Part shown: piece by piece, positions 1 through 64,000 of the stretch
Layout: every line of letters begins with the position of its first letter
Numbering within the stretch: the first letter of the stretch is position 1
Assembly: GCF_000515395.1 (NCBI RefSeq)
Contig: NZ_KI911782.1
Span: forward strand, 783,090 to 847,089
Direction: 5' to 3'
Source: Jiangella gansuensis DSM 44835
Lineage (GTDB): Bacteria; Actinomycetota; Actinomycetes; Jiangellales; Jiangellaceae
DNA length: 64,000 nucleotides
Position numbers and translations under genes: made by a program
Notes under the pieces: model-generated
Seen by the model: the letters and a program-made list of their open reading frames with translations, nothing else
Databases searched by the model: none
What the model was told of the DNA's origin: nothing

Positions 1-208
1 CGAGCTCTTCGGCGACCTCGGGGTCGGCGCGACCCCACCGTCCGGCACTCCGTCCGGCGCTCCGTCCGGAGACGACGAGCCGCTCCTCGACACCACGTTG
101 AGCGGTCGTCGTGCCCGCGATGACGACAAGGCCGAGGAGATCGACGAGATCACCGAGGGCGGGACGCAGTACCGCGGCCGCCGCGCCCGGCGCTCCGACA
201 CGGCCTGA
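1..208 (+). CDS. C-terminal fragment of an unidentified protein
   Basis: The window opens inside a reading frame (frame 2) that stops at TGA 206-208. The visible 68 residues are a low-complexity tail: a Pro/Ser/Gly/Thr stretch (repeated PSG units), then an acidic segment (DDDKAEEIDEITEG) and an Arg-rich end (YRGRRARRSDTA). A charged, probably disordered C-terminus is all that can be seen and the family is not recognisable. Codon use is GC-rich in third positions, as in neighbouring genes, which supports it being coding. A 6-bp inverted repeat follows at 233-251. Confidence 0.6.
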   Translation, partial: ELFGDLGVGATPPSGTPSGAPSGDDEPLLDTTLSGRRARDDDKAEEIDEITEGGTQYRGRRARRSDTA

Positions 209-231
209 ACAGCGCGTTTTCGAATCGTGAA

Positions 232-252
232 GCCCGAGGCCGGCGCTCGGGG
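232..252 (+). terminator. Hairpin after the first gene
   Basis: CCCGAG (233-238) pairs with CTCGGG (246-251) across a 7-nt GC-rich loop, about 25 nt after the stop of the preceding gene. There is no T-run, so termination is an inference from position only. Confidence 0.3.
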
Positions 253-335
253 CGGTCATGCCTGCCGTGGCCCGACCGCCAGGTCTGTCAACCGCCCCGC
301 TGTGCCAGGAGCGTCATAGTGTTATGCGACTGGAA

Positions 336-363
336 CTTAGCAAGGGTAATGAGTTAACCTAAG
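336..363. promoter_or_regulatory. Candidate MarR operator
   Basis: CTTAG (336-340) and CTAAG (359-363) form the outer arms of an inverted repeat around a second imperfect palindrome, GGTAATGAGTTAACC (345-359). It lies immediately upstream of the GTG start of the MarR gene at 368, in an AT-rich patch. Autoregulation by the downstream MarR protein is the usual arrangement in this family and is inferred here. Confidence 0.5.
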
Positions 364-367
364 CAAA

Positions 368-847
368 GTGTCAGCTGCGAAGATCTCTCCCACCCCGCCG
401 CCGGCCCGGTCCGGGTCGGTGAAGCCGCGTACCCAGGCCGGCCTCGCCAGCTCGTTGCGCATCGCGGTCGGCCGCTTGAGCCGGCGCATCCGCAACGAAC
501 GCGAGGACGACTCCCTCACCCTCAATCAGCTCTCCGCCCTGGGCGTGCTCGAACGCAAGGGCCCCATGCCGGTCGGTGAGCTCGCCGCGTGTGAGCGGGT
601 ACGCCCGCCGTCCATGACCCGCACCGTCTCCGCGCTGGAGGAACTCGGGCTCGTCGTCCGGGGGCCCCAGCCGGCCGACCGGCGGGTCGCCGTCGTCCGT
701 ATCACCGAAGCCGGGCTCGCCCGCACCGCCGCCGACCGCAAGCGGCGCGACGCCTGGCTGACACATCGGCTGCGCGAGCTCTCGCCGGACGAGCGTGAGC
801 GCCTGCGTGCCGCGCTGCCCGTGCTCGAGAAGCTGGCGGGCCTGTGA
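368..847 (+). CDS. MarR-family transcriptional regulator
   Basis: A 159-residue MarR-type regulator. A Ser/Pro-rich N-terminal tail of about 25 residues precedes a winged helix: LTLNQLSALGVLERKG, then the recognition helix around RVRPPSMTRTVSALEELGL and the wing GPQPADRRVAVVRITEAG (Asp-Arg-Arg typical of the MarR wing). The GTG at 368 is used because the candidate operator lies directly upstream; an SD is not evident, so leaderless initiation is possible. The stop overlaps the start of an MFS exporter by 4 bp (GTGA), so the two are co-transcribed. It probably represses its own operon and senses a compound exported by the MFS protein (inferred). Confidence 0.9.
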   Translation: MSAAKISPTPPPARSGSVKPRTQAGLASSLRIAVGRLSRRIRNEREDDSLTLNQLSALGVLERKGPMPVGELAACERVRPPSMTRTVSALEELGLVVRGPQPADRRVAVVRITEAGLARTAADRKRRDAWLTHRLRELSPDERERLRAALPVLEKLAGL

Positions 848-2196
848 GCCCGACATTCAGCTCCCTCCGGCACCGTGATTACCGGCTGTACTGGTCGAGC
901 ATGTTCCTGTCCAACGTCGGCACCTGGATGCAGCGCATCGCCCAGGACTGGCTGGTGCTGGTGGTGCTCGGCGGCGGCGCGCAAGCGGTGGGCATCACCA
1001 CGGGCCTGCAGTTCCTGCCGTTCCTGCTGGTCGCGCCGTTCGGCGGGCTGCTCGCCGACCGGTTCCCCAAGCGCAACCTGCTGATCGTCACCAACGCGTT
1101 CCTCGGCCTGGTCGGCCTGGTGCTCGGTGTGCTCACGCTGACCGGCCTGGCCCAGATCTGGCACGTCTACGTGCTGGCGTTCCTGCTCGGCGTTGGTACG
1201 GCGCTGGACAACCCGTCCCGGCAGGCGTTCGTCTCCGAGCTGGTGCAGAAGGACGACCTCACCAACGCCGTCGCACTCAACAGCGCTTCGTTCAACGCCG
1301 CGCGGCTGATCGGCCCGGCGCTCGCTGGCGTGCTGATCGGGCTGATCGGCACCGGCTGGGTGTTCATCCTCAACGGCGCCTCCTTCATCTCACCCATCCT
1401 GGCGCTGATCCTGCTGCGCCGGCACGTCGACCGGCCGGTGCGCGAGCAGGGAAAGACGGGGACGTACTCGCAGCTGCGCGAGGGCGTGCGGTACGTGCGG
1501 TCCCGGCCGGACCTGATCATGGTCTTGACCATCATGTTCGGGCTCGGCACGTTCGGCATGAACTTCCAGATGACGATGGCGCTGATGGCCACCGACGTCT
1601 ACGGCAAGGGCTCCAGTGAGTACGGCCTGCTCGGCTCCGTGATGGCCATCGGCACGCTGTCCGGTGCGCTGATCGCGGCCCGCCGGCGGGTGCCACGCCG
1701 ACGGCTCGTCGTCGGTGGCGCCGTGGTGTTCGGCCTGTTCGAGATCCTCTCCGGCCTGATGCCGTCGTACACGCTCTTCGCCATCTCGCTGGTGCCGGTC
1801 GGCGTCATCGCCATGACCGTCATGACGGCGGCCAACGCGTACGTCCAGACGACGGTGCCGCAGTACGTCCGCGGCCGGGTCATGTCGCTGTACATGATGA
1901 TCTTCATGGGCGGTACGCCTGCCGGCGCGCCGGTCATCGGCTTCGTCGCCGACGCGTTCGGCGCACGCTGGTCGCTGCTCGGCGGCGGCATCCTCACCGT
2001 GCTGTTCGCACTCGGCGCGCTGGTTCTGCTGGCACCCAAGAGTGGCGTGGTGGTGCGCACCCGGCTGCGTCCGCGGCCCGGGCTGGTCGTCGTCACCCGG
2101 CCGGTGAACACCGAACAGCCGGCGCCGGCGGACCCCGCCCGCGCACCGGTGGCGGCACCGCCGGCGGCGCGCAGTCCGGTGAAGTCCGCGCCGTGA
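844..2196 (+). CDS. MFS transporter, transmembrane secretion effector type
   Basis: A 450-residue major facilitator of the MFS_3 (enterobactin-exporter-like) class, with about 12 hydrophobic segments. The N-terminus SLRHRDYRLYWSSMFLSNVGTWMQRIAQDWLV is characteristic of this class (FRxYWxxxxxSxxGxWMQ). The loop 2-3 motif appears as GGLLADRFPKRNLL. The last about 60 residues are a Pro/Ala-rich cytoplasmic tail. It starts with GTG inside the stop of the MarR gene, so translation is probably coupled. It is likely a proton-driven efflux pump for a hydrophobic compound or secondary metabolite; the substrate cannot be read from sequence. Confidence 0.9.
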   Translation: MSPTFSSLRHRDYRLYWSSMFLSNVGTWMQRIAQDWLVLVVLGGGAQAVGITTGLQFLPFLLVAPFGGLLADRFPKRNLLIVTNAFLGLVGLVLGVLTLTGLAQIWHVYVLAFLLGVGTALDNPSRQAFVSELVQKDDLTNAVALNSASFNAARLIGPALAGVLIGLIGTGWVFILNGASFISPILALILLRRHVDRPVREQGKTGTYSQLREGVRYVRSRPDLIMVLTIMFGLGTFGMNFQMTMALMATDVYGKGSSEYGLLGSVMAIGTLSGALIAARRRVPRRRLVVGGAVVFGLFEILSGLMPSYTLFAISLVPVGVIAMTVMTAANAYVQTTVPQYVRGRVMSLYMMIFMGGTPAGAPVIGFVADAFGARWSLLGGGILTVLFALGALVLLAPKSGVVVRTRLRPRPGLVVVTRPVNTEQPAPADPARAPVAAPPAARSPVKSAP

Positions 2197-2759
2197 GGCT
2201 GTTCGCCGCCGCGGTGCCGCCACCCGACGCCGTCGACCACCTGGTGCGGGCTCTGGGCCCGGTCCGGGCGCGCGACCACGACCGGCGGCTGCGTTGGGCC
2301 GAGCCCGCGGGGTGGCACGTCACCCTGGCGTTCTACGGCGAGGTCGGCGACGGGCTGCTGGCCGGCCTGAGCGAGCGGATCGGCCGTGCGGCCGGCCGGC
2401 ACCCGCGCGCACAGGTGCGGTTCTCGGGCGCCGGGCGGTTCGGCGCGGCGGTGCTGTGGGTGGGCGTCCACGGCGACACCGAGGTGCTGCGCCGGCTGGC
2501 CCGGTCGACGATCGCGGCCGGCCGACGCGCGGGCGTCCGGCACGAGCCCGGTCGGACCCGGCAGCGGTTCCGGCCCCACCTCACGCTGGCGAGGTCGCGG
2601 CAACCCACGGATCTGCGGCCGTACGTCGAAGGGCTGGCGGACTACGCCGGTCCGGTGTGGACCATGAACGAGGTCACCCTGCTGTGCTCGCATCCCGGGC
2701 CGGTGGGCGTCGGGCCACGGTACGAGGCGATGGGCCGGTTCCCGCTGGCCGCTCGCTGA
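2193..2759 (+). CDS. thpR: RNA 2',3'-cyclic phosphodiesterase (2H phosphoesterase)
   Basis: A 188-residue member of the 2'-5' RNA ligase/ThpR family. It has the two HxTx catalytic motifs of the 2H fold: WHVTLAFYGE near residue 45 and RPHLTLARS near residue 130. The N-terminus RLFAAAVPPPDAVDHL and the closing TLLCSHPGPVGVGPRYE match the bacterial family end to end. The family hydrolyses 2',3'-cyclic phosphate RNA ends to 2'-phosphates. The GTG start overlaps the upstream MFS stop (GTGA), placing it third in the marR-mfs-thpR operon; a functional link to efflux is not obvious. Confidence 0.9.
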   Translation: MRLFAAAVPPPDAVDHLVRALGPVRARDHDRRLRWAEPAGWHVTLAFYGEVGDGLLAGLSERIGRAAGRHPRAQVRFSGAGRFGAAVLWVGVHGDTEVLRRLARSTIAAGRRAGVRHEPGRTRQRFRPHLTLARSRQPTDLRPYVEGLADYAGPVWTMNEVTLLCSHPGPVGVGPRYEAMGRFPLAAR

Positions 2760-2768
2760 CCGGAACGG

Positions 2769-2852
2769 TCAGAACAGGGTGGCGACCGCCACGACGACCA
2801 GCATCACGATCAATGTCGCCGTCACCAGTTGGCGGGTGGTCTTCGGCCGCAC
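2769..2852 (-). CDS. Possible small single-pass membrane protein
   Basis: Reading the minus strand from GTG 2852 gives a 27-residue peptide. A basic N-terminus (RPKTTRQ) is followed by one hydrophobic helix (LVTATLIVMLVVVAVATLF) that ends at the stop codon. An SD-like GGAGAGGGGG sits about 6-14 nt upstream of the GTG. The hydrophobic run and SD suggest a real small protein, but the frame stays open upstream without a good ATG, and the length makes chance possible. It converges on thpR, with stops 10 bp apart. Confidence 0.4.
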   Translation of the reverse strand: MRPKTTRQLVTATLIVMLVVVAVATLF

Positions 2853-3193
2853 CGCCGCCCCCTCTCCACGCTTCCCGCGCTCAGCGTACGCGCCCGCCGC
2901 CGGCCGGTGATCGACGGGACCGGCGGCGACGCCGGAGACGCGGCGGATGCGATCACCCGACGGCGTTGACCACGAGGATGACTGGTGATCATCGCGGTGT
3001 GGACTTCATCGGCAAAGGAGCATGGTCGAGCCTGCGAGCTGCTCAGATGCTGGTAGCCGGAGCGGAATTCGCCGCCCACGCGGCCCATTCGCAGAGGACC
3101 GAACGGATGATCCCCAGCACCAGGTCACACACTCTATGGTGGTCTCAGGAACACGACGGGGGAATAAAAAGGTTCCAGCCGATGGCGGAACCA
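2853..3193. other. Gene-free interval with tandem hairpins
   Basis: About 340 bp without a convincing gene. A short + strand frame begins at ATG 3022 after a good SD (AAGGAGC), but it runs antisense through serC and is not believed. Near the right edge a perfect 6-bp inverted repeat GGTTCC/GGAACC (3171-3192), preceded by an A-rich stretch (GGAATAAAAA), sits directly before the strong terminator at 3194-3240. Two hairpins in series ending in a T-run could be the 3' end of a small + strand transcript. Confidence 0.35.
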
Positions 3194-3240
3194 AACAACG
3201 CGCCCGGCCGCTGACGCGAATCGCGGCCGGGCGTTGTTTT
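3194..3240. terminator. Strong rho-independent terminator, probably bidirectional
   Basis: An inverted repeat of about 16 bp (arms 3194-3211 and 3223-3238, with a 2-nt bulge) encloses an 11-nt loop and is followed by TTTT on the + strand; the minus strand also shows TTGTTT after the stem. It lies 27 bp beyond the stop of serC (minus strand) and is the obvious serC terminator. It would also stop any + strand transcript from 2.8-3.2 kb. Confidence 0.85.
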
Positions 3241-3266
3241 GTGTCTCGCGCCGGGCGGGAGCCGCC

Positions 3267-4427
<1,161 letters not shown>

Positions 4428-4467
4428 TCAGGGTGACGACACTGTCAGATCGGCCATTGTGCCGCAT

Positions 4468-4497
4468 CGCCCGGGCAGCCGCGAAGCCGCCCGGGCG
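4468..4497 (-). terminator. GC-rich hairpin between citrate synthase and serC
   Basis: CGCCCGGGC (4468-4476) pairs with GCCCGGGCG (4489-4497), and the stem continues toward a small central loop. It lies about 40 bp past the citrate synthase stop on the minus strand and about 75 bp before the serC start. No T-run is present. It may terminate citrate synthase transcripts or act within the serC leader. Confidence 0.5.
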
Positions 4498-4533
4498 AAC
4501 TCGTCTCGGATACGTGCGATCAGCGTGGTGTGA

Positions 4534-5640
4534 TCACGCCGCCCAGCTGGCGTTCCAGCCCGGAACGGAGTCGGGGGTACGCGGACCCGGCCCGGTGTAT
4601 TTGGCCGACGGCCGCACCAGCCGGCCGGTCTTCTTCTGCTCGAGGATGTGCGCGCACCAGCCGGCGGTGCGGGCACAGGTGAACATCGAGGTGAACATGG
4701 ACGCCGGCACCTCGGCGAAGTCGAGCACGATGGCGGCCCAGAACTCCACGTTCGTGGCGAGCACGCGGTCCGGCTTGCGCTCGTGCAGCTCCGACAGAGC
4801 CGCCTTCTCGAACGCCTCGGCAACCTCGTAGCGCGGCGCGCCCAGCTCACGGGCCACCCGGCGCAGGGTGCGAGCACGCGGGTCCTCGGCGCGGTAGACG
4901 CGGTGGCCGAAGCCCATGAGCCGCTCGCCGCTGTCGAGCACGCGCTTCACGTAACCCAGGGGATCGCCGGTGCGCTCGATCTCCTCGATCATGGCGAGCA
5001 CCCGCGACGGCGCACCGCCGTGCAGCGGCCCGCTCATCGCCCCGACGGCCGCGGACAGTGACGCGGCGACGTCGGCGCCGGTGGAGGCGACCACCCGCGC
5101 GGTGAACGTCGAGGCGTTCATACCGTGCTCGGCGGCCGAGGTGAGGTAGGCGTCCACGGCAGCGGTGTGCCGCGGGTCGGGCTCGCCGCGCCACCGGGTC
5201 ATGAACTGCTCGACGATGCTGCCGGCCTCGGCGACGACGGCGTCGGGCACCTGTGCCTGCCCGGTCGCCTCGCGGGCGGACTGGGCGACGAACGACAATG
5301 CCGTCGACGCGGTGCGCGCCAGCTGATCGCGGGCGTCGTCGTCGCTGGTGTCGAGCAGTGGCTGGAACCCCCACAGCGGGGCCAGCGTGGCCACCGCGCT
5401 CTGGGTGTCGACCCGGACGTCGCCGGTGTGCACCGGCAGCTGCAGTGGCTCGGCCGGCGGCAGGCCCGGGTCGAAGCTGCCGTCGACCAGCAGGCCCCAG
5501 ACGTTGCCGAACGGCACCCGGCCGACGAGGTCGTCGATGTCGACGCCGCGGTACCGCAGCGCGCTGCCTTCCTTGTCAGGTTCGGCGATGTGCGTCTCGA
5601 AAGCGACGACACCCTCAAGGCCATGCATGACCTCGGACAT
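4534..5640 (-). CDS. Citrate synthase (short type II, GltA2/CitA-like)
   Basis: A 368-residue citrate synthase that condenses oxaloacetate and acetyl-CoA. The start SEVMHGLEGVVAFETHIAEPDKEGSALRYRG matches the short actinobacterial 'citrate synthase 2' rather than the longer GltA. Family signatures are EHGMN (H172), GPLHGGA (H207), GFGHRVY (H246) and LDFAEVP (D307); H207, H246 and D307 occupy the catalytic positions. It is divergent from pdxH across a 164-bp region with a perfect palindrome, and lies upstream of serC on the same strand, from which it is separated by a hairpin. Some short-type enzymes act as 2-methylcitrate synthases, so substrate preference is open. Confidence 0.93.
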   Translation of the reverse strand: MSEVMHGLEGVVAFETHIAEPDKEGSALRYRGVDIDDLVGRVPFGNVWGLLVDGSFDPGLPPAEPLQLPVHTGDVRVDTQSAVATLAPLWGFQPLLDTSDDDARDQLARTASTALSFVAQSAREATGQAQVPDAVVAEAGSIVEQFMTRWRGEPDPRHTAAVDAYLTSAAEHGMNASTFTARVVASTGADVAASLSAAVGAMSGPLHGGAPSRVLAMIEEIERTGDPLGYVKRVLDSGERLMGFGHRVYRAEDPRARTLRRVARELGAPRYEVAEAFEKAALSELHERKPDRVLATNVEFWAAIVLDFAEVPASMFTSMFTCARTAGWCAHILEQKKTGRLVRPSAKYTGPGPRTPDSVPGWNASWAA

Positions 5641-5733
5641 TCAGTCTCCATTCGTGGTGCGCTCACGGCCCCCTCTCATCATGCCCCCCACCTGGTGGGT
5701 CTGGACAAGTTGCGACAATGTGAATGTGTGGTT

Positions 5734-5761
5734 TCCCACAGTGTGATACGCCACTGTGGGA
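5734..5761. promoter_or_regulatory. Perfect 10-bp inverted repeat in the citrate synthase/pdxH divergent promoter
   Basis: TCCCACAGTG (5734-5743) and CACTGTGGGA (5752-5761) are exact reverse complements separated by 8 bp. A related half-site CACAGTGGG follows at 5771-5779. Position and symmetry suggest a dimeric repressor or activator site controlling one or both divergent genes. No known actinobacterial motif is matched with certainty. Confidence 0.6.
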
Positions 5762-5804
5762 TCGAGGTGACACAGTGGGTGCCGTGGAGGAAGGACTGCC
5801 CCGG

Positions 5805-6422
5805 ATGCGCCGCCGGTACACCGCCGGACGGCTGCTCGAGAGCGACGTCGCGGCCGATCCGTTCGAGGAGTTCCGCGCCTGGATGCACGACGCCGTGACC
5901 GCCGGCCTGGTCGAACCGAACGCCATGGTGCTGTCCACCGCCGGGCCGGACGGTCAGCCGAGCAGCCGGACGGTGCTGCTCAAGGGCATCGACGACGGCG
6001 GCTTCGTCTTCTTCACCAACCGTGGATCGCGCAAGGCGGCGGACATCGAGGCGAACCCACGGGTGGCGCTGTGCTTCCCGTGGATCGCGATGGAACGCCA
6101 GGTCCTGGTGTGCGGGGTCGCCCGGCCGGTGTCGCGCGCCGCGAGCCTTGCCTACTGGGTTACCCGGCCGCGGGAGTCACAACTGGGCGCCTGGGCCAGC
6201 CAGCAGTCGGCGGTCATCAGCAGCCGCGAAGACCTGGAAGCCGTCGCGGCCGAGGTGGCCGAGCGTTATCCCGCCGACGTGCCGCTGCCGGATTTCTGGG
6301 GCGGCTACCGGGTGGAACCGTCGTCGGTGGAGTTCTGGCAGGGCGGCGTCGCTCGCCTCCACGACCGGCTGCGCTACCGCCGCGAGGACGAGCGTTGGGT
6401 CGTCGAGCGACTCTCACCCTGA
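5805..6422 (+). CDS. pdxH: Pyridoxamine 5'-phosphate oxidase
   Basis: A 205-residue PNPOx-family flavoenzyme making pyridoxal 5'-phosphate from PNP or PMP with FMN. It shows MRRRYTAGRLLESDVAADPF at the start, PNAMVLSTAGPDGQPSSRTVLLKG (FMN/substrate region), FFTNRGSRKAADIEANP, and the conserved C-terminal PLPDFWGGYRVEP and RLHDRLRYRR. The start ATG 5805 is preferred because GGAGGAAGG lies about 10 nt upstream and family members begin at this position; the frame stays open upstream to 5724 through the palindrome, which argues against the longer form. Supplying PLP to the nearby SerC is a sensible context. Confidence 0.95.
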   Translation: MRRRYTAGRLLESDVAADPFEEFRAWMHDAVTAGLVEPNAMVLSTAGPDGQPSSRTVLLKGIDDGGFVFFTNRGSRKAADIEANPRVALCFPWIAMERQVLVCGVARPVSRAASLAYWVTRPRESQLGAWASQQSAVISSREDLEAVAAEVAERYPADVPLPDFWGGYRVEPSSVEFWQGGVARLHDRLRYRREDERWVVERLSP

Positions 6423-6467
6423 CGGGGCGGCCGGAACGGGGTGCCCGGAACCGGCCAGAAACGGAAC

Positions 6468-6536
6468 GACCCGTGGGCTGCTTCCACGTCCGTACGGATG
6501 TGGCCCGGGCGGACCAGCGCCGGGAGCCCACGGGTC
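6468..6536. ncRNA. Predicted three-way-junction RNA structure in the pdxH downstream region
   Basis: A perfect 12-bp outer stem (GACCCGTGGGCT 6468-6479 with AGCCCACGGGTC 6525-6536) encloses two further hairpins: a near-perfect palindrome at 6484-6503 centred on CCGTACGG, and CCCGG/CCGGG arms at 6504-6524. The fold is possible on either strand. On the minus strand it lies about 80 nt downstream of the short ORF at 6614-6652 and could be the structured end of that transcript. On the + strand it is a structured pdxH 3' region. It is not matched to a named RNA family. Confidence 0.45.
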
Positions 6537-6613
6537 GGGTGACTGCTCGGTATTGCCAGCCGCGAAGCCGGCGAACCAGGGGTCACCCCCGAGTCCTGCG
6601 TCGAGCAGGGCGG

Positions 6614-6652
6614 CTAGCGAGCAGCCACCTCACGAGTCCGATAGCTATTCAC
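6614..6652 (-). CDS. 12-codon ORF with ideal ribosome binding site
   Basis: On the minus strand a full-length Shine-Dalgarno AAAGGAGGTG (6661-6670) sits 8 nt before GTG 6652, which opens a 12-residue frame (VNSYRTREVAAR) closed by TAG 6614-6616. A promoter-like pair TTGCCG/TAGCTT with 17-bp spacing lies just upstream. No protein gene follows on this strand for nearly 1 kb, so it is not an obvious leader for a downstream gene. It may be a tiny peptide or the translated head of a structured small RNA. The family is unrecognised. Confidence 0.5.
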   Translation of the reverse strand: MNSYRTREVAAR

Positions 6653-6682
6653 CGTTGGACCACCTCCTTTCCGTGTGCCTCA

Positions 6683-6711
6683 AAGCTATGCGGGTACCGA
6701 CGCCGCGGCAA
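6683..6711 (-). promoter_or_regulatory. Candidate promoter for the 12-codon ORF
   Basis: On the minus strand TTGCCG (6706-6711) and TAGCTT (6683-6688) are spaced by 17 bp, and the predicted start would give a leader of about 25 nt carrying the perfect SD. Sigma-70-like by eye only. Confidence 0.4.
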
Positions 6712-6732
6712 CGGTTTTTTCAACCGGTGAAC

Positions 6733-6756
6733 GCGGGCTGGTGAACGTCAGCCCGC
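6733..6756. terminator. 8-bp hairpin at the 3' end of the 6748-7437 gene
   Basis: GCGGGCTG (6733-6740) pairs with CAGCCCGC (6749-6756) around an 8-nt loop. The right arm is made of the last codons and stop of the minus-strand gene. Probably a transcription terminator for that gene. Confidence 0.5.
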
Positions 6757-7437
6757 GGCGGGCACGGCGATCCAGGTGGCGTGCGCGCGGCCCAGCAGCC
6801 GGCCGTCGGCGCCGTAGACGGTGGAGGCGGTCCAGGTCTTGCGGCCCTCGGTTCCCACGTATCGGCCCATGACCAGGCACGATTCGCCTGCTGCCGGCAG
6901 GTCGGCGACGTCGGCGGTCATGCGGCCCAGCACCATCGGCCGGCCCTCGATGGGTGCGGTCCAGCCGCCGGGGCAGTCCAGCGCCGCCCAGACCAGTTCC
7001 GGCCGGCCGGCGAACTCCGCCGTGACGTTCCACACACACGCGGTCCGGCCGTCGCCGAGGCGTCCAGGGAACAGCCGCAGCCCGTCGCCGGGCTCCCGGG
7101 CCGGGCCGCAGACGAAGCACTCGGGGAACGGATGGCCGGTCAGGCCCGGGTACCGGGTGGCCGCGTCGGCCGCCGCGTCCAGCGGGACGGGGTCGACCGC
7201 GGCCAGGTCGCCGTCGCCGGCGGGAACCGCCTCGGCCACCAGAGCCGCGCCGTCGACCAGCCGCAGACCGGCGCCGTCGTCGGGGGCGACCTCGAGGGGG
7301 GCGTCAAGCGGCGGCGGCGTGCGCAGCGTGACGGTGACCGGAGCGCCAGGCAGCCGCCCGGCCAGCAGCCCCGCGACGTATCCGCCGTTGCCGGACGTGG
7401 TGGGGCCGCGGAAGCGGCGCGGCACCGTCAGCGTCAT
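6748..7437 (-). CDS. Conserved actinobacterial protein, possible hotdog-fold thioesterase
   Basis: A 229-residue protein with no confident name. The central segment HPFPECFVCGPAREPGDGLR (two Cys, CxxC) is a signature of an actinobacterial family often described as hypothetical. The flanking halves (FRGPTTSGNGGYVAGLLAG near the N-terminus and YVGTEGRKTWTASTVYGADGRLLGRAHATW at the C-terminus) have the look of a PaaI-like double hotdog. ATG 7437 is chosen because the family start FRGPT follows; the longer frame runs antisense into nagA. It is divergent from nagA with a 60-bp gap. Thioesterase activity is a guess from fold resemblance. Confidence 0.75.
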   Translation of the reverse strand: MTLTVPRRFRGPTTSGNGGYVAGLLAGRLPGAPVTVTLRTPPPLDAPLEVAPDDGAGLRLVDGAALVAEAVPAGDGDLAAVDPVPLDAAADAATRYPGLTGHPFPECFVCGPAREPGDGLRLFPGRLGDGRTACVWNVTAEFAGRPELVWAALDCPGGWTAPIEGRPMVLGRMTADVADLPAAGESCLVMGRYVGTEGRKTWTASTVYGADGRLLGRAHATWIAVPAAG

Positions 7438-7497
7438 GCCGACGACGGTAGCGGTACCGTGCCGCTCGCACCCTTCGACCCATGGGAGGCACCAGAC

Positions 7498-8631
7498 ATG
7501 ACGGTGATCGCCGGTGCGCGGATCGTCACGCCGGACGGCGTGCTGGAGGACGGCTGGCTGGAGGTGTCCGGGCAGCGCATCGCCGGCCTGGGCACCGGTG
7601 AGCCGCCCCGGCCGGCCGACCGCGACGTGGCCGGCCGCTGGTTGGTCCCCGGTTTCGTCGACATCCACTCCCACGGCGGCGGCGGTGGCAGCGTCGTCGG
7701 CGCCGACCCCGGCCAGGTGCGCGCGTTCGTCGCCACCCACCGCGCGCACGGCACGACGTCACTGATGGCCAGCCTGGTCACCGGCAGCTACGACGACCTC
7801 GAACGGGACATCCGTGCGCTGGCCGGGATGGTCGACGACGGGCTCGTCGCCGGCATCCATCTGGAAGGGCCGTGGATCTCGCCGGCCCGCAAGGGCGCGC
7901 ACGACGAGTCGGCGCTGCGGGCACCGGAACCGGCCGCGGTGCGCCGCCTGCTCGACGCCGGCCGTGGGACGGTGCGCATGGTGACGCTGGCCCCCGAGCT
8001 GGAGTACGGCCTGGACGCGGTGCGCGCGGTGGTCGACGCCGGCGCGGTCGCCGCGGTCGGGCACACCGACGCCGGCTACGACGTCGCGCGGCAGGCCATC
8101 GACGCCGGCGCCACGGTCGCGACCCACCTGTTCAACGCGATGGCTCCGGTGCACCACCGCAAGCCGGGGCCCATCGTCGCCCTGCTGGAGGACAAGCGCG
8201 TCACGGTCGAGCTGATCCTCGACGGAGTCCACCTGCACCCGGCCATCGCCCGGCACGTCCGGGCCGCCGCCGGTGCCGGGCGGGTGGCTCTGGTCACCGA
8301 CGCGATCGACGCCACCGACATCGGCGACGGCGACTACGTGCTCGGCGGGCTCCCGGTGCGGGTCACCGACGGCGAGGCACGGCTGGTGGAGGGCGGCTCC
8401 ATCGCCGGCAGCACGCTGACCATGGACCGAGCGTTCCGGTTCGCCGTCGAGCAGGGCGGGTTCACGGTGCCGGAGGCCGTCGAGGCGACGTCGGCCAACC
8501 CGGCCCGGGTGCTGGGCATCGGTGACCGGGTCGGCGCCCTGGCCACCGGGCTCCAGGCCGACCTCGTCGTCCTCGACGAGTCGCTGCGGGTCGAGGCCGT
8601 GATGTCGCGGGGGTCGTGGCTGCCGGCGTGA
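7498..8631 (+). CDS. nagA: N-acetylglucosamine-6-phosphate deacetylase
   Basis: A 377-residue amidohydrolase that removes acetate from GlcNAc-6-P, the first cytosolic step in amino-sugar and peptidoglycan recycling. Motifs are the metal-binding VDIHSHGGGG, HLEGPWISPARKGAHD (Glu metal ligand), VGHTDAGYD, THLFNAMAPVHHRKPG, DGVHLHP and the catalytic Asp in LVTDAIDAT. ATG 7498 follows GGGAGG by 8 nt. It is divergent from a hypothetical gene and ends at a perfect 21-bp hairpin. No nagB or GlcNAc transporter is adjacent. Confidence 0.95.
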   Translation: MTVIAGARIVTPDGVLEDGWLEVSGQRIAGLGTGEPPRPADRDVAGRWLVPGFVDIHSHGGGGGSVVGADPGQVRAFVATHRAHGTTSLMASLVTGSYDDLERDIRALAGMVDDGLVAGIHLEGPWISPARKGAHDESALRAPEPAAVRRLLDAGRGTVRMVTLAPELEYGLDAVRAVVDAGAVAAVGHTDAGYDVARQAIDAGATVATHLFNAMAPVHHRKPGPIVALLEDKRVTVELILDGVHLHPAIARHVRAAAGAGRVALVTDAIDATDIGDGDYVLGGLPVRVTDGEARLVEGGSIAGSTLTMDRAFRFAVEQGGFTVPEAVEATSANPARVLGIGDRVGALATGLQADLVVLDESLRVEAVMSRGSWLPA

Positions 8632-8633
8632 GC

Positions 8634-8687
8634 CCGCTCACGTCCTGCGGGCCTAGGAGTCCGACCAGGCCCGCAGGACGTGAGCGG
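8634..8687. terminator. Perfect 21-bp inverted repeat between convergent genes
   Basis: Arms 8634-8654 and 8667-8687 are exact reverse complements with a 12-nt loop. The right arm is coding sequence for the last residues (AAHVLRAW) of the minus-strand gene, whose TAG stop straddles the left arm and loop (8653-8655). It lies 3 bp beyond nagA. No T-run, but stem strength and convergent setting suggest a bidirectional terminator. Confidence 0.7.
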
Positions 8688-8937
8688 CGGCCTCCTCGGC
8701 GGTCCAGCCGTAGGTCTCGGCCTTGCGGCGCAGTCGCTTGCGGTCGCGCTTGGAGAGGTGAACCAGCACCTCGGTGTCGTCGTCGGCGGAGTGGCCCTTC
8801 TTCCGGTGCTTCTTCGCCGACTTGGCGACGGCCGGCTCGCTGACGGCGAGCGACGACAGGTGGGCGGCGGCGGGCCGCACGGTGCCGTCGGGCGCGCGGA
8901 CCAGGGCCGGACGGGGCTGCGGTAGGCCTGCGCTCAT
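8653..8937 (-). CDS. Small basic protein coupled to ParA-like ATPase
   Basis: A 94-residue protein translated from ATG 8937, which overlaps the ParA stop (ATGA). The N-terminal half is Pro/Ala-rich linker. The C-terminal half has a lysine-rich patch (KSAKKHRKKGHSADDDTE) followed by VLVHLSKRDRKRLRRKAE and a final helix AAAHVLRAW. A short strand followed by two helices resembles a ribbon-helix-helix DNA-binding unit, which would suit a ParB-like or adaptor role, but no specific family is recognised. Its last codons form one arm of the terminator hairpin. Confidence 0.75.
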   Translation of the reverse strand: MSAGLPQPRPALVRAPDGTVRPAAAHLSSLAVSEPAVAKSAKKHRKKGHSADDDTEVLVHLSKRDRKRLRRKAETYGWTAEEAAAHVLRAWSDS

Positions 8938-9734
8938 CGCGCCGCTCCCTTCGCGAACGGCCCGGCATTGGACCGGACGCCGGTGAGCAGGAGGTCGAGG
9001 TAGCCGGCGAACACGCGGGACACCTCGCGGGCACCCGGGGACGGCCAGCGCTGGACGGGCAGGCACGCACCCTGGGCACGGGTGATCGCGGATCGCTCCG
9101 GCACGACGGGGTCGAGCACCAGGTCGCGGTACGCCGCGATGAGTTCGTCCAACCGATAGCGGTGTTCCGCCGCACCCGCACGGAACCGGTTGACCACGAT
9201 GCCCGCCGGGCGCAGCCGCAGGTTGTGCCCGCGGCGGACGGCGTCGACGGCGGCCAGGGCCTGCTGCGCCCCGGTGAGCGCGAACGCCGTCGGCTCGGCC
9301 ACCACGAGCGCGACATCGCTGGCGGCGAGGGCGCTGCTGGTCAGCTCGGCCAGGCTGGGCGGGCAGTCGAGCAGGACGAGGTCGGCGTCGCGCAGACCCG
9401 CCAGCGCCGAGCGCAACCGGTGCCGTGCCGGTGCGCCGTCGGCCGGATGGTTGTGTCCCTCCAGCACCGGCTCACTGGCCAGCACCCGGACGGTGTCGCC
9501 CCAGCCGCTGGCCGTCACGGCATCGCCGACAGGCACGGCGCGATCGGCGGACAGGACGTCGTTGGCGGTGAAGCGCACCTCGGCGGGATCGAGCGCGGTG
9601 GTCGCGTTGCCCTGAGGGTCGAGGTCCACCACCACACACGGAACGCCGATAGCCCGTGCGGCACCGGCCAGGCCGAGCGTCACGGACGTCTTACCGACGC
9701 CACCTTTGAGGCTCAGCACACTCACGGTCGGCAT
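8934..9734 (-). CDS. ParA/MinD-family ATPase
   Basis: A 266-residue deviant-Walker ATPase. It has KGGVGKTS at residues 9-16 (signature lysine of the ParA class), the switch segment VVDLDPQGNATTAL and Walker B region DLVLLDCPPSLAELTSSAL, then the family segment LVVAEPTAFALTGAQQAL. ATG 9734 is chosen because MPTVSVLSLKGG is the standard start. It is not beside a parB of usual size; instead a 94-residue basic protein is translationally coupled. It probably positions a cargo (DNA or protein complex) rather than the chromosome origin; this is inferred from the lack of parB/gidB neighbours. Confidence 0.88.
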   Translation of the reverse strand: MPTVSVLSLKGGVGKTSVTLGLAGAARAIGVPCVVVDLDPQGNATTALDPAEVRFTANDVLSADRAVPVGDAVTASGWGDTVRVLASEPVLEGHNHPADGAPARHRLRSALAGLRDADLVLLDCPPSLAELTSSALAASDVALVVAEPTAFALTGAQQALAAVDAVRRGHNLRLRPAGIVVNRFRAGAAEHRYRLDELIAAYRDLVLDPVVPERSAITRAQGACLPVQRWPSPGAREVSRVFAGYLDLLLTGVRSNAGPFAKGAAR

Positions 9735-9946
9735 CCCAGTGAGTTTGCCACGCCGCGGCCGTCTCGTCTGCACGCGCCGGCGCCGCGAACAGGGCTGTCC
9801 TGCACGATCGGCACCGGAAAACGAGACGCGGTCGCGATAAGCTCGTCACATCAGCCCGATGCGAGCCGGGCTGGATCACGACCGACGGCGCCCCCAATGC
9901 CCAGAGGTCGTCCGGTCTTCGTGAACAGAAGCTAGGAGAGCCGCCG

Positions 9947-10630
9947 GTGAGCGACCTCATCGATACGACAGAGATGTACCTCAAGACGATCTTCGAGCTC
10001 GAAGAGGAGGGCATCGTCCCCCTTCGCGCGCGCATCGCCGAGCGTCTGCACCAGTCCGGCCCCACCGTGAGCCAGACGGTCGCCCGCATGGAGCGCGACG
10101 GTCTGCTGCACGTGGACGAAGACCGCCATCTCGAGCTGTCGGAGAAGGGCCGGCTGCTGGCCATGCGGGTCATGCGCAAGCACCGCCTGGTCGAGCGGCT
10201 GCTCGTCGACGTCATCGGCCTGGACTGGGAGCTGGTGCACAACGAGGCATGCCGCTGGGAGCACGTGGTCTCCGAGGCCGTCGAGCGGCGCCTGGTCGAC
10301 CTGTTGCACGAGCCGGCCTCCGACCCGTACGGCAACCCGATCCCCGGCCTGCGCGAGCTCGGCACCCAGATCGAGGTCGAGGACTTCCGCGCCGGTGTCC
10401 GGCAGCTGAAGCACGCCAGCACCGCCGACGGTGCCGAGGTCACCGTCCGGCACATCGGCGAGCCGCTGCAGGTGGACGAGAAGCTGCTGGCCCATCTGCG
10501 CGAGGCCGAGATCGTGCCGGGCCGCACGGTGCGCGCCGTCACCACCGACGGCGGCATCCAGATCCGCAGCGCCGAGACCGTCGAACTGTCGGTCGCCGAC
10601 GCCTCGCACATCTTCGTGAGCGTGCCGTGA
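9947..10630 (+). CDS. ideR: Iron-dependent transcriptional regulator IdeR/DtxR
   Basis: A 227-residue DtxR-family repressor, very close to mycobacterial IdeR over its first 140 residues (DLIDTTEMYLKTIFELEEEG, RIAERLHQSGPTVSQTVARMERDGLL). All classical metal ligands are visible: M10, C102, E105, H106 (primary) and H79, E83, H98 (ancillary). A C-terminal SH3-like domain follows GNPIPGL. The GTG start has AGGAG upstream. It represses iron-uptake genes when Fe(II) is replete; the metal-chelate transport operon near 15.5 kb is one possible target but carries Fur/Zur-like rather than clear IdeR boxes. Translationally coupled to a rhodanese gene. Confidence 0.95.
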   Translation: MSDLIDTTEMYLKTIFELEEEGIVPLRARIAERLHQSGPTVSQTVARMERDGLLHVDEDRHLELSEKGRLLAMRVMRKHRLVERLLVDVIGLDWELVHNEACRWEHVVSEAVERRLVDLLHEPASDPYGNPIPGLRELGTQIEVEDFRAGVRQLKHASTADGAEVTVRHIGEPLQVDEKLLAHLREAEIVPGRTVRAVTTDGGIQIRSAETVELSVADASHIFVSVP

Positions 10631-10947
10631 GCGGTCCGGACATCACCGTCGACGACCTCGCTGCGAAGTGGCGCGACGGCGCCCACATCATCGACGTGCG
10701 CGAGCCGGGGGAGTACGTCGAGGCGCACATCCCGTGCGCGCGGTTGCTGCCGATGGGCGCCGTCATCGCCGAGCTGGACCAGATCCCCCGCGACCGTACC
10801 GTCTACGTCGTGTGCGCGGTCGGTGGGCGCAGCGCCCAGGTGGCCGACTACCTCGGTGCCCAGGGCATCGAGGCCCGCAACGTCGCCGGCGGCACCCAAG
10901 CGTGGGTCCGTGCCGGCCACCCGGTCGAGACGGGCCTACCGGAGTAA
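10627..10947 (+). CDS. Rhodanese-like domain protein
   Basis: A 106-residue single-domain rhodanese (sulfurtransferase fold). It has HIIDVREPGEYVEAHIPCA and the active-site loop CAVGGRS with the catalytic cysteine, then AGGTQAWVRAGHPVE. GTG 10627 overlaps the ideR stop (GTGA), so the longer frame starting inside ideR is rejected. It probably handles persulfide sulfur, for example for Fe-S assembly or redox control; coupling to an iron regulator makes an Fe-S role attractive but unproven. Confidence 0.9.
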   Translation: MSGPDITVDDLAAKWRDGAHIIDVREPGEYVEAHIPCARLLPMGAVIAELDQIPRDRTVYVVCAVGGRSAQVADYLGAQGIEARNVAGGTQAWVRAGHPVETGLPE

Positions 10948-10964
10948 CTCGGAGCCGCGCCGGC

Positions 10965-11231
10965 TCAGAGCCGGCGGACGTGCCGCACCAGCATCGCCGG
11001 CGCCTGCCGGGCGGTGCGGCTCTGCGGCGCCACCACGCCGGTGATCTCCACGTCGTCTCCAGGCTCAGCGGCGTTGTCGAACGGGCCGAGCAACTCGAAC
11101 CGCTCGCCGGACGCATCGAGCTCGAGGAAGCCTTCACGCTGGGCGTGGATGAGCTTCCCGCGTCGGGTCACCGCCGTCAGCGGGTCGGCGAACTCCGAGA
11201 TGCCACGGGTATCGAACTGACTCCTCGTCAT
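10965..11231 (-). CDS. Small conserved protein, possible OB-fold
   Basis: An 88-residue protein with alternating short strands (LTAVTRRGKLIHAQREGFLEL, ERFELLGPF, GDDVEITGVVAPQ) that resemble a small beta-barrel. The closing RQAPAMLVRHVRRL has the form 'PxxxVRxVRRL' common at the end of such domains. No catalytic residues or named family are recognised. It sits alone on the minus strand, convergent to the rhodanese gene and next downstream of prs on the same strand, 76 bp away, so weak co-transcription is possible. Confidence 0.7.
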   Translation of the reverse strand: MTRSQFDTRGISEFADPLTAVTRRGKLIHAQREGFLELDASGERFELLGPFDNAAEPGDDVEITGVVAPQSRTARQAPAMLVRHVRRL

Positions 11232-11307
11232 GAGGTACGAGTATGGATGTTCCGAGGCTCCCGCGCTTGGGAAATGCCCGAATTCGTCACGCTGCGTGAG
11301 CGACGTC

Positions 11308-12264
11308 TCACGTATCGTGGAACAGCGCGCTGACCGACTCGCCGTTGTGGATGCGCCGGATCGCCTCCGCGAGCAGCGGCGCCACCGACAGCACCGTGAG
11401 TTTGGGGTGCTGGTTGCCGTCGGCCAGCGGGACGGTGTTGGTGCAGACGATCTCCTCGACGTCGGGCTGGTCGCCGAGGCGGCTCAGCGCGTCGTCGGCG
11501 AACAGCCCGTGGGTGCAGGCGATCCGGATGGACCGCGCGTCGCGTTCCCGCAGCCGCTCCATCAGCTCGATCAGCGTGCTGCCCTTGGCGATCTCGTCGT
11601 CGAGCACGATGATGTCGCGCCCTTCGACGTCACCGATGATCGCGGTGATGGTGACGTTGTCGTCGGCGAAGCGCTGCTTCGCGCCGGCGGCCACCGGGAC
11701 GCCGAGCATACGGGCGAACGCGGACGCGGGCTTGGCGTTGCCCAGGTCCGGGGAGACGACGACGGAGTTCGACAGGTCGTGGCCGCGGAAGTGCGACGCG
11801 AGCTCGCGAAGCGCGTGGAGCTGGTCGACCGGGACGCTGAAGAAGCCGTGCACCTGCGGCGAGTGCAGCGTCATCGCGAGCACCCGGTTGGCGCCGGCGG
11901 CGACCAGCAGGTCGGCCATCAGCCGGCCACCGATGGAGATGCGCGGCGCGTCCTTCTTGTCCGACCGTGCGTAGGCATAGTGCGGCATGACGACGGTGGT
12001 CCGCGCCGCCGAGGCGCCCCGGGCCGCGTCGAGCATGAGGAACAGCTCCACGAGGTGCTCCTGGACCGGTGGGACGATCGGCTGGATCAGGAAGACGTCG
12101 TGCTCGCGGCAGTTGGCCTGCAACTGCACTTCCAGGCAGTCGTTCGCGAACCGCTGGATGCGGACGGGGCTGAGGGTGGCGCCCAACTGGGCGCAGATCT
12201 CGGTGGCCAACTCGGGGTGGGCACTGCCACTGAAAACGGCGATGTCGCGCATGGTCGCGAGCAT
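11308..12264 (-). CDS. Ribose-phosphate pyrophosphokinase (PRPP synthetase) paralogue
   Basis: A 318-residue PRPP synthetase-like protein with RDIAVFSGSAHPELATEI, ATP/ribose-5-P region RFANDCLEVQLQANCREHDVFL, the PYARSDKK-type loop (HYAYARSDKKDAPRISIGG) and the PRPP-binding loop VLDDEIAKGSTL where canonical enzymes have DDxxDTGGT. That change marks the divergent second Prs type of actinobacteria; activity is likely but altered regulation is expected. The ATG at 12264 lies 1 nt after the MarR stop (TGAGATG), so the genes are coupled; ATG 12252 is an alternative start. The pairing with MarR is unusual for a nucleotide-precursor enzyme. Confidence 0.85.
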   Translation of the reverse strand: MLATMRDIAVFSGSAHPELATEICAQLGATLSPVRIQRFANDCLEVQLQANCREHDVFLIQPIVPPVQEHLVELFLMLDAARGASAARTTVVMPHYAYARSDKKDAPRISIGGRLMADLLVAAGANRVLAMTLHSPQVHGFFSVPVDQLHALRELASHFRGHDLSNSVVVSPDLGNAKPASAFARMLGVPVAAGAKQRFADDNVTITAIIGDVEGRDIIVLDDEIAKGSTLIELMERLRERDARSIRIACTHGLFADDALSRLGDQPDVEEIVCTNTVPLADGNQHPKLTVLSVAPLLAEAIRRIHNGESVSALFHDT

Positions 12265-12265
12265 C

Positions 12266-12739
12266 TCACGCCGGCGGTCCGGGCCTGTCGTCGTGCGGCG
12301 CCAGCACCGCCGCGAGGATCTCCCCGAGCTGGCGCACCTGCTGCGCGGTCAGCGGGTCGAAGAGGACCCCGCGGACCTCTTCGACATGGCCGGGCGCGGC
12401 GTCGGCGAGGACGGCGAACCCCTCGTCGGTGAGCGTGGCGATGGTGGCCCGCCCGTCGGTCTCGTGCCGCCTGCGACGTACCCAGCCGGCCGCTTCGAGT
12501 TTCGCGACCGCATGCGACAGCCGGCTGGGCGACGAGCTGACCGTCCGCGCCAGCTGGGACATCGTCATGGAGCGTTCCGGCGCCTCGGACAGCATGGCGA
12601 GGACGATGTAGTAGGCATGCGGCATGCCCGCGTCGCGCTGGAGCTGCCGGTCCAGGGCGTCCCTGAGCAGCTGGTTGGCCTGCAGGTAGGTCCGCCAGAC
12701 CCGTTGTTCGTCGGTGGTGAGCCACCGTGTCCCGCGCAC
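12266..12739 (-). CDS. MarR-family transcriptional regulator
   Basis: A 157-residue MarR protein: helices around WLTTDEQRVWRTYLQANQLLRDAL, then MPHAYYIVLAMLSEAPERSMTMSQLARTVSSSPSRLSHAVAKLE as winged-helix core and the wing RRRRHETDGRATIATLTDEG. GTG 12739 is taken as start because homologous sequence begins here and a palindrome lies just upstream (12761-12772). No well-spaced SD is present, so the mRNA may be nearly leaderless. It is the first gene of a two-gene operon with the Prs paralogue. Confidence 0.88.
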   Translation of the reverse strand: MRGTRWLTTDEQRVWRTYLQANQLLRDALDRQLQRDAGMPHAYYIVLAMLSEAPERSMTMSQLARTVSSSPSRLSHAVAKLEAAGWVRRRRHETDGRATIATLTDEGFAVLADAAPGHVEEVRGVLFDPLTAQQVRQLGEILAAVLAPHDDRPGPPA

Positions 12740-12760
12740 CGCTCCAGCATAGGTAGAAGG

Positions 12761-12772
12761 TTGAGCGTTCAA
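12761..12772. promoter_or_regulatory. MarR-type palindrome overlapping a promoter
   Basis: TTGAGCGTTCAA is a 12-bp near-perfect palindrome (TTGA/TCAA arms). On the minus strand its TTGAAC could serve as -35, with TATGCT 15 bp further. It lies about 22 bp upstream of the MarR start, an ideal position for autorepression. Confidence 0.5.
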
Positions 12773-12822
12773 GCGTGGGGGCCTAAGATGCGGCCCGGCG
12801 GAGGGTAAGCGGCGTGCCGCCG

Positions 12823-13362
12823 TCAGTCTGCCAGGCTCAGCCTGGCGCGACGGACCGGCGGCTCGCCCGCCCACGTCGTGCGGTTTCCGGTTCCGGCGGT
12901 CTCCGGGCCGATGGTGAACCCGAGCGCCTCCAGGAAATGGTCGCCGGCCGGCCAGGCGGTGCTCGACGACGCGGTGACCTCGTCCAGCCCGGCCTCGCGG
13001 GCCTCCTTCAGCAGCACGGTCGCGACCGCGCGGCCCAGCCCACGGCCACGGTGCGACGGCGCCAGCAGGAACAGGCCGACGGCGGCGGCACGGCCGTGCG
13101 GGTGCCCGACGACGGCGTCGACGAGGCCGACGATCTTCTCGCCGGCGCGGACGGTGAACAGCCGCTTGTCCTCGAAGGACGCGCCGTCCGGAAGGGAGTA
13201 GAACAGGCCCTGCACGTCGCCGGGGCCGGACGGGCCGCCGGTGACGGCCTCGAACCAGTCGTCGCACATCGCGAAGAGTTCCAGCAGGCCCGGCTCGTCG
13301 TCCGGCTCGATCTGCTCCCGCACGACGACGGGGCCGAAGTCGGTGGCAACGGTCCAGATCAT
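12823..13362 (-). CDS. GNAT-family N-acetyltransferase
   Basis: A 179-residue acetyltransferase with the acetyl-CoA binding motif LLAPSHRGRGLGRAVATVLL (R/QxxGxG/A) and the following alpha-helix KEAREAGLDEV, plus the C-terminal strand FLEALGFTIGPETAG. A start at ATG 13362 (MIWTVATDFGPVVVREQ) is preferred; the open frame continues upstream without SD. The substrate is unknown; amine, amino acid or antibiotic acetylation are all possible in this superfamily. The gene stands alone, divergent from a small lipoprotein gene. Confidence 0.88.
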   Translation of the reverse strand: MIWTVATDFGPVVVREQIEPDDEPGLLELFAMCDDWFEAVTGGPSGPGDVQGLFYSLPDGASFEDKRLFTVRAGEKIVGLVDAVVGHPHGRAAAVGLFLLAPSHRGRGLGRAVATVLLKEAREAGLDEVTASSSTAWPAGDHFLEALGFTIGPETAGTGNRTTWAGEPPVRRARLSLAD

Positions 13363-13438
13363 GTCGTCACCATAACCGGCGGCCGGGGTGCGCTGGCGAG
13401 CCCAGGAACCCCCGCCACGCCCCGGACGTCCAAGTCGT

Positions 13439-13801
13439 GTGAGGACGAGTCGGGTCGGGTTGGTGGCCGTCGCAGCGGTGGCGGTGCTGCTCGCCGCCGG
13501 GTGCGGGGACGAACCCCGCACGTCCGGCGACGACCCGACCACGACGGTTTCGCCGACGGCCGAGATCCCCACGGCGACGCCCACCACCCTGCCCGATCCC
13601 GGGGAACTGACCGGGGTGCCTGAGCGCGGTGTCGAAGCGGGTTGCTGGCTGCTCGACGGGTACCTGCTGCTGGGCGGGGACGAGACCCTCCTCGCGTCAG
13701 GGCAGGAGTTGCGGGTCACCGGCCACATTGCCCGTGACGTCCTGACCACCTGCCAGCAGGGCACGCCGTTCCAGGTGGAGACGGTCGAGCCCGTTCAGTG
13801 A
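13439..13801 (+). CDS. Small secreted lipoprotein
   Basis: About 120 residues from GTG 13439. A type-II signal peptide (RTSRVGLVAVAAVAVLLAAGCGD; short basic start, hydrophobic core, lipobox LAAGC) is followed by a Thr/Pro/Asp-rich linker and a small C-terminal domain (GCWLLDGYLLLGGDETLLASGQELRVTGHI) containing two more cysteines. The frame is open back to GTG 13388, which would add 17 basic residues; the shorter form gives a normal signal peptide. The function is unknown; the domain may be a small beta-barrel. It converges with hsp20 (stops 4 bp apart). Confidence 0.75.
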   Translation: MRTSRVGLVAVAAVAVLLAAGCGDEPRTSGDDPTTTVSPTAEIPTATPTTLPDPGELTGVPERGVEAGCWLLDGYLLLGGDETLLASGQELRVTGHIARDVLTTCQQGTPFQVETVEPVQ

Positions 13802-13805
13802 ACGG

Positions 13806-14228
13806 TCAGGCCGCCCGCGTCACCTCGATGCGGGTGGGCGACGTGCCGGCGTAGGCGCCCGCCACCCGAACGGTCAGCACGCCGGCGTCGTAGGCGGCGC
13901 TGACGGCGCTCGGGTCGACCGGTGCGCCCAGCGCGACCACGCGGCGGAAGCCGCCGTAGCGGACCTCGCGGACGCGGCGGCCCTCGGACTCCTCGTCGCG
14001 GGTGTCGCGACGTTCGCCGCGGACCACGAGCTTGCGCCCCTCGACCTCGACGGTGACGTCCTGCTCCGGGTCGATGCCCGGCAGATCGAACCGGGCCACG
14101 AGGTCGTCGCCCTCACGGGCGACATCCGCGGCCGGAGCGAACCCCGTCGCCGGGCGGGCGGCCGGAGTCTCCCAGAACGAGCGGAACAGCCGGTCCACAT
14201 CGGGGAACGGAACGAGAGTGGTGCTCAT
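13806..14228 (-). CDS. Small heat-shock protein, Hsp20/alpha-crystallin family
   Basis: A 140-residue sHsp: a variable N-terminus with PFPDVDRLFRSFWE, then an alpha-crystallin domain (APAADVAREGDDLVARFDLPGIDPEQDVTVEVEGRKLVVRGERR, ending AYDAGVLTVRVAGA). It is an ATP-independent holdase that binds unfolding proteins. ATG 14228 follows AAGGAG by 6 nt. Its upstream region carries a HAIR element (14281-14301), so HspR-type heat-shock repression is expected. Confidence 0.93.
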   Translation of the reverse strand: MSTTLVPFPDVDRLFRSFWETPAARPATGFAPAADVAREGDDLVARFDLPGIDPEQDVTVEVEGRKLVVRGERRDTRDEESEGRRVREVRYGGFRRVVALGAPVDPSAVSAAYDAGVLTVRVAGAYAGTSPTRIEVTRAA

Positions 14229-14280
14229 GGGTATCTCCTTCGTGTCGTAATCCTGGCGTGACCAGGTATGACACGTACAA

Positions 14281-14301
14281 CTTGAGTCAGGGCGACTCAA
14301 T
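14281..14301. promoter_or_regulatory. HAIR element (HspR operator) upstream of hsp20
   Basis: CTTGAGT (14281-14287), 7-bp spacer, ACTCAAT (14295-14301). The HspR-associated inverted repeat consensus is CTTGAGT-N7-ACTCAAG, so 13 of 14 defined positions match. It lies 52 bp upstream of the hsp20 start, a repressor position. Confidence 0.85.
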
Positions 14302-14337
14302 TCCCAGGAGCCCGTTCGCCGACGGCGATCGCGACGG

Positions 14338-15213
14338 TCAGGTGCGGTGGCCGACGTGCACGCTGCGGGCGCTGAGGGAGAAGACGTCGTCGCGACGGCC
14401 GAGCCAGGCGTCGTCGCCGGGGTCGAGCAGACGCGCCCAGGTGCGGGCGTCGCTCGGGTCGAGCTCGCCGTCCGCGTCGGCGCGGCGGACCCGCTGCGCC
14501 AGCGTGTCCAGGACGCTGCGCAGGTCGGCGGCGCTGAGCGGGGTGGGCCGCTCGAACGTGAACGTGCGGGTGCTGACGTCGCTCAGCCCGGCCCGACGCA
14601 GCGCGGTCGGCCAGCCGTACGGCATCGGCACGCTGCCCGGCAGGCCGGCGCGCATCCGCGCGAACCACCGGTCCTCCGCGGCCAGCAAGCGCACCTCTAG
14701 CCCCGGCGTGCCGATGCCGATGTCCCACGGCAGGTGCCGGCCCGGCAGGCCGCCCTCGGCCAGCGCCAGCCGGCCGCCGGGCGCGAGCAGCGCCGCCAGT
14801 GCGTCGATGGCTCCCTGCTGGTCGGCGACGTGATGGATCGACGACGACGCCCAGATGACGTCCGCGCCGCGGGCCACCGTGGGCAGAACCGCGAGCTCGG
14901 TGTCGAGATCCGCGCGCAGGAGCCGGAGGTGCCCGTCGTCGATGCCGGACTCCACGATGCGGCGCCGGGCGGCGTCGAGCACCTCGACATCGCTGTCGAC
15001 GCCCACGACGAACGCCGACGGCGGCAGTTCGGCCCCGAGCGCCTCGGCCATTCCGGCGCCGCCGCAGCCGACGTCGACGGCGAGCCGGTCGGCTGGGCGG
15101 ACCAACTCGTGCGCGACGAGCCGGTACCAGGCGGCGTCGTCGGCGACGGCGGCACTGAGCCGCTCCGCTTCGTCGGCCCAGTTGATCATGACGAATGGTT
15201 GAGTGCTGGTCAT
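14338..15213 (-). CDS. Class I SAM-dependent methyltransferase
   Basis: A 291-residue methyltransferase with SAM motif I VDVGCGGAGMAEAL, acidic motif II region VVGVDSDVEVLDAARRR, motif III RLLRADLDT and post-motif LAALLAPGGRLALAEGG. The C-terminal half is family-specific (PWDIGIGTPGLEVRLLAAEDRWFARMR, DVSTRTFTFERPTPLSAADLRSVLD), similar to small-molecule methyltransferases. ATG 15213 is preceded by AGGGGGG. The substrate is unknown. It is divergent from the metal-chelate transport operon with a 265-bp shared upstream region. Confidence 0.85.
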   Translation of the reverse strand: MTSTQPFVMINWADEAERLSAAVADDAAWYRLVAHELVRPADRLAVDVGCGGAGMAEALGAELPPSAFVVGVDSDVEVLDAARRRIVESGIDDGHLRLLRADLDTELAVLPTVARGADVIWASSSIHHVADQQGAIDALAALLAPGGRLALAEGGLPGRHLPWDIGIGTPGLEVRLLAAEDRWFARMRAGLPGSVPMPYGWPTALRRAGLSDVSTRTFTFERPTPLSAADLRSVLDTLAQRVRRADADGELDPSDARTWARLLDPGDDAWLGRRDDVFSLSARSVHVGHRT

Positions 15214-15378
15214 GGCTCGGCCCCCCTGGGTGTTTCGGCCGCGGCCCGACCGGTTGCCAGCTGAGGACCGGTCACCGTGGTCGGCCAGCACCCATTGTGC
15301 GCCGCCGGCGGCGCCGTGGGTACCGGTCCGCGCGATCCGATCTGCCGAGAACGCCGGCCGGGCCTCGTGCGATCTTCT

Positions 15379-15441
15379 TGAGAACCACTCTCATTGAAGC
15401 ACAGACCGGCGGCATGATAGAAGTGATAATCGTTCCCTATC
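15379..15441. promoter_or_regulatory. Candidate Fur/Zur-family boxes upstream of the FecCD operon
   Basis: TGAGAACCACTCTCA (15379-15393) is a 7-1-7 type palindrome with 5-bp perfect ends and resembles actinobacterial Zur/Fur boxes (TGAAAATnATTTTCA). About 30 bp on, TGATAATCGTTCC (15424-15436) keeps the TGATAAT half-site, and GATA/TATC arms span 15425-15441. Both lie within 100 bp of the permease start. The metal identity (Fe or Zn) cannot be decided from these. Confidence 0.45.
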
Positions 15442-15478
15442 TCAGATTTGTCCAGAGCCTGCCTGCGAGGAGCGCCGA

Positions 15479-16567
15479 ATGCACCAGCGGATCCGCCCGG
15501 CGGCAGCGGTGGCCGCCGACCGGGCGGGCCGCCGCCGCGCGCCGGTCGCGGTGGTCGTCCTCGTGCTGCTGCCGGTGCTCGTCGGCTCGGTGCTGCTGGC
15601 CATCGGGCTGGGCCCGACGGTCATCGCACCAGGCGACACCGCCCACTACCTCTGGGCGGCGCTCAGCGGCGGCCGCATCGGCGTGGACGAATCGACGACC
15701 TACCAGATCATCTGGCAGGTCCGGACGCCTCGGGTGCTGCTCGCGGCGGTCGTCGGAGCCGGGCTGAGCGTGGTCGGTGTCGGCGTGCAGGCGCTGGTGC
15801 GCAACGCGCTGGCCGACCCGTTCGTCCTCGGGGTCTCCTCGGGAGCCTCGGTCGGCGCCGTCGCCGTCACCGTCGCCGGCGGGCTCGCGGCGCTGGGGAT
15901 CTACGCGGTGTCGGTGGGCGCGTTCGCCGGAGCGCTGGCGGCTTCGGTACTGGTGTACGCCGCCTCGGCCGGCCGCGGCGGCACGAGCCCGCTGCGACTG
16001 GTGCTCATCGGCGTGGCCATGTCGTTCGGCTTCCAGGCGGTGATGAGTGTCATCGTCTACTTCGCGCCGAACAGCGAGGCCACCAGCACGGTGCTGTTCT
16101 GGACGATGGGCAGCTTCGGCGCTGCCACCTGGGGGTCGCTGCCGGCGGTGACGGTCGCGGTGCTGCTGGCGATCGTCGTACTGCGCCGGCTCGCCCGCCC
16201 GCTCGACGTGCTCGCCCTGGGCGACGAGACCGCCGCCAGTCTCGGCATCGACGCGGCCCGGCTGCGGACCGGTCTGTTCGTGCTGACGGCGCTGACGACC
16301 GGCGCCATGGTCGCGGTCAGTGGCGCCATCGGCTTCGTCGGACTGGTGATGCCGCATCTGGTCCGCATCCTCGTCGGAGCCGGGCACGCGCGGGTGCTCG
16401 CCGTCGCACCGCTGATCGGAGCCGTGTTCATGGTGTGGGCGGACCTGGTCTCGCGGACCCTGGTCGCGCCGCGGGAACTGCCCCTGGGCGTGATCACCGC
16501 GCTGGTCGGCGTGCCCGTCTTCATCGCGCTCATGCGCCGCCGCGGCTACCTGTTCGGAGGCCGGTGA
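15479..16567 (+). CDS. FecCD-type ABC transporter permease
   Basis: A 362-residue BtuC/FecCD permease with about 10 membrane helices. Family segments: RTPRVLLAAVVGAGLSVVGVGVQALVRNALADPFVLGVSSGASVGAV, FWTMGSFGAATW, LALGDETAASLGIDAARLR (cytoplasmic coupling loop) and GAIGFVGLVMPHLVRILVG. It carries siderophore, heme, cobalamin or another metal chelate across the membrane with the ATPase and lipoprotein encoded next. ATG 15479 follows AGGAG by about 7 nt. It is the first gene of a four-gene operon preceded by Fur/Zur-like palindromes. Confidence 0.93.
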   Translation: MHQRIRPAAAVAADRAGRRRAPVAVVVLVLLPVLVGSVLLAIGLGPTVIAPGDTAHYLWAALSGGRIGVDESTTYQIIWQVRTPRVLLAAVVGAGLSVVGVGVQALVRNALADPFVLGVSSGASVGAVAVTVAGGLAALGIYAVSVGAFAGALAASVLVYAASAGRGGTSPLRLVLIGVAMSFGFQAVMSVIVYFAPNSEATSTVLFWTMGSFGAATWGSLPAVTVAVLLAIVVLRRLARPLDVLALGDETAASLGIDAARLRTGLFVLTALTTGAMVAVSGAIGFVGLVMPHLVRILVGAGHARVLAVAPLIGAVFMVWADLVSRTLVAPRELPLGVITALVGVPVFIALMRRRGYLFGGR

Positions 16568-16568
16568 C

Positions 16569-17357
16569 ATGGACCTGCGACTCGACGGGATCTCCGTCGC
16601 CGTCGACGGCGTCGACCTCGTCCACGACCTGTCCCTCGACGTGGCGCACGGCAGTGTCGTCGGACTCATCGGACCGAACGGCAGCGGCAAGTCGACCGCC
16701 CTGCGGTGCGTGTATCGGGCGCTGCGTCCCACTCGTGGCACGGTGTGGATCGGCGCCGACGACCTCTCCCGCCTGAGCCTGCGGCAGAGCGCCCGCCACA
16801 TCGCCGCACTCACCCAGCAGGCCGGCAGCGACCTGGACTTCACCGTCGAGGAGGTCGTCGCCCTCGGCCGAGCACCCCACAAACGCGGCAACGACCCGCT
16901 GACCGGCGCCGAATGGGCGCTGTGCCGGCACGCGATGGAACGGTTGGACCTGCTGCATCTGGCCGGCCGCGGCGTGCTGTCGCTGTCCGGCGGCGAGCGG
17001 CAACGGGTCCTGGTGGCGCGCGCCCTGGTTCAGGAGCCGGAAGTGCTGGTACTCGACGAACCCACCAACCACCTCGATGTGCGTCACCAGATCGAGCTGC
17101 TCTCGATGCTGCGGGGTGCGGAACTGACGGTGCTCGTCGTCCTGCACGACCTCAACCTCGCGGCCGCTGCCTGCGACCGGCTCGGTGTGCTCCATCAGGG
17201 CCGGATCGTCGCGGCCGGGCCGCCCGCCCAGGTGCTCACCGAAGAGCTGGTGCGCGACGTGTTCGGGGTGGCCGCCCGGGTCGTCCCGCATCCCGTCACC
17301 GGGGCGCCGCAACTGCTGTACGACCTCACCACCACACCGGAAGGAAGCCCCGCATGA
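16569..17357 (+). CDS. ABC transporter ATP-binding protein (FepC/BtuD type)
   Basis: A 262-residue ATPase. Walker A GPNGSGKST is near residue 37, the Q-loop lies at ALTQQAG, the signature is LSGGERQRV, Walker B is VLVLDEPTNHLD and the H-loop is in VVLHDLNLA. The C-terminal VFGVAARVVPHPVTGAPQLLYDL is typical of ATPases for siderophore-type importers. It starts 1 nt after the permease stop and overlaps the lipoprotein start (ATGA), forming a complete importer set. Confidence 0.95.
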   Translation: MDLRLDGISVAVDGVDLVHDLSLDVAHGSVVGLIGPNGSGKSTALRCVYRALRPTRGTVWIGADDLSRLSLRQSARHIAALTQQAGSDLDFTVEEVVALGRAPHKRGNDPLTGAEWALCRHAMERLDLLHLAGRGVLSLSGGERQRVLVARALVQEPEVLVLDEPTNHLDVRHQIELLSMLRGAELTVLVVLHDLNLAAAACDRLGVLHQGRIVAAGPPAQVLTEELVRDVFGVAARVVPHPVTGAPQLLYDLTTTPEGSPA

Positions 17358-18340
17358 CCACCCGTCACCGACGTACCGCGCTGGCGTTCACGGCCGGAGC
17401 GCTCGCGCTCGCCGGCTGCGGCGCCGAGGTGGAGGCCGCCGGCGAGAACGAGACCGTCACCGTGAACCGGTGCGGCGAACCGGTCGAGTACACCACCCCG
17501 CAGCGGGTGGTCGCCTACGAGGGCGGCAGTGCCGACAAACTGTTCGCCCTCGGACTCACCGACCACGTGCACGGCTACATCATGCCGCCGGCCAACCCGC
17601 CGGTGGAGGAGTCGCCGTGGGCCGCCGACTACGCCGAGGTCGAGTTCCTGAGTGACGACCTGCTCAACCGCGAGATCGTCGTCGATGCCGACGCCGACCT
17701 CGTCGTGGCCGGATGGAACTCCGGCTTCAGCGACCAGCGCGGCATCACCCCGGCCATCCTCGACGGCCTCGGCATCCAGAGCTTCATGCACACCGAGTCG
17801 TGCTTCAACTACCCGGGGCACCCGGAGCGCGTGACACCGTTCGAGGGGCTCTACACCGACCTCGAACGGCTCGGCCAGATCTTCGGGGTCGAGGACCACG
17901 CCGCCGACGTCGTGGCCGGCCTCCAGGCGCGGGTGGAAGCGGTGCGGTCCCAGGTGCCCGAGGGCGACCCCGTCCCCGTCTTCCTCTACGACTCCGGCAC
18001 CGACCAGCCGTTCACCGCGGGCAGCCAGGTACCGCCGAACGAGATCATCGAGTTCGCCGGCGGCCGCAACGTCTTCGCCGACCTGGAGGAGCGGTGGACC
18101 CAGGTCGGCTGGGAGGCGGTCGTGCAGGCCGAGCCCGAGGTGATCATCATCCTCGACTACGGCGATCTGCCCGCCGAGGACAAGATCGAGTTCCTTCGGA
18201 CGTCTCCGGTCACCCGGGAGCTGCCGGCCGTGCGCGCGGGCAACTTCTACGTCATGGACTACAACGAGGGCATCAGCGGACCGCGCAACGTCGACGGCCT
18301 GGAGGGGTTCGCGGAGTACCTGCGGGCACTCCGCGGGTGA
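17354..18340 (+). CDS. Periplasmic-binding lipoprotein for metal-chelate uptake
   Basis: A 328-residue TroA/FepB-fold lipoprotein. The signal peptide TRHRRTALAFTAGALALAGCG has lipobox LAGC. The mature part starts with VTVNRCGEPVEYTTPQRVVAYEG, a feature of the class that binds Fe-siderophores, F420-0-like molecules or cobalamin, followed by ADKLFALGLTDHV, the metal-site candidate segment ESCFNYPGHPERVTPFEGLY and the C-lobe VGWEAVVQAEPEVIIILDYG. ATG 17354 overlaps the ATPase stop. The ligand is undetermined; the upstream boxes favour a metal complex. Confidence 0.9.
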   Translation: MTTRHRRTALAFTAGALALAGCGAEVEAAGENETVTVNRCGEPVEYTTPQRVVAYEGGSADKLFALGLTDHVHGYIMPPANPPVEESPWAADYAEVEFLSDDLLNREIVVDADADLVVAGWNSGFSDQRGITPAILDGLGIQSFMHTESCFNYPGHPERVTPFEGLYTDLERLGQIFGVEDHAADVVAGLQARVEAVRSQVPEGDPVPVFLYDSGTDQPFTAGSQVPPNEIIEFAGGRNVFADLEERWTQVGWEAVVQAEPEVIIILDYGDLPAEDKIEFLRTSPVTRELPAVRAGNFYVMDYNEGISGPRNVDGLEGFAEYLRALRG

Positions 18341-19515
18341 GTCAGGTCCGCACTCTCTGGCCGGTCCTGCTCGCCGCGACGATCGGCCTGTTCCCGTTCA
18401 CCATCTACGCAACGTTCCTGGTACCCATCGCCGACGGCGCCGGGGCGGACACCGCGGCCGTCGGCGCACTGCGTGGCCTGGGCGGGGTGGCGGCGCTGAT
18501 CGTCGGAGTCGCGTTCGCGCCTCTTGTCGACCGGGTGGCCAAACACCGCTCCGGCGCCGCCGCCCTGGTGCTGCTCGCGGCGGTGTCCGCGCTCGCGACC
18601 GAAGGCAGCTATCCGGCGCTGCTGGTGTTCTGCCTCGGCATCGGGGCGGCCACGGCGGTGCTCACCCCGGCGCTGCTGGCGACGGCGGCCGATACAGCGG
18701 AGACCGAGGCCGCGGCGGGACGGGCGGCGACGCTCGTCACGGCGGTCGGTTCGCTCGCGGCTGTGCTGGCCGGCCCGGTCATCGGGGTGATGGCGGGCTG
18801 GCGAGGCTGGCAGGGCGCCATGGTGATCACCGCGGCGGTGGCGCTGGCGGTGGCACTGGTGCTGGGGACCCGGCGGACCGGTCGCGGCGGCGCGGCCGCG
18901 GCTGAGCGCTCGTCGTACCTGGGCGGGCTGCGGGCCGTGCTGGCGCGGCCCCGGCTCGCCGCTCTGGTGCTCATCGCGATGCTGCGGACGGCTGCGTTCA
19001 TGGGGCACCTCGCCTACCTGGCGGCGGTGTACGACGAGCGGTTCGGGCTCGAGGCCCGAACGTTCACGCTGGTGTGGACCCTCAGCGGCGCGTCGTTCTT
19101 CGTCGGCAACCTGGTCGGCGGCCGGTGGGCCAACGACGCCGGTGCCCCCGCCACGCGGCCGTACCGGATGCTCGTGGCGGGCCTGCTGGGCGCGACCGTC
19201 GCCGTCGTCGCCGTCTTCCAGGTGACCGTGTTCGGGCTGGCGCTGGCGGCGACGGCGACGATCGCGGCGAGCCACGCCGTCGTGGCGGCGGCGGTCACCA
19301 CGCTGTTGGTCCGGGACGCGGCGGCGGCCCGTGGCGCGGCCCTCAGCATCAACGCCGCCGGCATGAGCCTCGGGGTGTTCCTGGGCGCCGCGCTGGGCGG
19401 CGCGGGGCTCGCGGTAGCCGGTTATGCCGGCATCGCGGCCGCGCTGGGCGGTCTGACGTTGGCGGCGCTGGTGGTCGCGGCGGCGATCAGCCGACGGCCA
19501 GCTGAGCTGCGCTGA
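18337..19515 (+). CDS. MFS transporter at the end of the metal-chelate operon
   Basis: A 392-residue major facilitator with about 12 hydrophobic segments, starting with GTG inside the lipoprotein stop (GTGA). TLWPVLLAATIGLFPFTIYATFLVPI opens helix 1, and the loop VAFAPLVDRVAKHRSG holds the G-X3-D-R-X-K/R type motif. It belongs to the drug/metabolite exporter group rather than sugar porters. Translational coupling to a siderophore-type importer suggests export of the apo-chelator or of the released ligand, a layout known for siderophore systems; this is an inference. Confidence 0.88.
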   Translation: MSQVRTLWPVLLAATIGLFPFTIYATFLVPIADGAGADTAAVGALRGLGGVAALIVGVAFAPLVDRVAKHRSGAAALVLLAAVSALATEGSYPALLVFCLGIGAATAVLTPALLATAADTAETEAAAGRAATLVTAVGSLAAVLAGPVIGVMAGWRGWQGAMVITAAVALAVALVLGTRRTGRGGAAAAERSSYLGGLRAVLARPRLAALVLIAMLRTAAFMGHLAYLAAVYDERFGLEARTFTLVWTLSGASFFVGNLVGGRWANDAGAPATRPYRMLVAGLLGATVAVVAVFQVTVFGLALAATATIAASHAVVAAAVTTLLVRDAAAARGAALSINAAGMSLGVFLGAALGGAGLAVAGYAGIAAALGGLTLAALVVAAAISRRPAELR

Positions 19516-19556
19516 TGCCGCCGGGTCACGGGTCCCATCGGTATCGGGGCGGGCGA

Positions 19557-19754
19557 GTGCAGGTCTGAGCGCACGGCCGCATTCAGAGCCGAGCGTCCGG
19601 GCTGTCGTACGGGCCTCTGACCACGCCCGTTCGGAGCGCCCGGTCCCGGGGTGTGCCGCTGCGACCTGGTCAGCGCGCGTCCGGGCAGCTCACGACCTTG
19701 ATCAGTTGATCCTCGACGCACCTTCTGCGTGCGCGCGTGCGCTCAGACCTGCAC
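19557..19754. repeat. 198-bp element bounded by an 18-bp perfect inverted repeat
   Basis: GTGCAGGTCTGAGCGCAC (19557-19574) recurs as its exact reverse complement at 19737-19754, and similarity continues weakly for about 12 bp inward. The 300-bp interval between the MFS and FmdB genes has no credible ORF. No clear target duplication is seen. It could be a MITE-like or REP/BIME-like palindromic element, or a large cruciform. Confidence 0.6.
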
Positions 19755-19815
19755 CGCCTCGAAACGCTATGGCTGACGGTGACGGGCGATGCTGGAATCG
19801 CGGCGCGGTGAACTC

Positions 19816-20022
19816 TCAGCCGCAGCCGCAGCCGCCACCGCAGCAGCCGCCTCCGCCGCCGGTGGGTTGGTTGGAACGACCGGCCAGGCCCACGGTGGTG
19901 AGCAGTTTCACGGTGTCGTCGTGGCCGGCCGGGCAGGAGGCGGGTGCGGTCGCGTCAGCCATGGGGCGGACGACGTCGAAGGTGGAACCGCACGCGCGGC
20001 AGCGGTACTCGTAGGTCGGCAC
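19816..20022 (-). CDS. FmdB-family zinc-ribbon protein
   Basis: A 68-residue protein beginning PTYEYRCRACGSTFDVVRPM, the FmdB-type putative regulatory domain. Zinc ligands are CxxC (residues 8 and 11) and CPAGH (a Cys and His near residues 30-34). It ends in a Gly/Cys tail (GGGGGCCGGGCGCG), common in actinobacterial members and possibly metal-binding. Probably a small zinc-ribbon adaptor or regulator; the exact role is unknown. Confidence 0.9.
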   Translation of the reverse strand: MPTYEYRCRACGSTFDVVRPMADATAPASCPAGHDDTVKLLTTVGLAGRSNQPTGGGGGCCGGGCGCG

Positions 20023-20093
20023 GTCATCAGGGTAGCCGCACCGCGGGCGACATGTATCGACAGTAGGCTCGGCGGGAACGAGTGGAGGGCTGC

Positions 20094-21452
20094 ATGAGCG
20101 AGCAGGTCGATGTCGTCGTCCTCGGCATGGGTGTGGGTGGCGAGGCTGTCGCCGGTGCGCTCGCCGAGACCGGTCTGAACGTCGTCGGTGTCGAGGGCCG
20201 GCTGGTCGGCGGCGAGTGTCCGTACTGGGGGTGCATCCCCAGCAAGATGGCCATCCGGGCGGCGGATCTCCTGGCCGAAGCCGGCCGCGTCGACGGCATG
20301 GCCGGTCATGCCGAGGTGGCGCCGAGCTGGGAGCCGGTCGCCGCCCGCATCCGCGACGAGGCCACCGACGACTGGAACGACCAGGTGGCCGCCGACCGCT
20401 TCACCGGCAAGGGCGGCCGGCTGGTACGCGGCTGGGGCCGGCTGGCCGGACCGGGCCGGGTCGAGGTGGACGGCACCACGTACGAGGCCGGCCGCGCCGT
20501 CGTCATCGGCACCGGTACCTCCGCAGTCGTCCCGCCCGTCGACGGCCTCGCCGGCACGCCTTACTGGACCAACCGGGAGGCGCTGGAGGCCAAGGAGCTG
20601 CCCGCGTCGCTGCTCGTGCTGGGTGGCGGGGCGGTCGGGCTCGAGCTCGCGCAGGTGTTCGCCCGGTTCGGCACACGGGTCGGCGTCATCGAGTTCGCCG
20701 ACCGGCTGATCGCGGCCGAGGAACCCGAGGCGTCCGAGCTGGCGGCGGCCGCGATGAGCGCCGACGGAATCGACCTGCGGCTGAAGAGCAAGGCCACCGC
20801 CGTCCGGCACGACGGCGAACTGTTCACCGTCACGCTGGATGACGGCGTCGAGCTGAGCGCCGAACGGTTACTGGTGTCGGTCGGGCGGCGCAGCGACCTG
20901 TCCGCGCTCGGGGTGGACACCGTCGGCCTGGACCCCTCGGCGCACAGCATCGACGTCGACGAACGCCTACGTGCCGGTGAACGCCTGTGGGCCGTCGGCG
21001 ACGTCACCGGGCACGGCGCCTTCACGCACGTCGCCACCTATCAGGCCGACATCGTCGTGCGCGACATCCTCGGCGAGGACGGGCCGCCGGCCGACTACCG
21101 GGCGCTGCCGCGGGTGACGTTCACCGACCCGGAGATCGGCGCCGTCGGCCTCACCGAGGCACAGGCCCGCGACGCCGGGATCCGGGTCGAGACCGGGCTG
21201 GCGCAGGTGCCGTCCACCACGCGTGGCTGGATCCACAAGGCCGGCAACGAAGGCGTCATCAAGCTGGTGGCCGACGCCGACGAGGGAGTGCTGGTCGGCG
21301 GCACCTCGGCGGGCCCCACCGGCGGCGAGGTGCTCGGTGCGCTCGCCGTGGCCGTGCACGGGCGGGTGCCGGTCGAGACGCTGCGGCACATGATCTACGC
21401 CTACCCCACGATCCATCGGGGCATCCAGGACGCACTACGCGACCTCGGCTGA
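20094..21452 (+). CDS. Pyridine nucleotide-disulfide oxidoreductase, mercuric/lipoamide-reductase-like
   Basis: A 452-residue flavoprotein. FAD motif VVVLGMGVGGEAVAGALAE, redox-active cysteines in GGECPYWGCIPSK (CX4C), NAD motif LLVLGGGAVGLELAQVFARFG, second FAD segment LWAVGDVTGHG, and C-terminal dimerisation domain. In lipoamide or glutathione reductase the dimer domain carries HPTxxE; here the segment reads YAYPTIHRGIQD, so the usual catalytic histidine is Tyr and the Glu is gone. The disulfide centre is retained, but the acid-base pair is altered, so the acceptor is probably not lipoamide. ATG 20094 follows GGAGGG. Confidence 0.9.
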   Translation: MSEQVDVVVLGMGVGGEAVAGALAETGLNVVGVEGRLVGGECPYWGCIPSKMAIRAADLLAEAGRVDGMAGHAEVAPSWEPVAARIRDEATDDWNDQVAADRFTGKGGRLVRGWGRLAGPGRVEVDGTTYEAGRAVVIGTGTSAVVPPVDGLAGTPYWTNREALEAKELPASLLVLGGGAVGLELAQVFARFGTRVGVIEFADRLIAAEEPEASELAAAAMSADGIDLRLKSKATAVRHDGELFTVTLDDGVELSAERLLVSVGRRSDLSALGVDTVGLDPSAHSIDVDERLRAGERLWAVGDVTGHGAFTHVATYQADIVVRDILGEDGPPADYRALPRVTFTDPEIGAVGLTEAQARDAGIRVETGLAQVPSTTRGWIHKAGNEGVIKLVADADEGVLVGGTSAGPTGGEVLGALAVAVHGRVPVETLRHMIYAYPTIHRGIQDALRDLG

Positions 21453-21480
21453 GAAGCCGAGGCCGCGCGGTGTCAGAAGC

Positions 21481-22701
21481 TCAGGAAAGCCAGTTCATCG
21501 GGTTGGTGAACTGGCCGTTCACGAGCACCTCGAAGTGCAGGTGGCAGCCGGTGGACGAGCCCGTCGTGCCGACCCGGCCGATCAGCTCGCCGGCCGCGAC
21601 GGTCTGGCCGGGGCTGGTGCTGAACGCCGACAGGTGGCTGTAGGTCGTGGTGACCTCCATACCGCCGATGGTGCCGTGCGAGACGGAGATGCGGTTGCCG
21701 TAGGCGCCTTCGTATCCGGTGGATTCGACGGTGCCCGGGTACGCCGCGTGCACACCGGCGCCGCAGGAGGCGCCGAAGTCGGTGCCGCTGTGCAGCTTGT
21801 ACACGCCGGTGACCGGGTGCACTCGCATGCCGTACGGCGAGGTGATCGGGCCGGTGGACGGCCGCTGGAAGGTGCCGTCGCCAGTGGGCGGCGGGGTGTC
21901 GGTGCCTCCGCCGTCGCCTCCGGTGTCGCCACGGTCGGGCTGCCGCTCGGCCTCGGCCCGCTCCCGCTCGGCACGCTGTGCCGCCGCGTGGATGTCGCGG
22001 ACCTCCTGCAGCTTCGCACTTGCCTGCTCGGTGGCGGTCGCCGCCTCCGCCAGCGCGGTCTCGGTCTGCTCGGCGAGCTCGGCGGCGGACGCGGCGGCCT
22101 CGGCGGCGGCTGCGGCATGCCCGTCGGCGCGGGCGGCGGCGTTGGTGGCCTCCGCCCGGGATTCCGCGGCCTGCCGGATCATCGTCTCCTGGACCCGCAT
22201 CAGCTCGTTGAGAGCGGCGGACTGGCTCTGGAACTGCGTCGGGTCCGACGCACCCAGCTGCACCAGCGAGCCGAGCTCGGAGTTGTTCATGTAGGCGTTG
22301 GCGGCCAGCCGGCCCAGGGACTGCCGAGCCTGCTCCGCCGCCTGCTCGGCGTCGGAACGCTGCCCGGTGGCCCGCTCCGCGCGTGCCGTTGCCTCCCGGG
22401 CCGCGGTGGCGGCGTCGAGAGCGGCCTGGCTGGCTGCCTCGGCGCGCTGCTGCGCCCGCTGCTCGGCCTGCTGCGCCGCCTCGAACTCCGTCTGGGCCGT
22501 CTCGAGATCGGCCGCCGCCTCTTCGACGGACGGGACCTCGGCGGTGCGGAGGGAGGATGCCTGGCTACGGATGACGGAGACGTCGGTGCCGACACCGGAA
22601 GCCGTCGCGACAGATGTGACTGCCGTCGACGACGGTATTCCCCATGTCACACATCCGACGGCTGCGGCCGTCACGATGGCCCCTAGAGATCTTTTCCTCA
22701 C
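21481..22701 (-). CDS. Secreted M23 peptidoglycan metallopeptidase with coiled coil
   Basis: About 406 residues. A signal peptide (RKRSLGAIVTAAAVGCVTWGIPSSTAV) leads into a long Ala/Glu/Gln-rich coiled coil (about residues 55-260, EVPSVEEAAADLETAQTEFEAAQQAEQ onward), a Gly/Pro/Thr linker and a LytM domain: ITSPYGMRVHPVTGVYKLHSGTDFGA (HxxxD zinc ligands) and STGCHLHFEVLVNG (HxH). The N-terminal hairpin is like NlpD/EnvC-type regulators of cell-wall hydrolysis; the active-site residues look complete. GTG 22701 is chosen because AGGAAG lies 7 nt upstream and it begins a proper signal peptide. Confidence 0.92.
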   Translation of the reverse strand: MRKRSLGAIVTAAAVGCVTWGIPSSTAVTSVATASGVGTDVSVIRSQASSLRTAEVPSVEEAAADLETAQTEFEAAQQAEQRAQQRAEAASQAALDAATAAREATARAERATGQRSDAEQAAEQARQSLGRLAANAYMNNSELGSLVQLGASDPTQFQSQSAALNELMRVQETMIRQAAESRAEATNAAARADGHAAAAAEAAASAAELAEQTETALAEAATATEQASAKLQEVRDIHAAAQRAERERAEAERQPDRGDTGGDGGGTDTPPPTGDGTFQRPSTGPITSPYGMRVHPVTGVYKLHSGTDFGASCGAGVHAAYPGTVESTGYEGAYGNRISVSHGTIGGMEVTTTYSHLSAFSTSPGQTVAAGELIGRVGTTGSSTGCHLHFEVLVNGQFTNPMNWLS

Positions 22702-22792
22702 TCGGGGCTCTTCCTGTCCTGGATCATCGGCCGCTACTGTAGGCGACGTTTGCCCGGTATACAACCAATGGCTGTATCGATGGGGGTCCCGC

Positions 22793-23356
22793 ATGCTCGA
22801 CGCCGGTGCCGCGTTGCAGGCATCGCTGCGCCCGCTGACCAGGCCGGACGTCGAGCTCTTCGCGGGTGGCGGCAACTTCCTGCGCACCGGTGGGAGCTGG
22901 CTGTACACGGCCACGCGCGGGCCGGTTCCGGGCGCCGCCGACGTCACCCTCGAGCGGCGCTACTCAGGCGCCGCGCGGGTGAACCGCGGCGGCGTCATCC
23001 TGGTGCTGCTGGACCCGGCCTGGGTGTCCGGCCCCGACGCGCGGCCGGAGCTGGCCTGGTGCGCGGCGTATCAGGCGGATACCGGCCCGGTGGCGGTGCC
23101 GCTCGCGGAGTTCGAGGCGCGGGGGCCGGTGGTGGTGGGCCTGACGGCGCCGGAACTGGATCCCGCCGAGCTGCTGACCGCATCGGCCATCGCGCGGCTG
23201 CTCGGGGTGAGCCGCAGCACAGTGAACGCCTACCACTCGCGGGGTCAGATGCCGCCGCCCGTCGCGACGCTGAGCAGCCGGCTGCCGCTGTGGACCCGGC
23301 CGATCGTCGACCACTGGAGCGCGGGGCAGAGCCGCCGGCGCCGGCCACTGCGGTGA
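22793..23356 (+). CDS. HTH-containing protein of unknown function
   Basis: A 187-residue protein. The N-terminal about 125 residues form an unrecognised domain (GGNFLRTGGSWLYTATRGPVPGAADVTLERRYSGAARV, then RPELAWCAAYQADTGPVAVPL). The C-terminus has a MerR/excisionase-like HTH (LLTASAIARLLGVSRSTVNAYHSRGQMPPPV) followed by a wing-like PLWTRPIVDHW and a basic tail. It is divergent from the M23 gene and 184 bp upstream, same strand, of the large caspase-helicase fusion gene; it could regulate either. ATG 22793 is the first start in frame. Confidence 0.8.
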   Translation: MLDAGAALQASLRPLTRPDVELFAGGGNFLRTGGSWLYTATRGPVPGAADVTLERRYSGAARVNRGGVILVLLDPAWVSGPDARPELAWCAAYQADTGPVAVPLAEFEARGPVVVGLTAPELDPAELLTASAIARLLGVSRSTVNAYHSRGQMPPPVATLSSRLPLWTRPIVDHWSAGQSRRRRPLR

Positions 23357-23540
23357 CCGGGGCCTGCTTATACGCGAACGCGTCCTAGATCACCACGAGC
23401 CCCTCACCCGAGGCACCCATCGGGTGTTCGGACCATTTCCGCGTCAGATCCGACATACGCCGCGATGTGTACCTAGTCTGCGAGAGAACCGCAGGTGAAC
23501 GGGGTGTTCGCCGCCGGCAGGCAAGACGCGAGGGGTCCTG

Positions 23541-26500
23541 ATGAGCGAGCTGTCGATCCATATGCGGACCGAACCGGTCCGTGAACGATTCGTTGCCGTT
23601 CGTCCACCGGTCACCGTGGTGCCGGAGCCACGCACGTCGCCGACACCGGTGACCGCCCGCCGGCCGCTGGTGCTCCCGGGCGCGGCCGACGCCCCAGCCG
23701 CCGCGGACCGCCGCAAGCTGCCCGCCGGCGACCGTGCCGCCCTCCTCATCGGCACCGCGGCGCACGACCACGCCGGTTACCCGCCGCTGCCCACCGCGGC
23801 CGCCGGGGTGCGGCACCTCGAGCAGGTCCTGGAGCGGCAGGACGTCGGCATGGCCGAGACCGTCCGGACGGTGACCGACGCCACCCGCGCGGAGATGATG
23901 CGCGCCATCGAGACGTTCCTCGACGAGCGCGAACTCAGCGACACCGTGCTTGTGTACCTGGCCGGCTACGCCGGGGTTTCGGTCCGCGACGGCAGACTGT
24001 TCCTGGTCGCCGCCGACACCGACCCCGACGACCTCGAGGGCACCGCCGTGGCCGCGGAGTTCCTGCGCCAACGGCTCCAGGAGTGCCGCGCCGCCAGCAA
24101 GGTCGTCCTGCTGGACCACTGCGCGGCCGATGACCGGGCCCGGCTGTCGGTGCACGGTCGCGGTGTCATGCCCGAACCCGCCGGGGTGTACGTCATCTCC
24201 GCGTCCCGGACCCTGCGCCCGGCCGCCGAGCTGGCCGACCCGGCGTCGCCGCTGGGCACCACCATGTTCACCGAGGAGATCGTCGAGGGGCTGCGCAGCG
24301 GGCGGGTCAAGTCCGGCCTGGGCCCGTGGGTCACCGCGGACGACCTCGCCGGCTACGTCGTCGACCGGCTGGAGCAGCGGGGCGTGCCCGAGGACCGGCT
24401 GCCGGCGACGTCGACCCTCGCGGTGTCCGGCAACCACGTCATCGCGCGGTCCGCGGTCCGGGCGCTCAGCCTGCTCGACGGGGACCGCGCGGCCGAGCGC
24501 CCGGTGCCGGCCCAGCCGGAGCCGGAGCCCCGTCGCGAGGAGCTCGCCGACCCCGGCTGGCGCGACCTGATCACGTACTACCGGGCCTGCCTGACCGAGG
24601 CCCGCCCGCCGGAGACGACGCCGTCGCGGGACGCGGAGTCGGTCGACTGGTTCCCGATGGCGTCCGGCGCCGAGGTGCTGCTCAGCGGGACCGAGGCGCT
24701 GGCGTCGGCGCCCGCGGGTGTCGACACGTTCGACTGGAAGGAACGTGACGTCTGGTACGGCTACCCGTTCGTCTCGCTGGCCGGCGGCGGCCGCCGGCAC
24801 TCGGCCAACCCGCTCGCGTCGCCTAGCGTGGCGGCGCTGCTGGTGCGCCGGGTCGAGGTCACCGTCGACGCGCGGGGCGCGGCGGCGCTGCGTCCCACCG
24901 GCCCCGTCGTGCCGCACGCCGGCGTCCTGCGGGCGTGCCTCGACGACCAGGAGGCGGCCAGCGTGCTGGCGGCCTGGCGGCAGAGCTGGAAGCCCGGCGA
25001 TCACGAGCAGATGCTGGCCGCGATCCGCCAGCTCATGCGCCGCCTCGGGCTCACCGAGCTGGAGCCGCTCGACCCCACCGCCCTCGCGGCCGACGACCTG
25101 CGCACCGCCACCCGCACCGGGGTGCACAACGCCGCCTGCGTGCTCTACGTCGAGTCCGACCGGCCGGCCGCGCTGGCCGTCAGCGCCGAGCTGGGCGAGC
25201 TCGCCGACCGCGCCGGCCAGGTGGCCGGTACGGCGCTGGAGTTCCTGGGCAAACCGGTCGGGCTGCGCCGCGTCGACGGACCGGCCCCCGTGCCCGTCCA
25301 GCCGGAGGAGCTGGACGAGAATCAGCAGGCAGTCCTGGCCGCCGCGATGACCCGGCCGCTGACCGTCGCCGCCGCGCCCCCCGGCACCGGCAAGGAGCGC
25401 CTGATCGTCGACGTCGTCGCCACCGCGGTCGCGGCGGGGCAGCGGGTCCTGGTCGCGTCACCCGACGAGGCCGTCCTGCAGGAGCTGACCGACCGGTGCG
25501 GCGCGCTGGCGCCCGGGCTGCTGATCAAAACCGGTGACGCCCAGGCGCGGGCGGAGGAGAAGCAGCTGGTGCGTGAGCTGCTGCGGGCGGCCAAGGACGA
25601 GCCGCGCGGCCGACGGCGCGAGAACGTCGAAGCCGACCTCGCCGCCGTCCGCGGGCAGCTGCGCGACTGGCGGGAGCTGCTGCGGGAGCGCAACGCCGTG
25701 GAGACCCGGCTGCGCAAGACGACGTCAGCGCGTGCGGCCGCCGCCACCCGGCTCGGGTTGACCCCCGGGCTGCTCGGGGCGGCGTGGCGCGAGGACGACG
25801 CGGCCATGCGGGACTGGATCGAGCGCGGCCGCGAGCTCACCGACACGAAGTTCCTCGGCGGGTTCCGGCGCCGCAGCCTCGTCGTCAGTTACCTGCGCGC
25901 GCTGGACGAGGGCGGCATCGACACCGGGAGGTTGCGTCAGCCACTGCTGGAGCCGGCGGCGTTCGACTCGCTGCTGCTGTTCGCCCGGGCCGAGCAGCGG
26001 CTGCGGCAGGACCGACGCCGCGTCGAACAGCTCGACGACGACCTCCTGGACGCTCAGGGTCAGGCGCTCACCGAACGGCTGCGCCAGCTCTCCGCCGAGC
26101 TGCTCGCCGTCGTCGTCGCCGAGCAGGCGGCCGGTGCCCAGGACGAGCTCACCGCGCGCCGGCGGGCGCTCGAGCCCGGTGGCAAGGACCGGCTCGCCAG
26201 CCAGCGACAGCTCATGGAGCACCTCGGCGGATGGGCCGTCACCGTCGAGGCGGCACAGCAGCTGGCGCTGGAGCCGGGCATGTTCGACCTGGTCGTGCTT
26301 GACGACGCGCACCGCTGCTCGGTCGCCGCCGCGATGCCGGTCATGTTCCGCGCCCGCCGCGCCCTCGTGATCGGGGATCCGCGCCGCCGGCAGCAGCCGC
26401 CGGCCCTCAGTGACCACCGGGTCCGCAAGGCGCGCGAGAACTCCGGCATCAGCGCGGCCTGGCTGGAAGAGCGGCGGGTGGCGTTCGGCGCGCACTCCGC

Positions 26501-27479
26501 GTACGACGCCGCATCCGGCAACGTCGACCAGCCGATCCTGCTCGACGTGCACAACGGCTCCCACCCGGGCATCGCGCGCATCGTCGACGAGCACTTCTAC
26601 GGTGCCCGGCTCACCGTCGTCACCGACGTCACCGGGCTGCGGCGGGCCAGCGACCCCGAGACCGGCGAGGCCACGCTGCTGCTGTGGGAGGACGTCAACG
26701 GCGCACCCGAGCGCGGGGCGAACGGCGGTTCGTGGCGCAACCAGGCGGAGCTCGACCGCGTCGTGTGGGCGGTCAACGAGCTGCGCGACCAGCTACCCGA
26801 GGGCGCCACCATCGCCGTCGCAACCCCCTTCCGGGCCCAGGCCGACGAGTTGCGTTCGCTGTTCCGGTTCGAGCCGGTGCGGGTGATCTCGGTCGACGAC
26901 GACGCGATGGCCGGGTGCGACGCAGTGGTGCTGTCGCTGGTCGCCGGTGAGGGGACGCCCGAGCAGACCGTGCGCTGGGTGCAGAGCCAGGCGGACCTGT
27001 GGAGCGCTGCGCTGGGCGCCGTGCGAGCACAGGTCGTCACCGTCGGTCAGCACGGGTTCTGGTCCCGGCAGGCCGGGCTGCCGGAATTGCTGGCACGGCT
27101 GTCGTCGGTGCGCTCGTTCCACGTCCGGCCGATCCCGCCGTCGGCCGTCGAGCCGGCCGTCGAGGTCGACCCGCTGGTGCAGGCACTGTGCGAGCGTCTG
27201 ACCGCTGCCGGGCACCCGGACGTGACACCGAACGCCCTGGTCGACGGGTACCGGTGCGACCTGCTGGTGCGGACACCGGCGGAGACCGTCGCGGTGCTGC
27301 TCGACCGCGGCTGGCCGGCCGGCGAGGACGCGGCGCGGCACGTGCGGCTGCTGCTGCGTCGCCGCCGGCTGTTGCGCGGATTGGCGCCCCGGCAGGGCGA
27401 TGCGCCGGTGACCCGGGTGCTGCGGGTGCCGACCTGGCAGGTGCGTTCCGGCGAGCCGATCCCGGGACTGGTGGACTGA
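23541..27479 (+). CDS. Caspase-like / SF1-helicase-like / possible nuclease-like fusion protein
   Basis: 1312 residues. Residues about 65-280 resemble a peptidase C14 (caspase) fold: DRAALLIGTAAHDHAG, then VLVYLAGYAG where caspases have SGHG (Tyr143 replaces the catalytic His) and VVLLDHCAADD (Cys194 retained). Residues about 590-1195 resemble an SF1 AAA_11/AAA_12 helicase: AAPPGTGKER (611-620; Glu follows the P-loop Lys), LVVLDDAHRC (Walker B), IGDPRRRQQPP (motif III), VATPFRAQ (motif IV), but the usual QGxE and SRA-R motifs V/VI read DAMAGCDAVVLS and AALGAVRAQ. The last about 100 residues (LVDGYRCDLLVR) resemble a PD-(D/E)XK end-domain without ExK. It follows an HTH gene and may belong to a conflict/defence system. 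Confidence 0.8.
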   Translation: MSELSIHMRTEPVRERFVAVRPPVTVVPEPRTSPTPVTARRPLVLPGAADAPAAADRRKLPAGDRAALLIGTAAHDHAGYPPLPTAAAGVRHLEQVLERQDVGMAETVRTVTDATRAEMMRAIETFLDERELSDTVLVYLAGYAGVSVRDGRLFLVAADTDPDDLEGTAVAAEFLRQRLQECRAASKVVLLDHCAADDRARLSVHGRGVMPEPAGVYVISASRTLRPAAELADPASPLGTTMFTEEIVEGLRSGRVKSGLGPWVTADDLAGYVVDRLEQRGVPEDRLPATSTLAVSGNHVIARSAVRALSLLDGDRAAERPVPAQPEPEPRREELADPGWRDLITYYRACLTEARPPETTPSRDAESVDWFPMASGAEVLLSGTEALASAPAGVDTFDWKERDVWYGYPFVSLAGGGRRHSANPLASPSVAALLVRRVEVTVDARGAAALRPTGPVVPHAGVLRACLDDQEAASVLAAWRQSWKPGDHEQMLAAIRQLMRRLGLTELEPLDPTALAADDLRTATRTGVHNAACVLYVESDRPAALAVSAELGELADRAGQVAGTALEFLGKPVGLRRVDGPAPVPVQPEELDENQQAVLAAAMTRPLTVAAAPPGTGKERLIVDVVATAVAAGQRVLVASPDEAVLQELTDRCGALAPGLLIKTGDAQARAEEKQLVRELLRAAKDEPRGRRRENVEADLAAVRGQLRDWRELLRERNAVETRLRKTTSARAAAATRLGLTPGLLGAAWREDDAAMRDWIERGRELTDTKFLGGFRRRSLVVSYLRALDEGGIDTGRLRQPLLEPAAFDSLLLFARAEQRLRQDRRRVEQLDDDLLDAQGQALTERLRQLSAELLAVVVAEQAAGAQDELTARRRALEPGGKDRLASQRQLMEHLGGWAVTVEAAQQLALEPGMFDLVVLDDAHRCSVAAAMPVMFRARRALVIGDPRRRQQPPALSDHRVRKARENSGISAAWLEERRVAFGAHSAYDAASGNVDQPILLDVHNGSHPGIARIVDEHFYGARLTVVTDVTGLRRASDPETGEATLLLWEDVNGAPERGANGGSWRNQAELDRVVWAVNELRDQLPEGATIAVATPFRAQADELRSLFRFEPVRVISVDDDAMAGCDAVVLSLVAGEGTPEQTVRWVQSQADLWSAALGAVRAQVVTVGQHGFWSRQAGLPELLARLSSVRSFHVRPIPPSAVEPAVEVDPLVQALCERLTAAGHPDVTPNALVDGYRCDLLVRTPAETVAVLLDRGWPAGEDAARHVRLLLRRRRLLRGLAPRQGDAPVTRVLRVPTWQVRSGEPIPGLVD

Positions 27480-27564
27480 GTTCGTTTGCACCAGGTTTGA
27501 CCAATTGTCACCGCATATGGGGCAAGATCGACGTCACACTGCCGTGACGTCGAGAGGACACGAC

Positions 27565-28440
27565 ATGCGCATCCACCGCCTCGCCGCCCCCGCGCTTCTG
27601 GCAACCTTGGCCCTGATGGCAGGAGCAACGGCGCCCGCGGCCTCGGCCGACGCTGGCCGGTCCGCCCAGGCCGAACCGTCGGCACGGGACCGGCCGCTCA
27701 CCGTCATGAGCTTCAACATCCACCACGGGGTCGGCACCGACGGCCTGCTCGACCTGCAGAGGGTCGCCGACGTCGTCAAGACCGAGGGGGTCGACGTCGT
27801 CGGTCTGCAAGAGGTCGACCGGCACTGGGGTGAGCGCAGTGACTTCGTCGACCAGGCCGCCTGGCTCGCCGACGAACTGGACATGCACGTCGTCTACGGC
27901 GCCAACCTCGACCAGGACCCACTCCAGCCAGGCCAGCCGCGACGCCAGTACGGCACCGCGATCCTCAGCGAACGACCCATCCGCGAGTGGGACAACACCT
28001 TCCTGCCCAGGTACGAGGGCCACGAGCAGCGCGGCCTGCTGCGCGCGCGCATCAACGTCCGCGGGGTCTGGGTGACGGTCTTCAACACGCACCTGCAGCA
28101 CAACGACGCCAACGAGCGGCTGGAGCAGGTGGCCGCCATCGAGGAGCTGATGGGTACGCCGGACGAGTCGGTCGTGCTGGTCGGCGACCTCAACGCGCGG
28201 CCGGATGCACCGGAGATCCGGGAGCTGATGGACGACCTCGTCGACACCTGGGAGGCCGCCGGCGTCGGCGACGGCGCCACCTATCCGGCCGAGGACCCCA
28301 ACGCCCGCATTGACTACGTGCTGACCTCCGGCGACGTCATCACCCGCACGGCCGCAGTGGTGACCACGGACGCCTCCGACCACCTGCCGGTCAAGGCGGA
28401 CGTCCTGCTGCCCGGTTCGAATGTCGGCCTCGGCAACTGA
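27565..28440 (+). CDS. Secreted endonuclease/exonuclease/phosphatase-family hydrolase
   Basis: A 291-residue EEP protein. It has a Sec signal peptide (MRIHRLAAPALLATLALMAGATAPAASA) and then the metal-phosphoesterase core: MSFNIHHGVG (Asn), GLQEVDRHWG (Glu), FNTHLQHND (His), VLVGDLNARPD (Asp and Asn), IDYVLTSG (Asp) and TTDASDHLPV (terminal Asp-His). All catalytic residues of the fold are present. The substrate could be a phosphodiester, sphingomyelin/phospholipid or extracellular nucleic acid. ATG 27565 follows GAGAGGA by 7 nt. Confidence 0.92.
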   Translation: MRIHRLAAPALLATLALMAGATAPAASADAGRSAQAEPSARDRPLTVMSFNIHHGVGTDGLLDLQRVADVVKTEGVDVVGLQEVDRHWGERSDFVDQAAWLADELDMHVVYGANLDQDPLQPGQPRRQYGTAILSERPIREWDNTFLPRYEGHEQRGLLRARINVRGVWVTVFNTHLQHNDANERLEQVAAIEELMGTPDESVVLVGDLNARPDAPEIRELMDDLVDTWEAAGVGDGATYPAEDPNARIDYVLTSGDVITRTAAVVTTDASDHLPVKADVLLPGSNVGLGN

Positions 28441-28456
28441 CCCTCCGGCCTGGAAA

Positions 28457-28549
28457 TGATCACGTCCACCATGGGTGCTCCCGCTCCACCAGGCATGAAT
28501 GACCGGTGAAGCGGGAGCGCGCCTGGTGGTCGGCCCACCGACGTGATCA
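28457..28549 (-). repeat. Dispersed palindromic repeat, copy A
   Basis: Three nested inverted pairs lie in 93 bp: TGATCACGTC/GACGTGATCA (28457-28466, 28540-28549), GCTCCCGCT/AGCGGGAGC (28477-28485, 28510-28518) and CCACCAGGC/GCCTGGTGG (28486-28494, 28521-28529). The last two interleave, so they can form a pseudoknot or alternative stems. Related copies lie at 41692-41766 and 42134-42198 in opposite orientation. The stop of the yjbR-like gene (28547-28549) is inside the right end. Confidence 0.75.
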
Positions 28550-28924
28550 GCCGGCGTCCAGCGCCTTGAGCATCCGCTTGAGCGCCACCTGCCGGTAGGA
28601 GGCGTCCAGGAGTTCGCCGACCTCGTCCCAGTCGACATCCGCCGCGGTGAAGTCCAGGGCCAGCCAGCCGCTCGGGCCGAAATAGGCCGGGACGTAGAAG
28701 CGCGCGTCGTCGAGCAGTGCCGGCCGGTCGTCCGGGTCCGGCTTGAAGATGACCGCGAACGGGTGGTCGTCGTGCCCCCCGAACACGGCGAAGATCTTCT
28801 TCCCCGCCCGGAACGTCGGCCGGCCCCACGCCTCGACCTCGACGGCCTCTGGGAAGCGCAGGCAGGCCGCCCGCAGCTCGGCCAAGTACAGGTCGTCGTC
28901 GCGATACATCCGCGGGTGCGCCAT
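28547..28924 (-). CDS. MmcQ/YjbR-family protein
   Basis: A 125-residue protein of the MmcQ/YjbR (DUF419) family. It starts at ATG 28924 and includes the family motif FPEAVEVEAWGRPTFRAGKKIFAVFGG, then VIFKPDPDDRPALLDDARFYVPAYFGPSGWLALDF and a C-terminal SYRQVALKRM. The fold resembles a 'double-wing' DNA-binding domain; a precise cellular role is unknown. Its stop codon lies within the terminal palindrome of repeat copy A, which may serve as its terminator. Confidence 0.88.
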   Translation of the reverse strand: MAHPRMYRDDDLYLAELRAACLRFPEAVEVEAWGRPTFRAGKKIFAVFGGHDDHPFAVIFKPDPDDRPALLDDARFYVPAYFGPSGWLALDFTAADVDWDEVGELLDASYRQVALKRMLKALDAG

Positions 28925-29011
28925 GGGCCAACGCTAGCGGCCACAGCCCGTTCCGGTCCGCGTCCGATTCTTTCAAGACCGACACGTGCAACGGGCCGTA
29001 GCGTGACTGCC

Positions 29012-29410
29012 ATGACACAACCACGTTTCGCTTCCATCGAGTTCGCGGTGGCCGACATGGGCCGGTCGCTGCGGTTCTACCGTGACCTCGGGCTGGCGGT
29101 TCCCGACGGCGCCGAGAGCGCCCCGCACGCCGAGATACCGCTCGCGCCGGGCGTGAAGCTGCTGCTCGACACCCACGAGTCGCTCGCCTCGTTCGTCCCG
29201 GACTACACGCCGTCGGAGGATGGCGGCGCGAGTCTCGCGTTCGACTGCGGCGACCCCGCTGGGGTGGACGAGGCCTACGCGAAGATGGTGGCCGCCGGGC
29301 ACCCGGGCCACCTCGAGCCGTGGGACGCCCCCTGGGGGCAGCGCTACGCGGTCGTCCTCGACCCGGACGGCAACGGCATCGACTTCTACGCGGCCCTGCC
29401 GCCTGCCTAG
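29012..29410 (+). CDS. VOC-superfamily (glyoxalase/bleomycin resistance) protein
   Basis: A 132-residue VOC protein with paired beta-alpha-beta-beta-beta units: FASIEFAVADMGRSLRFYRDLGLAVP and HLEPWDAPWGQRYAVVLDPDGNGIDFYAALP. The closing DPDGNGIDFY motif is standard and includes a Glu-replaced metal position (Asp). Such proteins act as dioxygenases, isomerases or antibiotic-binding proteins; the substrate cannot be told. ATG 29012 has no SD, so initiation may be leaderless. It is convergent with the TetR gene; the two stop codons share CTAG. Confidence 0.85.
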   Translation: MTQPRFASIEFAVADMGRSLRFYRDLGLAVPDGAESAPHAEIPLAPGVKLLLDTHESLASFVPDYTPSEDGGASLAFDCGDPAGVDEAYAKMVAAGHPGHLEPWDAPWGQRYAVVLDPDGNGIDFYAALPPA

Positions 29411-30054
29411 AGTCCCGGCGACGCCGTCGACGAGCGCCAGTCGCGGAAGCCGATGACGATGACGCGCATCTCGCGGCGGGCGTCGTCCTTGATCCGCTCC
29501 TCGAGGTCGGGGCGCGCATCGGGCAGCGCGACGACGTCTTCGGCGTGGGAGACCATGTTGCGGACGAACAGCCGTGCCACCATCTGCACGTCGTCGACGG
29601 TCCAGGTCCGGATGTGCGGCAGGCGCGCGAGCACGATCGCCAGCTCGTTGACGAACAGGTCGAGTTCGTGCTGGATCGCCTGGCGTACGGCCGGCGATCC
29701 GCCGACCCGTTCCCGGGCGACGAAGCCGAAATGGCCGCGATTCTGCTTGACGGCTTCGACGAGGATCTCCGCCGACGCGTCGATGATGTTGTCGTAGACG
29801 TCCGGGTCGCGCTGGGCGTCGCGGATCATCCGGCGCAGTGTCGTGAACGACCGCTCGACCAGCGTGAGGCCGAGCTGGTCCATCGAGCCGAAATGGCGGT
29901 AGAACGCGGTGGGTACGACCCCGGCGTGGCGAGCGACCTGCCGCAGGCTGATCTGCGCGAACCCGTATAGCTCGCTCAGCTCGAGAGCGGCGTGCAGGAG
30001 CGTCTCACGAGTGCGTTCCTTCTGGGCCTGTCGCGTAGCGGCCGGGGCGGGCAT
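29407..30054 (-). CDS. TetR/FabR-type repressor of the desaturase operon
   Basis: A 215-residue TetR-family regulator. HTH: RETLLHAALELSELYGFAQISLRQVARHAGVVPTAFYRHFGSMDQL, a form (SLRQVARHAGVVPTAFYRHF) characteristic of the FabR/DesT subgroup that senses acyl-CoA saturation. The ligand domain runs to residue 205. ATG 30054 (MPAPAATRQAQKERTRETLL) is preferred; ATG 30066 is an alternative. It is divergent from a ferredoxin-reductase/desaturase operon, with two palindromes of the expected form in between, so control of unsaturated fatty acid synthesis is likely. Confidence 0.9.
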   Translation of the reverse strand: MPAPAATRQAQKERTRETLLHAALELSELYGFAQISLRQVARHAGVVPTAFYRHFGSMDQLGLTLVERSFTTLRRMIRDAQRDPDVYDNIIDASAEILVEAVKQNRGHFGFVARERVGGSPAVRQAIQHELDLFVNELAIVLARLPHIRTWTVDDVQMVARLFVRNMVSHAEDVVALPDARPDLEERIKDDARREMRVIVIGFRDWRSSTASPGL

Positions 30055-30080
30055 GGCTCCGAGCATAGCTGCCGACTTTC

Positions 30081-30098
30081 GGTGAACGCGCGTTCTGC
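30081..30098. promoter_or_regulatory. FabR/DesT-like palindrome, proximal to the repressor gene
   Basis: GGTGAACGCGCGTTCTGC includes the perfect 12-bp palindrome GAACGCGCGTTC (30084-30095), about 30 bp upstream of the TetR gene start. It matches the core of the FabR/DesT-type operator (AGTGAACG...GTTCACT pattern, from memory). Confidence 0.55.
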
Positions 30099-30158
30099 TG
30101 GTGCGCGAGGTCACAGCCGGCTTCCATTGCCATTCCTGCTCAGCCGGCCCACGATATG

Positions 30159-30176
30159 AGTGCACGCCTGTTCACT
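30159..30176. promoter_or_regulatory. FabR/DesT-like palindrome, proximal to the desaturase operon
   Basis: AGTGCACGCCTGTTCACT: outer arms AGTG/CACT are perfect and the site is 36 bp before the reductase ATG. It agrees with the AGTGAACGCnTGTTCACT-type operator at nearly every position, so it is the better of the two candidate sites for the divergent TetR protein. Confidence 0.6.
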
Positions 30177-30211
30177 GAACGAGGGAGGTCGTCATCGGCG
30201 TCATCCGCCGG

Positions 30212-31285
30212 ATGCTCGGCTCGCGGGCCGTGGCGGGGTTGACCTCACCTCACTCGGTCGATCACTACCTCGAGCAACTGCACCCGATGCTCACCGTCTC
30301 GTTGGTGCGAGCCCGGGTCGTGGACGTGATCCACGAGACCGCGCGGGCCAGCACCGTCGTGCTGCGTCCCAACGGGGCATGGGCCGGGTTCCTTCCGGGG
30401 CAGCACGTACAGTTCGGGGTGGAGGTCGACGGCACACGACGGGTCCGCTGCTTTTCGGTCGCAAGCTCACAGGCGCGGCGGGACGGCATGTTCAGTGTGT
30501 CGGTCAAAGCGCATCCGGACGGCTACGTGTCGCAGTTCCTGCATCGCCACCTGCGGCCGAAGACCATCGTGTACCTGTCCCAGGCCGAGGGCGAGTTCGT
30601 GCTCCCGGCGCCGGTCCCGGACGACCTGCTGCTGCTCAGCGGGGGCAGCGGCATCACGCCGGTGATGTCGATGCTGCGCACGCTGCGCGACACCGGCCAC
30701 CGCGGCCGGGTGACCTTCCTGCACTACGCCCGTTCCCGTCAGGACGAGATGTTCGCCGACGAGCTGGACGAGATCGCCGCAGCCATGCCACGGACGCGGA
30801 TCGTCCGCGTGTACACCCGCGAGCCGGCGGACGGCGTGGAACCTGCGGGCCGCTTCTCGGCCGGCCACCTCGACAATCTCGGCATCGAACCCGCCGGGAC
30901 GCTGACCTACGTCTGCGGGCCGGCCGGGCTCATCTCCACGGTGCGAGAGGTCTACGACAGGCTCGGCGCCGCCGACATGCTGCGGGCCGAGTACTTCAAG
31001 GTGCCGAGTGTCGACGTCGACGCCGCCGATGCCACCGGCACGCTGACGTTCGACGACAGCGGCGTCAGCGCCGGCAACGACGGCTCGACCATCCTGCGGC
31101 AGGCCGAGGCCGCTGGCCTGACGCCGGCCTACGGCTGCCGGATGGGCGTCTGCAACACCTGCGCGGTCAAGAAGAACCACGGCGCCGTCCGCCACGTCAT
31201 CAGCGGCGAGGTCGGCGCCAACACCGACGAGACCATCAAGATCTGCGTGAACGTGCCGGTCGGCGACGTGAGCGTGGCGTTGTGA
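30212..31285 (+). CDS. Flavin/[2Fe-2S] reductase, electron donor to the desaturase
   Basis: A 357-residue ferredoxin-NADP reductase-like protein with a C-terminal plant-type ferredoxin domain. FAD-binding RCFSVASSQ, NAD segment LLLLSGGSGITPVMSML, YVCGPAGLI, and the cluster motif YGCRMGVCNTC (CX4CX2C) with the last ligand in IKICVN. This is the partner type of acyl-CoA desaturase DesA3. The first ATG is 30212, but the strong SD GGGAGG (30183-30188) sits 5 nt before an in-frame ATC (30194), so the true start may be earlier and non-canonical. It precedes the desaturase by 10 bp. Confidence 0.9.
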   Translation: MLGSRAVAGLTSPHSVDHYLEQLHPMLTVSLVRARVVDVIHETARASTVVLRPNGAWAGFLPGQHVQFGVEVDGTRRVRCFSVASSQARRDGMFSVSVKAHPDGYVSQFLHRHLRPKTIVYLSQAEGEFVLPAPVPDDLLLLSGGSGITPVMSMLRTLRDTGHRGRVTFLHYARSRQDEMFADELDEIAAAMPRTRIVRVYTREPADGVEPAGRFSAGHLDNLGIEPAGTLTYVCGPAGLISTVREVYDRLGAADMLRAEYFKVPSVDVDAADATGTLTFDDSGVSAGNDGSTILRQAEAAGLTPAYGCRMGVCNTCAVKKNHGAVRHVISGEVGANTDETIKICVNVPVGDVSVAL

Positions 31286-31295
31286 GGAGCGAACC

Positions 31296-32555
31296 ATGTC
31301 CAGGCGACGTAAGTACGCACCGATCGAACCGCTGAGCGCGTCGACCCACAACCAGGCGCCGCAGCCGCTGGTCGGTACGGACTCCGAAGAGCGCTCCAAC
31401 ATCGGTCTGGAGTACATGACGTACGAGGAGCTCGAGCGGTTCGGGGACGAGCTCGACGGCGTGCGTCAGCGTGTACTCGACGACCTCGGGCAGGCCGACG
31501 CTGACTACATCCGACGGGTCATCAAGGTGCAGCGCGCCTTCGAGGTGCTGGGCCGCGTCGGCCTGTTCTTCCCGTTCTACTGGCCGGTGTTCGTCGCCGG
31601 CATCGCGTTCCTGGCCCTCTCCAAGATCTTGGAGAACATGGAGATCGGCCATAACGTGATGCACGGCCAGTACGACTGGATGAACGACCCGATGGTCGAC
31701 GGCAAGCGCTACGAGTGGGACATCGTCGCACCGGCGCAGGACTGGAAGCACGGCCACAACTACATCCACCACACGTACACCAACATCCACGGCATGGACC
31801 GGGACATCGGCTACAACCTGCTCCGCATTGACGACGGCCAGCCGTGGTACCCCAGCCACCGGTTCAATCTTCCCATCGCGTTCATGCTCATGCTGGTGTT
31901 CGAGTGGGGCGTCATGTACCACGGCGTCGAACTCGACGAGTACCTGGCCGGAAAGATGTCCAAGGAGGAGTTCCAGGCCCGGAAGCGGCGGGCGTTCCGC
32001 AAGATCCGCCGCCAGCTGTTCAAGGACTACCTGCTGTACCCCGCGCTCGCGCTCCCGCTGGTGCCGTTCACGTCGTGGTGGGTGCCGCTGGCCGTGCTGG
32101 GCGGCAACGTGATCGCCAACGTCATCCGCAACATCTGGGCGTTCAACGTCATCTTCTGCGGCCACTTCCCGGCCGACGTGCAGACCTTCGCCAAGCAGGA
32201 CGCCGAGAACGAGACCCGCGGCCAGTGGTACCTGCGTCAGTTGCTGGGCTCGGCCAACATCAGCGGCAGCCGGCTGTTCCATGTGATGACCGGCAACCTC
32301 AGCCACCAGATCGAGCACCATCTGTTCCCCGATATCCCGGCGCGCCGCTATCCCGAGGTGGCTCACGACGTTCGCCGGCTGGTGGAGAAGTACGGCCTGC
32401 AGTACAACACCGGCCGGCTGTCCAAGCAGCTGCTCAGCGTGGCGCGGCAGCTGGCGACGCTGTCGGTCAAGCCGGACGACCCCTACCTGGTGGGCAACAG
32501 CCCGGAGTCCAAGGCACTGCGCAGAGCTCAGCGCGAGCGGCAGCGCGCTCAGTGA
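31296..32555 (+). CDS. Membrane acyl-CoA/fatty acid desaturase (DesA3-like)
   Basis: A 419-residue integral membrane di-iron desaturase. The three histidine boxes are GHNVMH, HNYIHH and HQIEHH, with an additional conserved NIWAFNVIFCGHFP segment between boxes 2 and 3. Hydrophobic segments occur at about residues 88-110, 198-215 and 255-280. It introduces a double bond (delta-9 in DesA3-type enzymes) into saturated acyl-CoA, receiving electrons from the reductase encoded 10 bp upstream. ATG 31296 follows GAGGAGCG. The IS481 element inserted 61 bp after its stop and left the gene intact. Confidence 0.93.
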   Translation: MSRRRKYAPIEPLSASTHNQAPQPLVGTDSEERSNIGLEYMTYEELERFGDELDGVRQRVLDDLGQADADYIRRVIKVQRAFEVLGRVGLFFPFYWPVFVAGIAFLALSKILENMEIGHNVMHGQYDWMNDPMVDGKRYEWDIVAPAQDWKHGHNYIHHTYTNIHGMDRDIGYNLLRIDDGQPWYPSHRFNLPIAFMLMLVFEWGVMYHGVELDEYLAGKMSKEEFQARKRRAFRKIRRQLFKDYLLYPALALPLVPFTSWWVPLAVLGGNVIANVIRNIWAFNVIFCGHFPADVQTFAKQDAENETRGQWYLRQLLGSANISGSRLFHVMTGNLSHQIEHHLFPDIPARRYPEVAHDVRRLVEKYGLQYNTGRLSKQLLSVARQLATLSVKPDDPYLVGNSPESKALRRAQRERQRAQ

Positions 32556-32616
32556 TGGCCGAGTACACCTGACATGGAGACTTCTTGAGCAGTCTCGACG
32601 ACCAAGCGAAGCTAGG

Positions 32617-32645
32617 TGTATCCGGCCATCACGTTGGTGGCAGGC
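32617..32645 (+). repeat. Left terminal inverted repeat of the IS481 element
   Basis: Begins TGTATCCGGCCA; pairs with the right end (33673-33701, inverted TGTACCCGGCCA) with about 6 mismatches in 29. Immediately preceded by the target duplication GCTAGG. Confidence 0.85.
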
Positions 32646-33594
32646 GGCTGATTGGTGGGAGGCCGCCGAGTGCGCTGTGGCGTCGTCGAGTGTTGTAGTA
32701 CTCGATCCAGGGGTCAAGAGCCGCGGCGCGTTCGGTGTTGCTGGTGAAGACCTGCCGGTAGGCCCACTCGGTCTGCAGGGTGCGGTTGAACCGTTCGACC
32801 TTGCCGTTCTGCCACGGGCAGTGCGCCTTGATGAACCTCTGCCCGATGTCCAGCTCCTTGCAGACCTGGCGCAGCGAGTACCGGTATGCCCAGGCGTTGT
32901 CGGTGATCAGGCGTTCGATCCGGGGGATGCCGTGTGCGGCGAAGTAGCCGGCTGCCCGTGCGAGGAAGGCCGCGCAGGTCGGGCCCTTCTCGTCGGGCAG
33001 GATCTCTGAGTAGGCCAGCCGGGAGTGGTCATCGACGAGTGAGTGCACGTAGTCGAACCCGACCCTGGTCGTGCGGTTGCGGGTGGCTTCGCGGTTCTCC
33101 CGGCCGTGGGCGCGCCAGCCGCCGCCGTCGGGGATCTTGCCGATCTTCTTCACGTCCATGTGGACCAGCTCGCCCGGGGCGTCGCGCTCGTAACGCACCG
33201 TCGTGGTCTTCGACGCCCGGATCACCTCACCCGTGAGCGGGTCGCACTCGCGCAGGTAGGGCACGTCGTGGCGGCGCAGGATCCGCGACACCGTCCGCGC
33301 CGGCACCCCCAGCTCGGGACCGATCCAGTCCTGCCCGCGGCGTTCGCGCTGCCGAAGGTCGATGACCTGCTGTTCGATCGCCTCGCTGGTCCGGCGCGGA
33401 GACGAATGTGGACGCGAGGAGCGGTCGTGCAGGCCGGCCACGCCCTCGGCGGCGTAACGATCCAGCCAGGACTTCACACACTTGCGGGAGATGCCCATCG
33501 CCTTGGCGATGTGCGCCTGCGCCCAACCGGCGCGGTGACGCTCAACGATCAACAGCCGGCCCTGGAACGTGGTGCGGGCGTTACGGTGAGACAC
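32629..33594 (-). CDS. IS481-family transposase
   Basis: 321 residues from GTG 33594. N-terminal HTH for end binding (IVERHRAGWAQAHIAKAMGISRKCVKSWLDRYAAEG), a second HTH segment (GPELGVPARTVSRILRRH), then an RNase-H-like DDE core: PGELVHMDVKKIGK (Asp), LITDNAWAYR (Asp) and CPWQNGKVERFNRTLQTEW (Glu), followed by WIEYYNTRRRHSALGGLPP, the typical IS481/IS3-like ending. All three catalytic acids are present and no frame interruption is seen, so the element is probably active. Confidence 0.95.
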   Translation of the reverse strand: MSHRNARTTFQGRLLIVERHRAGWAQAHIAKAMGISRKCVKSWLDRYAAEGVAGLHDRSSRPHSSPRRTSEAIEQQVIDLRQRERRGQDWIGPELGVPARTVSRILRRHDVPYLRECDPLTGEVIRASKTTTVRYERDAPGELVHMDVKKIGKIPDGGGWRAHGRENREATRNRTTRVGFDYVHSLVDDHSRLAYSEILPDEKGPTCAAFLARAAGYFAAHGIPRIERLITDNAWAYRYSLRQVCKELDIGQRFIKAHCPWQNGKVERFNRTLQTEWAYRQVFTSNTERAAALDPWIEYYNTRRRHSALGGLPPISRLPPT

Positions 33595-33672
33595 GAGAGC
33601 CCTCCGGATGGGTCGTGCAGCCTTCGACAAGCCACACCCCACCCGGGGGCTCTCACCTGTTCAACCCGACAC

Positions 33673-33701
33673 GCCCGCTACCAACCTCTTGGCCGGGTAC
33701 A
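33673..33701 (-). repeat. Right terminal inverted repeat of the IS481 element
   Basis: Mirror of 32617-32645, ending ...GGCCGGGTACA. Followed at once by the duplicated target GCTAGG (33702-33707), which contains the TAG stop of the adjoining AraC-type gene. Confidence 0.85.
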
Positions 33702-33702
33702 G

Positions 33703-34389
33703 CTAGGCGGCCACCAGCGACGAGATGGTGGCGCCCGCGAGCGACCGCACCTCGCGGGAGAAATGGGCCTGGTCGGCGTAGCCGCTGGACACCGCGGCCA
33801 GCGCCGACGGCGTTCCGGCGCGGCTGAGCTCCAGCGCGCGATTCATGCGCAGGATGCGTGCCAGCGTCTTCGGCCCGTAACCGAACGCGTCCACGCTGCG
33901 CCGGTGGAGCTGGCGGGCGCTGAGCCCCACCTCGCCTGCGACGGTGTCGACCCGTACGCCCTGCCCGAGCCGACGCGCCACGTGCGCGACGACGCCGTCG
34001 GGCGCCGGGTTCGCGATCAGCCGCGCCGTCGCGACGTCCTCCAGCACACCGGCCGGATCAGGGGCGCCGGCCAGCCGCTCGGCCAGCCGGCGGACGTCGG
34101 CGTCCGGCCACAGCTGGTCCAGCGGCACCCGTTGGTCGCGCAGCAGATGCGCCGGCGTACCGACGACCCGCGGGCCGAGCCCGGCGCCCAGCCGCAGCCC
34201 GACGAACGGCGTGCCCGGTTCCCACGACGCGAGATAGGCGACGGTGTCGGGCCCGGCGACGACCACGCGGCCGTGGATCCACAGCAGGTCGAGGCAGCCG
34301 TCGGGCAGCACCCGGTGCTGCTGGGCCGTCGAGACGGTGGACGACCACGCCACCGCGTCGTGGATGGCCGTCGGTCGTTCGGTGTACAC
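33703..34389 (-). CDS. AraC-family regulator with N-terminal sensor domain
   Basis: A 228-residue regulator. The N-terminal half (RVLPDGCLDLLWIHGRVVVAGPDT) matches the domain found at the start of a large AraC subgroup (DUF6597-like). The C-terminal half is an AraC HTH: RVDTVAGEVGLSARQLHRRSVDAFGYGPKTLARILRMNRALEL, though the second helix-turn-helix (AAVSSGYADQAHFSREVRSLAG) ends slightly short. GTG 34389 is the start. Its TAG stop lies inside the IS481 target duplication, so the protein sequence was unaffected by insertion. The target is unknown. Confidence 0.88.
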   Translation of the reverse strand: MYTERPTAIHDAVAWSSTVSTAQQHRVLPDGCLDLLWIHGRVVVAGPDTVAYLASWEPGTPFVGLRLGAGLGPRVVGTPAHLLRDQRVPLDQLWPDADVRRLAERLAGAPDPAGVLEDVATARLIANPAPDGVVAHVARRLGQGVRVDTVAGEVGLSARQLHRRSVDAFGYGPKTLARILRMNRALELSRAGTPSALAAVSSGYADQAHFSREVRSLAGATISSLVAA

Positions 34390-34426
34390 GCTCTCCGGTC
34401 TACCACCTCGCGGTGACAGACGCCGA

Positions 34427-35263
34427 TCAGCGACGGAAGAGTGCGCGGTAGGACCGCGGGGTCAGGTCTTTCAGCTCGCGGAATCGCCGGTTGAAGTTGG
34501 ACAGGTTCCCGAACCCGCAGGCGGCGGCGATGTCGGCGACGGCGCGGTCGGTGTCGGCGAGCAGCCGGCAGGCCGCGCCGACCCGCAGTTCGGTGAGGTA
34601 GGCGGTGAATGTCCGCCCGGTCGCACGGCGGAAGAAGCGGCTGAACGCTGCAGAGGAGAGGTGAGCGACCGCGGCGACGTCGTCCAGCCGGATCGGGTCC
34701 GGGTAGTGCGCGTGCAGGAAGCCGAAGACCTCGTCCATACGCCGGCTGCTGTCGGGCCGCAGCGCCCGGTAGCCGGGGCTGGCCAGCTGACGGCCGGGCC
34801 CCCGCTCGGCCAGCCGGACGAGGGCGTCCAGCAGCGAGAGCGTGCCGGCGGCGCCGTCGGACGACGTCAGCTCGACCAGCCGGAGGGCGAGCTCGTCGCT
34901 GACGGTCAGCTGCAGCCCGTGGTCGGCGCCGGTGAGCAGCCCGCCGACGGCGCCGAACTCCGGGGCCTCGAACAGGCCGGTGCCGAGGAAGTCGGGCCGG
35001 AAGTGGATCACGGCGGCCTCGTGCCGGCCCGGTGCGGCGGACACGAACGCGTGTGGGACACCGGAGCCGAGCAGCGTCAGCTGGCCGGGTTCGTACGGCT
35101 CGATGTTGTCGCCGACGTAGCGCGTTCCGGTGCCCGCGGTGATCAGGGTCAGCTCGATCTCCGGGTGGAAGTGCCAGCTGAACGGGAAGGCGCGGCTGCG
35201 GTGCAGGTGTCGTTTCCACGACAGCCCGCCCGTCGTGCCGACGTGTTCGAACGCCGCGTGCAT
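34427..35263 (-). CDS. AraC-family regulator with cupin sensor, linked to PhyH-like gene
   Basis: A 278-residue regulator with an N-terminal cupin arm (FPFSWHFHPEIELTLITAGTGTRYVGDNIEPYEPGQL) of the sugar/metabolite-sensing type and a C-terminal AraC double HTH (IRLDDVAAVAHLSSAAFSRFFRRATGRTFTAYLTELRVGAACRLL, then VADIAAACGFGNLSNFNRRFRELKDLTPRSYR). ATG 35263. It is divergent from the phytanoyl-CoA dioxygenase-family gene with a 180-bp gap, a standard regulator-target layout, so activation of that gene is likely. Confidence 0.92.
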   Translation of the reverse strand: MHAAFEHVGTTGGLSWKRHLHRSRAFPFSWHFHPEIELTLITAGTGTRYVGDNIEPYEPGQLTLLGSGVPHAFVSAAPGRHEAAVIHFRPDFLGTGLFEAPEFGAVGGLLTGADHGLQLTVSDELALRLVELTSSDGAAGTLSLLDALVRLAERGPGRQLASPGYRALRPDSSRRMDEVFGFLHAHYPDPIRLDDVAAVAHLSSAAFSRFFRRATGRTFTAYLTELRVGAACRLLADTDRAVADIAAACGFGNLSNFNRRFRELKDLTPRSYRALFRR

Positions 35264-35443
35264 GGGTGCTGAGGATATCCCGGCACATACTGTGTGACGG
35301 AGTACTGCCGCTGGATGGCGCCGATGTGGGCATGAGAGTACCGGAAGTCGTCATCCAGGATGTGGTGGCGAGGGTGCGGCGCCCAGCACCATGTGAAGCG
35401 GGCGCCCATCCCGTAGACCCACACCGTCCGCTGGAGGACACCG

Positions 35444-36262
35444 ATGACCACCACCTCGCCGACCGCGCTCGACACGCCGTACGACATCAGCCCGGACCAG
35501 GTCGCAGCCTTCGACCGTGACGGGTTCGTGCACCTCACCGGCGTGCTCGACCCGAACGTCGTGCGTCAGTACGAGCCGGAGATCACCGACAAGGTCATCG
35601 AGCTGAACACGATGCACCTGCCGATGGAGGAGCGTTCGACCTACAACAAGGCGTTCCTGCAGGTGGGCAACCTGTGGAAGCACAGCGAGACGGTGCGCGA
35701 GCTGGTCTTCTCGACCCGGCTGGCCAAGATCGCCGCCGATCTGCTGGGCGTCGAGGGCGTTCGGCTCTACCACGACCAGGCGCTGTACAAGGAGCCCGGC
35801 GGCGGCATCACCCCCTGGCACGCCGATCAGTACTACTGGCCGTTCAGCAACGACCGGTGCTGCACGATCTGGTTGCCGCTGCAGGAGACGCCGCTGGAGA
35901 TGGGGCCGCTGTCGTTCGCCGCCGGCAGTCACCGCTTCGAGTTCGGCCGCGACCTGCCGATCAGCGACGAATCCGAGGCGGCGCTGCAGGTGGCGCTGGC
36001 CGAGCAGGACCTCCCGGTGGTGACCGAGCCGTTCGCCCTGGGCGACGCCAGCTTCCACCTCGGCTGGACTTTTCACCATGCCGGCCGGAACGTGGCCGCC
36101 GACCCGCGCCGCGTGATGACGGTGATCTACATCGACGCCGACATGGTGGTGGCCGAGCCGACCAACGAGCACCAGGCCGGCGACCTAACGGCATCCTTCC
36201 CGGGTCTGCGCCCCGGTGACCTGGCCGACAGCCCGCTCAACCCGGTGCTCTACCGGCCCTGA
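35444..36262 (+). CDS. Phytanoyl-CoA dioxygenase (PhyH)-family protein
   Basis: A 272-residue Fe(II)/2-oxoglutarate oxygenase. The double-stranded beta-helix shows ITPWHADQYYW (HxD iron ligands), RCCTIWLPLQETPLEMGPLSFAAGSHR (family signature) and LGWTFHHAGRNVAADPRRVMTVIY (distal His and 2-oxoglutarate-binding Arg). Substrates in this family range from acyl-CoAs to ectoine and small metabolites. ATG 35444 follows GGAGGAC. Divergent from a cupin-AraC regulator. It overlaps the convergent PEP-mutase-like gene by 13 bp. Confidence 0.92.
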   Translation: MTTTSPTALDTPYDISPDQVAAFDRDGFVHLTGVLDPNVVRQYEPEITDKVIELNTMHLPMEERSTYNKAFLQVGNLWKHSETVRELVFSTRLAKIAADLLGVEGVRLYHDQALYKEPGGGITPWHADQYYWPFSNDRCCTIWLPLQETPLEMGPLSFAAGSHRFEFGRDLPISDESEAALQVALAEQDLPVVTEPFALGDASFHLGWTFHHAGRNVAADPRRVMTVIYIDADMVVAEPTNEHQAGDLTASFPGLRPGDLADSPLNPVLYRP

Positions 36263-37095
36263 GGGCGCCGCAGCATCAGGGAGTTGACCTCGTCGTAGGA
36301 CAGGCGCGTCTCCACCGCGGTGTAGGTGCCGGACTCGAACAGCTCACGGGCGGCCTGGCGGGCGACGGCGTAGGCCGCGCCCGTCACCGCCGACCCGAGG
36401 CTGACCCGGGCGACGCCGAGCGCGGCCAACTCGGCCACGGTGGGCGAGCCCGGTCCGGCCAGGATGTTCAGCGGCGCGTCCACCTCCGCGACCAGGCGGG
36501 ACACCGTCGGCGCGTCGACCACGCCGGGGACGAAGATGCCGTCGGCGCCGGCGGCGACGTACGCCCGGGCCCGTTCCACCGTCTCGGCGAACCGGCCGGC
36601 AGGGTCGCCGACCGCGCGCAGGTAGGTGTCGACCCGGGCGTTGAGATAGATCGGCACTCCGGCAGCGTCCGCCGCGGCTCGGGCGGCGGCCAACCGGTCG
36701 GTCTGCTCGGCCGCCGGCCGCAGCGCGGCGTCGTCGTCGGGGTGCACGTCCTCGATGTTGACGCCGACGGCACCGGCCGCGAGCACCCCGTCGATGGTGG
36801 CCGCGACGTCGTCGGGGGTGGCGCCGAACCCGCTCTCGAGGTCGGCCGTCACGGGAACGTCGACGGCGGCGGCCACCCGCGCCACCAGGGCGAGCACGCT
36901 GTCGCGGTCGAGGTGGTCGCCGTCGCCGGCACCGAGACTCCACGCCACGCCCGCGCTGGTGGTGGCGACGGCGGACGCTCCGGCAGCCTCGACGAGGCGA
37001 GCGCTGAGCGGGTCCCACGCGTTGGGCAGCAGCACCGGTGTGCCCGGCTGGTGCAGGGCGGTGAACCGGGCCGCCCGGTCGCGAAGAGTGGTCAT
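36250..37095 (-). CDS. Isocitrate lyase/PEP mutase-family protein
   Basis: A 281-residue (beta/alpha)8 protein of the ICL/PEPM superfamily. VLLPNAWDPLSARLVEAAGASAVATTSAGVAWSLGAGDGD, then VPVTADLESGFG (metal-binding Asp/Glu), VGVNIEDVHPD and IYLNARVDTYL (Arg/Asp) are conserved. The lid Cys of isocitrate lyase (KKCGH) is absent, so it belongs to the oxaloacetase/carboxyphosphonoenolpyruvate-mutase-like group with uncharacterised activity. ATG 37095 is chosen over upstream ATG 37119 by family alignment. It lies 13 bp after the SnoaL-like gene on the same strand, so both form an operon. Confidence 0.9.
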   Translation of the reverse strand: MTTLRDRAARFTALHQPGTPVLLPNAWDPLSARLVEAAGASAVATTSAGVAWSLGAGDGDHLDRDSVLALVARVAAAVDVPVTADLESGFGATPDDVAATIDGVLAAGAVGVNIEDVHPDDDAALRPAAEQTDRLAAARAAADAAGVPIYLNARVDTYLRAVGDPAGRFAETVERARAYVAAGADGIFVPGVVDAPTVSRLVAEVDAPLNILAGPGSPTVAELAALGVARVSLGSAVTGAAYAVARQAARELFESGTYTAVETRLSYDEVNSLMLRRPQGR

Positions 37096-37108
37096 GCCGG
37101 GCAGTACA

Positions 37109-37549
37109 TCACCCGCCACCGACAGCGGGGCGTGCTGCCGCCTGTCGCTCCAGGGCGGCGGCCAGCCGCGCGGTGTCCTCGAGCACGTAGTCGTCGACCA
37201 TTCGGCCCCAGCGCAGGCGGACCCACTGGACGCCTTCGTTCGTGTAGGCGCTGCCGTCGGCCAGCGTGGCGGAGATGGTCAGCCGGACCACCACCGTGGT
37301 GTTCCAGGGCCAGCCCTTCACGACGATGTCGGCGGGCCGCAGCCGCAGGCCCGGCAGGTTCTCCTGGGTCTGCTCGAACCAGCGGGCGAAGGCGTCCCGC
37401 CCGCGCAGTTCGGCGCCGTACGGCGGGTCTCCCACGAACCGGAACCGCACGTCGGGCGCCGCCAGGGCCACCGCGAGCTGGAAGTCCCCGGTTTCGGCGA
37501 TGCGGTCCCATAGCCGCCGCACCTTGGCTCGCACGATCCGGTGGTACAC
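37109..37549 (-). CDS. SnoaL/NTF2-like fold protein
   Basis: A 146-residue SnoaL-like domain: KVRRLWDRIAETGDFQLAVALAAPDVRFRFVGDPPYGAELRGRDAFARWFEQT followed by four strands (LRLRPADIVVKGWPWNTTVVVRLTISATLADGSAYTNEGVQWVRLRWGRMVDDYVLEDT). Typical of small isomerase/cyclase-like or binding proteins. The GTG start 37549 has AGAGGA about 7 nt upstream. It is divergent from an HxlR regulator with two palindromes between, so it is probably the regulator's main target. Substrate unknown. Confidence 0.88.
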   Translation of the reverse strand: MYHRIVRAKVRRLWDRIAETGDFQLAVALAAPDVRFRFVGDPPYGAELRGRDAFARWFEQTQENLPGLRLRPADIVVKGWPWNTTVVVRLTISATLADGSAYTNEGVQWVRLRWGRMVDDYVLEDTARLAAALERQAAARPAVGGG

Positions 37550-37571
37550 CGTGGTTCCTCTCGCTCAGCAG

Positions 37572-37594
37572 ATCACTTGCGATTAGCAAGTGAT
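37572..37594. promoter_or_regulatory. HxlR operator 1 (perfect 9-bp palindrome)
   Basis: ATCACTTGC (37572-37580), 5-bp spacer, GCAAGTGAT (37586-37594): exact inverted repeat, 23 bp upstream of the SnoaL-like start. Shares the core CTTGC...GCAAG with the second site at 37619-37636. Confidence 0.75.
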
Positions 37595-37618
37595 AATGGG
37601 ATCAGGCTAGTCACTATG

Positions 37619-37636
37619 ACTTGCGATCCGCAAGCG
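37619..37636. promoter_or_regulatory. HxlR operator 2
   Basis: ACTTGCGATCCGCAAGCG: CTTGCG and CGCAAG arms with a 3-bp spacer, 17 bp before the HxlR gene start. Same core as operator 1, so the same dimer probably binds both and controls the two divergent transcripts. Confidence 0.65.
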
Positions 37637-37652
37637 ACTACGCTGTGACCTC

Positions 37653-38156
37653 GTGGACAGAGATCGCTTCGCCGGTATCGCCTGTTCGGTCGCGCGGGCC
37701 GCGGGGGTCGTCGGCGACCCCTGGGCACTACTGGTCCTGCGCGACCTGTTCCTCGGGCTCACCCGCTACGACGAGCTGCGCCGCGACCTCGGGGTGGCCA
37801 CCAACGTCCTGGCCGACCGGCTCGACCGGCTGGTCGCAGCCGGGCTGGTCACGCGCGAGGCCTACCAGGAGGCGCCGGTCCGGCACGAGTACCGGCTCAC
37901 TGACGCCGGCCGGGACCTGTACGGCGTCGTCGTCGCGCTGATGGCCTGGGGTGACCGGCACCTGGCGCCGGACGGTCCGCCGATGCGGCTGATCCACGAC
38001 GACTGCGGGCACCCGACAGTCCCGACGGTGACCTGCGACCAGTGCGGCGGCGTGCTGACCGACGCCACCGTCAGCGTGCGTCCCGGACCGGGTGGCCGGA
38101 ACGCTCCCGGAACCGCCGTCGTCGCGGAGCGGTTGGCGGGTAGCGTGGCACCGTGA
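37653..38156 (+). CDS. HxlR-family transcriptional regulator
   Basis: A 167-residue regulator. The N-terminal FAGIACSVARAAGVVGDPWALLVLRDLFLGLTRYDELRRDLGVATNVLADRLDRLVAAGLVTREAYQ is the HxlR winged helix, with a conserved Cys at position 11 that in some members senses aldehydes or redox. The C-terminal extension carries DDCGH and TCDQCGG, a possible zinc ribbon. The GTG start 37653 is close to operator 2. Its stop overlaps the ferredoxin-reductase start (GTGA), suggesting co-regulation of a redox enzyme. Confidence 0.92.
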   Translation: MDRDRFAGIACSVARAAGVVGDPWALLVLRDLFLGLTRYDELRRDLGVATNVLADRLDRLVAAGLVTREAYQEAPVRHEYRLTDAGRDLYGVVVALMAWGDRHLAPDGPPMRLIHDDCGHPTVPTVTCDQCGGVLTDATVSVRPGPGGRNAPGTAVVAERLAGSVAP

Positions 38157-39397
38157 CCGCGCAGCCATTCGTCATCGTCGGTGCCGGCCTGGCCGGCGCC
38201 AAGGCGGCAGAGGCCCTCCGCGAGCAGGGCTACACCGGTCCCGTCGTCCTCATCGGCGACGAACCCGACCTCCCGTACGAGCGGCCGCCGCTGTCCAAGG
38301 ACTACCTGACCGGCAAGGCCGAGCGCGACGCCGCGTTCGTCCACGACGCCGACTGGTACACCGACCACGACATCGACCTGCGCCTCGGTCAGGCGGTCGT
38401 CGAGATCGACCCCGACCGGCGCACCGTCACCCTCGCCGACGACACCAGGGTCGGATACGCGCGGCTGCTGCTGGCCACCGGCTCCAGCGCGCGGCCACTG
38501 CGAGTGCCCGGCGCCGACGCCGACGGTGTCCACTATTTGCGCCGCCTCGGCGACTCCGACCGGATCAAGGCGGCCATCGCCTCGTCCGAGCGCATGGTCG
38601 TCATCGGCGGCGGCTGGATCGGGCTGGAGGTGACGGCCGCGGCCCGCGAGGCCGGCGTCGACGTCACCGTCGTCGAGTCCGGCGACCTGCCGCTGGCAGG
38701 CGCGCTCGGCCCGGAACTTGCCCGCGTCTTCGCCGGCCTGCACACCGAGCACGGGGTCACCCTGCGCACCAACGCGCAGGTCGAGCGGTTCACCGTCGAC
38801 GGCTCCCGGGTCAGCGGCGCGGTGCTGGCCGACGGCACCCAACTGCCCGCCGACGCCGTCGTCGTCGGTATCGGCGCGGCACCGAACCTGCACCTCGCCG
38901 CGGCCGCCGGGCTCCGCGTGCGCCGTGGTGTGGTGGTCGACTCCGCGCTACGCACCAGCAATCCCGACATCACCGCAGCCGGGGACATCGCCGAGGCCGA
39001 CCACCCGCTGCTCGGTCCCGGCGTCCGGGTGGAGCACTGGGCCACCGCGCTGAACCAGCCGGCGGTCGCCGCGGCCACCATGCTCGGCCGCGACGCCGTC
39101 TACGACGAGCTGCCCTACTTCTTCACCGACCAGTACGACCTCGGCATGGAGTTCCACGGCCTGGTCACGCCGGGCGGATACGACCGCGTCGTCTACCGCG
39201 GCGACGTTCCCGGCCGCGAGTTCATCGCGTTCTGGCTGCGTGACGGCCGGGTGGTCGCGGGCATGAACGTCAACGTGTGGGACGTCGGCGAACCGATCAA
39301 GGCGCTGATCCGCTCCGGGCAGCTGGTCGACGAGGTCCGGCTCATCCACCCGGACGTGCCGCTCGACCAGATCCTGGAGTCCGAGGAGACTCGGTAG
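38153..39397 (+). CDS. NAD(P)/FAD-dependent ferredoxin/rubredoxin reductase
   Basis: A 414-residue flavoprotein of the rhodocoxin/BenD-like class: FAD motif FVIVGAGLAGAKAAEALREQG, LPYERPPLSKDYLTG (highly characteristic), NAD motif MVVIGGGWIGLEVTAAAREAG, and AAGDIAEADHPL. A C-terminal domain (YDLGMEFHGLVTPGGYDRVVYRGDV) completes the fold. It transfers NAD(P)H electrons to a [2Fe-2S] ferredoxin for a P450 or dioxygenase not present in this window. GTG 38153 overlaps the HxlR stop; the next gene starts 6 bp after. Confidence 0.93.
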   Translation: MTAQPFVIVGAGLAGAKAAEALREQGYTGPVVLIGDEPDLPYERPPLSKDYLTGKAERDAAFVHDADWYTDHDIDLRLGQAVVEIDPDRRTVTLADDTRVGYARLLLATGSSARPLRVPGADADGVHYLRRLGDSDRIKAAIASSERMVVIGGGWIGLEVTAAAREAGVDVTVVESGDLPLAGALGPELARVFAGLHTEHGVTLRTNAQVERFTVDGSRVSGAVLADGTQLPADAVVVGIGAAPNLHLAAAAGLRVRRGVVVDSALRTSNPDITAAGDIAEADHPLLGPGVRVEHWATALNQPAVAAATMLGRDAVYDELPYFFTDQYDLGMEFHGLVTPGGYDRVVYRGDVPGREFIAFWLRDGRVVAGMNVNVWDVGEPIKALIRSGQLVDEVRLIHPDVPLDQILESEETR

Positions 39398-39403
39398 GCG
39401 GCC

Positions 39404-39829
39404 ATGCGCGACATCACCGCTCGGCGACTGTCCCGCCTGCACATCGCGCTGTATCGAGCCAGCCGTGGGTTGCTGGGCCGGCGGCTGGTGCGCAACGACA
39501 TGCTGCTGCTCACCACGACGGGGTCACGCACCGGCCGGCGACACACCGTCCCGCTGCTCTACCTGCACGACGACGAGAAACTGGTGGTCATCGCATCCTG
39601 GGGCGGCCGACCCCGGCATCCGCAGTGGTACACCAACCTCGTGGCGAACCCCCAGGTCACGGTGCAAGTGCGCAGCAGCCGGTGGCGGGCGCGGGCCCGC
39701 ACCGCCAGCCCCGACGAGCGCGCGGTCTGGTGGCCGCGGGTCCTGGCCGCGTACAAGGGCTACCGCCTGTACGAGTCCAACACCGACCGCGTCATCCCCG
39801 TGGTGTTCCTGGAGCCCCCGTCCCCTTGA
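39404..39829 (+). CDS. Deazaflavin (F420)-dependent nitroreductase-family protein
   Basis: A 141-residue Ddn-like split-beta-barrel protein: LHIALYRASRGLLGRRLVRNDMLLLTTTGSRTGRRHTVPLLYLHDDEKLVVIASWGGRPRHPQWYTNLVANPQVTVQV. The GSRTGxxRxxPL and SxGGxxxxPxWxxNLxANP motifs define the family, which uses F420H2 to reduce quinones or nitro compounds. ATG 39404 lies 6 bp after the ferredoxin reductase stop. Its TGA stop lies inside the left arm of the inverted repeat at 39824-39879. Confidence 0.92.
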   Translation: MRDITARRLSRLHIALYRASRGLLGRRLVRNDMLLLTTTGSRTGRRHTVPLLYLHDDEKLVVIASWGGRPRHPQWYTNLVANPQVTVQVRSSRWRARARTASPDERAVWWPRVLAAYKGYRLYESNTDRVIPVVFLEPPSP

Positions 39830-39879
39830 TCATCAAGGGTTGACCCGACTATGGCCGTATCAACTCTTGATGATCATGG
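39824..39879. repeat. 20-bp imperfect inverted repeat before the SDR gene
   Basis: Arms 39824-39843 (containing TTGATCATCAAG) and 39860-39879 pair at 17 of 20 positions with a 16-nt loop. The left arm includes the stop of the Ddn-like gene and the right arm ends at the SD (GGGAGG, 39878-39883) of the SDR gene. It may be an attenuating hairpin that limits read-through or translation between the two genes. Confidence 0.65.
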
Positions 39880-39893
39880 GAGGCTGGGGTGTC

Positions 39894-40670
39894 ATGGCAC
39901 ATTCCTACGTGGTGACCGGAGGCGGCCGCGGCGTCGGCCGGGCGGTGGTGGAGCGGCTGCTCGCCGACGGCGGCGTCGTCGTGGCCATCGAACTGGACCC
40001 GCAGGCGCTGACCTGGGTGGACGATCACCCAGCCGGCTCCCGGGTGGCCGCGGTAACCGGTAGCGCGGCCGATCCCGCCGTCGCAGAACAAGCCGCCGAC
40101 CTGGCCATGACGGCCGCGCCGCTGGCCGGCTGGGTCAACAACGCCGCCGTGTTCCGCGACGCATCGGTGCACACGACCGATGCCGCCGAGCTCTCCCGGC
40201 TCATCGCGCTGAACCTGGACCCCGTCGTCGTCGGGTGTACGACGGCGGTGCGGCGGTTCATCGCGGCCGGGACGGGCGGCGCGATCGTCAACGTGTCCTC
40301 GCACCAGGCCCAGCGCGCCGTACCGGGCTGCACCCCGTACGTCACTGCGAAAGCGGCCATCGAAGGGTTCACCCGAGCGCTCGCGGTGGAGTACGGGCCG
40401 CGCGGCGTGCGCACCAACGCGGTGGCTCTGGGTTCGATCGCGACCGAACGCTACGCCGCGTTCCTGAACGGGCTGGACGACGCGGCGGCCGCGGGCGTGG
40501 AGGAGCAGATGCGCCAGCTGCACCCGGTGGGCCGGGTGGGGCGGCCGGACGAGGTGGCCGCCGTGGTCGCCCACCTGCTGTCGGACGAGGCCGGCTTCGT
40601 CAACGGCGCGACCGTGCCGGTGGACGGCGGCCGTGCCGCGCTGGCCCAGGACCCGGAGACGCCCGGCTGA
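39894..40670 (+). CDS. Short-chain dehydrogenase/reductase
   Basis: A 258-residue classical SDR: TGGGRGVGRAV (NAD(P) binding), GWVNNAAVFRD (NNAG variant), catalytic Ser in IVNVSSHQAQRA and the YVTAK catalytic Tyr-Lys pair, followed by YGPRGVRTNAVALGSIATERY and the usual C-terminal FVNGATVPVDGG. ATG 39894 lies 10 nt after GGGAGG. Acidic residues after strand 2 (IELDPQ) suggest preference for NAD. Substrate unknown; it is downstream of redox genes but separated by a hairpin. Confidence 0.92.
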   Translation: MAHSYVVTGGGRGVGRAVVERLLADGGVVVAIELDPQALTWVDDHPAGSRVAAVTGSAADPAVAEQAADLAMTAAPLAGWVNNAAVFRDASVHTTDAAELSRLIALNLDPVVVGCTTAVRRFIAAGTGGAIVNVSSHQAQRAVPGCTPYVTAKAAIEGFTRALAVEYGPRGVRTNAVALGSIATERYAAFLNGLDDAAAAGVEEQMRQLHPVGRVGRPDEVAAVVAHLLSDEAGFVNGATVPVDGGRAALAQDPETPG

Positions 40671-40679
40671 CGCGGCCGC

Positions 40680-41033
40680 TCACATGTCGGCCGGATCCAT
40701 CACCCGGCGCACCTCGACCACGTTGAGCCGTGCCTCCGGGAGCATGGCGGCGATCTGCGCGGCCCGCTCGGCCGAGCGGCACTCGACCAGGTAGTAGCCC
40801 GCCAGCACCTCCTTGGCCTCGGTGAACGGTCCGTCGGTGACGGCGGTCGCGTCATCGCGCACCCGGACCGTGCGCGCCTCGGCCGTGGTGAGGCCGGCGC
40901 TCGCGACGAACTCACCGGACTCGCGCAGCTGCGCCGCGAGGTCGCGATGCGCCTGCATGTGTGCGTCGTACGCCTCACCGTAGACCTGCTGCCAGGTCTC
41001 GTCGTTGCCGTATATGAGCAGCATGTACTTCAC
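40680..41033 (-). CDS. YCII-related protein (DGPF-type)
   Basis: A 117-residue protein: KYMLLIYGNDETW at the start and the diagnostic TDGPFTEAKEVLAGYYLVECRSAERA. This family (PF03795) is a dimeric ferredoxin-like fold, often encoded beside ECF sigma factors of the SigG/ECF41 type; no sigma factor is adjacent here. ATG 41033. Convergent with the SDR gene, 9 bp between stops. The biochemical role of the family is not established. Confidence 0.92.
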   Translation of the reverse strand: MKYMLLIYGNDETWQQVYGEAYDAHMQAHRDLAAQLRESGEFVASAGLTTAEARTVRVRDDATAVTDGPFTEAKEVLAGYYLVECRSAERAAQIAAMLPEARLNVVEVRRVMDPADM

Positions 41034-41084
41034 GAACAGTCAGCTTAGGGGCGGGCACCGACACCCGTTCCTAAACTGGAGGTC

Positions 41085-41609
41085 GTGGCCCGATCCAACA
41101 GCACCGTGGTGGTCATCGCAGGCGAGGACGCCGGGCGCGTCGTCGCCGGGCTCGACGGGCTGGCCAACGTCCGCGCCGTCGCCGACGCCGGGGCCGTGCC
41201 CGCCGCCGTCGCGCAGGCACATACGGCCTACGTCGTGCACCCCTTCGACCCGCTCGCGGACGTCGCGGCCGCGTGGGCGGGGTTCTTCGACGGCACCGCA
41301 CCGGCGGGCACGCTCGAGGTGGCGGTCGACGCCGCGCTGAGCGGGCTGCGCACCGACGCGATCACACTCCCCGACTACTACGTCGTCCTGGACCCCGACC
41401 TGCTGGGCGAGACCGCCAAGCACTGGTGGTTCGGTGTGCTGGCTGGTGCGTCGCCGAACCGCGTCGTGCCGGCCGCGGCCACTGTAGGCGCCGTCCGCGA
41501 TGCGCTGTCGGCGCTGCCGGCGGGCCGCTGGTGGCCCAACCCGCCGGACGCATGGCTGCGTGGTCTCGACCATGTGGTCCCCGACCGGGCCGGACTGCCG
41601 ACGACCTGA
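41085..41609 (+). CDS. Conserved hypothetical actinobacterial protein
   Basis: A 174-residue protein, unrecognised. It has alternating strands and helices with TVVVIAGEDAGRVVAGLDGLANVRAVADAGAV at the start, YVVHPFDPLADVAAAWAGFFDG, a second part with LPDYYVVLDPDLLGETAKHWWFGVLAG, and a C-terminal PAGRWWPNPPDAWLRGLDHVVPD. No catalytic signature, membrane segment or signal peptide. GTG 41085 directly follows the YCII promoter area. Codon use is normal for the window. Confidence 0.75.
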   Translation: MARSNSTVVVIAGEDAGRVVAGLDGLANVRAVADAGAVPAAVAQAHTAYVVHPFDPLADVAAAWAGFFDGTAPAGTLEVAVDAALSGLRTDAITLPDYYVVLDPDLLGETAKHWWFGVLAGASPNRVVPAAATVGAVRDALSALPAGRWWPNPPDAWLRGLDHVVPDRAGLPTT

Positions 41610-41612
41610 CGA

Positions 41613-41670
41613 CGGCGCCGGGCTCGCCTGATCGCCGCTGGCGGCGCCGGGCTCGCCTGATCGCCGCTGG
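41613..41670. repeat. Perfect 29-bp tandem duplication
   Basis: Two exact 29-bp copies (41613-41641 and 41642-41670), unit starting CGGCGCCGGGCTCGCCTGAT, immediately after a gene stop. Probably a slippage or duplication product. The following 500 bp to 42178 has no credible gene. Confidence 0.8.
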
Positions 41671-41691
41671 GGCCGCCGGGCCGCCGGGCCG

Positions 41692-41766
41692 CCACCAGGA
41701 TTCCTCTCGCCGCACCATGCCCACATGCCTGGTGAGGCGTGCACACCCATGCCGGACGTGATCGTT
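41692..41766 (+). repeat. Dispersed palindromic repeat, copy C (degenerate)
   Basis: Contains CCACCAGG ... ATGCCTGGTG and the tail ACACCCATGCCGGACGTGATC, aligned with the minus-strand form of copy A and with copy B. The inner GC stem is decayed. It is in direct orientation with copy B 440 bp away. Confidence 0.65.
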
Positions 41767-41820
41767 TGGGCCGTCGCGATCGGACCGCTCGCGCTGGCTA
41801 TTGCCGGCCTTCGTCGGCGC

Positions 41821-41870
41821 CCCGCCGGACCGGCGGCACCGCCGCCCCGCCGGACCGGCGGCACCGCCGC
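41821..41870. repeat. 25-bp tandem repeat, about two copies
   Basis: The unit CCGCCGGACCGGCGGCACCG recurs with a 25-bp period (starting 41822 and 41847) in the gene-free stretch 41610-42178. The unit itself is partly palindromic (CCGCCGG/CCGGCGG). An overlapping 80-codon open frame (41725-41967) is likely fortuitous. Confidence 0.65.
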
Positions 41871-42133
41871 CCGCCCGGGCAGCGGGTCCGACCTGCTGTC
41901 CGGCCTGTGGGGCCGCCGTGCTGTCCGGCCGGCGCTGACCGCAATAGCAGGCAGCAGCCCTCGATAGCCGCAACCGCGTCCGGCGGGCAGATCCGTCCTC
42001 CCGGCACGGATCGCGCTATCGATGTCGGACACTGCGATCAAAGTCCGCCCAGCCCGGCCCCGACGACGGCCTCTGATGCCGGTACCCACGGTGACGCCGC
42101 GCGCGGCCGGCACACCGGGCCACCCCAGGCGAA

Positions 42134-42198
42134 CTCCCGCACCACCAGGCAAGCATCCATGGTGAAGCGGGAAGACCCATGGTGGACGTGATCATTTC
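42134..42198 (+). repeat. Dispersed palindromic repeat, copy B
   Basis: Stem CTCCCGC (42134-42140) with GCGGGA (42167-42172), then ACCCATGGTGGACGTGATCA, which matches the minus-strand form of copy A almost exactly for over 30 bp. The loop (ACCACCAGGC...CATGGTGA) is the reverse complement of the corresponding loop in copy A relative to the shared tail. Confidence 0.7.
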
Positions 42199-42203
42199 GA
42201 GCT

Positions 42204-42229
42204 CAATTGACAAATTGAACTGTCAATTG
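42204..42229. promoter_or_regulatory. Perfect 9-bp palindrome, operator of the ArsR-like gene
   Basis: CAATTGACA (42204-42212) and TGTCAATTG (42221-42229) flank an 8-bp AT-rich spacer. It ends exactly where the SD GGGAGG (42229-42234) begins, so bound protein would block initiation. TTGACA within the left arm may be the -35. Likely autorepression by the HTH protein starting at 42242. Confidence 0.75.
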
Positions 42230-42241
42230 GGAGGATGCGGT

Positions 42242-42853
42242 ATGGCTGTTGGTGGCATCACCTATCTCGATCACCCGGACGAGGTGCGTTCGGCGCTGTC
42301 GCCGGTCCGGCGCGAACTGCTCGCCCGGTTGCGCGAACCCGCGTCGGCCACGCAGCTGGCCGCGGCGTTGGGGTTGCCGCGACAGCGGGTGAACTACCAC
42401 CTGCGGGTGCTCGAGTCCGCCGGCCTGGTCGAACTGGTCGAGGAACGGCCGCGCCGGGGTTGTGTCGAGCGCATCCTGCGGGCCAAGCCGGGTTCCTTCG
42501 TCGTCGATCCCGCGGTCATGGATCGCGATCGGGACGATGACGACGACACCGCGGCCCGTTTCACCCACATCCAGGACCAGTACGCCGCGGAGCATCTGGT
42601 GGAGGTCGCCGCGCGGACGGTCCGTGACGTCGCCCGCATGCAGAGCGCCGCCGACTCCACCGGCAAGCGGCTGCTCACGTTCACCATCGAGGCCGACGTG
42701 CGGTTCGCCGCGCCCGGCGATGTCCACGACTTCACCGACGAGCTGGCTCAGGCGGTCCGCGAGACGGTGGCCCGCTTCGACACCGCCGGTGGCCGGCCGT
42801 ATCGGCTGGTCGCCGGTGGCCATCCGGAACCCAGCGGAGGGAGACAGCGCTGA
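42242..42853 (+). CDS. ArsR-type winged-helix regulator paired with SRPBCC protein
   Basis: A 203-residue regulator: DHPDEVRSALSPVRRELLARLREPASATQLAAALGLPRQRVNYHLRVLESAGLVELVEERPRRGCVERILRA is an ArsR/helix-turn-helix domain, followed by a C-terminal domain with FTHIQDQYAAEHLVEVAARTVRDVARMQ and a ferredoxin-like tail (LTFTIEADVRFAAPGDVHDFTDELAQAVRETV). ATG 42242 lies 7 nt after GGGAGG. It overlaps the SRPBCC start (TGATG). ArsR-SRPBCC pairs are common and usually autoregulated; the ligand is unknown. Confidence 0.9.
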   Translation: MAVGGITYLDHPDEVRSALSPVRRELLARLREPASATQLAAALGLPRQRVNYHLRVLESAGLVELVEERPRRGCVERILRAKPGSFVVDPAVMDRDRDDDDDTAARFTHIQDQYAAEHLVEVAARTVRDVARMQSAADSTGKRLLTFTIEADVRFAAPGDVHDFTDELAQAVRETVARFDTAGGRPYRLVAGGHPEPSGGRQR

Positions 42854-43572
42854 TGAACTCCGACCACACGCCCACGATCCGGGTCACCGTCGCCGCACCG
42901 GTCGACGAGGTCTGGCGGGCACTGCGCAGCAAGGACCGCATCCGGCACTGGCACGGCTGGGACTCCGACAGCCTGGACGCCGAGATCGACCTGATCTACT
43001 TCACGCACTTCGTCGAGGACGCTGACGCGCTGACGTTGAGCGTCCAGGAAGGCGACCAGATCGTCCTCGAACCCGACGGCGATCGAACCCGCATCACGCT
43101 CACCCGGGCGCCCCGCGGGGTGAGCCCGGAGTGGGACGCGTACTACGACGACATCACCGAGGGCTGGACGACGTTCCTGCAGCAGCTGCGGTTCCACCTG
43201 GAGCGGCAGCCGCGGGCCGACCGTCGCACGGTCTTCGTGGCCGGCCACCCGAGCAGTGGTGCCCGGGTGGTCGAAGCGCTCGGGTTGTCCGGCGCCGCCG
43301 GCCTGCCGGAAGGGTCCGGGTACAGCGCGTCGGTGCTGGGCGAGCCGCTCAGCGGCGAGGTCTGGTTCCGGTCGGAGAACCAGGTCGGGTTCACCGTCGA
43401 CGGCTGGGGCCCGGGGCTCCTGGTGCTGACGCAGACGCCGGCCGACGGCGGCGCGGACAACGCGACGGCGGTGCTGAGCACGTTCGGCCTGGACGACGCG
43501 CGGTACACGCTGCTGGCCGAGCGGTGGACGGCCTGGTGGGCTGGGCGCTACCCGGCCGCCGCGGATGTTTGA
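42853..43572 (+). CDS. SRPBCC/AHSA1-family protein
   Basis: A 239-residue protein with an AHSA1-like START/Bet v 1 fold: TIRVTVAAPVDEVWRALRSKDRIRHWHGWDSDSLDAEIDLIYF, then ITLTRAPRGVSPEWDAYYDDITEGWTTFLQQLRFHLE at about residue 75-120. A second half (VFVAGHPSSGARVVEALGLSGAAGL ... YTLLAERWTAWWAGRYP) may be a related repeated domain. It likely binds a hydrophobic ligand. Coupled by TGATG to the regulator upstream. Confidence 0.88.
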   Translation: MNSDHTPTIRVTVAAPVDEVWRALRSKDRIRHWHGWDSDSLDAEIDLIYFTHFVEDADALTLSVQEGDQIVLEPDGDRTRITLTRAPRGVSPEWDAYYDDITEGWTTFLQQLRFHLERQPRADRRTVFVAGHPSSGARVVEALGLSGAAGLPEGSGYSASVLGEPLSGEVWFRSENQVGFTVDGWGPGLLVLTQTPADGGADNATAVLSTFGLDDARYTLLAERWTAWWAGRYPAAADV

Positions 43573-43581
43573 CTGGCATCC

Positions 43582-44148
43582 ATGGACACCCGTCACGACA
43601 CGGAGTCGCCCGTCCGAGAGCTGATGTGGTCTGCTCTGGCCTGGCCGGCCACCGAACACCTCGCCCTGCGCTCCGATGCCACCAGCGTGGTGGCCGACGG
43701 CGTCGTGGTCGCGCTGGACGAGCGGCCCACCCGGCTCGCGTATCGGATCGAATGCGGGCCGGACTGGACGACGCGACGGCTGGAGCTGCGTCCGCACGGC
43801 GAGCCGGGCCTGGTGTTGCATCGCCGTGACGACGGCCAGTGGTACGACGACGCCGGCGCCGGCCGGCCCGAGCTGGCTGGGTGCGTCGACGTCGACATCG
43901 CCCTCACGCCGTTCACCAACACCCTGCCCATCCGCCGCCTCGGTCTGGCCGTCGGCGCCTCGGCCGACGTGCGCATGGTGTACGTCCAGCTCGAACACGG
44001 ACTCGCGGTCAGCACGGACGACCAGCACTACACCCGGCTCGGCCGGGACACCTACCGGTTCCGCTCCGGCGACTTCACCGCCGACATCACGGTGGACGGC
44101 GACGGTGTCGTCACCGATTACCCGGGCCTGTTCCGGCGACTGACGTGA
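43582..44148 (+). CDS. Putative glycolipid-binding protein (DUF1089 type)
   Basis: A 188-residue protein matching the family with WSALAWPATEHLALRSDATSVVADGVVVALDERPTRLAYRIECGPDWTTRRLEL and the diagnostic GCVDVDIALTPFTNTLPIRRLGLAVG, followed by YVQLEHGLAVSTDDQHYTRLGRDTYRF. The family has a lipocalin-like fold of uncertain ligand. ATG 43582 lies 9 bp after the SRPBCC stop, so it may be third in that operon. Its 3' end overlaps the convergent SARP gene by 38 bp. Confidence 0.88.
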   Translation: MDTRHDTESPVRELMWSALAWPATEHLALRSDATSVVADGVVVALDERPTRLAYRIECGPDWTTRRLELRPHGEPGLVLHRRDDGQWYDDAGAGRPELAGCVDVDIALTPFTNTLPIRRLGLAVGASADVRMVYVQLEHGLAVSTDDQHYTRLGRDTYRFRSGDFTADITVDGDGVVTDYPGLFRRLT

Positions 44149-47100
44149 CCAAGGCGTAGGCGTCGGCGGGCGACAGCACGTCACCGGCGGCGAACGCCGC
44201 GGCGAAGGCGTCCGCGCCGAGCAGCCTCTGGGCAGCCGCGCTGATGCGGTCGACGTCGCCGCGCTCAGCCGGCGGCAGCGGCACCCCGACCGAGGCGCGC
44301 TGCGCCGCCGCCGCGCCAAGCAACCGGGCCGCCTGTGCCGCGGCCACGGAGCGGCCGACGGCGACCCGGGCCCCGGCTAGCCCCTCCAACGCCAGCGCGA
44401 TGGCGCGGTGGTCACCGGCCGACCGGGCACAAGCCAAGCCGTCCAGGTGCAGGGCGAGTGCGGTGTCCGCGTCGCCGCGCAGCTCGGCGACGAAACCCAG
44501 CTCGGCGAGGATTAGGGCGGCGCCCATCTCGCCGTCGATGTCCAGGCACCAGTCCAGCCAGGCCCGCAGGTGCCGCTCGGCGTCGTCGAGCCGGCCCGCG
44601 CGCCGGGCGCCCAAGGCGAGCCCGATCTCGGCGAACTGTTCACCACGACGGTGACCGTGGCGTGCGGCGAGGCGACGGGCGCGGTCGTGCAGGTCCGCGG
44701 CGGCCGCGAGGTCGCCGCGCAGGAGCGCGATCCGGCCGCGGCCGGACAGCCGATCGGACAGCTCGGTCCACATGCCCAGCTCGGTGGCGATGCGCACGCC
44801 TTCCCGGTGCAACCGTTCGGCCTCGACGTAGTCGCCTCGTGCCTCGGCCCACGTGGCGAGGGTGCTGCTGACCTGGAGGCGTCCCCATCGGTCGCCGAGT
44901 TCGGTGAAGATCGCGGCGGCGTCGTCGGCAGCCCGCCGCACGGCGCCGGTCGCCGGCCCGGTGCGGGCCTGTCCGGCGCGGAGGCTGAGCGCGGCCGCGA
45001 CGCCCCAGCGGTCGCCGAGCCGGCGGAACGTGATCAACGCCGCGGCCACCCGGCGCTCGTGGACGGTGAGCGGCCCGGCACCGGACAGCCCCAGGCTGAT
45101 GAACCACTGCGCCCTGGCCCGGCCGGCGGGGTCGTCGACGGTGTCGAACCCGGCCAGCGCCACATCGGCGCCGGCCGCGGACTCTGGATCGTCGCCGCGC
45201 AGTACCGCGAAGCCGGCCTGCCAGGCGGTGGTGCGGGCGCGGGCGGCCGGGTCGCCGCCGGCCATGGACTCGACCGTCGCTGCCGACCGCCGTGCTTCGG
45301 CGAGCCGCCCGCGCAGGAACCAGTACCAGGCCAGCGCGTCGACCAGCCGGTGCGCCGTGGCGGCGTCGCCGGAGTGGACGGCGTCGTCGATGGCCGCGCG
45401 CAGGTTCGCCGCCTCGGAGTCCAGCCGCTCCAGCCAGCGCCGCTGGTCCGGGCCGCGCAGCTCGGGATCGGCGCGTTCGGCCAGAGCCAGGTAGTGCAGG
45501 CGGTGCCGGCGCCGAACGGTGTCCAGCTCACCCGCGGCCCGCAACCGCTCGACGCCGTACGCCGCGACCGATTGCAGCAGCCGGTACCGCGGGCCGTCCG
45601 GTGCCGGCTCGACCGTGACAAGCGACCGGTCGACCAGGCGAGCGACCAAGCCCGCCACGGTGCCCGGCCGGATGTCGTCGCCGGAACCCACGGAGGCGCC
45701 GGGAGTCACGGCGTCGGCGGTACACGCGGCTTCGGCGGCCGCCAGGTCGAAGCCCTCCGGGTACACCGCGAGCCGGCGCAAGACCGCACGCTCGGCGTCG
45801 GTGAGCAGCTCCCAGCTCCAGTCGATGACCGCTCGCAGGGTCCGCTGCCGTTCCGGGGTGCCTCGCCGCCCGGCTGCCAGCAGCTCGAACCGGTCGTCCA
45901 GGCCGGCCAACAGGTCACGGGCACCGATCGCGCGGACCCGGGTCGCGGCGAGCTCGAGCGCAAGCGGCAGGCCGTCGAGTCGCTGGCAGATGGCCGCGAC
46001 CACGCCGGCGTCGCCCGGACCGGCGACGAACCCGGACGCTGCGGCTCGCTCCAGGAAGAGTGTCGCGGCGTCGGCTGCGCGCAGCGTCGGTACCGCGTGC
46101 GCCACTTCGCCGGGCAGGCCCAGCGGCTCGCGGCTGGTGGCCAGGATCCGCACGCCCGGGGCAGCGCTCAGCACGCGGCCGGCCAGTATCGCGACCGGTT
46201 CCAGCAGGTGTTCGCAATTGTCCAGGACGAGCAGCAGCTGCCGGGTACGTAGCGCGTCGGCGATGCGGTCGGCGGGGTCGGCATGGGTGTCCGCCCGCAG
46301 ATCGAGCGCGGCCCCGACGACCTCGGCCACGACGTCGACGGCGGCTGGCCCTCCGGGTGCGCGCTGGCCGGCCAGCTCGACCAGCCAGACGCCGTCGCGC
46401 GCGGACGCCGCCCGATCCAGCCGATCCGCGACGTCGAGGGCCAGCCGGGTCTTGCCGACTCCGCCGGGTCCGGTGAGGGTGACCAGCCGGTGATCGTCGA
46501 GCAACCCAGTGACTCGGTCGGTCTCGGCAGCGCGACCGACCAGCGTGGTGAGTGGTGTAGGCAGGACACCGGTGGGCCGTCTGGCCCCCAGCCCGCCGGT
46601 TTCAGACGGGGCGACCGGCCGCCGATTTCTCCCTGTGGGCGAGAGCGCCGGATCCTGCCGGAGCATCGCGGCGTGCAGGTCAGTCAGCGTCGGCGATGGG
46701 TCGACGCCGAGCTCATCGGCCAGCCGCTCGCGCAATCCTGCGTAGCCGGCCAGCGCGTCGCTCTGCCGGCCGGCCCCGTACAGGGCACGCATCCACGCCG
46801 CCCAAAGTCGTTCGCGAAGCGGATGCGCTGTTGCCTCGGCCGCCAGCTCGGCCGCGACGACGGCGTGCTCACCGAGCTCGAGGCGAGCCTCCGCGAGCTC
46901 TTCGACCGCGACCAGCCGCTGCTCCTCGAGCTGCCGGATGGCCGGTTGCAGGAAGGCGTGGTCGGCGACGTCGGCGAAGGCAGGGCCGCGCCACAGCTCC
47001 AGGGCCCGGGTCAGCAGCAGCGTCCTGGTCGCGGGGTCGTCGTGGCCGCGTGCCTGGCTGAACAGCGCCGTGAACCGGCCGGCGTCGACGTCGTCGGCCT

Positions 47101-47389
47101 CGGCCAGCAGCTGGTAGCCGGCCGGGCGGAACGCGACGAGCTCGCGGCCACCGAGTTCGCGACCGGCCAGCGCTCTGCGCAGCTGGGACACCTTGGTCTG
47201 CAACGCGCCGGTGGCGTCGACAGGGGGTCGGCCGGCCCAGAGCTCGTCGATCAGCCGGTCGGCACCGACCGGGCGGCCGCGACGCGCGAGCAGCGCTGCC
47301 AGCAGGAGCCGGACCTTCGCCTCGGGCACCCGCACCGTGTCGCCGTCGGCGGCCGTGACCTCGACCGGGCCGAGCACCCCGAAACGCAC
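44111..47389 (-). CDS. SARP/BTAD-family regulator with NB-ARC ATPase and TPR-like region
   Basis: 1092 residues. OmpR-type DNA-binding domain (MRFGVLGPVEVTAADGDTVRVPEAKVRLLLAALLARRGRPV; residues 1-95), BTAD region (ELWRGPAFADVADHAFLQPAIRQLEEQRLVAVEELAEARLELGEH, about 100-245), NB-ARC ATPase (VTLTGPGGVGKTRLALDVADRL P-loop, LLVLDNCEHLL Walker B, ILATSREPLGLPGE), then a winged helix and alpha-helical repeats to the end. AfsR-like activators of this form control secondary metabolism or nearby genes. GTG 47389. It is divergent from an imine-reductase-like gene; no biosynthetic cluster is visible. Confidence 0.93.
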   Translation of the reverse strand: MRFGVLGPVEVTAADGDTVRVPEAKVRLLLAALLARRGRPVGADRLIDELWAGRPPVDATGALQTKVSQLRRALAGRELGGRELVAFRPAGYQLLAEADDVDAGRFTALFSQARGHDDPATRTLLLTRALELWRGPAFADVADHAFLQPAIRQLEEQRLVAVEELAEARLELGEHAVVAAELAAEATAHPLRERLWAAWMRALYGAGRQSDALAGYAGLRERLADELGVDPSPTLTDLHAAMLRQDPALSPTGRNRRPVAPSETGGLGARRPTGVLPTPLTTLVGRAAETDRVTGLLDDHRLVTLTGPGGVGKTRLALDVADRLDRAASARDGVWLVELAGQRAPGGPAAVDVVAEVVGAALDLRADTHADPADRIADALRTRQLLLVLDNCEHLLEPVAILAGRVLSAAPGVRILATSREPLGLPGEVAHAVPTLRAADAATLFLERAAASGFVAGPGDAGVVAAICQRLDGLPLALELAATRVRAIGARDLLAGLDDRFELLAAGRRGTPERQRTLRAVIDWSWELLTDAERAVLRRLAVYPEGFDLAAAEAACTADAVTPGASVGSGDDIRPGTVAGLVARLVDRSLVTVEPAPDGPRYRLLQSVAAYGVERLRAAGELDTVRRRHRLHYLALAERADPELRGPDQRRWLERLDSEAANLRAAIDDAVHSGDAATAHRLVDALAWYWFLRGRLAEARRSAATVESMAGGDPAARARTTAWQAGFAVLRGDDPESAAGADVALAGFDTVDDPAGRARAQWFISLGLSGAGPLTVHERRVAAALITFRRLGDRWGVAAALSLRAGQARTGPATGAVRRAADDAAAIFTELGDRWGRLQVSSTLATWAEARGDYVEAERLHREGVRIATELGMWTELSDRLSGRGRIALLRGDLAAAADLHDRARRLAARHGHRRGEQFAEIGLALGARRAGRLDDAERHLRAWLDWCLDIDGEMGAALILAELGFVAELRGDADTALALHLDGLACARSAGDHRAIALALEGLAGARVAVGRSVAAAQAARLLGAAAAQRASVGVPLPPAERGDVDRISAAAQRLLGADAFAAAFAAGDVLSPADAYALVTSVAGTGPGNR

Positions 47390-47489
47390 GCCACCACCGT
47401 AGTCGAGCGGTCCGACAGCGCACCGTGAGCGGATCGAAAGCGGGTCGGGTCAGGGTGGCGGACACCAGAACAGGAAGGAACGACCAACC

Positions 47490-48365
47490 ATGACCGACCG
47501 TCACCCCGTCACCGTCGTCGGCCTGGGCGCGATGGGCCGCGAGATCGCCCGAATCCTGCTCGAGGCCGGTCACCCCACCACCGTGTGGAACCGGACGCCG
47601 GGCCGCGCCGACGACCTCGTGGCCCGCGGCGCCATCCGCGCCGGGACCGTGGCACAGGCCGTTACGAGCAGCCCGCTCGTCCTGGTCTGTGTGCTCGACT
47701 GCGCCGTCACCCGCGAGCTGCTCGAGCCGATCGCGGCGGAGCTGACCGGCCGCACCGTCGTCCAGTTCACCACCGGCACCCCGGAGCAGGCCCGGGGCCT
47801 TGCCGCCTGGGCGGCCGGTCACGGCATCGACTACGTCGACAGCGGCATGATGGCCACCCCGCCGATGATCGGGACGCCGGACTCGACCTTCCTGTACAGC
47901 GGGGACCAGCAGGCGTTCGAGCGGTACCGCCCGACTCTCGACCTGGTCGGCACCAGTCGCTATCTCGGTGCCGACGCAGGTCTGGCCGGACTGTACGACC
48001 TCGCGCTGTTGTCCGGGATGTACACCATGTTCGCCGGCTTCGTGCACGGCGCGGCCATGGTCGGGACCGTCGGAGGGACGGCCGCCGATTTCGCCGAGAC
48101 AGCCGGCCACTGGATCCGTGCCACGTCGCACGCACTGCCGTACGCGGCACGGTTCATGGACAGCCGCGACTACACGACGGACGTGCAGAGTGTGGAGTTC
48201 AACAAGGCCGCGCTCGACGTCATCGTGCAGGCGAGCCGGGACCAGGGCGTCGCGATCGACCTGGTCGAGCCGATCCAGCGGCTGCTGGCCGAGCAGATCG
48301 CCCAAGGTCACGGCAAGGAGGCGTTCGACCGGATCATCGAGAGTATCCGGCCCAGCGCTGCCTGA
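47490..48365 (+). CDS. NAD(P)-binding oxidoreductase, imine-reductase-like
   Basis: A 291-residue beta-hydroxyacid-dehydrogenase-superfamily protein: VTVVGLGAMGREIARILLEAGHPTTVWNRTPGRADDL (NADP-binding Arg after strand 2), VVQFTTGTPEQARGLAAWAAGHGIDYVDSGMMATPPMIGTPDSTFLYSG, and the helical C-terminal domain LYDLALLSGMYTMFAGFVHGAAM. The lack of the canonical catalytic Lys and the GMMATPPMIG segment fit the IRED/reductive-aminase group common in actinomycetes. ATG 47490 follows AAGGAA. It may be the target of the divergent SARP. Confidence 0.9.
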   Translation: MTDRHPVTVVGLGAMGREIARILLEAGHPTTVWNRTPGRADDLVARGAIRAGTVAQAVTSSPLVLVCVLDCAVTRELLEPIAAELTGRTVVQFTTGTPEQARGLAAWAAGHGIDYVDSGMMATPPMIGTPDSTFLYSGDQQAFERYRPTLDLVGTSRYLGADAGLAGLYDLALLSGMYTMFAGFVHGAAMVGTVGGTAADFAETAGHWIRATSHALPYAARFMDSRDYTTDVQSVEFNKAALDVIVQASRDQGVAIDLVEPIQRLLAEQIAQGHGKEAFDRIIESIRPSAA

Positions 48366-48374
48366 GCCGGGCCC

Positions 48375-48418
48375 GGCGTGGTGACGTGCTCAGCCCTCTC
48401 GGGGCACGTCGCCACGCC
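48375..48418. terminator. 15-bp hairpin between convergent genes
   Basis: Arms 48375-48389 and 48404-48418 match at 14 of 15 positions. The right arm is in the last codons of the minus-strand SRPBCC gene, whose stop (48390-48392) lies in the loop. Likely bidirectional terminator. Confidence 0.65.
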
Positions 48419-48848
48419 AGGCACCGGACTCCATGCCGCGGGCCTCGATGAACTTCTTGAAGGCCTCCATGTCCTGCTCGGCCGCCCGCGAGACCATGCC
48501 GGCCTTCTCACCGATCGTCTCCACCATGCCTTCGGGCTCCATCTCCAACTGGAGGGTCACTCTGGTGGTGGTCTCGTCGAGTTTGTGGAACGTCACGACG
48601 CCGCCTTGGTCGACACCGCCGGTCGCGTGCCAGGCGATGCGTTCTTCCGGGTGCTGTTCGGTGATCTCGGTGTCGAACTCGCGCTTCACCCCGGCGATCT
48701 TCACCGTCCAATGCAGGTGACGGTCGTCGAGCTGGCGGATCGACTCGACGTCCTGCATGAACTTCGGGAACTCCTCGAACTGGGTCCACTGGTTGTAGGC
48801 GGTGGAGATCGGGACGTTCACATCGACGGACTTTGTGGCGGTGCTCAT
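48390..48848 (-). CDS. SRPBCC (cyclase/dehydrase-type) protein
   Basis: A 152-residue protein: SVDVNVPISTAYNQWTQFEEFPKFMQDVESIRQLDDRHLHWTVKIAGVKREFDTEITEQHPEERIAWHATGG is the polyketide cyclase/dehydrase fold (PF03364). The C-terminus ends with MVSRAAEQDMEAFKKFIEARG, an amphipathic helix. ATG 48848 follows AGAGGAAAAG. Function unknown; such proteins are often induced in envelope stress. Divergent from topoisomerase IB. Confidence 0.9.
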   Translation of the reverse strand: MSTATKSVDVNVPISTAYNQWTQFEEFPKFMQDVESIRQLDDRHLHWTVKIAGVKREFDTEITEQHPEERIAWHATGGVDQGGVVTFHKLDETTTRVTLQLEMEPEGMVETIGEKAGMVSRAAEQDMEAFKKFIEARGMESGAWRGDVPREG

Positions 48849-48963
48849 GGCTTTTCCTCTCGTTCCATTGTTGGTGTCTCTGTTCGTACCCGGCGCCGTC
48901 GACGGCATGCGGTGCTCCCGCCACGGGTATGCCGCAGGCACGAGGGTTCGGAAGGGGTGGCCG

Positions 48964-49989
48964 ATGCGGTTGCGCAGGTGGGACCCGCAGGGCATCGCGA
49001 TCGGGCGTCGCCGGCGGGGGCGCGGCTTCAGCTACGTGGACGTCGACGGGGAGCCGCTCACCGACGCCGAGGCACTCGCGCGCATCAGGGGACTGGCGAT
49101 CCCGCCGGCCTGGACACAGGTGCGCATCTGTCCGTGGTCGAACGGGCACCTGCAGGCCGTGGGCACCGACGACGCCGGCCGCCGTCAGTACCTCTATCAC
49201 CAGGCCTGGCGGGAACAGCGAGACCGGGAGAAGTTCGAGCGGGTGCGCGAGTTCGGCCGGGCATTGCCGAAGGCTCGCGCCCAGATCGCCGCCGACCTGG
49301 CGACCCGCGGCCTGAACCGCCGCCGGGTCCTGGCCGCGGCCGCCCGGCTGCTCGACATCGGGTTCTTCCGCATCGGTGGCGAGGTGTACGCCCAGGAGAA
49401 CGGGTCGCACGGCTTGGTGACGGTGCTGCGCCAGCACGTGAGCGTGAACCAGGCAGGGTGCGTCGTCTTCGGCTATCCCGCGAAATCCGGGCAGGAGCGG
49501 GTGCAGGCGGTGGCGGACGACGAGGTCGTCGCGGTCGTACGGGCCTTGATGCGCCGCCGGGAACCGGACCAGACCCTGCTCGCGTACTACGCGCGGCGGG
49601 AGTGGCGTGCGGTGTCCTCGGCGGAGGTGAACGAGTATCTGCACCAGGTCGTCGGCGGCGACAACAGCGCCAAGGACTTCCGTACCTGGCACGGGACGGT
49701 GCTGGCGGCGGTCGCGCTGGCCACCGCCGCTCCGGACCCGTCGTCGCTGAGCCGCAGCGCGCGTAAGCGTGCCGAGACCCGTGCCGTCAAAGAGGTCGCC
49801 GAGTACCTCGGCAACACGCCCGCCGTGTGCCGCTCGGCCTACGTCGACCCGGCGGTGATGGAGGCGTTCGAGCAGGGCGAGACCATCCGCCCCGTGCTGC
49901 ACCGCCTCGGTGTCGACGACGTGCTGGTGGACGACGCGGACCGGGAGCGCATCGAGCGGGCGGTCCTCGATCTGCTGGACGGCCGCTGA
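48964..49989 (+). CDS. DNA topoisomerase IB (poxvirus type)
   Basis: A 341-residue type IB topoisomerase. The N-terminal domain has GRGFSYVDVDGEPLTDAEALARIRGLAIPPAWTQVRICPWSNGHLQAVGTDDAGRRQYLYHQAWR (conserved bacterial motif). The catalytic domain includes KFERVREFGRALPKAR, FFRIGGEVYAQENGSHGLVTVL (Arg), AKDFRTWHGTVLAAVAL (Arg/Lys region) and the nucleophile Tyr in VCRSAYVDPAVM. It relaxes supercoils by a 3'-phosphotyrosyl intermediate. ATG 48964 is preferred behind GGAAGGGG; ATG 48907 would add 19 residues. Confidence 0.93.
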   Translation: MRLRRWDPQGIAIGRRRRGRGFSYVDVDGEPLTDAEALARIRGLAIPPAWTQVRICPWSNGHLQAVGTDDAGRRQYLYHQAWREQRDREKFERVREFGRALPKARAQIAADLATRGLNRRRVLAAAARLLDIGFFRIGGEVYAQENGSHGLVTVLRQHVSVNQAGCVVFGYPAKSGQERVQAVADDEVVAVVRALMRRREPDQTLLAYYARREWRAVSSAEVNEYLHQVVGGDNSAKDFRTWHGTVLAAVALATAAPDPSSLSRSARKRAETRAVKEVAEYLGNTPAVCRSAYVDPAVMEAFEQGETIRPVLHRLGVDDVLVDDADRERIERAVLDLLDGR

Positions 49990-50043
49990 CACCCGACCTT
50001 CCGCCCCAGAGCAACCGGGGTCGGGGCCGGAGGCGGGGTCGGG

Positions 50044-50916
50044 TCAGAACTTCTCGACCACGGGGATGACGTCGGCCCCGATGCGCTCGAGGTCGTCCGG
50101 CTGGGGGACGGTGGGGACGTGGCCGATTGCGGCCTGGATGCCGAGCTCGGCCAGGCGACCCAGCTCGTCGATGAGCGCCTGGGTGCCCTTGCCGTTCTCG
50201 CCGATGTCGAGCGGCTGGTAGACGGTCTTGGTGATCTCGTCGTAGTCGCGGCCTACGTCTGCGCAATGCTGGCGCAGGACGTCGAGCTTGTGCGGCACTT
50301 CAGGAGTGTTGAAGAGGTTGCAGGCCTGGCCGTACTGGGCCACCAGCCGCAGCGTCTTCCGTTCTCCGCCGCCGCCGATCATGATGGGCGGGTGCGGCCG
50401 GCTGAGGTTCTGCGGCGAGTTGAGCAGCCGCTCTGCGGTGATGTGCGCGCTGGCGAACGGGCCGTCGTCGTCCGACCACAGCTGCTGCAGGTAGCGCAGT
50501 GTCTCTTCGAGTAGTTCGAACCGCTGGGCGGTGGACGGGAACGGGAAGCCCAGTCCACGGGATTCCTCCTCGTTCCAGCCGGCGCCGATGCCCAGGACCG
50601 CCCGGCCGCCGGAGAGGACGTCGAGCGTGGTCACCGTCTTGCCGAGCAGGGCGGGCTGGCGGTAGTGGATGCCGGTGATCACGGTGAGCAGCTTCGCTCG
50701 CTCGGTGTGAGCGGCGAGGAAGCCGAGCGTCGTGTAGGCCTCGAGCATGTCCATCTCGACCGGCCCGACCTGCGGGATCTGGAAGAAGTGGTCCATGGTG
50801 GCGATGTACTCGAAGCCGGCCTGGTCGGCGGTTCGGGCGACGGCGGCCAGGTCGCGGCGGAGGGTCGCGGGCCCGTTCGGCCAGGTGAAAACGGGGATCT
50901 GCAAGCCGAGCTTCAT
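50044..50916 (-). CDS. LLM-class F420-dependent oxidoreductase
   Basis: A 290-residue luciferase-like monooxygenase-fold protein: MKLGLQIPVFTWPNGPATLRRDLAAVARTADQAGFEYIATMDHFFQIP, EMDMLEAYTTLGFLAAHTERAKLLTVITGIHYRQPALLGKTVTTLDVLSGGRAVLGIGAGWNEEESRGLGFPFPSTAQRFELLEETLRYLQQLW. Such TIM barrels usually bind F420 (actinobacterial TIGR03560-like) to reduce or oxidise organic substrates. ATG 50916 follows GAAGGA by 9 nt. Divergent from a TetR regulator with two operator-like palindromes. Confidence 0.92.
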   Translation of the reverse strand: MKLGLQIPVFTWPNGPATLRRDLAAVARTADQAGFEYIATMDHFFQIPQVGPVEMDMLEAYTTLGFLAAHTERAKLLTVITGIHYRQPALLGKTVTTLDVLSGGRAVLGIGAGWNEEESRGLGFPFPSTAQRFELLEETLRYLQQLWSDDDGPFASAHITAERLLNSPQNLSRPHPPIMIGGGGERKTLRLVAQYGQACNLFNTPEVPHKLDVLRQHCADVGRDYDEITKTVYQPLDIGENGKGTQALIDELGRLAELGIQAAIGHVPTVPQPDDLERIGADVIPVVEKF

Positions 50917-51008
50917 GTAAAGCATCCTTCGCTTCTGGGGTGTGACGACTGCTCCGCGGCGGCGATGTGATGTGCTTCGGGGACAGAGAGAGCTGCAGCG
51001 GATAAAGT

Positions 51009-51048
51009 GGAGGCTGTCCTCCGGATAACTATATGGAGGGTAGCCTCC
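51009..51048. promoter_or_regulatory. Twin TetR operators (GGAGG-N4-CCTCC)
   Basis: GGAGGCTGTCCTCC (51009-51022) and GGAGGGTAGCCTCC (51035-51048) share 5-bp perfect arms and a T at the same spacer position, spaced 26 bp centre to centre. They lie 32-71 bp before the TetR start and between it and the divergent LLM gene. Confidence 0.7.
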
Positions 51049-51079
51049 GGTTGCAATCGGTTCGTGGGAGGCCGCCGTC

Positions 51080-51658
51080 ATGACGCATGCGGACGACGAG
51101 GTTGCCGCCGTCGCCGGCCGACGGCCCAGGCGTGCGGACGCGCAACGCAACTGCGAGAAGATCATCGCTGCCGCGCGCGAGACGTTCGCCGAGGGCGGCG
51201 TCTCCGCATCGCTCGAGGAGATCGCCCGACGGGCCGGCGTCGGCATCGGCACGCTGTACCGGAACTTCCCGACCCGCCGCGACCTCTTCGAGACGGTCTA
51301 CCGCACCGAGGTCGAGGTGCTGTGCCAGGCTGCCGGTGAGCTGTCTGAGCGCCCGCCGTGGGAGGCCTTGGACGGCTGGTTGCGCCGCTTCGCCACCTAC
51401 GCCGTCACCAAACGCGCCATCATCGAGGCGCTCAACCACGAGTCAGCGGTCTTCGAGGGTTGCCGAAACGCGATCATCAACTGCGGAGAACCGCTGCTGC
51501 GCAGGGCTCAGGAGGCAGGCGAGGCCCGGCAGGATGCCACCTTCGAGGACGTCGTGCGGCTGGTCGGCGGCATCACGATGGGCCAGTTCTCCGACCCCGA
51601 TCAGGTCGACCGGGTACTCGGCATGGCCCTGGACGGGTTGCGCGCCCGGCCGCGCTGA
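51080..51658 (+). CDS. TetR-family transcriptional regulator
   Basis: A 192-residue repressor. The DNA-binding domain is NCEKIIAAARETFAEGGVSASLEEIARRAGVGIGTLYRNFPTRRDLFETVY. The C-terminal domain (PPWEALDGWLRRFATYAVTKRAIIEALN ... DVVRLVGGITMGQFSDPDQVDRVLGMALDGL) is the common YcdC/SbtR-like ligand domain. ATG 51080 has GGGAGG about 9 nt upstream. It presumably represses the divergent LLM oxidoreductase; inducer unknown. Confidence 0.93.
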   Translation: MTHADDEVAAVAGRRPRRADAQRNCEKIIAAARETFAEGGVSASLEEIARRAGVGIGTLYRNFPTRRDLFETVYRTEVEVLCQAAGELSERPPWEALDGWLRRFATYAVTKRAIIEALNHESAVFEGCRNAIINCGEPLLRRAQEAGEARQDATFEDVVRLVGGITMGQFSDPDQVDRVLGMALDGLRARPR

Positions 51659-51673
51659 CAGCGGCGCCGCGGA

Positions 51674-52321
51674 TCAGGGCAGTACGGCGATCAGGTCAGC
51701 GCTGTAGACCACGACGAACGCCACGGCGACGACGCCGGTGACGGCCGCTGCCAGTGCTACCGCCCGGGCCGGGAGCCGCCGCCATATCGCTGCCACGACC
51801 AGCGTCGACGCACCTGCCACGATGGATCCCCACCAGTGCGGCGGATACGTGGTATCGGCGATGTACCGCAGGCCGTAGACGCCCTCGCCGACCAGAACGC
51901 CGGCTACTGCGCCCGTCCCCAGCGCTGCTCGCGCCGGCGACCCGCGCCGTACCCAGGCGGCGGCGAGCCCCACCACCGGGCCGACGACCACCGCCGCGAT
52001 GCCCCAGAACAGCATCAACGCCGCCGACGACGGGTCGCCGCGCAGCCCGGCTCCCAGGACGTATCCGGCGAGCAGCGTCGCCAGCGCCAGCGCGCCGCTC
52101 AGCGCACCCAGGGCAGGCGTACGGGCCAGCAGCGCCAGCCCGAACGCGATCAGCATCCACGTGCCACTGGAGTTCGCCAGCGAGCCGAGCTCGCTGGGCA
52201 ACCAGCCCTGGGCGTAGGCGGTCAGCACGCCGCCGGCGACCCCGGCCGCGGCGACCAGGGCCAGGCCGGCGAACGTCCGGTTCGTCGTCGGAGCGGTGGT
52301 CTGCGGCGGGCTGGGCGGCAC
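51674..52321 (-). CDS. Multi-pass membrane protein of unknown function (DUF6518-like)
   Basis: About 215 residues from GTG 52321. Six hydrophobic segments: FAGLALVAAAGVAGGVL, WMLIAFGLALLA, LGALSGALALATLLAGYVLG, LMLFWGIAAVVVGPVVGLAAAW, GSIVAGASTLVVAAIW and AVALAAAVTGVVAVAFVVVYS. The conserved loop VGEGVYGLRYIADTTYPPHWWGSI marks a family of uncharacterised actinobacterial membrane proteins. The upstream 114 codons of the open frame are antisense junk. Convergent with the TetR gene. Confidence 0.8.
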   Translation of the reverse strand: MPPSPPQTTAPTTNRTFAGLALVAAAGVAGGVLTAYAQGWLPSELGSLANSSGTWMLIAFGLALLARTPALGALSGALALATLLAGYVLGAGLRGDPSSAALMLFWGIAAVVVGPVVGLAAAWVRRGSPARAALGTGAVAGVLVGEGVYGLRYIADTTYPPHWWGSIVAGASTLVVAAIWRRLPARAVALAAAVTGVVAVAFVVVYSADLIAVLP

Positions 52322-52356
52322 GGGCCGCAGACTAGCCGGTGCCCGCTCCGGCGCGG

Positions 52357-52875
52357 CTACGGTTCGGACGGATCGGTGACGCGGATCAGCTCCGCGGACA
52401 GTACGCGTCCCGCGGCGAGCTCGAGCATGCCGACGGTCCCGTGCGGCTGGCGCCGCTTGTCGGTGGGCGAGCCTGGGTTGAAGACGCGGAAGCCGTCGGC
52501 CTCCTCGTCCCACGGGATGTGGGAGTGCCCGAAGACGACGAGGTCGGCGTCGGGAAAGCGGCCGCGCAAGCGCGCCAGCCGGCCGGTCGCCGGGCCGCTG
52601 TCGTGGATCATCGCGATCCGCACGCCGCCGATGGTGAGGTGCGCCTCCTCGGGGGCGCCCCACGCTGCGACATCGTCGCCGTCGTTGTTGCCCAGCACCG
52701 CGTGGACCGGCGCGAACGTGGTCAGCTCGTCGAGCACGTCCGTGGTGCAGACGTCGCCGGCGTGCAGGATGACGTCCACGCCCTCGAGCACCCGCGCCAC
52801 CGCGGGCGGGCAGCGCTTCCAGAACCGTGGCGCATGCGTGTCGGACAGCACCGCCACCCGGATCGGTTCGGCCAT
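52357..52875 (-). CDS. YfcE/MJ0936-type metallophosphoesterase
   Basis: A 172-residue calcineurin-like phosphodiesterase: VAVLSDTHAPRF (DxH), VILHAGDVCTTDVL (GD), VLGNNDGDDV (GNND), VFGHSHIPWDEE (GHSH) with HD replaced by MIHDSGP, and FNPGSPTDKR. The full set of metal ligands of the YfcE group is present, so it is probably an active phosphodiesterase on small substrates. ATG 52875 gives the standard beginning; ATG 52929 is an in-frame alternative and neither has a strong SD. Confidence 0.92.
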   Translation of the reverse strand: MAEPIRVAVLSDTHAPRFWKRCPPAVARVLEGVDVILHAGDVCTTDVLDELTTFAPVHAVLGNNDGDDVAAWGAPEEAHLTIGGVRIAMIHDSGPATGRLARLRGRFPDADLVVFGHSHIPWDEEADGFRVFNPGSPTDKRRQPHGTVGMLELAAGRVLSAELIRVTDPSEP

Positions 52876-53127
52876 GGGCCCGGGTTCAGGTGATGGTCCT
52901 GGCCGAGCCACGTCGTCGTCGGAGTGCATCACTGCAGCGTAGGCACGACGTGCCCGCATCGGCACCCCCATTCCGTTCGGCACCCGGATCCGAGGGTTGA
53001 CCGTTCGTCAGTTCTTGATCATGGTGATAGGGACAACCGAATAACAGAGTCCCGGCCGGGACTTCGAACGATGGTTCCCGGCCGGCCGTGCTCAATGGTC
53101 ACCGGGCACCCCGAAGGAGGAAACGGA

Positions 53128-53283
53128 GTGGCGTATCCGGTGTCTGAATGGCACGAGTGGCGATGCGCACCGGCCCGACTACGTCGGTGGCTGGTGAGCC
53201 CGCGAGGGCAGTATCAGGTGGCGGCTGTGGCGCTGGGCCTGGTCCTCGTCCTGGCGGTCCTGTTCACGACCGTGGTCAGGTAG
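53128..53283 (+). CDS. Small single-pass membrane protein
   Basis: A 51-residue protein starting at GTG 53128 behind an excellent SD (AAGGAGG, 7 nt away). A charged/aromatic N-terminus (YPVSEWHEWRCAPARLRRWLVSPRGQYQ) is followed by one hydrophobic helix (VAAVALGLVLVLAVLFTTVV) ending in Arg at the stop. Family unknown; likely a small inner-membrane protein. A GC hairpin at 53355-53381 may terminate its transcript. An inverted repeat GTCCCGGCCGGGAC lies about 65 bp upstream of its start. Confidence 0.65.
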   Translation: MAYPVSEWHEWRCAPARLRRWLVSPRGQYQVAAVALGLVLVLAVLFTTVVR

Positions 53284-53354
53284 CCGGCTCTCTGGTCTCG
53301 GAGACCACCGTCGACGCCGTCCTCGAACGGTGTGGCGAGTCCTCCGGGACACGC

Positions 53355-53381
53355 GACGACCCGGTGCGCCCGGGTCGTCGT
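53355..53381 (+). terminator. GC hairpin after the small membrane gene
   Basis: CGACGACCCGG (53355-53365) pairs perfectly with CCGGGTCGTCG (53371-53381) around a 5-nt loop, about 72 bp past the stop at 53283. No T-run. Confidence 0.5.
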
Positions 53382-53404
53382 GCGTGGCGGCGGCACTGCT
53401 TGCC

Positions 53405-53420
53405 TTGACGTCAACGTCAA
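53405..53420. promoter_or_regulatory. Candidate MerR-type site
   Basis: TTGACGTCAA (53405-53414) is a perfect 10-bp palindrome overlapped by a repeat of ACGTCA. It lies 23-32 bp before the truncated MerR start. TTGACG could be the -35 of the merR promoter. Confidence 0.45.
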
Positions 53421-53751
53421 CGTCTAGCGTCGAGACATGCGCATCGGTGACCTCGCCAAGCGGGCCGGCACCACCACGGCCTTGCGGTTCTACGAAGCCG
53501 AAGGCCTGCTGGCGGCACGCCGCTCGGCCAACGGCTACCGCGAGTACGGCGAGGACGACGTTCGCGTCGTCGAAGAGATCCTGACGTTGCAACGCATCGG
53601 CTTCAGCCTCGACGAGACCCGTCCGTTCGTCGACTGCCTGCGGGCCGGCAACCCCAGCGGTGACGCCTGCGCACCGTCCAGTAACGCTTCCGGCACGCTG
53701 TTCGGCGTTTCGCGTTACATGGAGCCAGGACGGGGCCTTCCGAGCACGCCC

Positions 53752-53788
53752 TATAATGGATATCCAATTCGCACCAGAATGGATATTC

Positions 53789-53791
<3 letters not shown>
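53752..53791 (+). promoter_or_regulatory. Consensus -10 and twin operator of the aldo/keto reductase-GH2 operon
   Basis: A perfect -10 TATAAT (53752-53757), rare in this GC-rich window, is overlapped by AATGGATATCCA (53755-53766) and followed by AATGGATATTCA (53780-53791). The first contains the palindrome TGGATATCCA. The pair flanks the likely transcription start and ends at the ATG. No convincing -35, suggesting activator dependence or a LacI/GntR-type repressor. Confidence 0.55.
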
Positions 53792-57699
<3,908 letters not shown>

Positions 57700-57723
57700 G
57701 GCGGGCCGGGCAGCTGACGCGGC

Positions 57724-58986
57724 TCAGCCGCCCAGCGCGCGCACGTCGGGGAAGAGGGTGTCGCCGCCGACCTGGCCGCCCTTGAGCAGCAGCTCGAGGC
57801 CGTCGATGGCGGGGTCGGCGGCGTGCGCGCGCAGGATGACCACGTTGCCCCACGGGTTCGCGGCCAGGGAGAGCGCCTCGACGCCCAGCCCGAGCGCGAC
57901 CCGGCCGGACGTGTCACCGCCGCAGACGACGACGCGGCGGGTCACCCCGGCGCGGACGGCGGCGTCGACCACAGCGGTCGCGGTCGCGGCGACGACGTCG
58001 AGGACAGGCCGTCCGGCGGTTGCGGATGTGTCGGCGTCGTCCGAGGTCAGGACGGCACTGCGGCCGCTGCGCAGCGTGTCCACCGTCTGCCGGATCACCT
58101 CGTCGCGACCCCTCGGAGCAAGCGGCAGCGGACACACCAGCCAGCCGTCGGCCGCGGCCGCGTCCGCCTGCCGCCGGGTCCGCGCGGAGCGGCTGCCGGA
58201 GACCACGAGCACGGGTCCCCGGGCGGCAGTGGCGGCCGGCGGGGGTGGGGCGCCCATCGGAGCTGCCGCGGCGATGCCATGGCTGAGGCCGCCCGAGCCG
58301 ATCGCGAAGACCGGTGCCGGGAGACGCAGCACGGCGTCGCCGACGGTGACCAGATGCTCGTCGGTCACCGCGTCCAGGACGAGTGCCGCCGCATCGCTGT
58401 CACTGATGCGGCCGGCGAGATCGCCGTCGTACGCCGTGACCGGCAGGGACCCGATCGGGAGCTCCGTCTGCCGTCCGACGTGGACGGCCAGCTCGGACTC
58501 GGTCATCGGTGTGGACGGGTGCGTCGACATGGTCGGCTGCCGGTCCAGCCGGTAGACGACGCCGTCCTCGGCGGCGAAGTGGTGGCCGAAGAAGGTGTAC
58601 CGGCCGAAGTCCGGCTGGGCGAACAGCATGGGCACCGGCCGGCCGGCGACGATCGCGCGACCGAGTTCGACGATGCGCCCGAGGCTGCCGACAGTGGGCG
58701 ACGAGTCCGCGGTGGAGCACGCCTTGTACTGGACGACGCGTGGCTCGAGGGCAGCCAGCGCCTGGAGCACCGGAGTCAGCTCGGCGTCCATGGTTGACGT
58801 CGGCAGTGACCGGGCGATGCCGGCGACCCCGACGACGTCGACCGACTCGGCGGCGCGGTGCAGCGCTTCGGGAGCCGGCAGGCGCGTGAAGAGCCGGCCC
58901 GTCCAGCCGCGCCGGGAGAACTGCAGCAACGCGTCCACGCTGCCGGTGAAGTCGTCGCCGTAGAACGCGGCGCGAGCTCTAGGCAC
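57724..58986 (-). CDS. DUF1537 sugar-acid kinase, OiaK-like
   Basis: A 420-residue four-carbon acid sugar kinase-family protein. N-terminal AFYGDDFTGSVDALLQFSRRGWTGRLF (substrate-binding GDDxTG), YKACSTADSSPTVGSLGRIVELG, FGRYTFFGHHFA, and C-terminal nucleotide-binding domain with VLVVSGSRSARTRRQ, VVVCGGDTSGRVALGL and LKGGQVGGDTLFPDV. The family phosphorylates sugar acids/keto-sugars with ATP. Paired with a RuBisCO-like protein it matches 3-oxo-isoapionate kinase. GTG 58986 overlaps the RLP stop (last 8 bp), so the pair is coupled. Last gene of a minus operon. Confidence 0.88.
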   Translation of the reverse strand: MPRARAAFYGDDFTGSVDALLQFSRRGWTGRLFTRLPAPEALHRAAESVDVVGVAGIARSLPTSTMDAELTPVLQALAALEPRVVQYKACSTADSSPTVGSLGRIVELGRAIVAGRPVPMLFAQPDFGRYTFFGHHFAAEDGVVYRLDRQPTMSTHPSTPMTESELAVHVGRQTELPIGSLPVTAYDGDLAGRISDSDAAALVLDAVTDEHLVTVGDAVLRLPAPVFAIGSGGLSHGIAAAAPMGAPPPPAATAARGPVLVVSGSRSARTRRQADAAAADGWLVCPLPLAPRGRDEVIRQTVDTLRSGRSAVLTSDDADTSATAGRPVLDVVAATATAVVDAAVRAGVTRRVVVCGGDTSGRVALGLGVEALSLAANPWGNVVILRAHAADPAIDGLELLLKGGQVGGDTLFPDVRALGG

Positions 58987-60235
58987 GGACCGGGCCGAAC
59001 AGCTCGGCGGCGCGGCGCAACGGCTGTGAGCGCGCGAACGCCGCGTCCGCCGTCTCGCCGAGCGCCGCGGACTCCCACGCTTCGCGCATGCTGGCCACAC
59101 CCGCCGCCGGTCCGTCCGGATGGCCGTGGATACCCCCGCCCGCCAGCACGAGCAGGTCGGTGGTGCCCACGGCGGCATAGGTCGCGTGTGCCAGCCCGCC
59201 CCATTGGCCGGACGACAGCACGGGCACGGTCGGGGTGAGCCCGAGAAGCGGCTCACGAACCGCGGCGATGGAGTCGAGCACTTGCGCATCGCTTTCGTAG
59301 AACTTGTTGCTGATGCCGTTCGTGTGCAGGTGATCGGCGCCGGCCAGGCGGGCGAGCTTCTGCCACGCGCGGAACCCTATCCCGATGTGGTCGGACCGGC
59401 TGATCGCCCCGAGCATCGCCCGGTGCCCGTGGATCGGCACCGTTGCGTGGCGGCGGATGAACTCGAGCCCGGCCAGGCCGACCGGGTTGACGCACACCAT
59501 GACGCAGGTGCCACCGGCCGCCACGACGAGGTCGTGGTTCGCGGCGAGCCGCCCGATGTCGTCGGTGATGTTGAACGCGTACATCGGCTTGGTGCCGGTG
59601 CGGTCGGCGTGGCGTTCGAGCACCGGCATGACGGCCCGGACCCGCTCGGCGAGCGGCGCGGACGGACCGTTGCCCTGCAGTTCGTCGTCCTTGATGAAGT
59701 CGACGCCCGCCTCGGCCAGCTGTGCCACCAGCTCGGCCAGCTCGGCAGGGGAGAGGCCGATGCTCGGCTTGATGATCGTCCCGATCATCGCCCCGTCGGA
59801 GCGGTTCATGAGCCGCCGGGTGCCCTCGACTCCGAACCCGGGACCGGGGTACCGCTGCGCGAACGCCTGCGGCAGCTCCAGATCGACGAGCTTGATGGCG
59901 GCGAACTGCTTGAGCTCGAACAGGTTGCCGGCGACCGCCGCGAGCAGGTTCGGCATCGACGGGCCGAAGTTGTCGAGGGGGAAGCGCAGGCTCAGCCGGG
60001 CCCGGCGCCGCTGGTCCGGGTCGCCGATCGACCCGGGAAGCGGCGAGCCGCCGGTGAGCGGCAGTTCCTCGAGCGCGTGTACCTGGGCGGCGAAGCGCGC
60101 GCGGAGGTCGTCGGACTCGCGTTCGACGCGGACGAACGTCCCGGTGGACTGCTCACCGGCCAGCACCTCGGCGGCGGCCGCGAGGGGCAGCGACGTCTCG
60201 ACGACGTAGGTGGCGATCACGTGCTGACTGGTCAT
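58979..60235 (-). CDS. RuBisCO-like protein, OiaX-like decarboxylase
   Basis: A 418-residue RuBisCO large-subunit superfamily protein. Key residues: K156 in GTIIKPSIGLS (catalytic Lys of loop), DFIKDDELQGNG with carbamylatable K182 and metal ligands D184/E185, HGHRAM (H271) and SGQWGG. The loop 6 Lys segment of true RuBisCO is not seen. Sequence form (SPAELAEL, TKPMYAFNITDD, HTNGISNKFYESD) fits the 3-oxo-isoapionate-4-phosphate decarboxylase group rather than the methionine-salvage enolase. Starts 5 bp after GH127 (ATG 60235) and is coupled to the kinase gene. Confidence 0.88.
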   Translation of the reverse strand: MTSQHVIATYVVETSLPLAAAAEVLAGEQSTGTFVRVERESDDLRARFAAQVHALEELPLTGGSPLPGSIGDPDQRRRARLSLRFPLDNFGPSMPNLLAAVAGNLFELKQFAAIKLVDLELPQAFAQRYPGPGFGVEGTRRLMNRSDGAMIGTIIKPSIGLSPAELAELVAQLAEAGVDFIKDDELQGNGPSAPLAERVRAVMPVLERHADRTGTKPMYAFNITDDIGRLAANHDLVVAAGGTCVMVCVNPVGLAGLEFIRRHATVPIHGHRAMLGAISRSDHIGIGFRAWQKLARLAGADHLHTNGISNKFYESDAQVLDSIAAVREPLLGLTPTVPVLSSGQWGGLAHATYAAVGTTDLLVLAGGGIHGHPDGPAAGVASMREAWESAALGETADAAFARSQPLRRAAELFGPVRA

Positions 60236-60240
60236 GCCGC

Positions 60241-62232
60241 TCACCAGACCACCGGGAGCCAGACGGACATCTCGCCTGGTCCGCGGTTGCCCCACGCGTA
60301 GTAGGGGACCAGCCGAGCCGAGGCGGCGGACACGTCGGCGTCGGCGAGGTCGGCGTACAGGGAGTCCGCTGCCGTGGCCGGGAGCACCGCCAGCTCGACG
60401 TCGAGGGCGACGACACGGTGGCCGTCGATGTCGGCGTCGACCGGGGTCAGCGGCACCCCGCGCCGCAGCGCCGCCTGCTCGAGCGACACCCCGCCCGGGA
60501 GGTCGGCGCTCTCGAGGCAGTAGACGAGCGGGCCACGGCGCACCGCGACCTGGTTGGTCGTCTCCTCGGCCAGGCGATGCGCGCGGACGACCCGCACCGG
60601 CATCGGCAGGGTCAGCTCGACTACGTCGCCGGAGCGCCACTCGCGATCGACCCGGGTGTAGGACCCCGGTGCGGTGACCGTGACGCTCTCGCCGTTGACG
60701 CGCAGCGCGGCGTCCGTCGCCCACCCCGGAATGCGCAGGTGCAGCGGCAGGCCCCCGCCGGCCGCCTCGGTGACGGTGAACGTGACGCGCTCGTGCCACG
60801 GGTAGTCGCTGTCCTCACGCAGCGCCAGCGAGCGGCCGCCGTCCGCCGAGACCCGCAGGTCGCTGCCGCCGTAGAGGTGTACGTAGAGGCCGTCGTCACC
60901 CAGTGCCGCGGCCCGTTCGTGGAAGCGCGCCAGCGTACGCGCGATGTTCGGCGGGCAGCAGAAGCAGGTGAGATACCCCTCGCGCAGCCGCGCGTCCGAG
61001 GGCGGCGGCTCGGGCGTGGGGTGGATGGCGGTGTCGCCCGGGCGTCGCAGCGGATACGGCAGGTCGCGCACCTGGCGCAACGGGTTCGTGTAGAAGTACT
61101 CGCCGCCGGCGAGGCTGATGCTGGCCAGCAGGCTGTTGAAGGCCACCTGCTCGATCACGTCGGCGTACTTCGCCTCACCCGTGAGCGACAGCATCCGCTC
61201 GCTCCACAGGATCATGCCGATGTTGGCGCACGACTCGTTGTGGGCCGTCGTGTGCGGCAGCTGGTACGGCCGGCCGTATGCCTGGTGGACCCGGCTGATC
61301 TGGTTCTGCCACGGATACCCGTCGGGTGACGCGCCGTCGTACAGCGCGCCGCAGCCACCGGTGAGGTAGAGCTTCGTGTCGACGACGTCGAGCCACAGCC
61401 GCTCCAGGACCGCGGCGAGCTCCTGGTCGCCGGTCTCGGTGACGAGATCCGCGAGGCCCGCGTAGAGGTAGTTGGCGCGAACGGCATGTCCGGCCACCAC
61501 GGTCTGCTCGCGCACCGGCAGCCGGTCCTGGTTGTCGTCGCCGCCCTGGAAGTCGTCGCGTACCCGGACGAAGGCCTCGGCCAGCCGGAGGCAACGCTCG
61601 TCCCCCGTGGCCCGGTAGAGATCGACCACCGCCATGTAGTGCGACGGGCAGATCGCGCTGCGGGCGAGCTCGAGGGGCTTGTCGGCGGCGAGGTGTTCGA
61701 GGTAGCCGGCGGCCTTCTTCGCCACCTCGAGCAGCGTGGTCGAACCGGTGACCTCGTAGTGGCGCACTCCGGCGGTGATGAGGTGGCCCAGGTTGTAGGT
61801 CTCGAAGTGGAAGCGGTCGGCCAGCTCCGACACGCTCTCCTGGTTGCGCGCGGCGATGATGGTCGGCGTGTGCAGGTAGCCGTCCTCGCGCTGTACCGAG
61901 GCGATGAGCGCGGCGATGTCCTCGACGGTGGCGGCGAGCTCCGGGTCCGGGTCGGTGCCGAGGCACGAGATCGCCGCTTCCAGCCACTTGTAGAGGTCGC
62001 CGTCCATGAACGGCGGGCCGGAGTGACGGCCCGGCTCGAGGCCGGCGGCGATGCGGAAGTTCGCGAGGCCGGGACTGACCTGCGGGTTCCGCAGCGACGC
62101 CCAGATCTGGGGGATCGTCACATCGCGCGTACGGCCGCGGACCTCTCCCCAGAAGCCTCCCGTCCAGCGGGCGTTGTCGGCACCGAGCGGCCTCAGCCGG
62201 GCGTGCGCCCGGAGCGCTGTCGTGGCAGGCAT
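60241..62232 (-). CDS. GH127 beta-L-arabinofuranosidase
   Basis: A 663-residue (alpha/alpha)6-barrel protein with beta domains. N-terminal RWTGGFWGEVRGRTRDVTIPQIWASLRNP, barrel with GRPYQLPHTTAHNESCANIGMILWSERML (E333, C335) and the zinc-thiolate site LTCFCCPPNIARTLARF (C423, C425, C426). These match HypBA1: three Cys and a Glu coordinate Zn, and one Cys (C425) is the nucleophile. No signal peptide. ATG 62232 is behind GGAAGGA. First gene of the GH127-RLP-DUF1537 operon. It cleaves beta-L-arabinofuranosides from plant glycans, but related families also act on other sugars. Confidence 0.92.
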   Translation of the reverse strand: MPATTALRAHARLRPLGADNARWTGGFWGEVRGRTRDVTIPQIWASLRNPQVSPGLANFRIAAGLEPGRHSGPPFMDGDLYKWLEAAISCLGTDPDPELAATVEDIAALIASVQREDGYLHTPTIIAARNQESVSELADRFHFETYNLGHLITAGVRHYEVTGSTTLLEVAKKAAGYLEHLAADKPLELARSAICPSHYMAVVDLYRATGDERCLRLAEAFVRVRDDFQGGDDNQDRLPVREQTVVAGHAVRANYLYAGLADLVTETGDQELAAVLERLWLDVVDTKLYLTGGCGALYDGASPDGYPWQNQISRVHQAYGRPYQLPHTTAHNESCANIGMILWSERMLSLTGEAKYADVIEQVAFNSLLASISLAGGEYFYTNPLRQVRDLPYPLRRPGDTAIHPTPEPPPSDARLREGYLTCFCCPPNIARTLARFHERAAALGDDGLYVHLYGGSDLRVSADGGRSLALREDSDYPWHERVTFTVTEAAGGGLPLHLRIPGWATDAALRVNGESVTVTAPGSYTRVDREWRSGDVVELTLPMPVRVVRAHRLAEETTNQVAVRRGPLVYCLESADLPGGVSLEQAALRRGVPLTPVDADIDGHRVVALDVELAVLPATAADSLYADLADADVSAASARLVPYYAWGNRGPGEMSVWLPVVW

Positions 62233-62307
62233 CGAGGGTTCCTTCCGAAAGGGCATCAGTCTCGTCGTGGGGTCGCTGAGCCGGCAACCAGGCGTGGTCC
62301 TGCGGTC

Positions 62308-62346
62308 AGGTTACGGCCGCATGCAAGTTCTCGCAAGCCTGCATGG
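62308..62346 (-). promoter_or_regulatory. Promoter and inverted repeat of the GH127 operon
   Basis: On the minus strand, TTGCGA (62331-62336) and TAACCT (62308-62313) are 17 bp apart, a good sigma-70 spacing. The arms CATGCA (62320-62325) and TGCATG (62341-62346) bracket the -35 and could bind a LacI-type repressor shared with the divergent transporter. Confidence 0.5.
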
Positions 62347-62394
62347 AAATGCAGAAAGCCGCGTTGAAATGAATAGAAATTCAAGATTGACTGT

Positions 62395-62423
62395 TGACAC
62401 ACCCGCATTCCGAGCTTACTGTC
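62395..62423 (+). promoter_or_regulatory. Strong sigma-70-like promoter of the sugar ABC transporter
   Basis: Consensus -35 TTGACA (62395-62400), 17-bp spacer, -10 TACTGT (62418-62423), 47 bp before the ATG at 62470. An AT-rich imperfect palindrome (TTGAA...TTCAA, 62365-62385) just upstream is a further operator candidate. Confidence 0.65.
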
Positions 62424-62469
62424 GTGCGTCGAACCCCGTAGCCGCGTGGTCGCCGTCAAGGAGGACGTC

Positions 62470-63786
62470 ATGGTCAGCCGCCGTAACCGCCGGAAGCCGA
62501 CGGCAGCCGGTCTCGCACTCGTCACCGTCGTGACCCTCTCGGCCTGTGGTGGCGACGACGCCACCGACGGTGGTGCCGGCGGGGATCCCGAAGCGTTCAC
62601 AGTACTGACGGCCAACGAGAACGCGACGCTCGAGGCGCAGCTCACGGCCCTCGCCGAGAACCAGTGCAAGGCCGAGAACGAGGCCCTGCCGATGGAACAC
62701 CAGAAGACGGCGCAGGCCGACACCGTCCAGAAGGTCACGCTGCTGGCGAGCCAGGACTCGTTGCCGGCGCACTTCATCGCCGGTACCGCGATGGTCCGGC
62801 CCGACGGCGACCTCGGCGCCGCGGGGAAGGTCGTCGACTACGAGGAACTGCTCACCGAGGCCGGGGCGTGGGACAACATCCTGCCCGCGGCCGCGTCGAC
62901 GGTGGAGCACATCTACGGCGGCATGGTCTCGTTGCCGTACCAGTACAACCTCGAGGGCATCTGGTACAACAAAGCGATCTTCGCCGAGGTTGGGCTCTCC
63001 GAGCCGCAGACCTTCGACCAGCTGCTCGCCGCCGGCGAGGAACTCCTCGCGGCCGGCCACCAGCCGTTCGCGCAGGCAGGCGCAGCCGGATGGCCGCTGA
63101 CACGGATCATCGGGATGTACATCTTCCGCAACGTCGGCCCCGACGCCATGGAGAAGATCCGCGACGGCGAGGCATCCCTCACCGACCCGGAGTACCTCGC
63201 CGGTGCCGAGGCACTCCAGCAGATGGCCGAGAGCGGCTTCTTCGGCGAGGGATTCATCTCGCTCGAGCCCGATGCGGCGACGGCGGCGTTCCTCAGCGGC
63301 CGGGCGGCCATGAAGTACGACGGCACCTGGGCGCTGAGCAACATCAACGACGAAGAACAGAACCAGATCGGCCTCGAGAACGTCGGCTTCATGCCGTTCC
63401 CCGACGTCGAAGGCGGCGCGGGCAGCGTCGACCAGTGGCCCGCGAACGCCGGCGCGGCGATGGCGGCCAACCCGGACACCGCCGGACCCAAGGTCACCGC
63501 CTGGTTGGAGTGCATCGCCGAGAACTACGGAGAGCAGGCGCTGTCCGACGCCGGCGTCCTGTCGGGCTTCCGCGTCAACGGCGAGGTCACGGACATCCCG
63601 GAGACCACGAAGCTCGTGCAGGAGAAGATCGCGGAGATCGACGAGACCGTCGCCTGGTTCGAAGCCCTCTTCGACGCCAAGTCCAACTCGCTCGCGTCGA
63701 CGAACGTGACCCTGCTGACGACCGGTCAGATGACGCCCGAGCAGTACATGACCGAGCTCCAAGCGAGCATCGACGCCGCCCGCTGA
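62470..63786 (+). CDS. Sugar ABC transporter substrate-binding lipoprotein
   Basis: A 438-residue family-1 solute-binding protein. Signal peptide VSRRNRRKPTAAGLALVTVVTLSACGG with lipobox LSAC. SBP_bac_1 features: FTVLTANENATLEAQLTALAENQC, YGGMVSLPYQYNLEGIWYNKAIFAEVGL, QTFDQLLAAGEELLAAGHQPFAQAG, FLSGRAAMKYDGTWALSNIND. ATG 62470 has a perfect AAGGAGG 6 nt upstream. Divergent from the GH127 operon; probably binds an arabinofuranose- or galactose-containing oligosaccharide. Confidence 0.93.
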   Translation: MVSRRNRRKPTAAGLALVTVVTLSACGGDDATDGGAGGDPEAFTVLTANENATLEAQLTALAENQCKAENEALPMEHQKTAQADTVQKVTLLASQDSLPAHFIAGTAMVRPDGDLGAAGKVVDYEELLTEAGAWDNILPAAASTVEHIYGGMVSLPYQYNLEGIWYNKAIFAEVGLSEPQTFDQLLAAGEELLAAGHQPFAQAGAAGWPLTRIIGMYIFRNVGPDAMEKIRDGEASLTDPEYLAGAEALQQMAESGFFGEGFISLEPDAATAAFLSGRAAMKYDGTWALSNINDEEQNQIGLENVGFMPFPDVEGGAGSVDQWPANAGAAMAANPDTAGPKVTAWLECIAENYGEQALSDAGVLSGFRVNGEVTDIPETTKLVQEKIAEIDETVAWFEALFDAKSNSLASTNVTLLTTGQMTPEQYMTELQASIDAAR

Positions 63787-63824
63787 CCCGAGGAGCCGGA
63801 CCGCCCACCACGAAGGCCACCGCC

Positions 63825-64000
63825 ATGAATCGCGTATTCGGAGACCGCAAGACGATCCTGATCCTCTTGCTGCCGACGCTGGCGATCTACGTTCTCTTCA
63901 AGGTCGTACCCGTCGCGTGGTCCCTGGGCCTCTCGTTCTTCGAAGGCAACACCCTGCGCGGCTTCGAGTTCGTCGGCTTCGACAACTTCACGACGTTCTT
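63825..64000 (+). CDS. Sugar ABC transporter permease (partial, MalF-like)
   Basis: The first 58 residues of a permease cut by the window end. MNRVFGDRKTILILLLPTLAIYVLFKVVPVAWSLGLSFFEGNTLRGFEFVGFDNFTTF carries the first transmembrane helix and the usual N-terminal 'WxLxxSF...FVGxxNF' motif of MalF/UgpA-type permeases. ATG 63825 is 38 bp after the SBP stop. Likely second gene of the importer. Confidence 0.92.
   Translation, partial: MNRVFGDRKTILILLLPTLAIYVLFKVVPVAWSLGLSFFEGNTLRGFEFVGFDNFTTF

Follow-up and report, generated by a model that had tools for sequence, protein, structure and literature searches.

Within the window, a stretch of 64,000 nucleotides from Jiangella gansuensis DSM 44835, one gene encodes a 1312-residue protein in a single frame, which was found to be open, as the original prediction had read it (Table 1). 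At the Jiangellaceae loci examined its neighbours are fixed, with an M23 peptidase gene on one side and, on the other, a gene of the endonuclease/exonuclease/phosphatase family (EEP), which adjoins the homologue at all of them and whose product in Jiangella bears an apparent signal peptide. The MerR-like helix-turn-helix (HTH) gene that had been noticed upstream does lie there, although it is not a conserved partner: at three of the five congener loci with long flanks (L001, L002 and L004) it is found 3-7 kb from the homologue. Since it also follows the M23 gene, it appears tied to the latter, and its role as an operon partner was rejected.

Table 1. Features of the locus, in positions of the window
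Feature	Coordinates	Strand	Evidence or remark
HTH gene (MerR-like)	22793..23356	+	follows divergent M23 gene
Pseudo-caspase/pseudo-helicase/nuclease-like gene, 1312 aa	23541..27479	+	single open frame; full-length Jiangellaceae homologues 59-82% identical
Caspase-like domain, EACC1-associated type, residues 61-300	23721..24440	+	NF047832, Pfam C14, Foldseek
Y143, replacing the catalytic His	23967..23969	+	Tyr 13/13 Jiangellaceae; His 8/8 intact relatives
C194, nucleophile position retained	24120..24122	+	kept 12/13 Jiangellaceae; lost in L014
Middle domain, residues 336-585	24546..25295	+	conserved family-wide (alignment)
Walker A, PPGTGKE (residues 613-619)	25377..25397	+	GTGKS in intact relatives
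Walker B/motif II, DDAH	26301..26312	+	DEAS in intact relatives
Motif IV, DVHNGSHP	26544..26567	+	DEHYRCHP in intact relatives
Motif V region	26886..26924	+	FQGGERD signature absent
Motif VI region, LWSAALGAVRA	26997..27029	+	LWNVAITRARS in an intact relative
C-terminal VSR-like (PD-(D/E)XK) nuclease-fold domain, residues 1205-1312	27153..27476	+	predicted model, VIA-align
D1240	27258..27260	+	Asp in 38/38 family members
D1255	27303..27305	+	Asp in 38/38 family members
Secreted EEP-family gene	27565..28440	+	Pfam 2.8e-29; 85 bp downstream

The caspase-like, SF1-helicase-like and PD-(D/E)XK-like composition originally proposed for the protein was borne out by profile, PDB and fold matches, which confirm it as an EACC1-type caspase fused to an SF1 helicase of the UPF1/IGHMBP2 kind and to a nuclease domain with a VSR-like fold. 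Its N-terminal part matched the Pfam C14 caspase family over residues 65-254 (2.8e-7) and the NCBIfam model NF047832 ('caspase, EACC1-associated type') over residues 66-279 (3.9e-38); with 131-137 bits the score is just under the curated cut-off of 140 bits, which is exceeded in 10 of the 12 Jiangella genomes. The best Foldseek match of this region was the MALT1 paracaspase (7.9e-7), a result from a low-confidence model that serves as auxiliary support only. The middle domain found no match in a Pfam search. Residues 591-1137 matched Pfam AAA_11 (2.3e-8) and AAA_12 (3.9e-13), the core shared by SF1B helicases of the UPF1/IGHMBP2 family, which gave the best PDB matches both by sequence and by model; the top sequence matches were IGHMBP2 (3.2e-11), senataxin and Sen1. 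A match to MkoA of the Mokosh system (PADLOC) covered the helicase core alone (residues 589-1118, profile positions 614-1023 of 1112), and identity with MkoA was rejected because the full-length profile with its partner domains is absent. The structure models were built from shallow alignments (6-7 sequences; mean pLDDT 45.6 and 41.5), and the C-terminal domain is the sole part of them that was trusted. Its pLDDT is mostly 64-83, with one stretch of 52, and VIA-align matched its fold to I-Bth0305I (Z 9.0) and NGO0050 (Z 8.6) over 83-89 residues; the sequence match to MTES_1575 (E 0.041) was far under the cut-off.

Eight full-length relatives from other actinobacterial families, which share with the window protein the C-terminal effector module (SF1 helicase plus VSR-like domain), retain every protease and helicase motif: SGHG or TGHG together with LDCC in the caspase domain, GTGKS and DEASQ in the helicase, FQG(G/S) with ERD, ECD or QRD as motif V, and NVA(I/V)TRA(R/K) as motif VI. 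Of the 175 alignment columns invariant across these eight, the Jiangellaceae proteins keep 98; both the caspase dyad and the helicase motifs are among the 77 that are changed or variable. The replacement of the caspase His by Tyr143, with Cys194 kept, was as first described, and the alignment extends the Tyr to every Jiangellaceae sequence that could be counted (n = 13, the fourteenth having no caspase part). Such a change is already known from bacterial caspase homologues: the dyad is not intact in 16% of prokaryotic metacaspases, and Tyr is the commonest substitute for the His (PMC3501461). The Jiangellaceae proteins carry the same substitution as those dyad-less metacaspases, but here a core gene carries it as a fixed feature, and it goes together with the loss of a second enzyme on the same polypeptide.

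That second enzyme is altered in motifs I, II, IV, V and VI when compared with SF1B UPF1/IGHMBP2 helicases. The GTGKE reading of the P-loop was correct, and in all 14 Jiangellaceae copies the Ser of this motif is replaced by D, E, G or Q; the preceding Lys is retained in 12 of the 14, two copies having Ala. The Glu of motif II has become Asp in 13 copies, motif IV has Gly in place of its Arg in 14/14 (G1006 in the window protein), and none of the 14 retains the motif V Gln. As regards motifs V and VI, the original prediction held for the missing QGxE and for the motif VI Arg of the window protein (A1160), although this Arg is kept in 12 of the 14 members of the clade. The nucleic-acid contacts of motif Ia are changed as well (STNN to ADD/PDE). 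From these substitutions the ATPase is predicted to be dead, and the loss of both protease and helicase catalysis is well supported by the motif state of the two domains. The changes at motif IV and in motif II (DDAH) are additions to the losses initially listed.

The C-terminal domain presents a different picture. The ExK motif is indeed missing, with Leu at the Glu site of the window protein, two residues before D1255, and D1240 present. However, the site holds L, I, V, F or H in all 38 family members, the intact ones included, so the absence of this Glu is ancestral to the family and does not represent the degeneration it had been taken for. W1299 is Trp in 38/38 members, and D1240 and D1255 are the sole active-site-like residues to survive in every member. 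Residues 1210-1312 share with the VSR-like/MTES_1575/EDxHD nucleases (I-Bth0305I, NGO0050) their fold and the second-strand Asp, but the Glu at the ExK position is absent throughout the family. As the two Asp residues are invariant everywhere, the domain may still act.

The intact relatives connect the protein to a known conflict system, a relation that had been suspected from its composition and is supported by the NF047832 match and by the surroundings of the closest intact relative, L065 (genome G224), where a curated EACC1 gene (PF19953, above cut-off) ends ~80 bp upstream. Directly upstream of several other intact copies lies a small gene that is tentatively EACC1-like (profile comparison probability 81, E 1.2e-5); in those tested, Pfam and NCBIfam did not call EACC1. 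Intact copies occur patchily and their flanks are not conserved. Kaur et al. 2020 (PMC7159879) treat the EACC1-caspase pair as System 4, a conflict system of two genes, and related systems, according to the passages of that paper that treat them, contain some inactive members. As described there, the system combines an N-terminal EACC1-type caspase domain with a large, variable C-terminal module, an arrangement also seen here; the SF1 helicase plus VSR-like module is not among the C-terminal domains listed in the relevant passage. The system as set out in that passage is patchy, whereas the Jiangella gene occupies a fixed chromosomal locus genus-wide, has no EACC1 partner, and encodes a broken dyad and a helicase that is probably dead. 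In Jiangella genomes G000, G001 and G008, PF19953 gave nothing above background (best 0.028-0.23), unrelated control genomes also responding at that threshold and none exceeding the cut-off. No second EACC1-type caspase was detected across the 12 Jiangella genomes.

Sampling comprised 98 genomes of the class plus targeted families. A homologue was present in 12/12 Jiangella genomes, one gene per genome, and in the two genomes of a sister genus; four other genera of the family, represented by eight genomes, had none, and no clean empty site was found in them. The Jiangella genome G002 has its copy split across two contigs. A search of viral contigs found no relative. Given the presence in all 12 genomes, the constant neighbours and the ordinary flanking genes, a mobile defence-island gene was rejected, and the defence locus with an HTH neighbour that had been envisaged turned out to be an ordinary gene neighbourhood at a constant chromosomal position. 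The gene body is under purifying selection: dN/dS is about 0.2 in most domains, being 0.16-0.25 for the whole gene and 0.07-0.20 for the caspase domain in close Jiangella pairs, and it rises up to 0.45 in more distant pairs, with a lax linker at residues 301-335.

A second dead group was found, whose 16 members belong without exception to family f17; the P-loop Lys is lost in 16/16 of them and the whole caspase domain in 10/16. When the motif columns were left out of the tree, the Jiangellaceae proteins grouped as sister to the intact L065, and the dead f17 proteins as sister to the intact L022/L058/L059/L060, each dead clade having 100/100 support. Forcing both into a single dead clade costs 108 log-likelihood units (p-AU 8e-91), so a single origin of the disarming was rejected. 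By this tree, disarming occurred twice independently, and the ancestry, the motif loss and the conservation are likewise documented at the level of sequence.

On balance, the favoured explanation is that an EACC1-type caspase-helicase effector was domesticated into a core protein that only binds. The ancestor would have been an active conflict effector whose caspase domain, once activated, released or switched the helicase and nuclease-like module. In the common ancestor of Jiangella and its sister genus, the EACC1 partner would have been lost and a fixed chromosomal site gained; the protease and ATPase chemistry would have been lost as well, with the body of the protein held by purifying selection. 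Because two enzymes appear dead while the body is conserved, the present protein should act by binding rather than by catalysis, which, by elimination, is its most likely function. Most likely it would serve constitutively as a decoy or receptor, engaging the same protein or nucleic-acid partners as active effectors do, or would keep related active enzymes in check; in Jiangella the decoy or receptor is the first choice, since no active copy is resident there. Not everything fits this explanation: the protein may still bind nucleotides, since most members retain C194, the Lys of Walker A and one Arg of motif VI; with D1240 and D1255 invariant, the nuclease-like domain may be active; and the changed motif Ia contacts argue against a simple nucleic-acid receptor. 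Roles as decoys, dominant-negative regulators or receptors have been proposed for the inactive enzymes of such systems, among them inactive STAND NTPases and inactive effectors, in the parts of PMC7159879 and PMC8195603 that deal with them. The likeness lies in the dead enzyme versions, but those described in these passages belong to variable multi-gene systems, while here a single core gene stands without a system.

Bacterial conflict effectors are usually viewed as accessory weapons that are quickly gained and lost. Here one effector class appears to have been disarmed in two lineages that retain it as a core gene, while close active relatives persist. The passage of a bacterial weapon to a regulator can be tested on this case, which has a counterpart in the animal pseudo-caspases, and the case gives a clean setting for asking whether dead copies are decoys, receptors or antidotes. 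A search of the open-access literature found no earlier description of dead caspase-helicase proteins of this kind; as far as that literature shows, it is new that a whole caspase-helicase effector was domesticated twice, independently, into a dead core gene.

Other explanations have to be weighed against the domestication of a binding protein. That the gene is a decaying remnant or a sequencing artefact, as its motif losses might suggest, is refuted by the open frame, the substitutions shared across 14 independent genomes and a dN/dS of about 0.2, and it is now barely conceivable; decay does occur in the family, the intact-type copy of G223 being visibly broken. Instead, the regulatory pseudoenzyme that was originally suggested is upheld: a clade that evolves under purifying selection has the altered motifs of both protease and helicase fixed, and relatives with canonical motifs exist. 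Its stated alternative, a divergent class with different chemistry, is possible for the nuclease-like end and unlikely for the protease and the helicase. That the protein is still an enzyme with changed chemistry, whether a peptidase with a Tyr/Cys pair or a nuclease relying on D1240 and D1255, is quite improbable: the retention of C194 and of the two Asp residues and the support for the VSR-like fold would agree with it, but the His to Tyr change is the commonest among dyad-less prokaryotic metacaspases (PMC3501461), the Cys is lost in L014, and the ExK Glu is missing even from intact members. It is also improbable that, in two independent actinobacterial domestications with a dead protease and a dead motor, the divergent VSR-like domain with its two Asp residues remained an active or metal-switched nuclease for which the dead parts are a sensor scaffold only.

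A dominant-negative form of immunity, in which the dead copy would join active EACC1-caspase-helicase assemblies and block them, so that the cell tolerates or resists incoming active copies, seems rather unlikely although it has some backing in f17. Copies or remnants of the active group were found there in 5/17 genomes with the dead gene and in 1/104 without it (Fisher p 1.7e-4; for intact copies alone 3/17 and 1/104, p 0.009), figures that ignore kinship, and G057, G134 and G183 carry both forms together. Against it, the active copy is absent from all 12 Jiangella genomes, the dead and active clades are so distant in sequence that specific heteromers are not obvious, and most of the second dead clade has wholly lost the caspase domain. 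Recruitment of the scaffold to a housekeeping task in DNA repair or nucleotide metabolism would account for the core distribution and for stable neighbours with nucleic-acid functions, namely the EEP gene in Jiangella and, in f17, a Nei-type glycosylase gene, many of the dead copies sitting between this gene and that of a PucR regulator. Such a task is nevertheless improbable, as the neighbours are not the same in both lineages, the Jiangella EEP protein, with its apparent signal peptide, would act extracellularly, and in the g5 genomes the EEP gene is present in another context, without the caspase-like gene.

The HTH gene upstream of the caspase-like gene (window 22793-23356) is conserved far less than its neighbours, its identity being ~50% where that of the caspase-like gene is 66-82%; its N-terminal part is without a domain assignment. 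In some Jiangella species the two genes are separated by variable inserted cargo, the genes of which appear by eye to be repressor-like, glycosidase-like and large secreted-protein-like. Among the dead copies of bacterial family f17, several have a small gene immediately upstream that looks roadblock-like by eye, for which comparison with Pfam returned no convincing match.

Coordinates of features, all assigned by eye
Feature	Location	Strand
ORF resembling an IS-type transposase with integrase core	window 32629-33642	-
Small roadblock-like gene	L090:11245-11718	
Small roadblock-like gene	L091:10414-10953	
Variable cargo region (gene types)	L001:1279-7807	
Variable cargo region (gene types)	L004:2861-7815	

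Active-motif and dead family copies were found together within the same genome in G134 (loci L101 and L108), G057 (L102 and L105) and G183 (L100 and L107). One intact-type copy, L115 (genome G223, contig C11), is disrupted over several frames, and L087/L088 (G237, contig C241) represent a single intact-type copy divided between two frames.

Follow-up and report, generated by a model that had tools for sequence, protein, structure and literature searches.

Organization of the locus

Within the 64,000-nucleotide stretch analysed here (the window), the soil actinobacterium Jiangella gansuensis carries genes for a glycoside hydrolase of family GH127, a RuBisCO-like protein (RLP), and a DUF1537 kinase (Table 1). 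Open reading frames and Pfam matches place the three in one near-contiguous minus-strand run that fills positions 57724-62232. GH127 and RLP are separated by 5 bases, and RLP and the kinase share 8 bases at the RLP stop, given the likely GTG start of the kinase at 58986, read from the sequence. This confirms the operon claimed in the initial annotation. An alternative GH127 start lies upstream at 62256. Many other genomes carry this set of genes as well, and its grouping is therefore not due to chance.

The initial annotation also had the operon facing a GH2 enzyme, an aldose dehydrogenase, and a sugar ABC importer. The importer is indeed head-to-head with GH127. The GH2 gene (best PDB match the beta-galactosidase 6etz, 750 bits) and an aldo/keto reductase gene are present, but run tail-to-tail with the kinase. 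Downstream of the first permease, gene calls and marker HMMs place a second ABC permease and a racemase-like gene, RAC, on the same strand.

The inverted repeat TGAATTTCTATTCA in the divergent intergenic region is its own sole match in the whole genome when up to 2 mismatches are allowed, and among 19 homologous intergenic regions as many as 13 share 9-mers with it. The RAC/ABC operon and GH127-RLP-kinase are linked by a unique promoter that they share.

Table 1. Features of the Jiangella gansuensis locus (window positions, except for RAC)
Feature	Position	Strand	Basis or context
Aldo/keto reductase	53786..54736	+	PF00248; overlaps GH2 by 4 bases
LacZ-type GH2 beta-galactosidase	54733..57699	+	Pfam GH2/LacZ domains; convergent with kinase
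DUF1537 acid-sugar kinase	57724..58986	-	PF07005 + PF17042, NF042436
RuBisCO-like protein (RLP), 418 aa	58979..60235	-	PF00016, PF02788, NF042437
GH127 glycoside hydrolase, BT_1003 class	60241..62232	-	PF07944/PF20736/PF20737, NF049879, PDB 5mqo
Second inverted repeat CTGCAT-N4-ATGCAG	62339..62354	.	Between GH127 and ABC binding protein
Operator-like inverted repeat TGAATTTCTATTCA	62370..62383	.	Between GH127 and ABC binding protein
ABC solute-binding protein	62446..63786	+	PF01547 + PF13416; divergent from GH127
First ABC permease, runs beyond window	63825..64000	+	ORF list
Racemase-like RAC gene	genome 848716-849378	+	Gene calls, marker HMMs

GH127 is closest to an aceric acid hydrolase

The catalytic, middle, and C-terminal Pfam domains of GH127 are all matched (E 1.8e-97). 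Over its whole length, the nearest solved structure is 5mqo, that of BT_1003 from Bacteroides thetaiotaomicron, at 645 bits. The best arabinofuranosidase score is 342 bits (4qjy), and 3wkw scores 255. The E-S-C and C-F-C-C motifs of BT_1003, which we take to be catalytic, are conserved in the alignment. Across 393 actinomycete genomes GH127 scores are either at least 640 bits or at most 437, with a gap between. BT_1003 is thus the closest characterised relative of the Jiangella enzyme, which stands clearly apart from the arabinofuranosidases and is predicted to belong to the aceric acid hydrolase (AceH) class, not to the beta-L-arabinofuranosidases as initially annotated.

Unlike BT_1003, the Jiangella enzyme shares its operon with genes of sugar-acid catabolism, and its score on the aceric acid hydrolase model NF049879 (775 bits) is under the curated equivalog cut-off of 950. 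Homologues score 998 beside an RLP in Chloroflexota and 1196 elsewhere in an Olivibacter genome. BT_1003 is named aceric acid hydrolase in PMC5698469 and PMC10850190, and the former also describes several specificities among GH127 members. We counted the missed cut-off and the several activities of the family against an aceric acid reading of the locus.

RLP and the kinase diverge from OiaX and OiaK

The genome has no RuBisCO-family match other than RLP (RuBisCO_large, E 1.8e-65), whose predicted structure has a pLDDT of 91.6. The best NCBIfam matches of RLP and the kinase are OiaX (NF042437, 407 bits) and OiaK (NF042436, 257 bits), and both miss the curated cut-off of 700; Rhizobiaceae OiaX proteins score 731-789 bits on NF042437. 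No OiaT model was among the NCBIfam scan matches. The best match supports the earlier placement of RLP in the 3-oxo-isoapionate branch of the RuBisCO superfamily. Conserved residues are K156, K182, N89, H304, K311, and S342. Positions 89 and 304 are Asn and His in Jiangella versus Ala and Gln in 14/14 OiaX. Mean identity is 40% to OiaX and 50% to Xanthobacteraceae RLPs linked to the oxidoisomerase ApnO, which are presumed OiaT and do not include the characterised Xanthobacter sequence.

Position 270 was considered as a specificity switch and set aside. It is Gly in 46/46 rows of the AceH/RAC-type groups, among them L013, L077, and L126, stretches without a RAC, and Ala in 39 of the 46 ApnO/OiaX rows; 11 mixed-context rows were left out of the count. 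Because seven ApnO-linked loci (L086, L048, L079, L060, L045, L088, and L087) also have Gly and L063 has Ala, the position is only suggestive.

RAC keeps one of two racemase cysteines

RAC matches PF01177 at 64.5 bits (cut-off 31), and its fold matches 3s81_A (Z 22.2, rmsd 2.4, 210 residues). It shares this fold and the first catalytic cysteine with the Asp/Glu/hydantoin racemases (aspartate racemase, allantoin racemase, arylmalonate decarboxylase). That cysteine is kept in 42/42 RAC proteins. The second is found in none, being replaced by Ala or Gly in a LAQASMA/LAQGSMA motif, and RAC, unlike those racemases, is linked to sugar-acid genes. By Pfam match and fold, RAC is assigned to the Asp/Glu racemase superfamily, without the two-base cysteine pair.

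Apionate has its own operon in the same genome

The D-apionate pathway of Carter et al. 2018, a study cited in PMC6302742, reportedly has an OiaK-OiaX and an OiaK-OiaT branch, and the initial annotation assigned RLP and the kinase to this route, proposing a search past 64 kb for the apionate genes. That search found apionate lactonase-like and oxidoisomerase-like (ApnO) genes 18-21 kb past the window. The apionate genes having turned out present, an argument from their absence is weakened and the case shifts to gene linkage. ApnO lies about 24 kb from RLP and adjoins an OiaC-like gene, a probable 3-oxo-isoapionate decarboxylase, whereas in a D-apionate operon it would adjoin the kinase and RLP. 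The ApnO operon (18-25 kb past the window) holds the probable OiaC together with L-erythrulose enzymes, including a dihydroxyacetone-kinase-type (L-erythrulose kinase-like) gene. It contains neither an RLP nor a DUF1537 kinase, and a genome search allowing up to 2 mismatches found no TGAATTTCTATTCA operator in it. The two systems thus share a genome but differ in operon and enzymes: OiaC and a dihydroxyacetone-kinase-type enzyme in one, RLP and a DUF1537 kinase in the other. With its own ApnO-OiaC-L-erythrulose operon, apionate does not need RLP, and once this operon was found we rejected the simple apionate reading as the main explanation.

The kinase and RLP might still serve apionate as a branch parallel to OiaC, acting like OiaK and OiaX/OiaT on the 3-oxo-isoapionate that ApnO makes, with GH127 linked merely because both sugars come from rhamnogalacturonan II (RG-II). 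We consider this unlikely. OiaK and OiaX are the best NCBIfam matches, and ApnO is present in 30/31 actinobacterial genomes with the module. In those 30, however, it stands beside an OiaC-like decarboxylase of its own, not beside RLP and the kinase, and in the 31st, Desertihabitans, the module is present but ApnO and OiaC are both absent. The missed OiaX/OiaK cut-offs also count against such a branch, which would leave RAC unexplained.

Conservation of the gene set

Across 85 RLP loci, AceH-class GH127 is found in 38. RAC accompanies it in 37 of these, the remaining one being cut by a contig end; ApnO is in 0/38. The GH127-RLP-kinase-RAC association takes five gene orders and spans four phyla (Actinomycetota, Planctomycetota, Verrucomicrobiota, and Chloroflexota). 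Among the 393 actinomycete genomes, a sample not chosen by RLP, RLP occurs in 8/8 with GH127 and in 3/385 others (thresholds at least 640 bits for GH127 and at least 500 for RLP). Another 30 of the 85 loci have RLP and kinase with ApnO, without RAC or AceH-class GH127; these resemble the canonical apionate operon and favour an apionate branch. Against it, ApnO was found in 0/10 tested non-actinobacterial genomes in which RLP, kinase, and RAC share one locus unlinked to ApnO.

A third arrangement bears on a shared role, in which the kinase and RLP would accept both 3-oxo-isoapionate 4-phosphate and an aceric-acid-derived homologue, draining the apiose and the aceric acid of RG-II. The Acidobacteria loci L054 and L063 combine RLP, kinase, ApnO, and RAC, the L063 genome also has GH127, and a single methyl group would distinguish the two substrates. 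Co-occurrence of ApnO in 30 of the 31 actinobacterial genomes makes a role in both pathways possible, and was counted against the aceric acid reading. In Jiangella, however, apionate is already served by OiaC and the L-erythrulose kinase-like gene, and the ApnO operon has no copy of the module's operator. We regard the dual role as rather improbable.

Some loci depart from the pattern. Seven of 12 genomes with RAC outside the Actinobacteria lack AceH-class GH127, and locus L128, on a Streptomyces plasmid, contains RLP and kinase but gave no match to RAC or GH127. A phmmer search of the loci from the class II aldolase of L046 matched L046 alone and so found no conserved aldolase. These three observations were counted against the aceric acid reading. 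The Jiangella genome has four class II aldolase-family matches, all away from the locus. The aldo/keto reductase family (matches in just 9 of the loci searched, two weak, a minority of the homologous loci) and SDR17 (just 12, one weak) were rejected as core pathway steps.

A proposed pathway for L-aceric acid

L-Aceric acid, 3-C-carboxy-5-deoxy-L-xylose, is a characteristic sugar of side chain B of the plant pectin RG-II. Our literature search found its releasing enzyme but no described catabolic route. We think it probable, with considerable room for doubt, that the operon and its divergent ABC/RAC partner together make up a module for the use of L-aceric acid. The RG-II/apiose setting initially suggested for the locus is supported. 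From gene content, conservation, co-occurrence, family assignments, and conserved residues, we infer the substrate and every reaction as follows.

GH127 would free L-aceric acid from side chain B (step 1), and the divergent ABC importer probably takes up side-chain-B pieces (step 2). RAC, through its single conserved cysteine, would convert the aldose into its 2-ketose isomer, HOCH2-CO-C(OH)(COOH)-CHOH-CH3 (step 3). This product would be the methyl homologue of 3-oxo-isoapionate, a known substrate of the DUF1537 kinase/RLP enzyme pair, with CHOH-CH3 in place of CH2OH. The kinase would phosphorylate the CH2OH beside the ketone, giving a ketose 1-phosphate (step 4), and RLP would remove the beta-keto carboxylate (step 5). 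Step 5 could release CO2, leaving a 5-deoxy-pentulose 1-phosphate for an aldolase to split into DHAP and acetaldehyde. Alternatively, RLP could move the carboxylate and hydrolyse the product to 3-phosphoglycerate and lactate, and its conserved residues suggest this second option. A three-enzyme route of RAC isomerase, kinase, and RLP to 3-phosphoglycerate and lactate, with no aldolase and no net loss of CO2, is our tentative proposal, and one we would not bet on.

The module resembles the OiaK-OiaX/OiaT pathway in its adjacent DUF1537 kinase and RLP, predicted to act on a beta-keto branched acid phosphate. It differs in having RAC and AceH-class GH127, in lacking an adjoining ApnO, in keeping N89/H304, and in missing the curated cut-offs.

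The substrate might instead be another RG-II-linked or plant branched acid sugar, for example of the hamamelose type, with GH127 releasing a different furanoside. To our knowledge, RG-II has no C-carboxy branched sugar other than aceric acid, and GH127 is specifically closest to BT_1003; we therefore give this little credence, and less than the readings above. In its favour, GH127 specificities are several, and PMC8914248 relays, second-hand, an RLP in a hamamelose pathway ending in 3-phosphoglycerate and glycolate.

The aceric acid module comes with named genes and puts its steps in a chemically specific order, and the apionate operon of the same genome serves as an internal control. If it is correct, RuBisCO-like proteins gain a new substrate and perhaps a new reaction, and the Asp/Glu racemase fold gains a sugar isomerase. 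We know of no other in that fold, which counts against the reading. Annotation of RLP and DUF1537 genes as apionate catabolism is unwarranted when no ApnO lies alongside. In favour of the aceric acid reading, at the Opitutales locus L070 the set GH127-GH78-RLP-kinase-RAC stands beside genes that we take to be apiose genes of the transketolase type.

A three-gene operon with a GH127 closest to an aceric acid hydrolase

The initial annotation placed a GH127, a RuBisCO-like protein (RLP) and a DUF1537 kinase in one unit at 57724-62232, and this arrangement is borne out by three closely packed minus-strand genes. The neighbors it named are also present. Convergent with the operon are a GH2 of the LacZ type and an aldo/keto reductase; a sugar ABC importer is divergent from GH127. 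Among the matches listed, the RLP is most similar to that of Jiangella asiatica (92% identity; second best, 86%). An imine reductase/reductive-aminase-like protein (47490-48365; PF21761, PF03446) bears no relation to the sugar genes.

Features of the operon and its surroundings in the single-contig, 5.59 Mb J. gansuensis genome (window, genome positions 783090-847089)
Feature	Position	Strand	Remarks
GH127	window 62232-60241	-	first of three tightly packed genes
RLP	window 60235-58979	-	middle of the three
DUF1537 kinase	window 58986-57724	-	GTG start; overlaps RLP stop
RAC (racemase-like)	genome 848716-849378	+	after two permeases; PF01177 Asp/Glu racemase, 64.5 bits
Apionate-type operon	genome 865393-871904 (L099:1168-5905 + L003:19394-20000)	-	ApnL-ApnO-OiaC-like-TIM-RpiB-DhaK

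None of the three operon proteins (0/3) reaches its NCBIfam equivalog cut-off. The top matches are OiaX for the RLP (407 bits versus 700), OiaK for the kinase (257 versus 700) and "aceric acid hydrolase" for GH127 (775 versus 950). Against the PDB, GH127 scores 645 bits with 5mqo, the structure of BT_1003, 342 with the GH127 arabinofuranosidase 4qjy and 255 with HypBA1-type entries. Two papers describe BT_1003 as the aceric acid hydrolase (PMC5698469, PMC10850190). According to a third, aceric acid is 3-C-carboxy-5-deoxy-L-xylose, is found in RG-II as ->2)-alpha-L-AcefA-(1->3, and shares side chain B with Rha, MeFuc, Ara, Gal and Api (PMC8218411). Galactose beta-1,2-linked to aceric acid is removed by BT_0993, a GH2 (PMC11739564). 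The GH2 in the window is by sequence of the ordinary LacZ type, so only its presence fits. With moderate confidence, we consider an aceric acid module the best explanation of the operon; the portions of the literature searched yielded no paper that links aceric acid to either an RLP or DUF1537.

A separate apionate-type operon

The operon had been read as the apionate branch with an OiaX-type RLP and an OiaK-type kinase. Extending past 64 kb, as had been proposed, did uncover genes like those for apionate oxidoisomerase (ApnO) and lactonase (ApnL), in an operon of their own. Nearer the window lies RAC, a single-cysteine Asp/Glu-racemase-like protein. After it, on the opposite strand, a GH78 rhamnosidase accompanies a gene that matches the SorC/DeoR-type regulator cluster. 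A GH140-like apiosidase, matching PF13204 at 68.6 bits, lies farther out, as does a GH42.

In the apionate-type operon, the ApnL-like protein scores 184 bits versus a curated cut-off of 750, and the ApnO-like protein is 34% identical to canonical ApnO, with no match from curated models. The adjacent TIM-barrel protein is taken for OiaC from its context, its curated matches being weak or none. The operon also holds a triosephosphate-isomerase-like gene, an RpiB-like protein that exceeds the cut-off for ribose-5-phosphate isomerase (202 bits) but not the one for D-erythrulose-4-phosphate isomerase (153), and a member of the dihydroxyacetone-kinase family (739 bits, above cut-off). It resembles a complete ApnO-OiaC-L-erythrulose branch of apionate catabolism, and apionate therefore has its own route. 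With the cut-offs missed and this operon separate, it is unlikely that GH127, RLP and kinase are apionate pathway genes. Three Microbacterium genomes carry ApnL-like lactonase genes no more than 10 kb away from the module (5' ends of L022, L025 and L029).

GH127, RAC and ApnO at RLP loci

GTDB genomes were scanned with the RLP, and the best 80 of 581 relatives were compared with our locus and four other Jiangella loci (85 rows). Loci were labeled by profile HMMs, made from clusters of RLP loci and run on six-frame translations. Flanks extended to about 10 kb at most, so a distant ApnO is not counted. BT_1003-class GH127 labeled 38 rows, RAC 46, ApnO 32 and none of these three 8. RAC accompanies the GH127 class in 37/38 loci, the exception (L013) ending at a contig end. 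Within these flanks ApnO occurs in 0/38 GH127-class loci; it occurs in 2/46 RAC loci. Mapped onto the RLP tree, this GH127 label requires 4 changes, versus a shuffled mean of 28. A single actinobacterial clade holds 35 of the 38 labeled rows, and the others are from Planctomycetota, Verrucomicrobiota and Chloroflexota.

Gene order varies. In one arrangement, RAC belongs to the ABC operon that is divergent from GH127-RLP-kinase; others are RLP-kinase-GH127-RAC (four other Jiangella), RLP-kinase-RAC-transporter with GH127 on the opposite side (Bythopirellula), GH127-GH78-RLP-kinase-RAC (Opitutales) and GH2-GH127-RLP-kinase-RAC (Chloroflexota). Independent annotation of a Rufibacter tibetensis plasmid lists consecutively an RLP, a four-carbon acid sugar kinase, an aspartate/glutamate racemase family protein, a bile acid:sodium symporter family protein and a pectinesterase.

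Some loci carry other genes. In Acidobacteria and sphingomonads (L073, L076, L077, L081, L126:10187-12001), RLP and kinase adjoin or lie close to members of a second GH127-like family of about 640 aa. It is very distant from the first and may represent a further glycosidase acting on the same sugar. Apionate-type genes also occur in archaea, where a haloarchaeal plasmid (L129:9998-13499) encodes an RLP and an acid sugar kinase along with an ApnO-like protein as well as a GntP permease. In Paenibacillus lautus (L051:5221-9269), RAC-RLP-kinase has as neighbors a second DUF1537-like protein, by eye a PdxA-like gene, and a 575-aa protein with no Pfam match.

Co-occurrence across whole genomes

Our ApnO was used as query against 45 genomes. 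It matched strongly in 29/30 actinobacterial module genomes (30/31 with our own) and in two apionate-operon controls (164 and 193 bits). No ApnO was found in 10/10 tested non-actinobacterial genomes with RAC and without linked ApnO, one 19-bit partial match being discounted. An OiaC-like gene is present in the same 30/31 genomes, always within 60 bases of ApnO by coordinates; Desertihabitans, which has the module, yielded neither. Among 50 genomes searched, the GH127 class (at least 640 bits) occurs in 5/12 with RAC, leaving 7 without it, and in 0/38 lacking RAC.

A sample not selected by RLP comprised 393 actinomycete genomes. GH127 reaches at least 640 bits in 8 (next best, 437), and an RLP of at least 500 bits is present in 8/8 of these and 3/385 others, one of which (G013) has its RLP close to a contig end. 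Fisher's test gives p 1.3e-14, ignoring kinship, and 6/8 GH127 genomes are Jiangella. Within this genus, six genomes have both genes, five neither and one the RLP alone. The two lie within a few kb in 7/8 genomes and on separate contigs in G519.

The divergent promoter contains TGAATTTCTATTCA, which has no match elsewhere in the genome at up to two mismatches. The RAC-importer side and the GH127-RLP-kinase side thus have one control region in common, absent from the apionate operon. Related words occur in up to 13/19 homologous intergenic regions.

Predicted chemistry

The RLP conserves K156, K182, N89, H304, K311 and S342, corresponding to K175, K201, N123, H327, K334 and S379 of RuBisCO. Rhizobial OiaX (14 loci above cut-off, of 15 found) has Ala and Gln where our RLP has Asn89 and His304; this pair is kept in all GH127- and RAC-linked RLPs and nearly all ApnO-linked ones. 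Mean identity is 40% to OiaX and 50% to ApnO-linked Xanthobacteraceae RLPs. The RLP reported as a transcarboxylase/hydrolase is from Xanthobacter (PMC6302742). These residues and affinities therefore weakly favor predicted split products (3-phosphoglycerate and lactate) over decarboxylation.

The AlphaFold model of RAC (pLDDT 96) has an Asp/Glu racemase fold (Z 22.2). Cys78 is invariant and the second racemase Cys is replaced; the one remaining base would suit aldose-ketose isomerization or another 1,2-proton shift. Aceric acid isomerized in this way would give HOCH2-CO-C(OH)(COOH)-CHOH-CH3. 3-Oxo-isoapionate is HOCH2-CO-C(OH)(COOH)-CH2OH, and for the kinase and the RLP the reacting atoms would be the same in both. 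Among the compared loci, the only class II aldolase seen lies close to the Planctomycete module (L046:6580-7332); it could cleave 5-deoxy-pentulose 1-phosphate if the RLP there is a decarboxylase.
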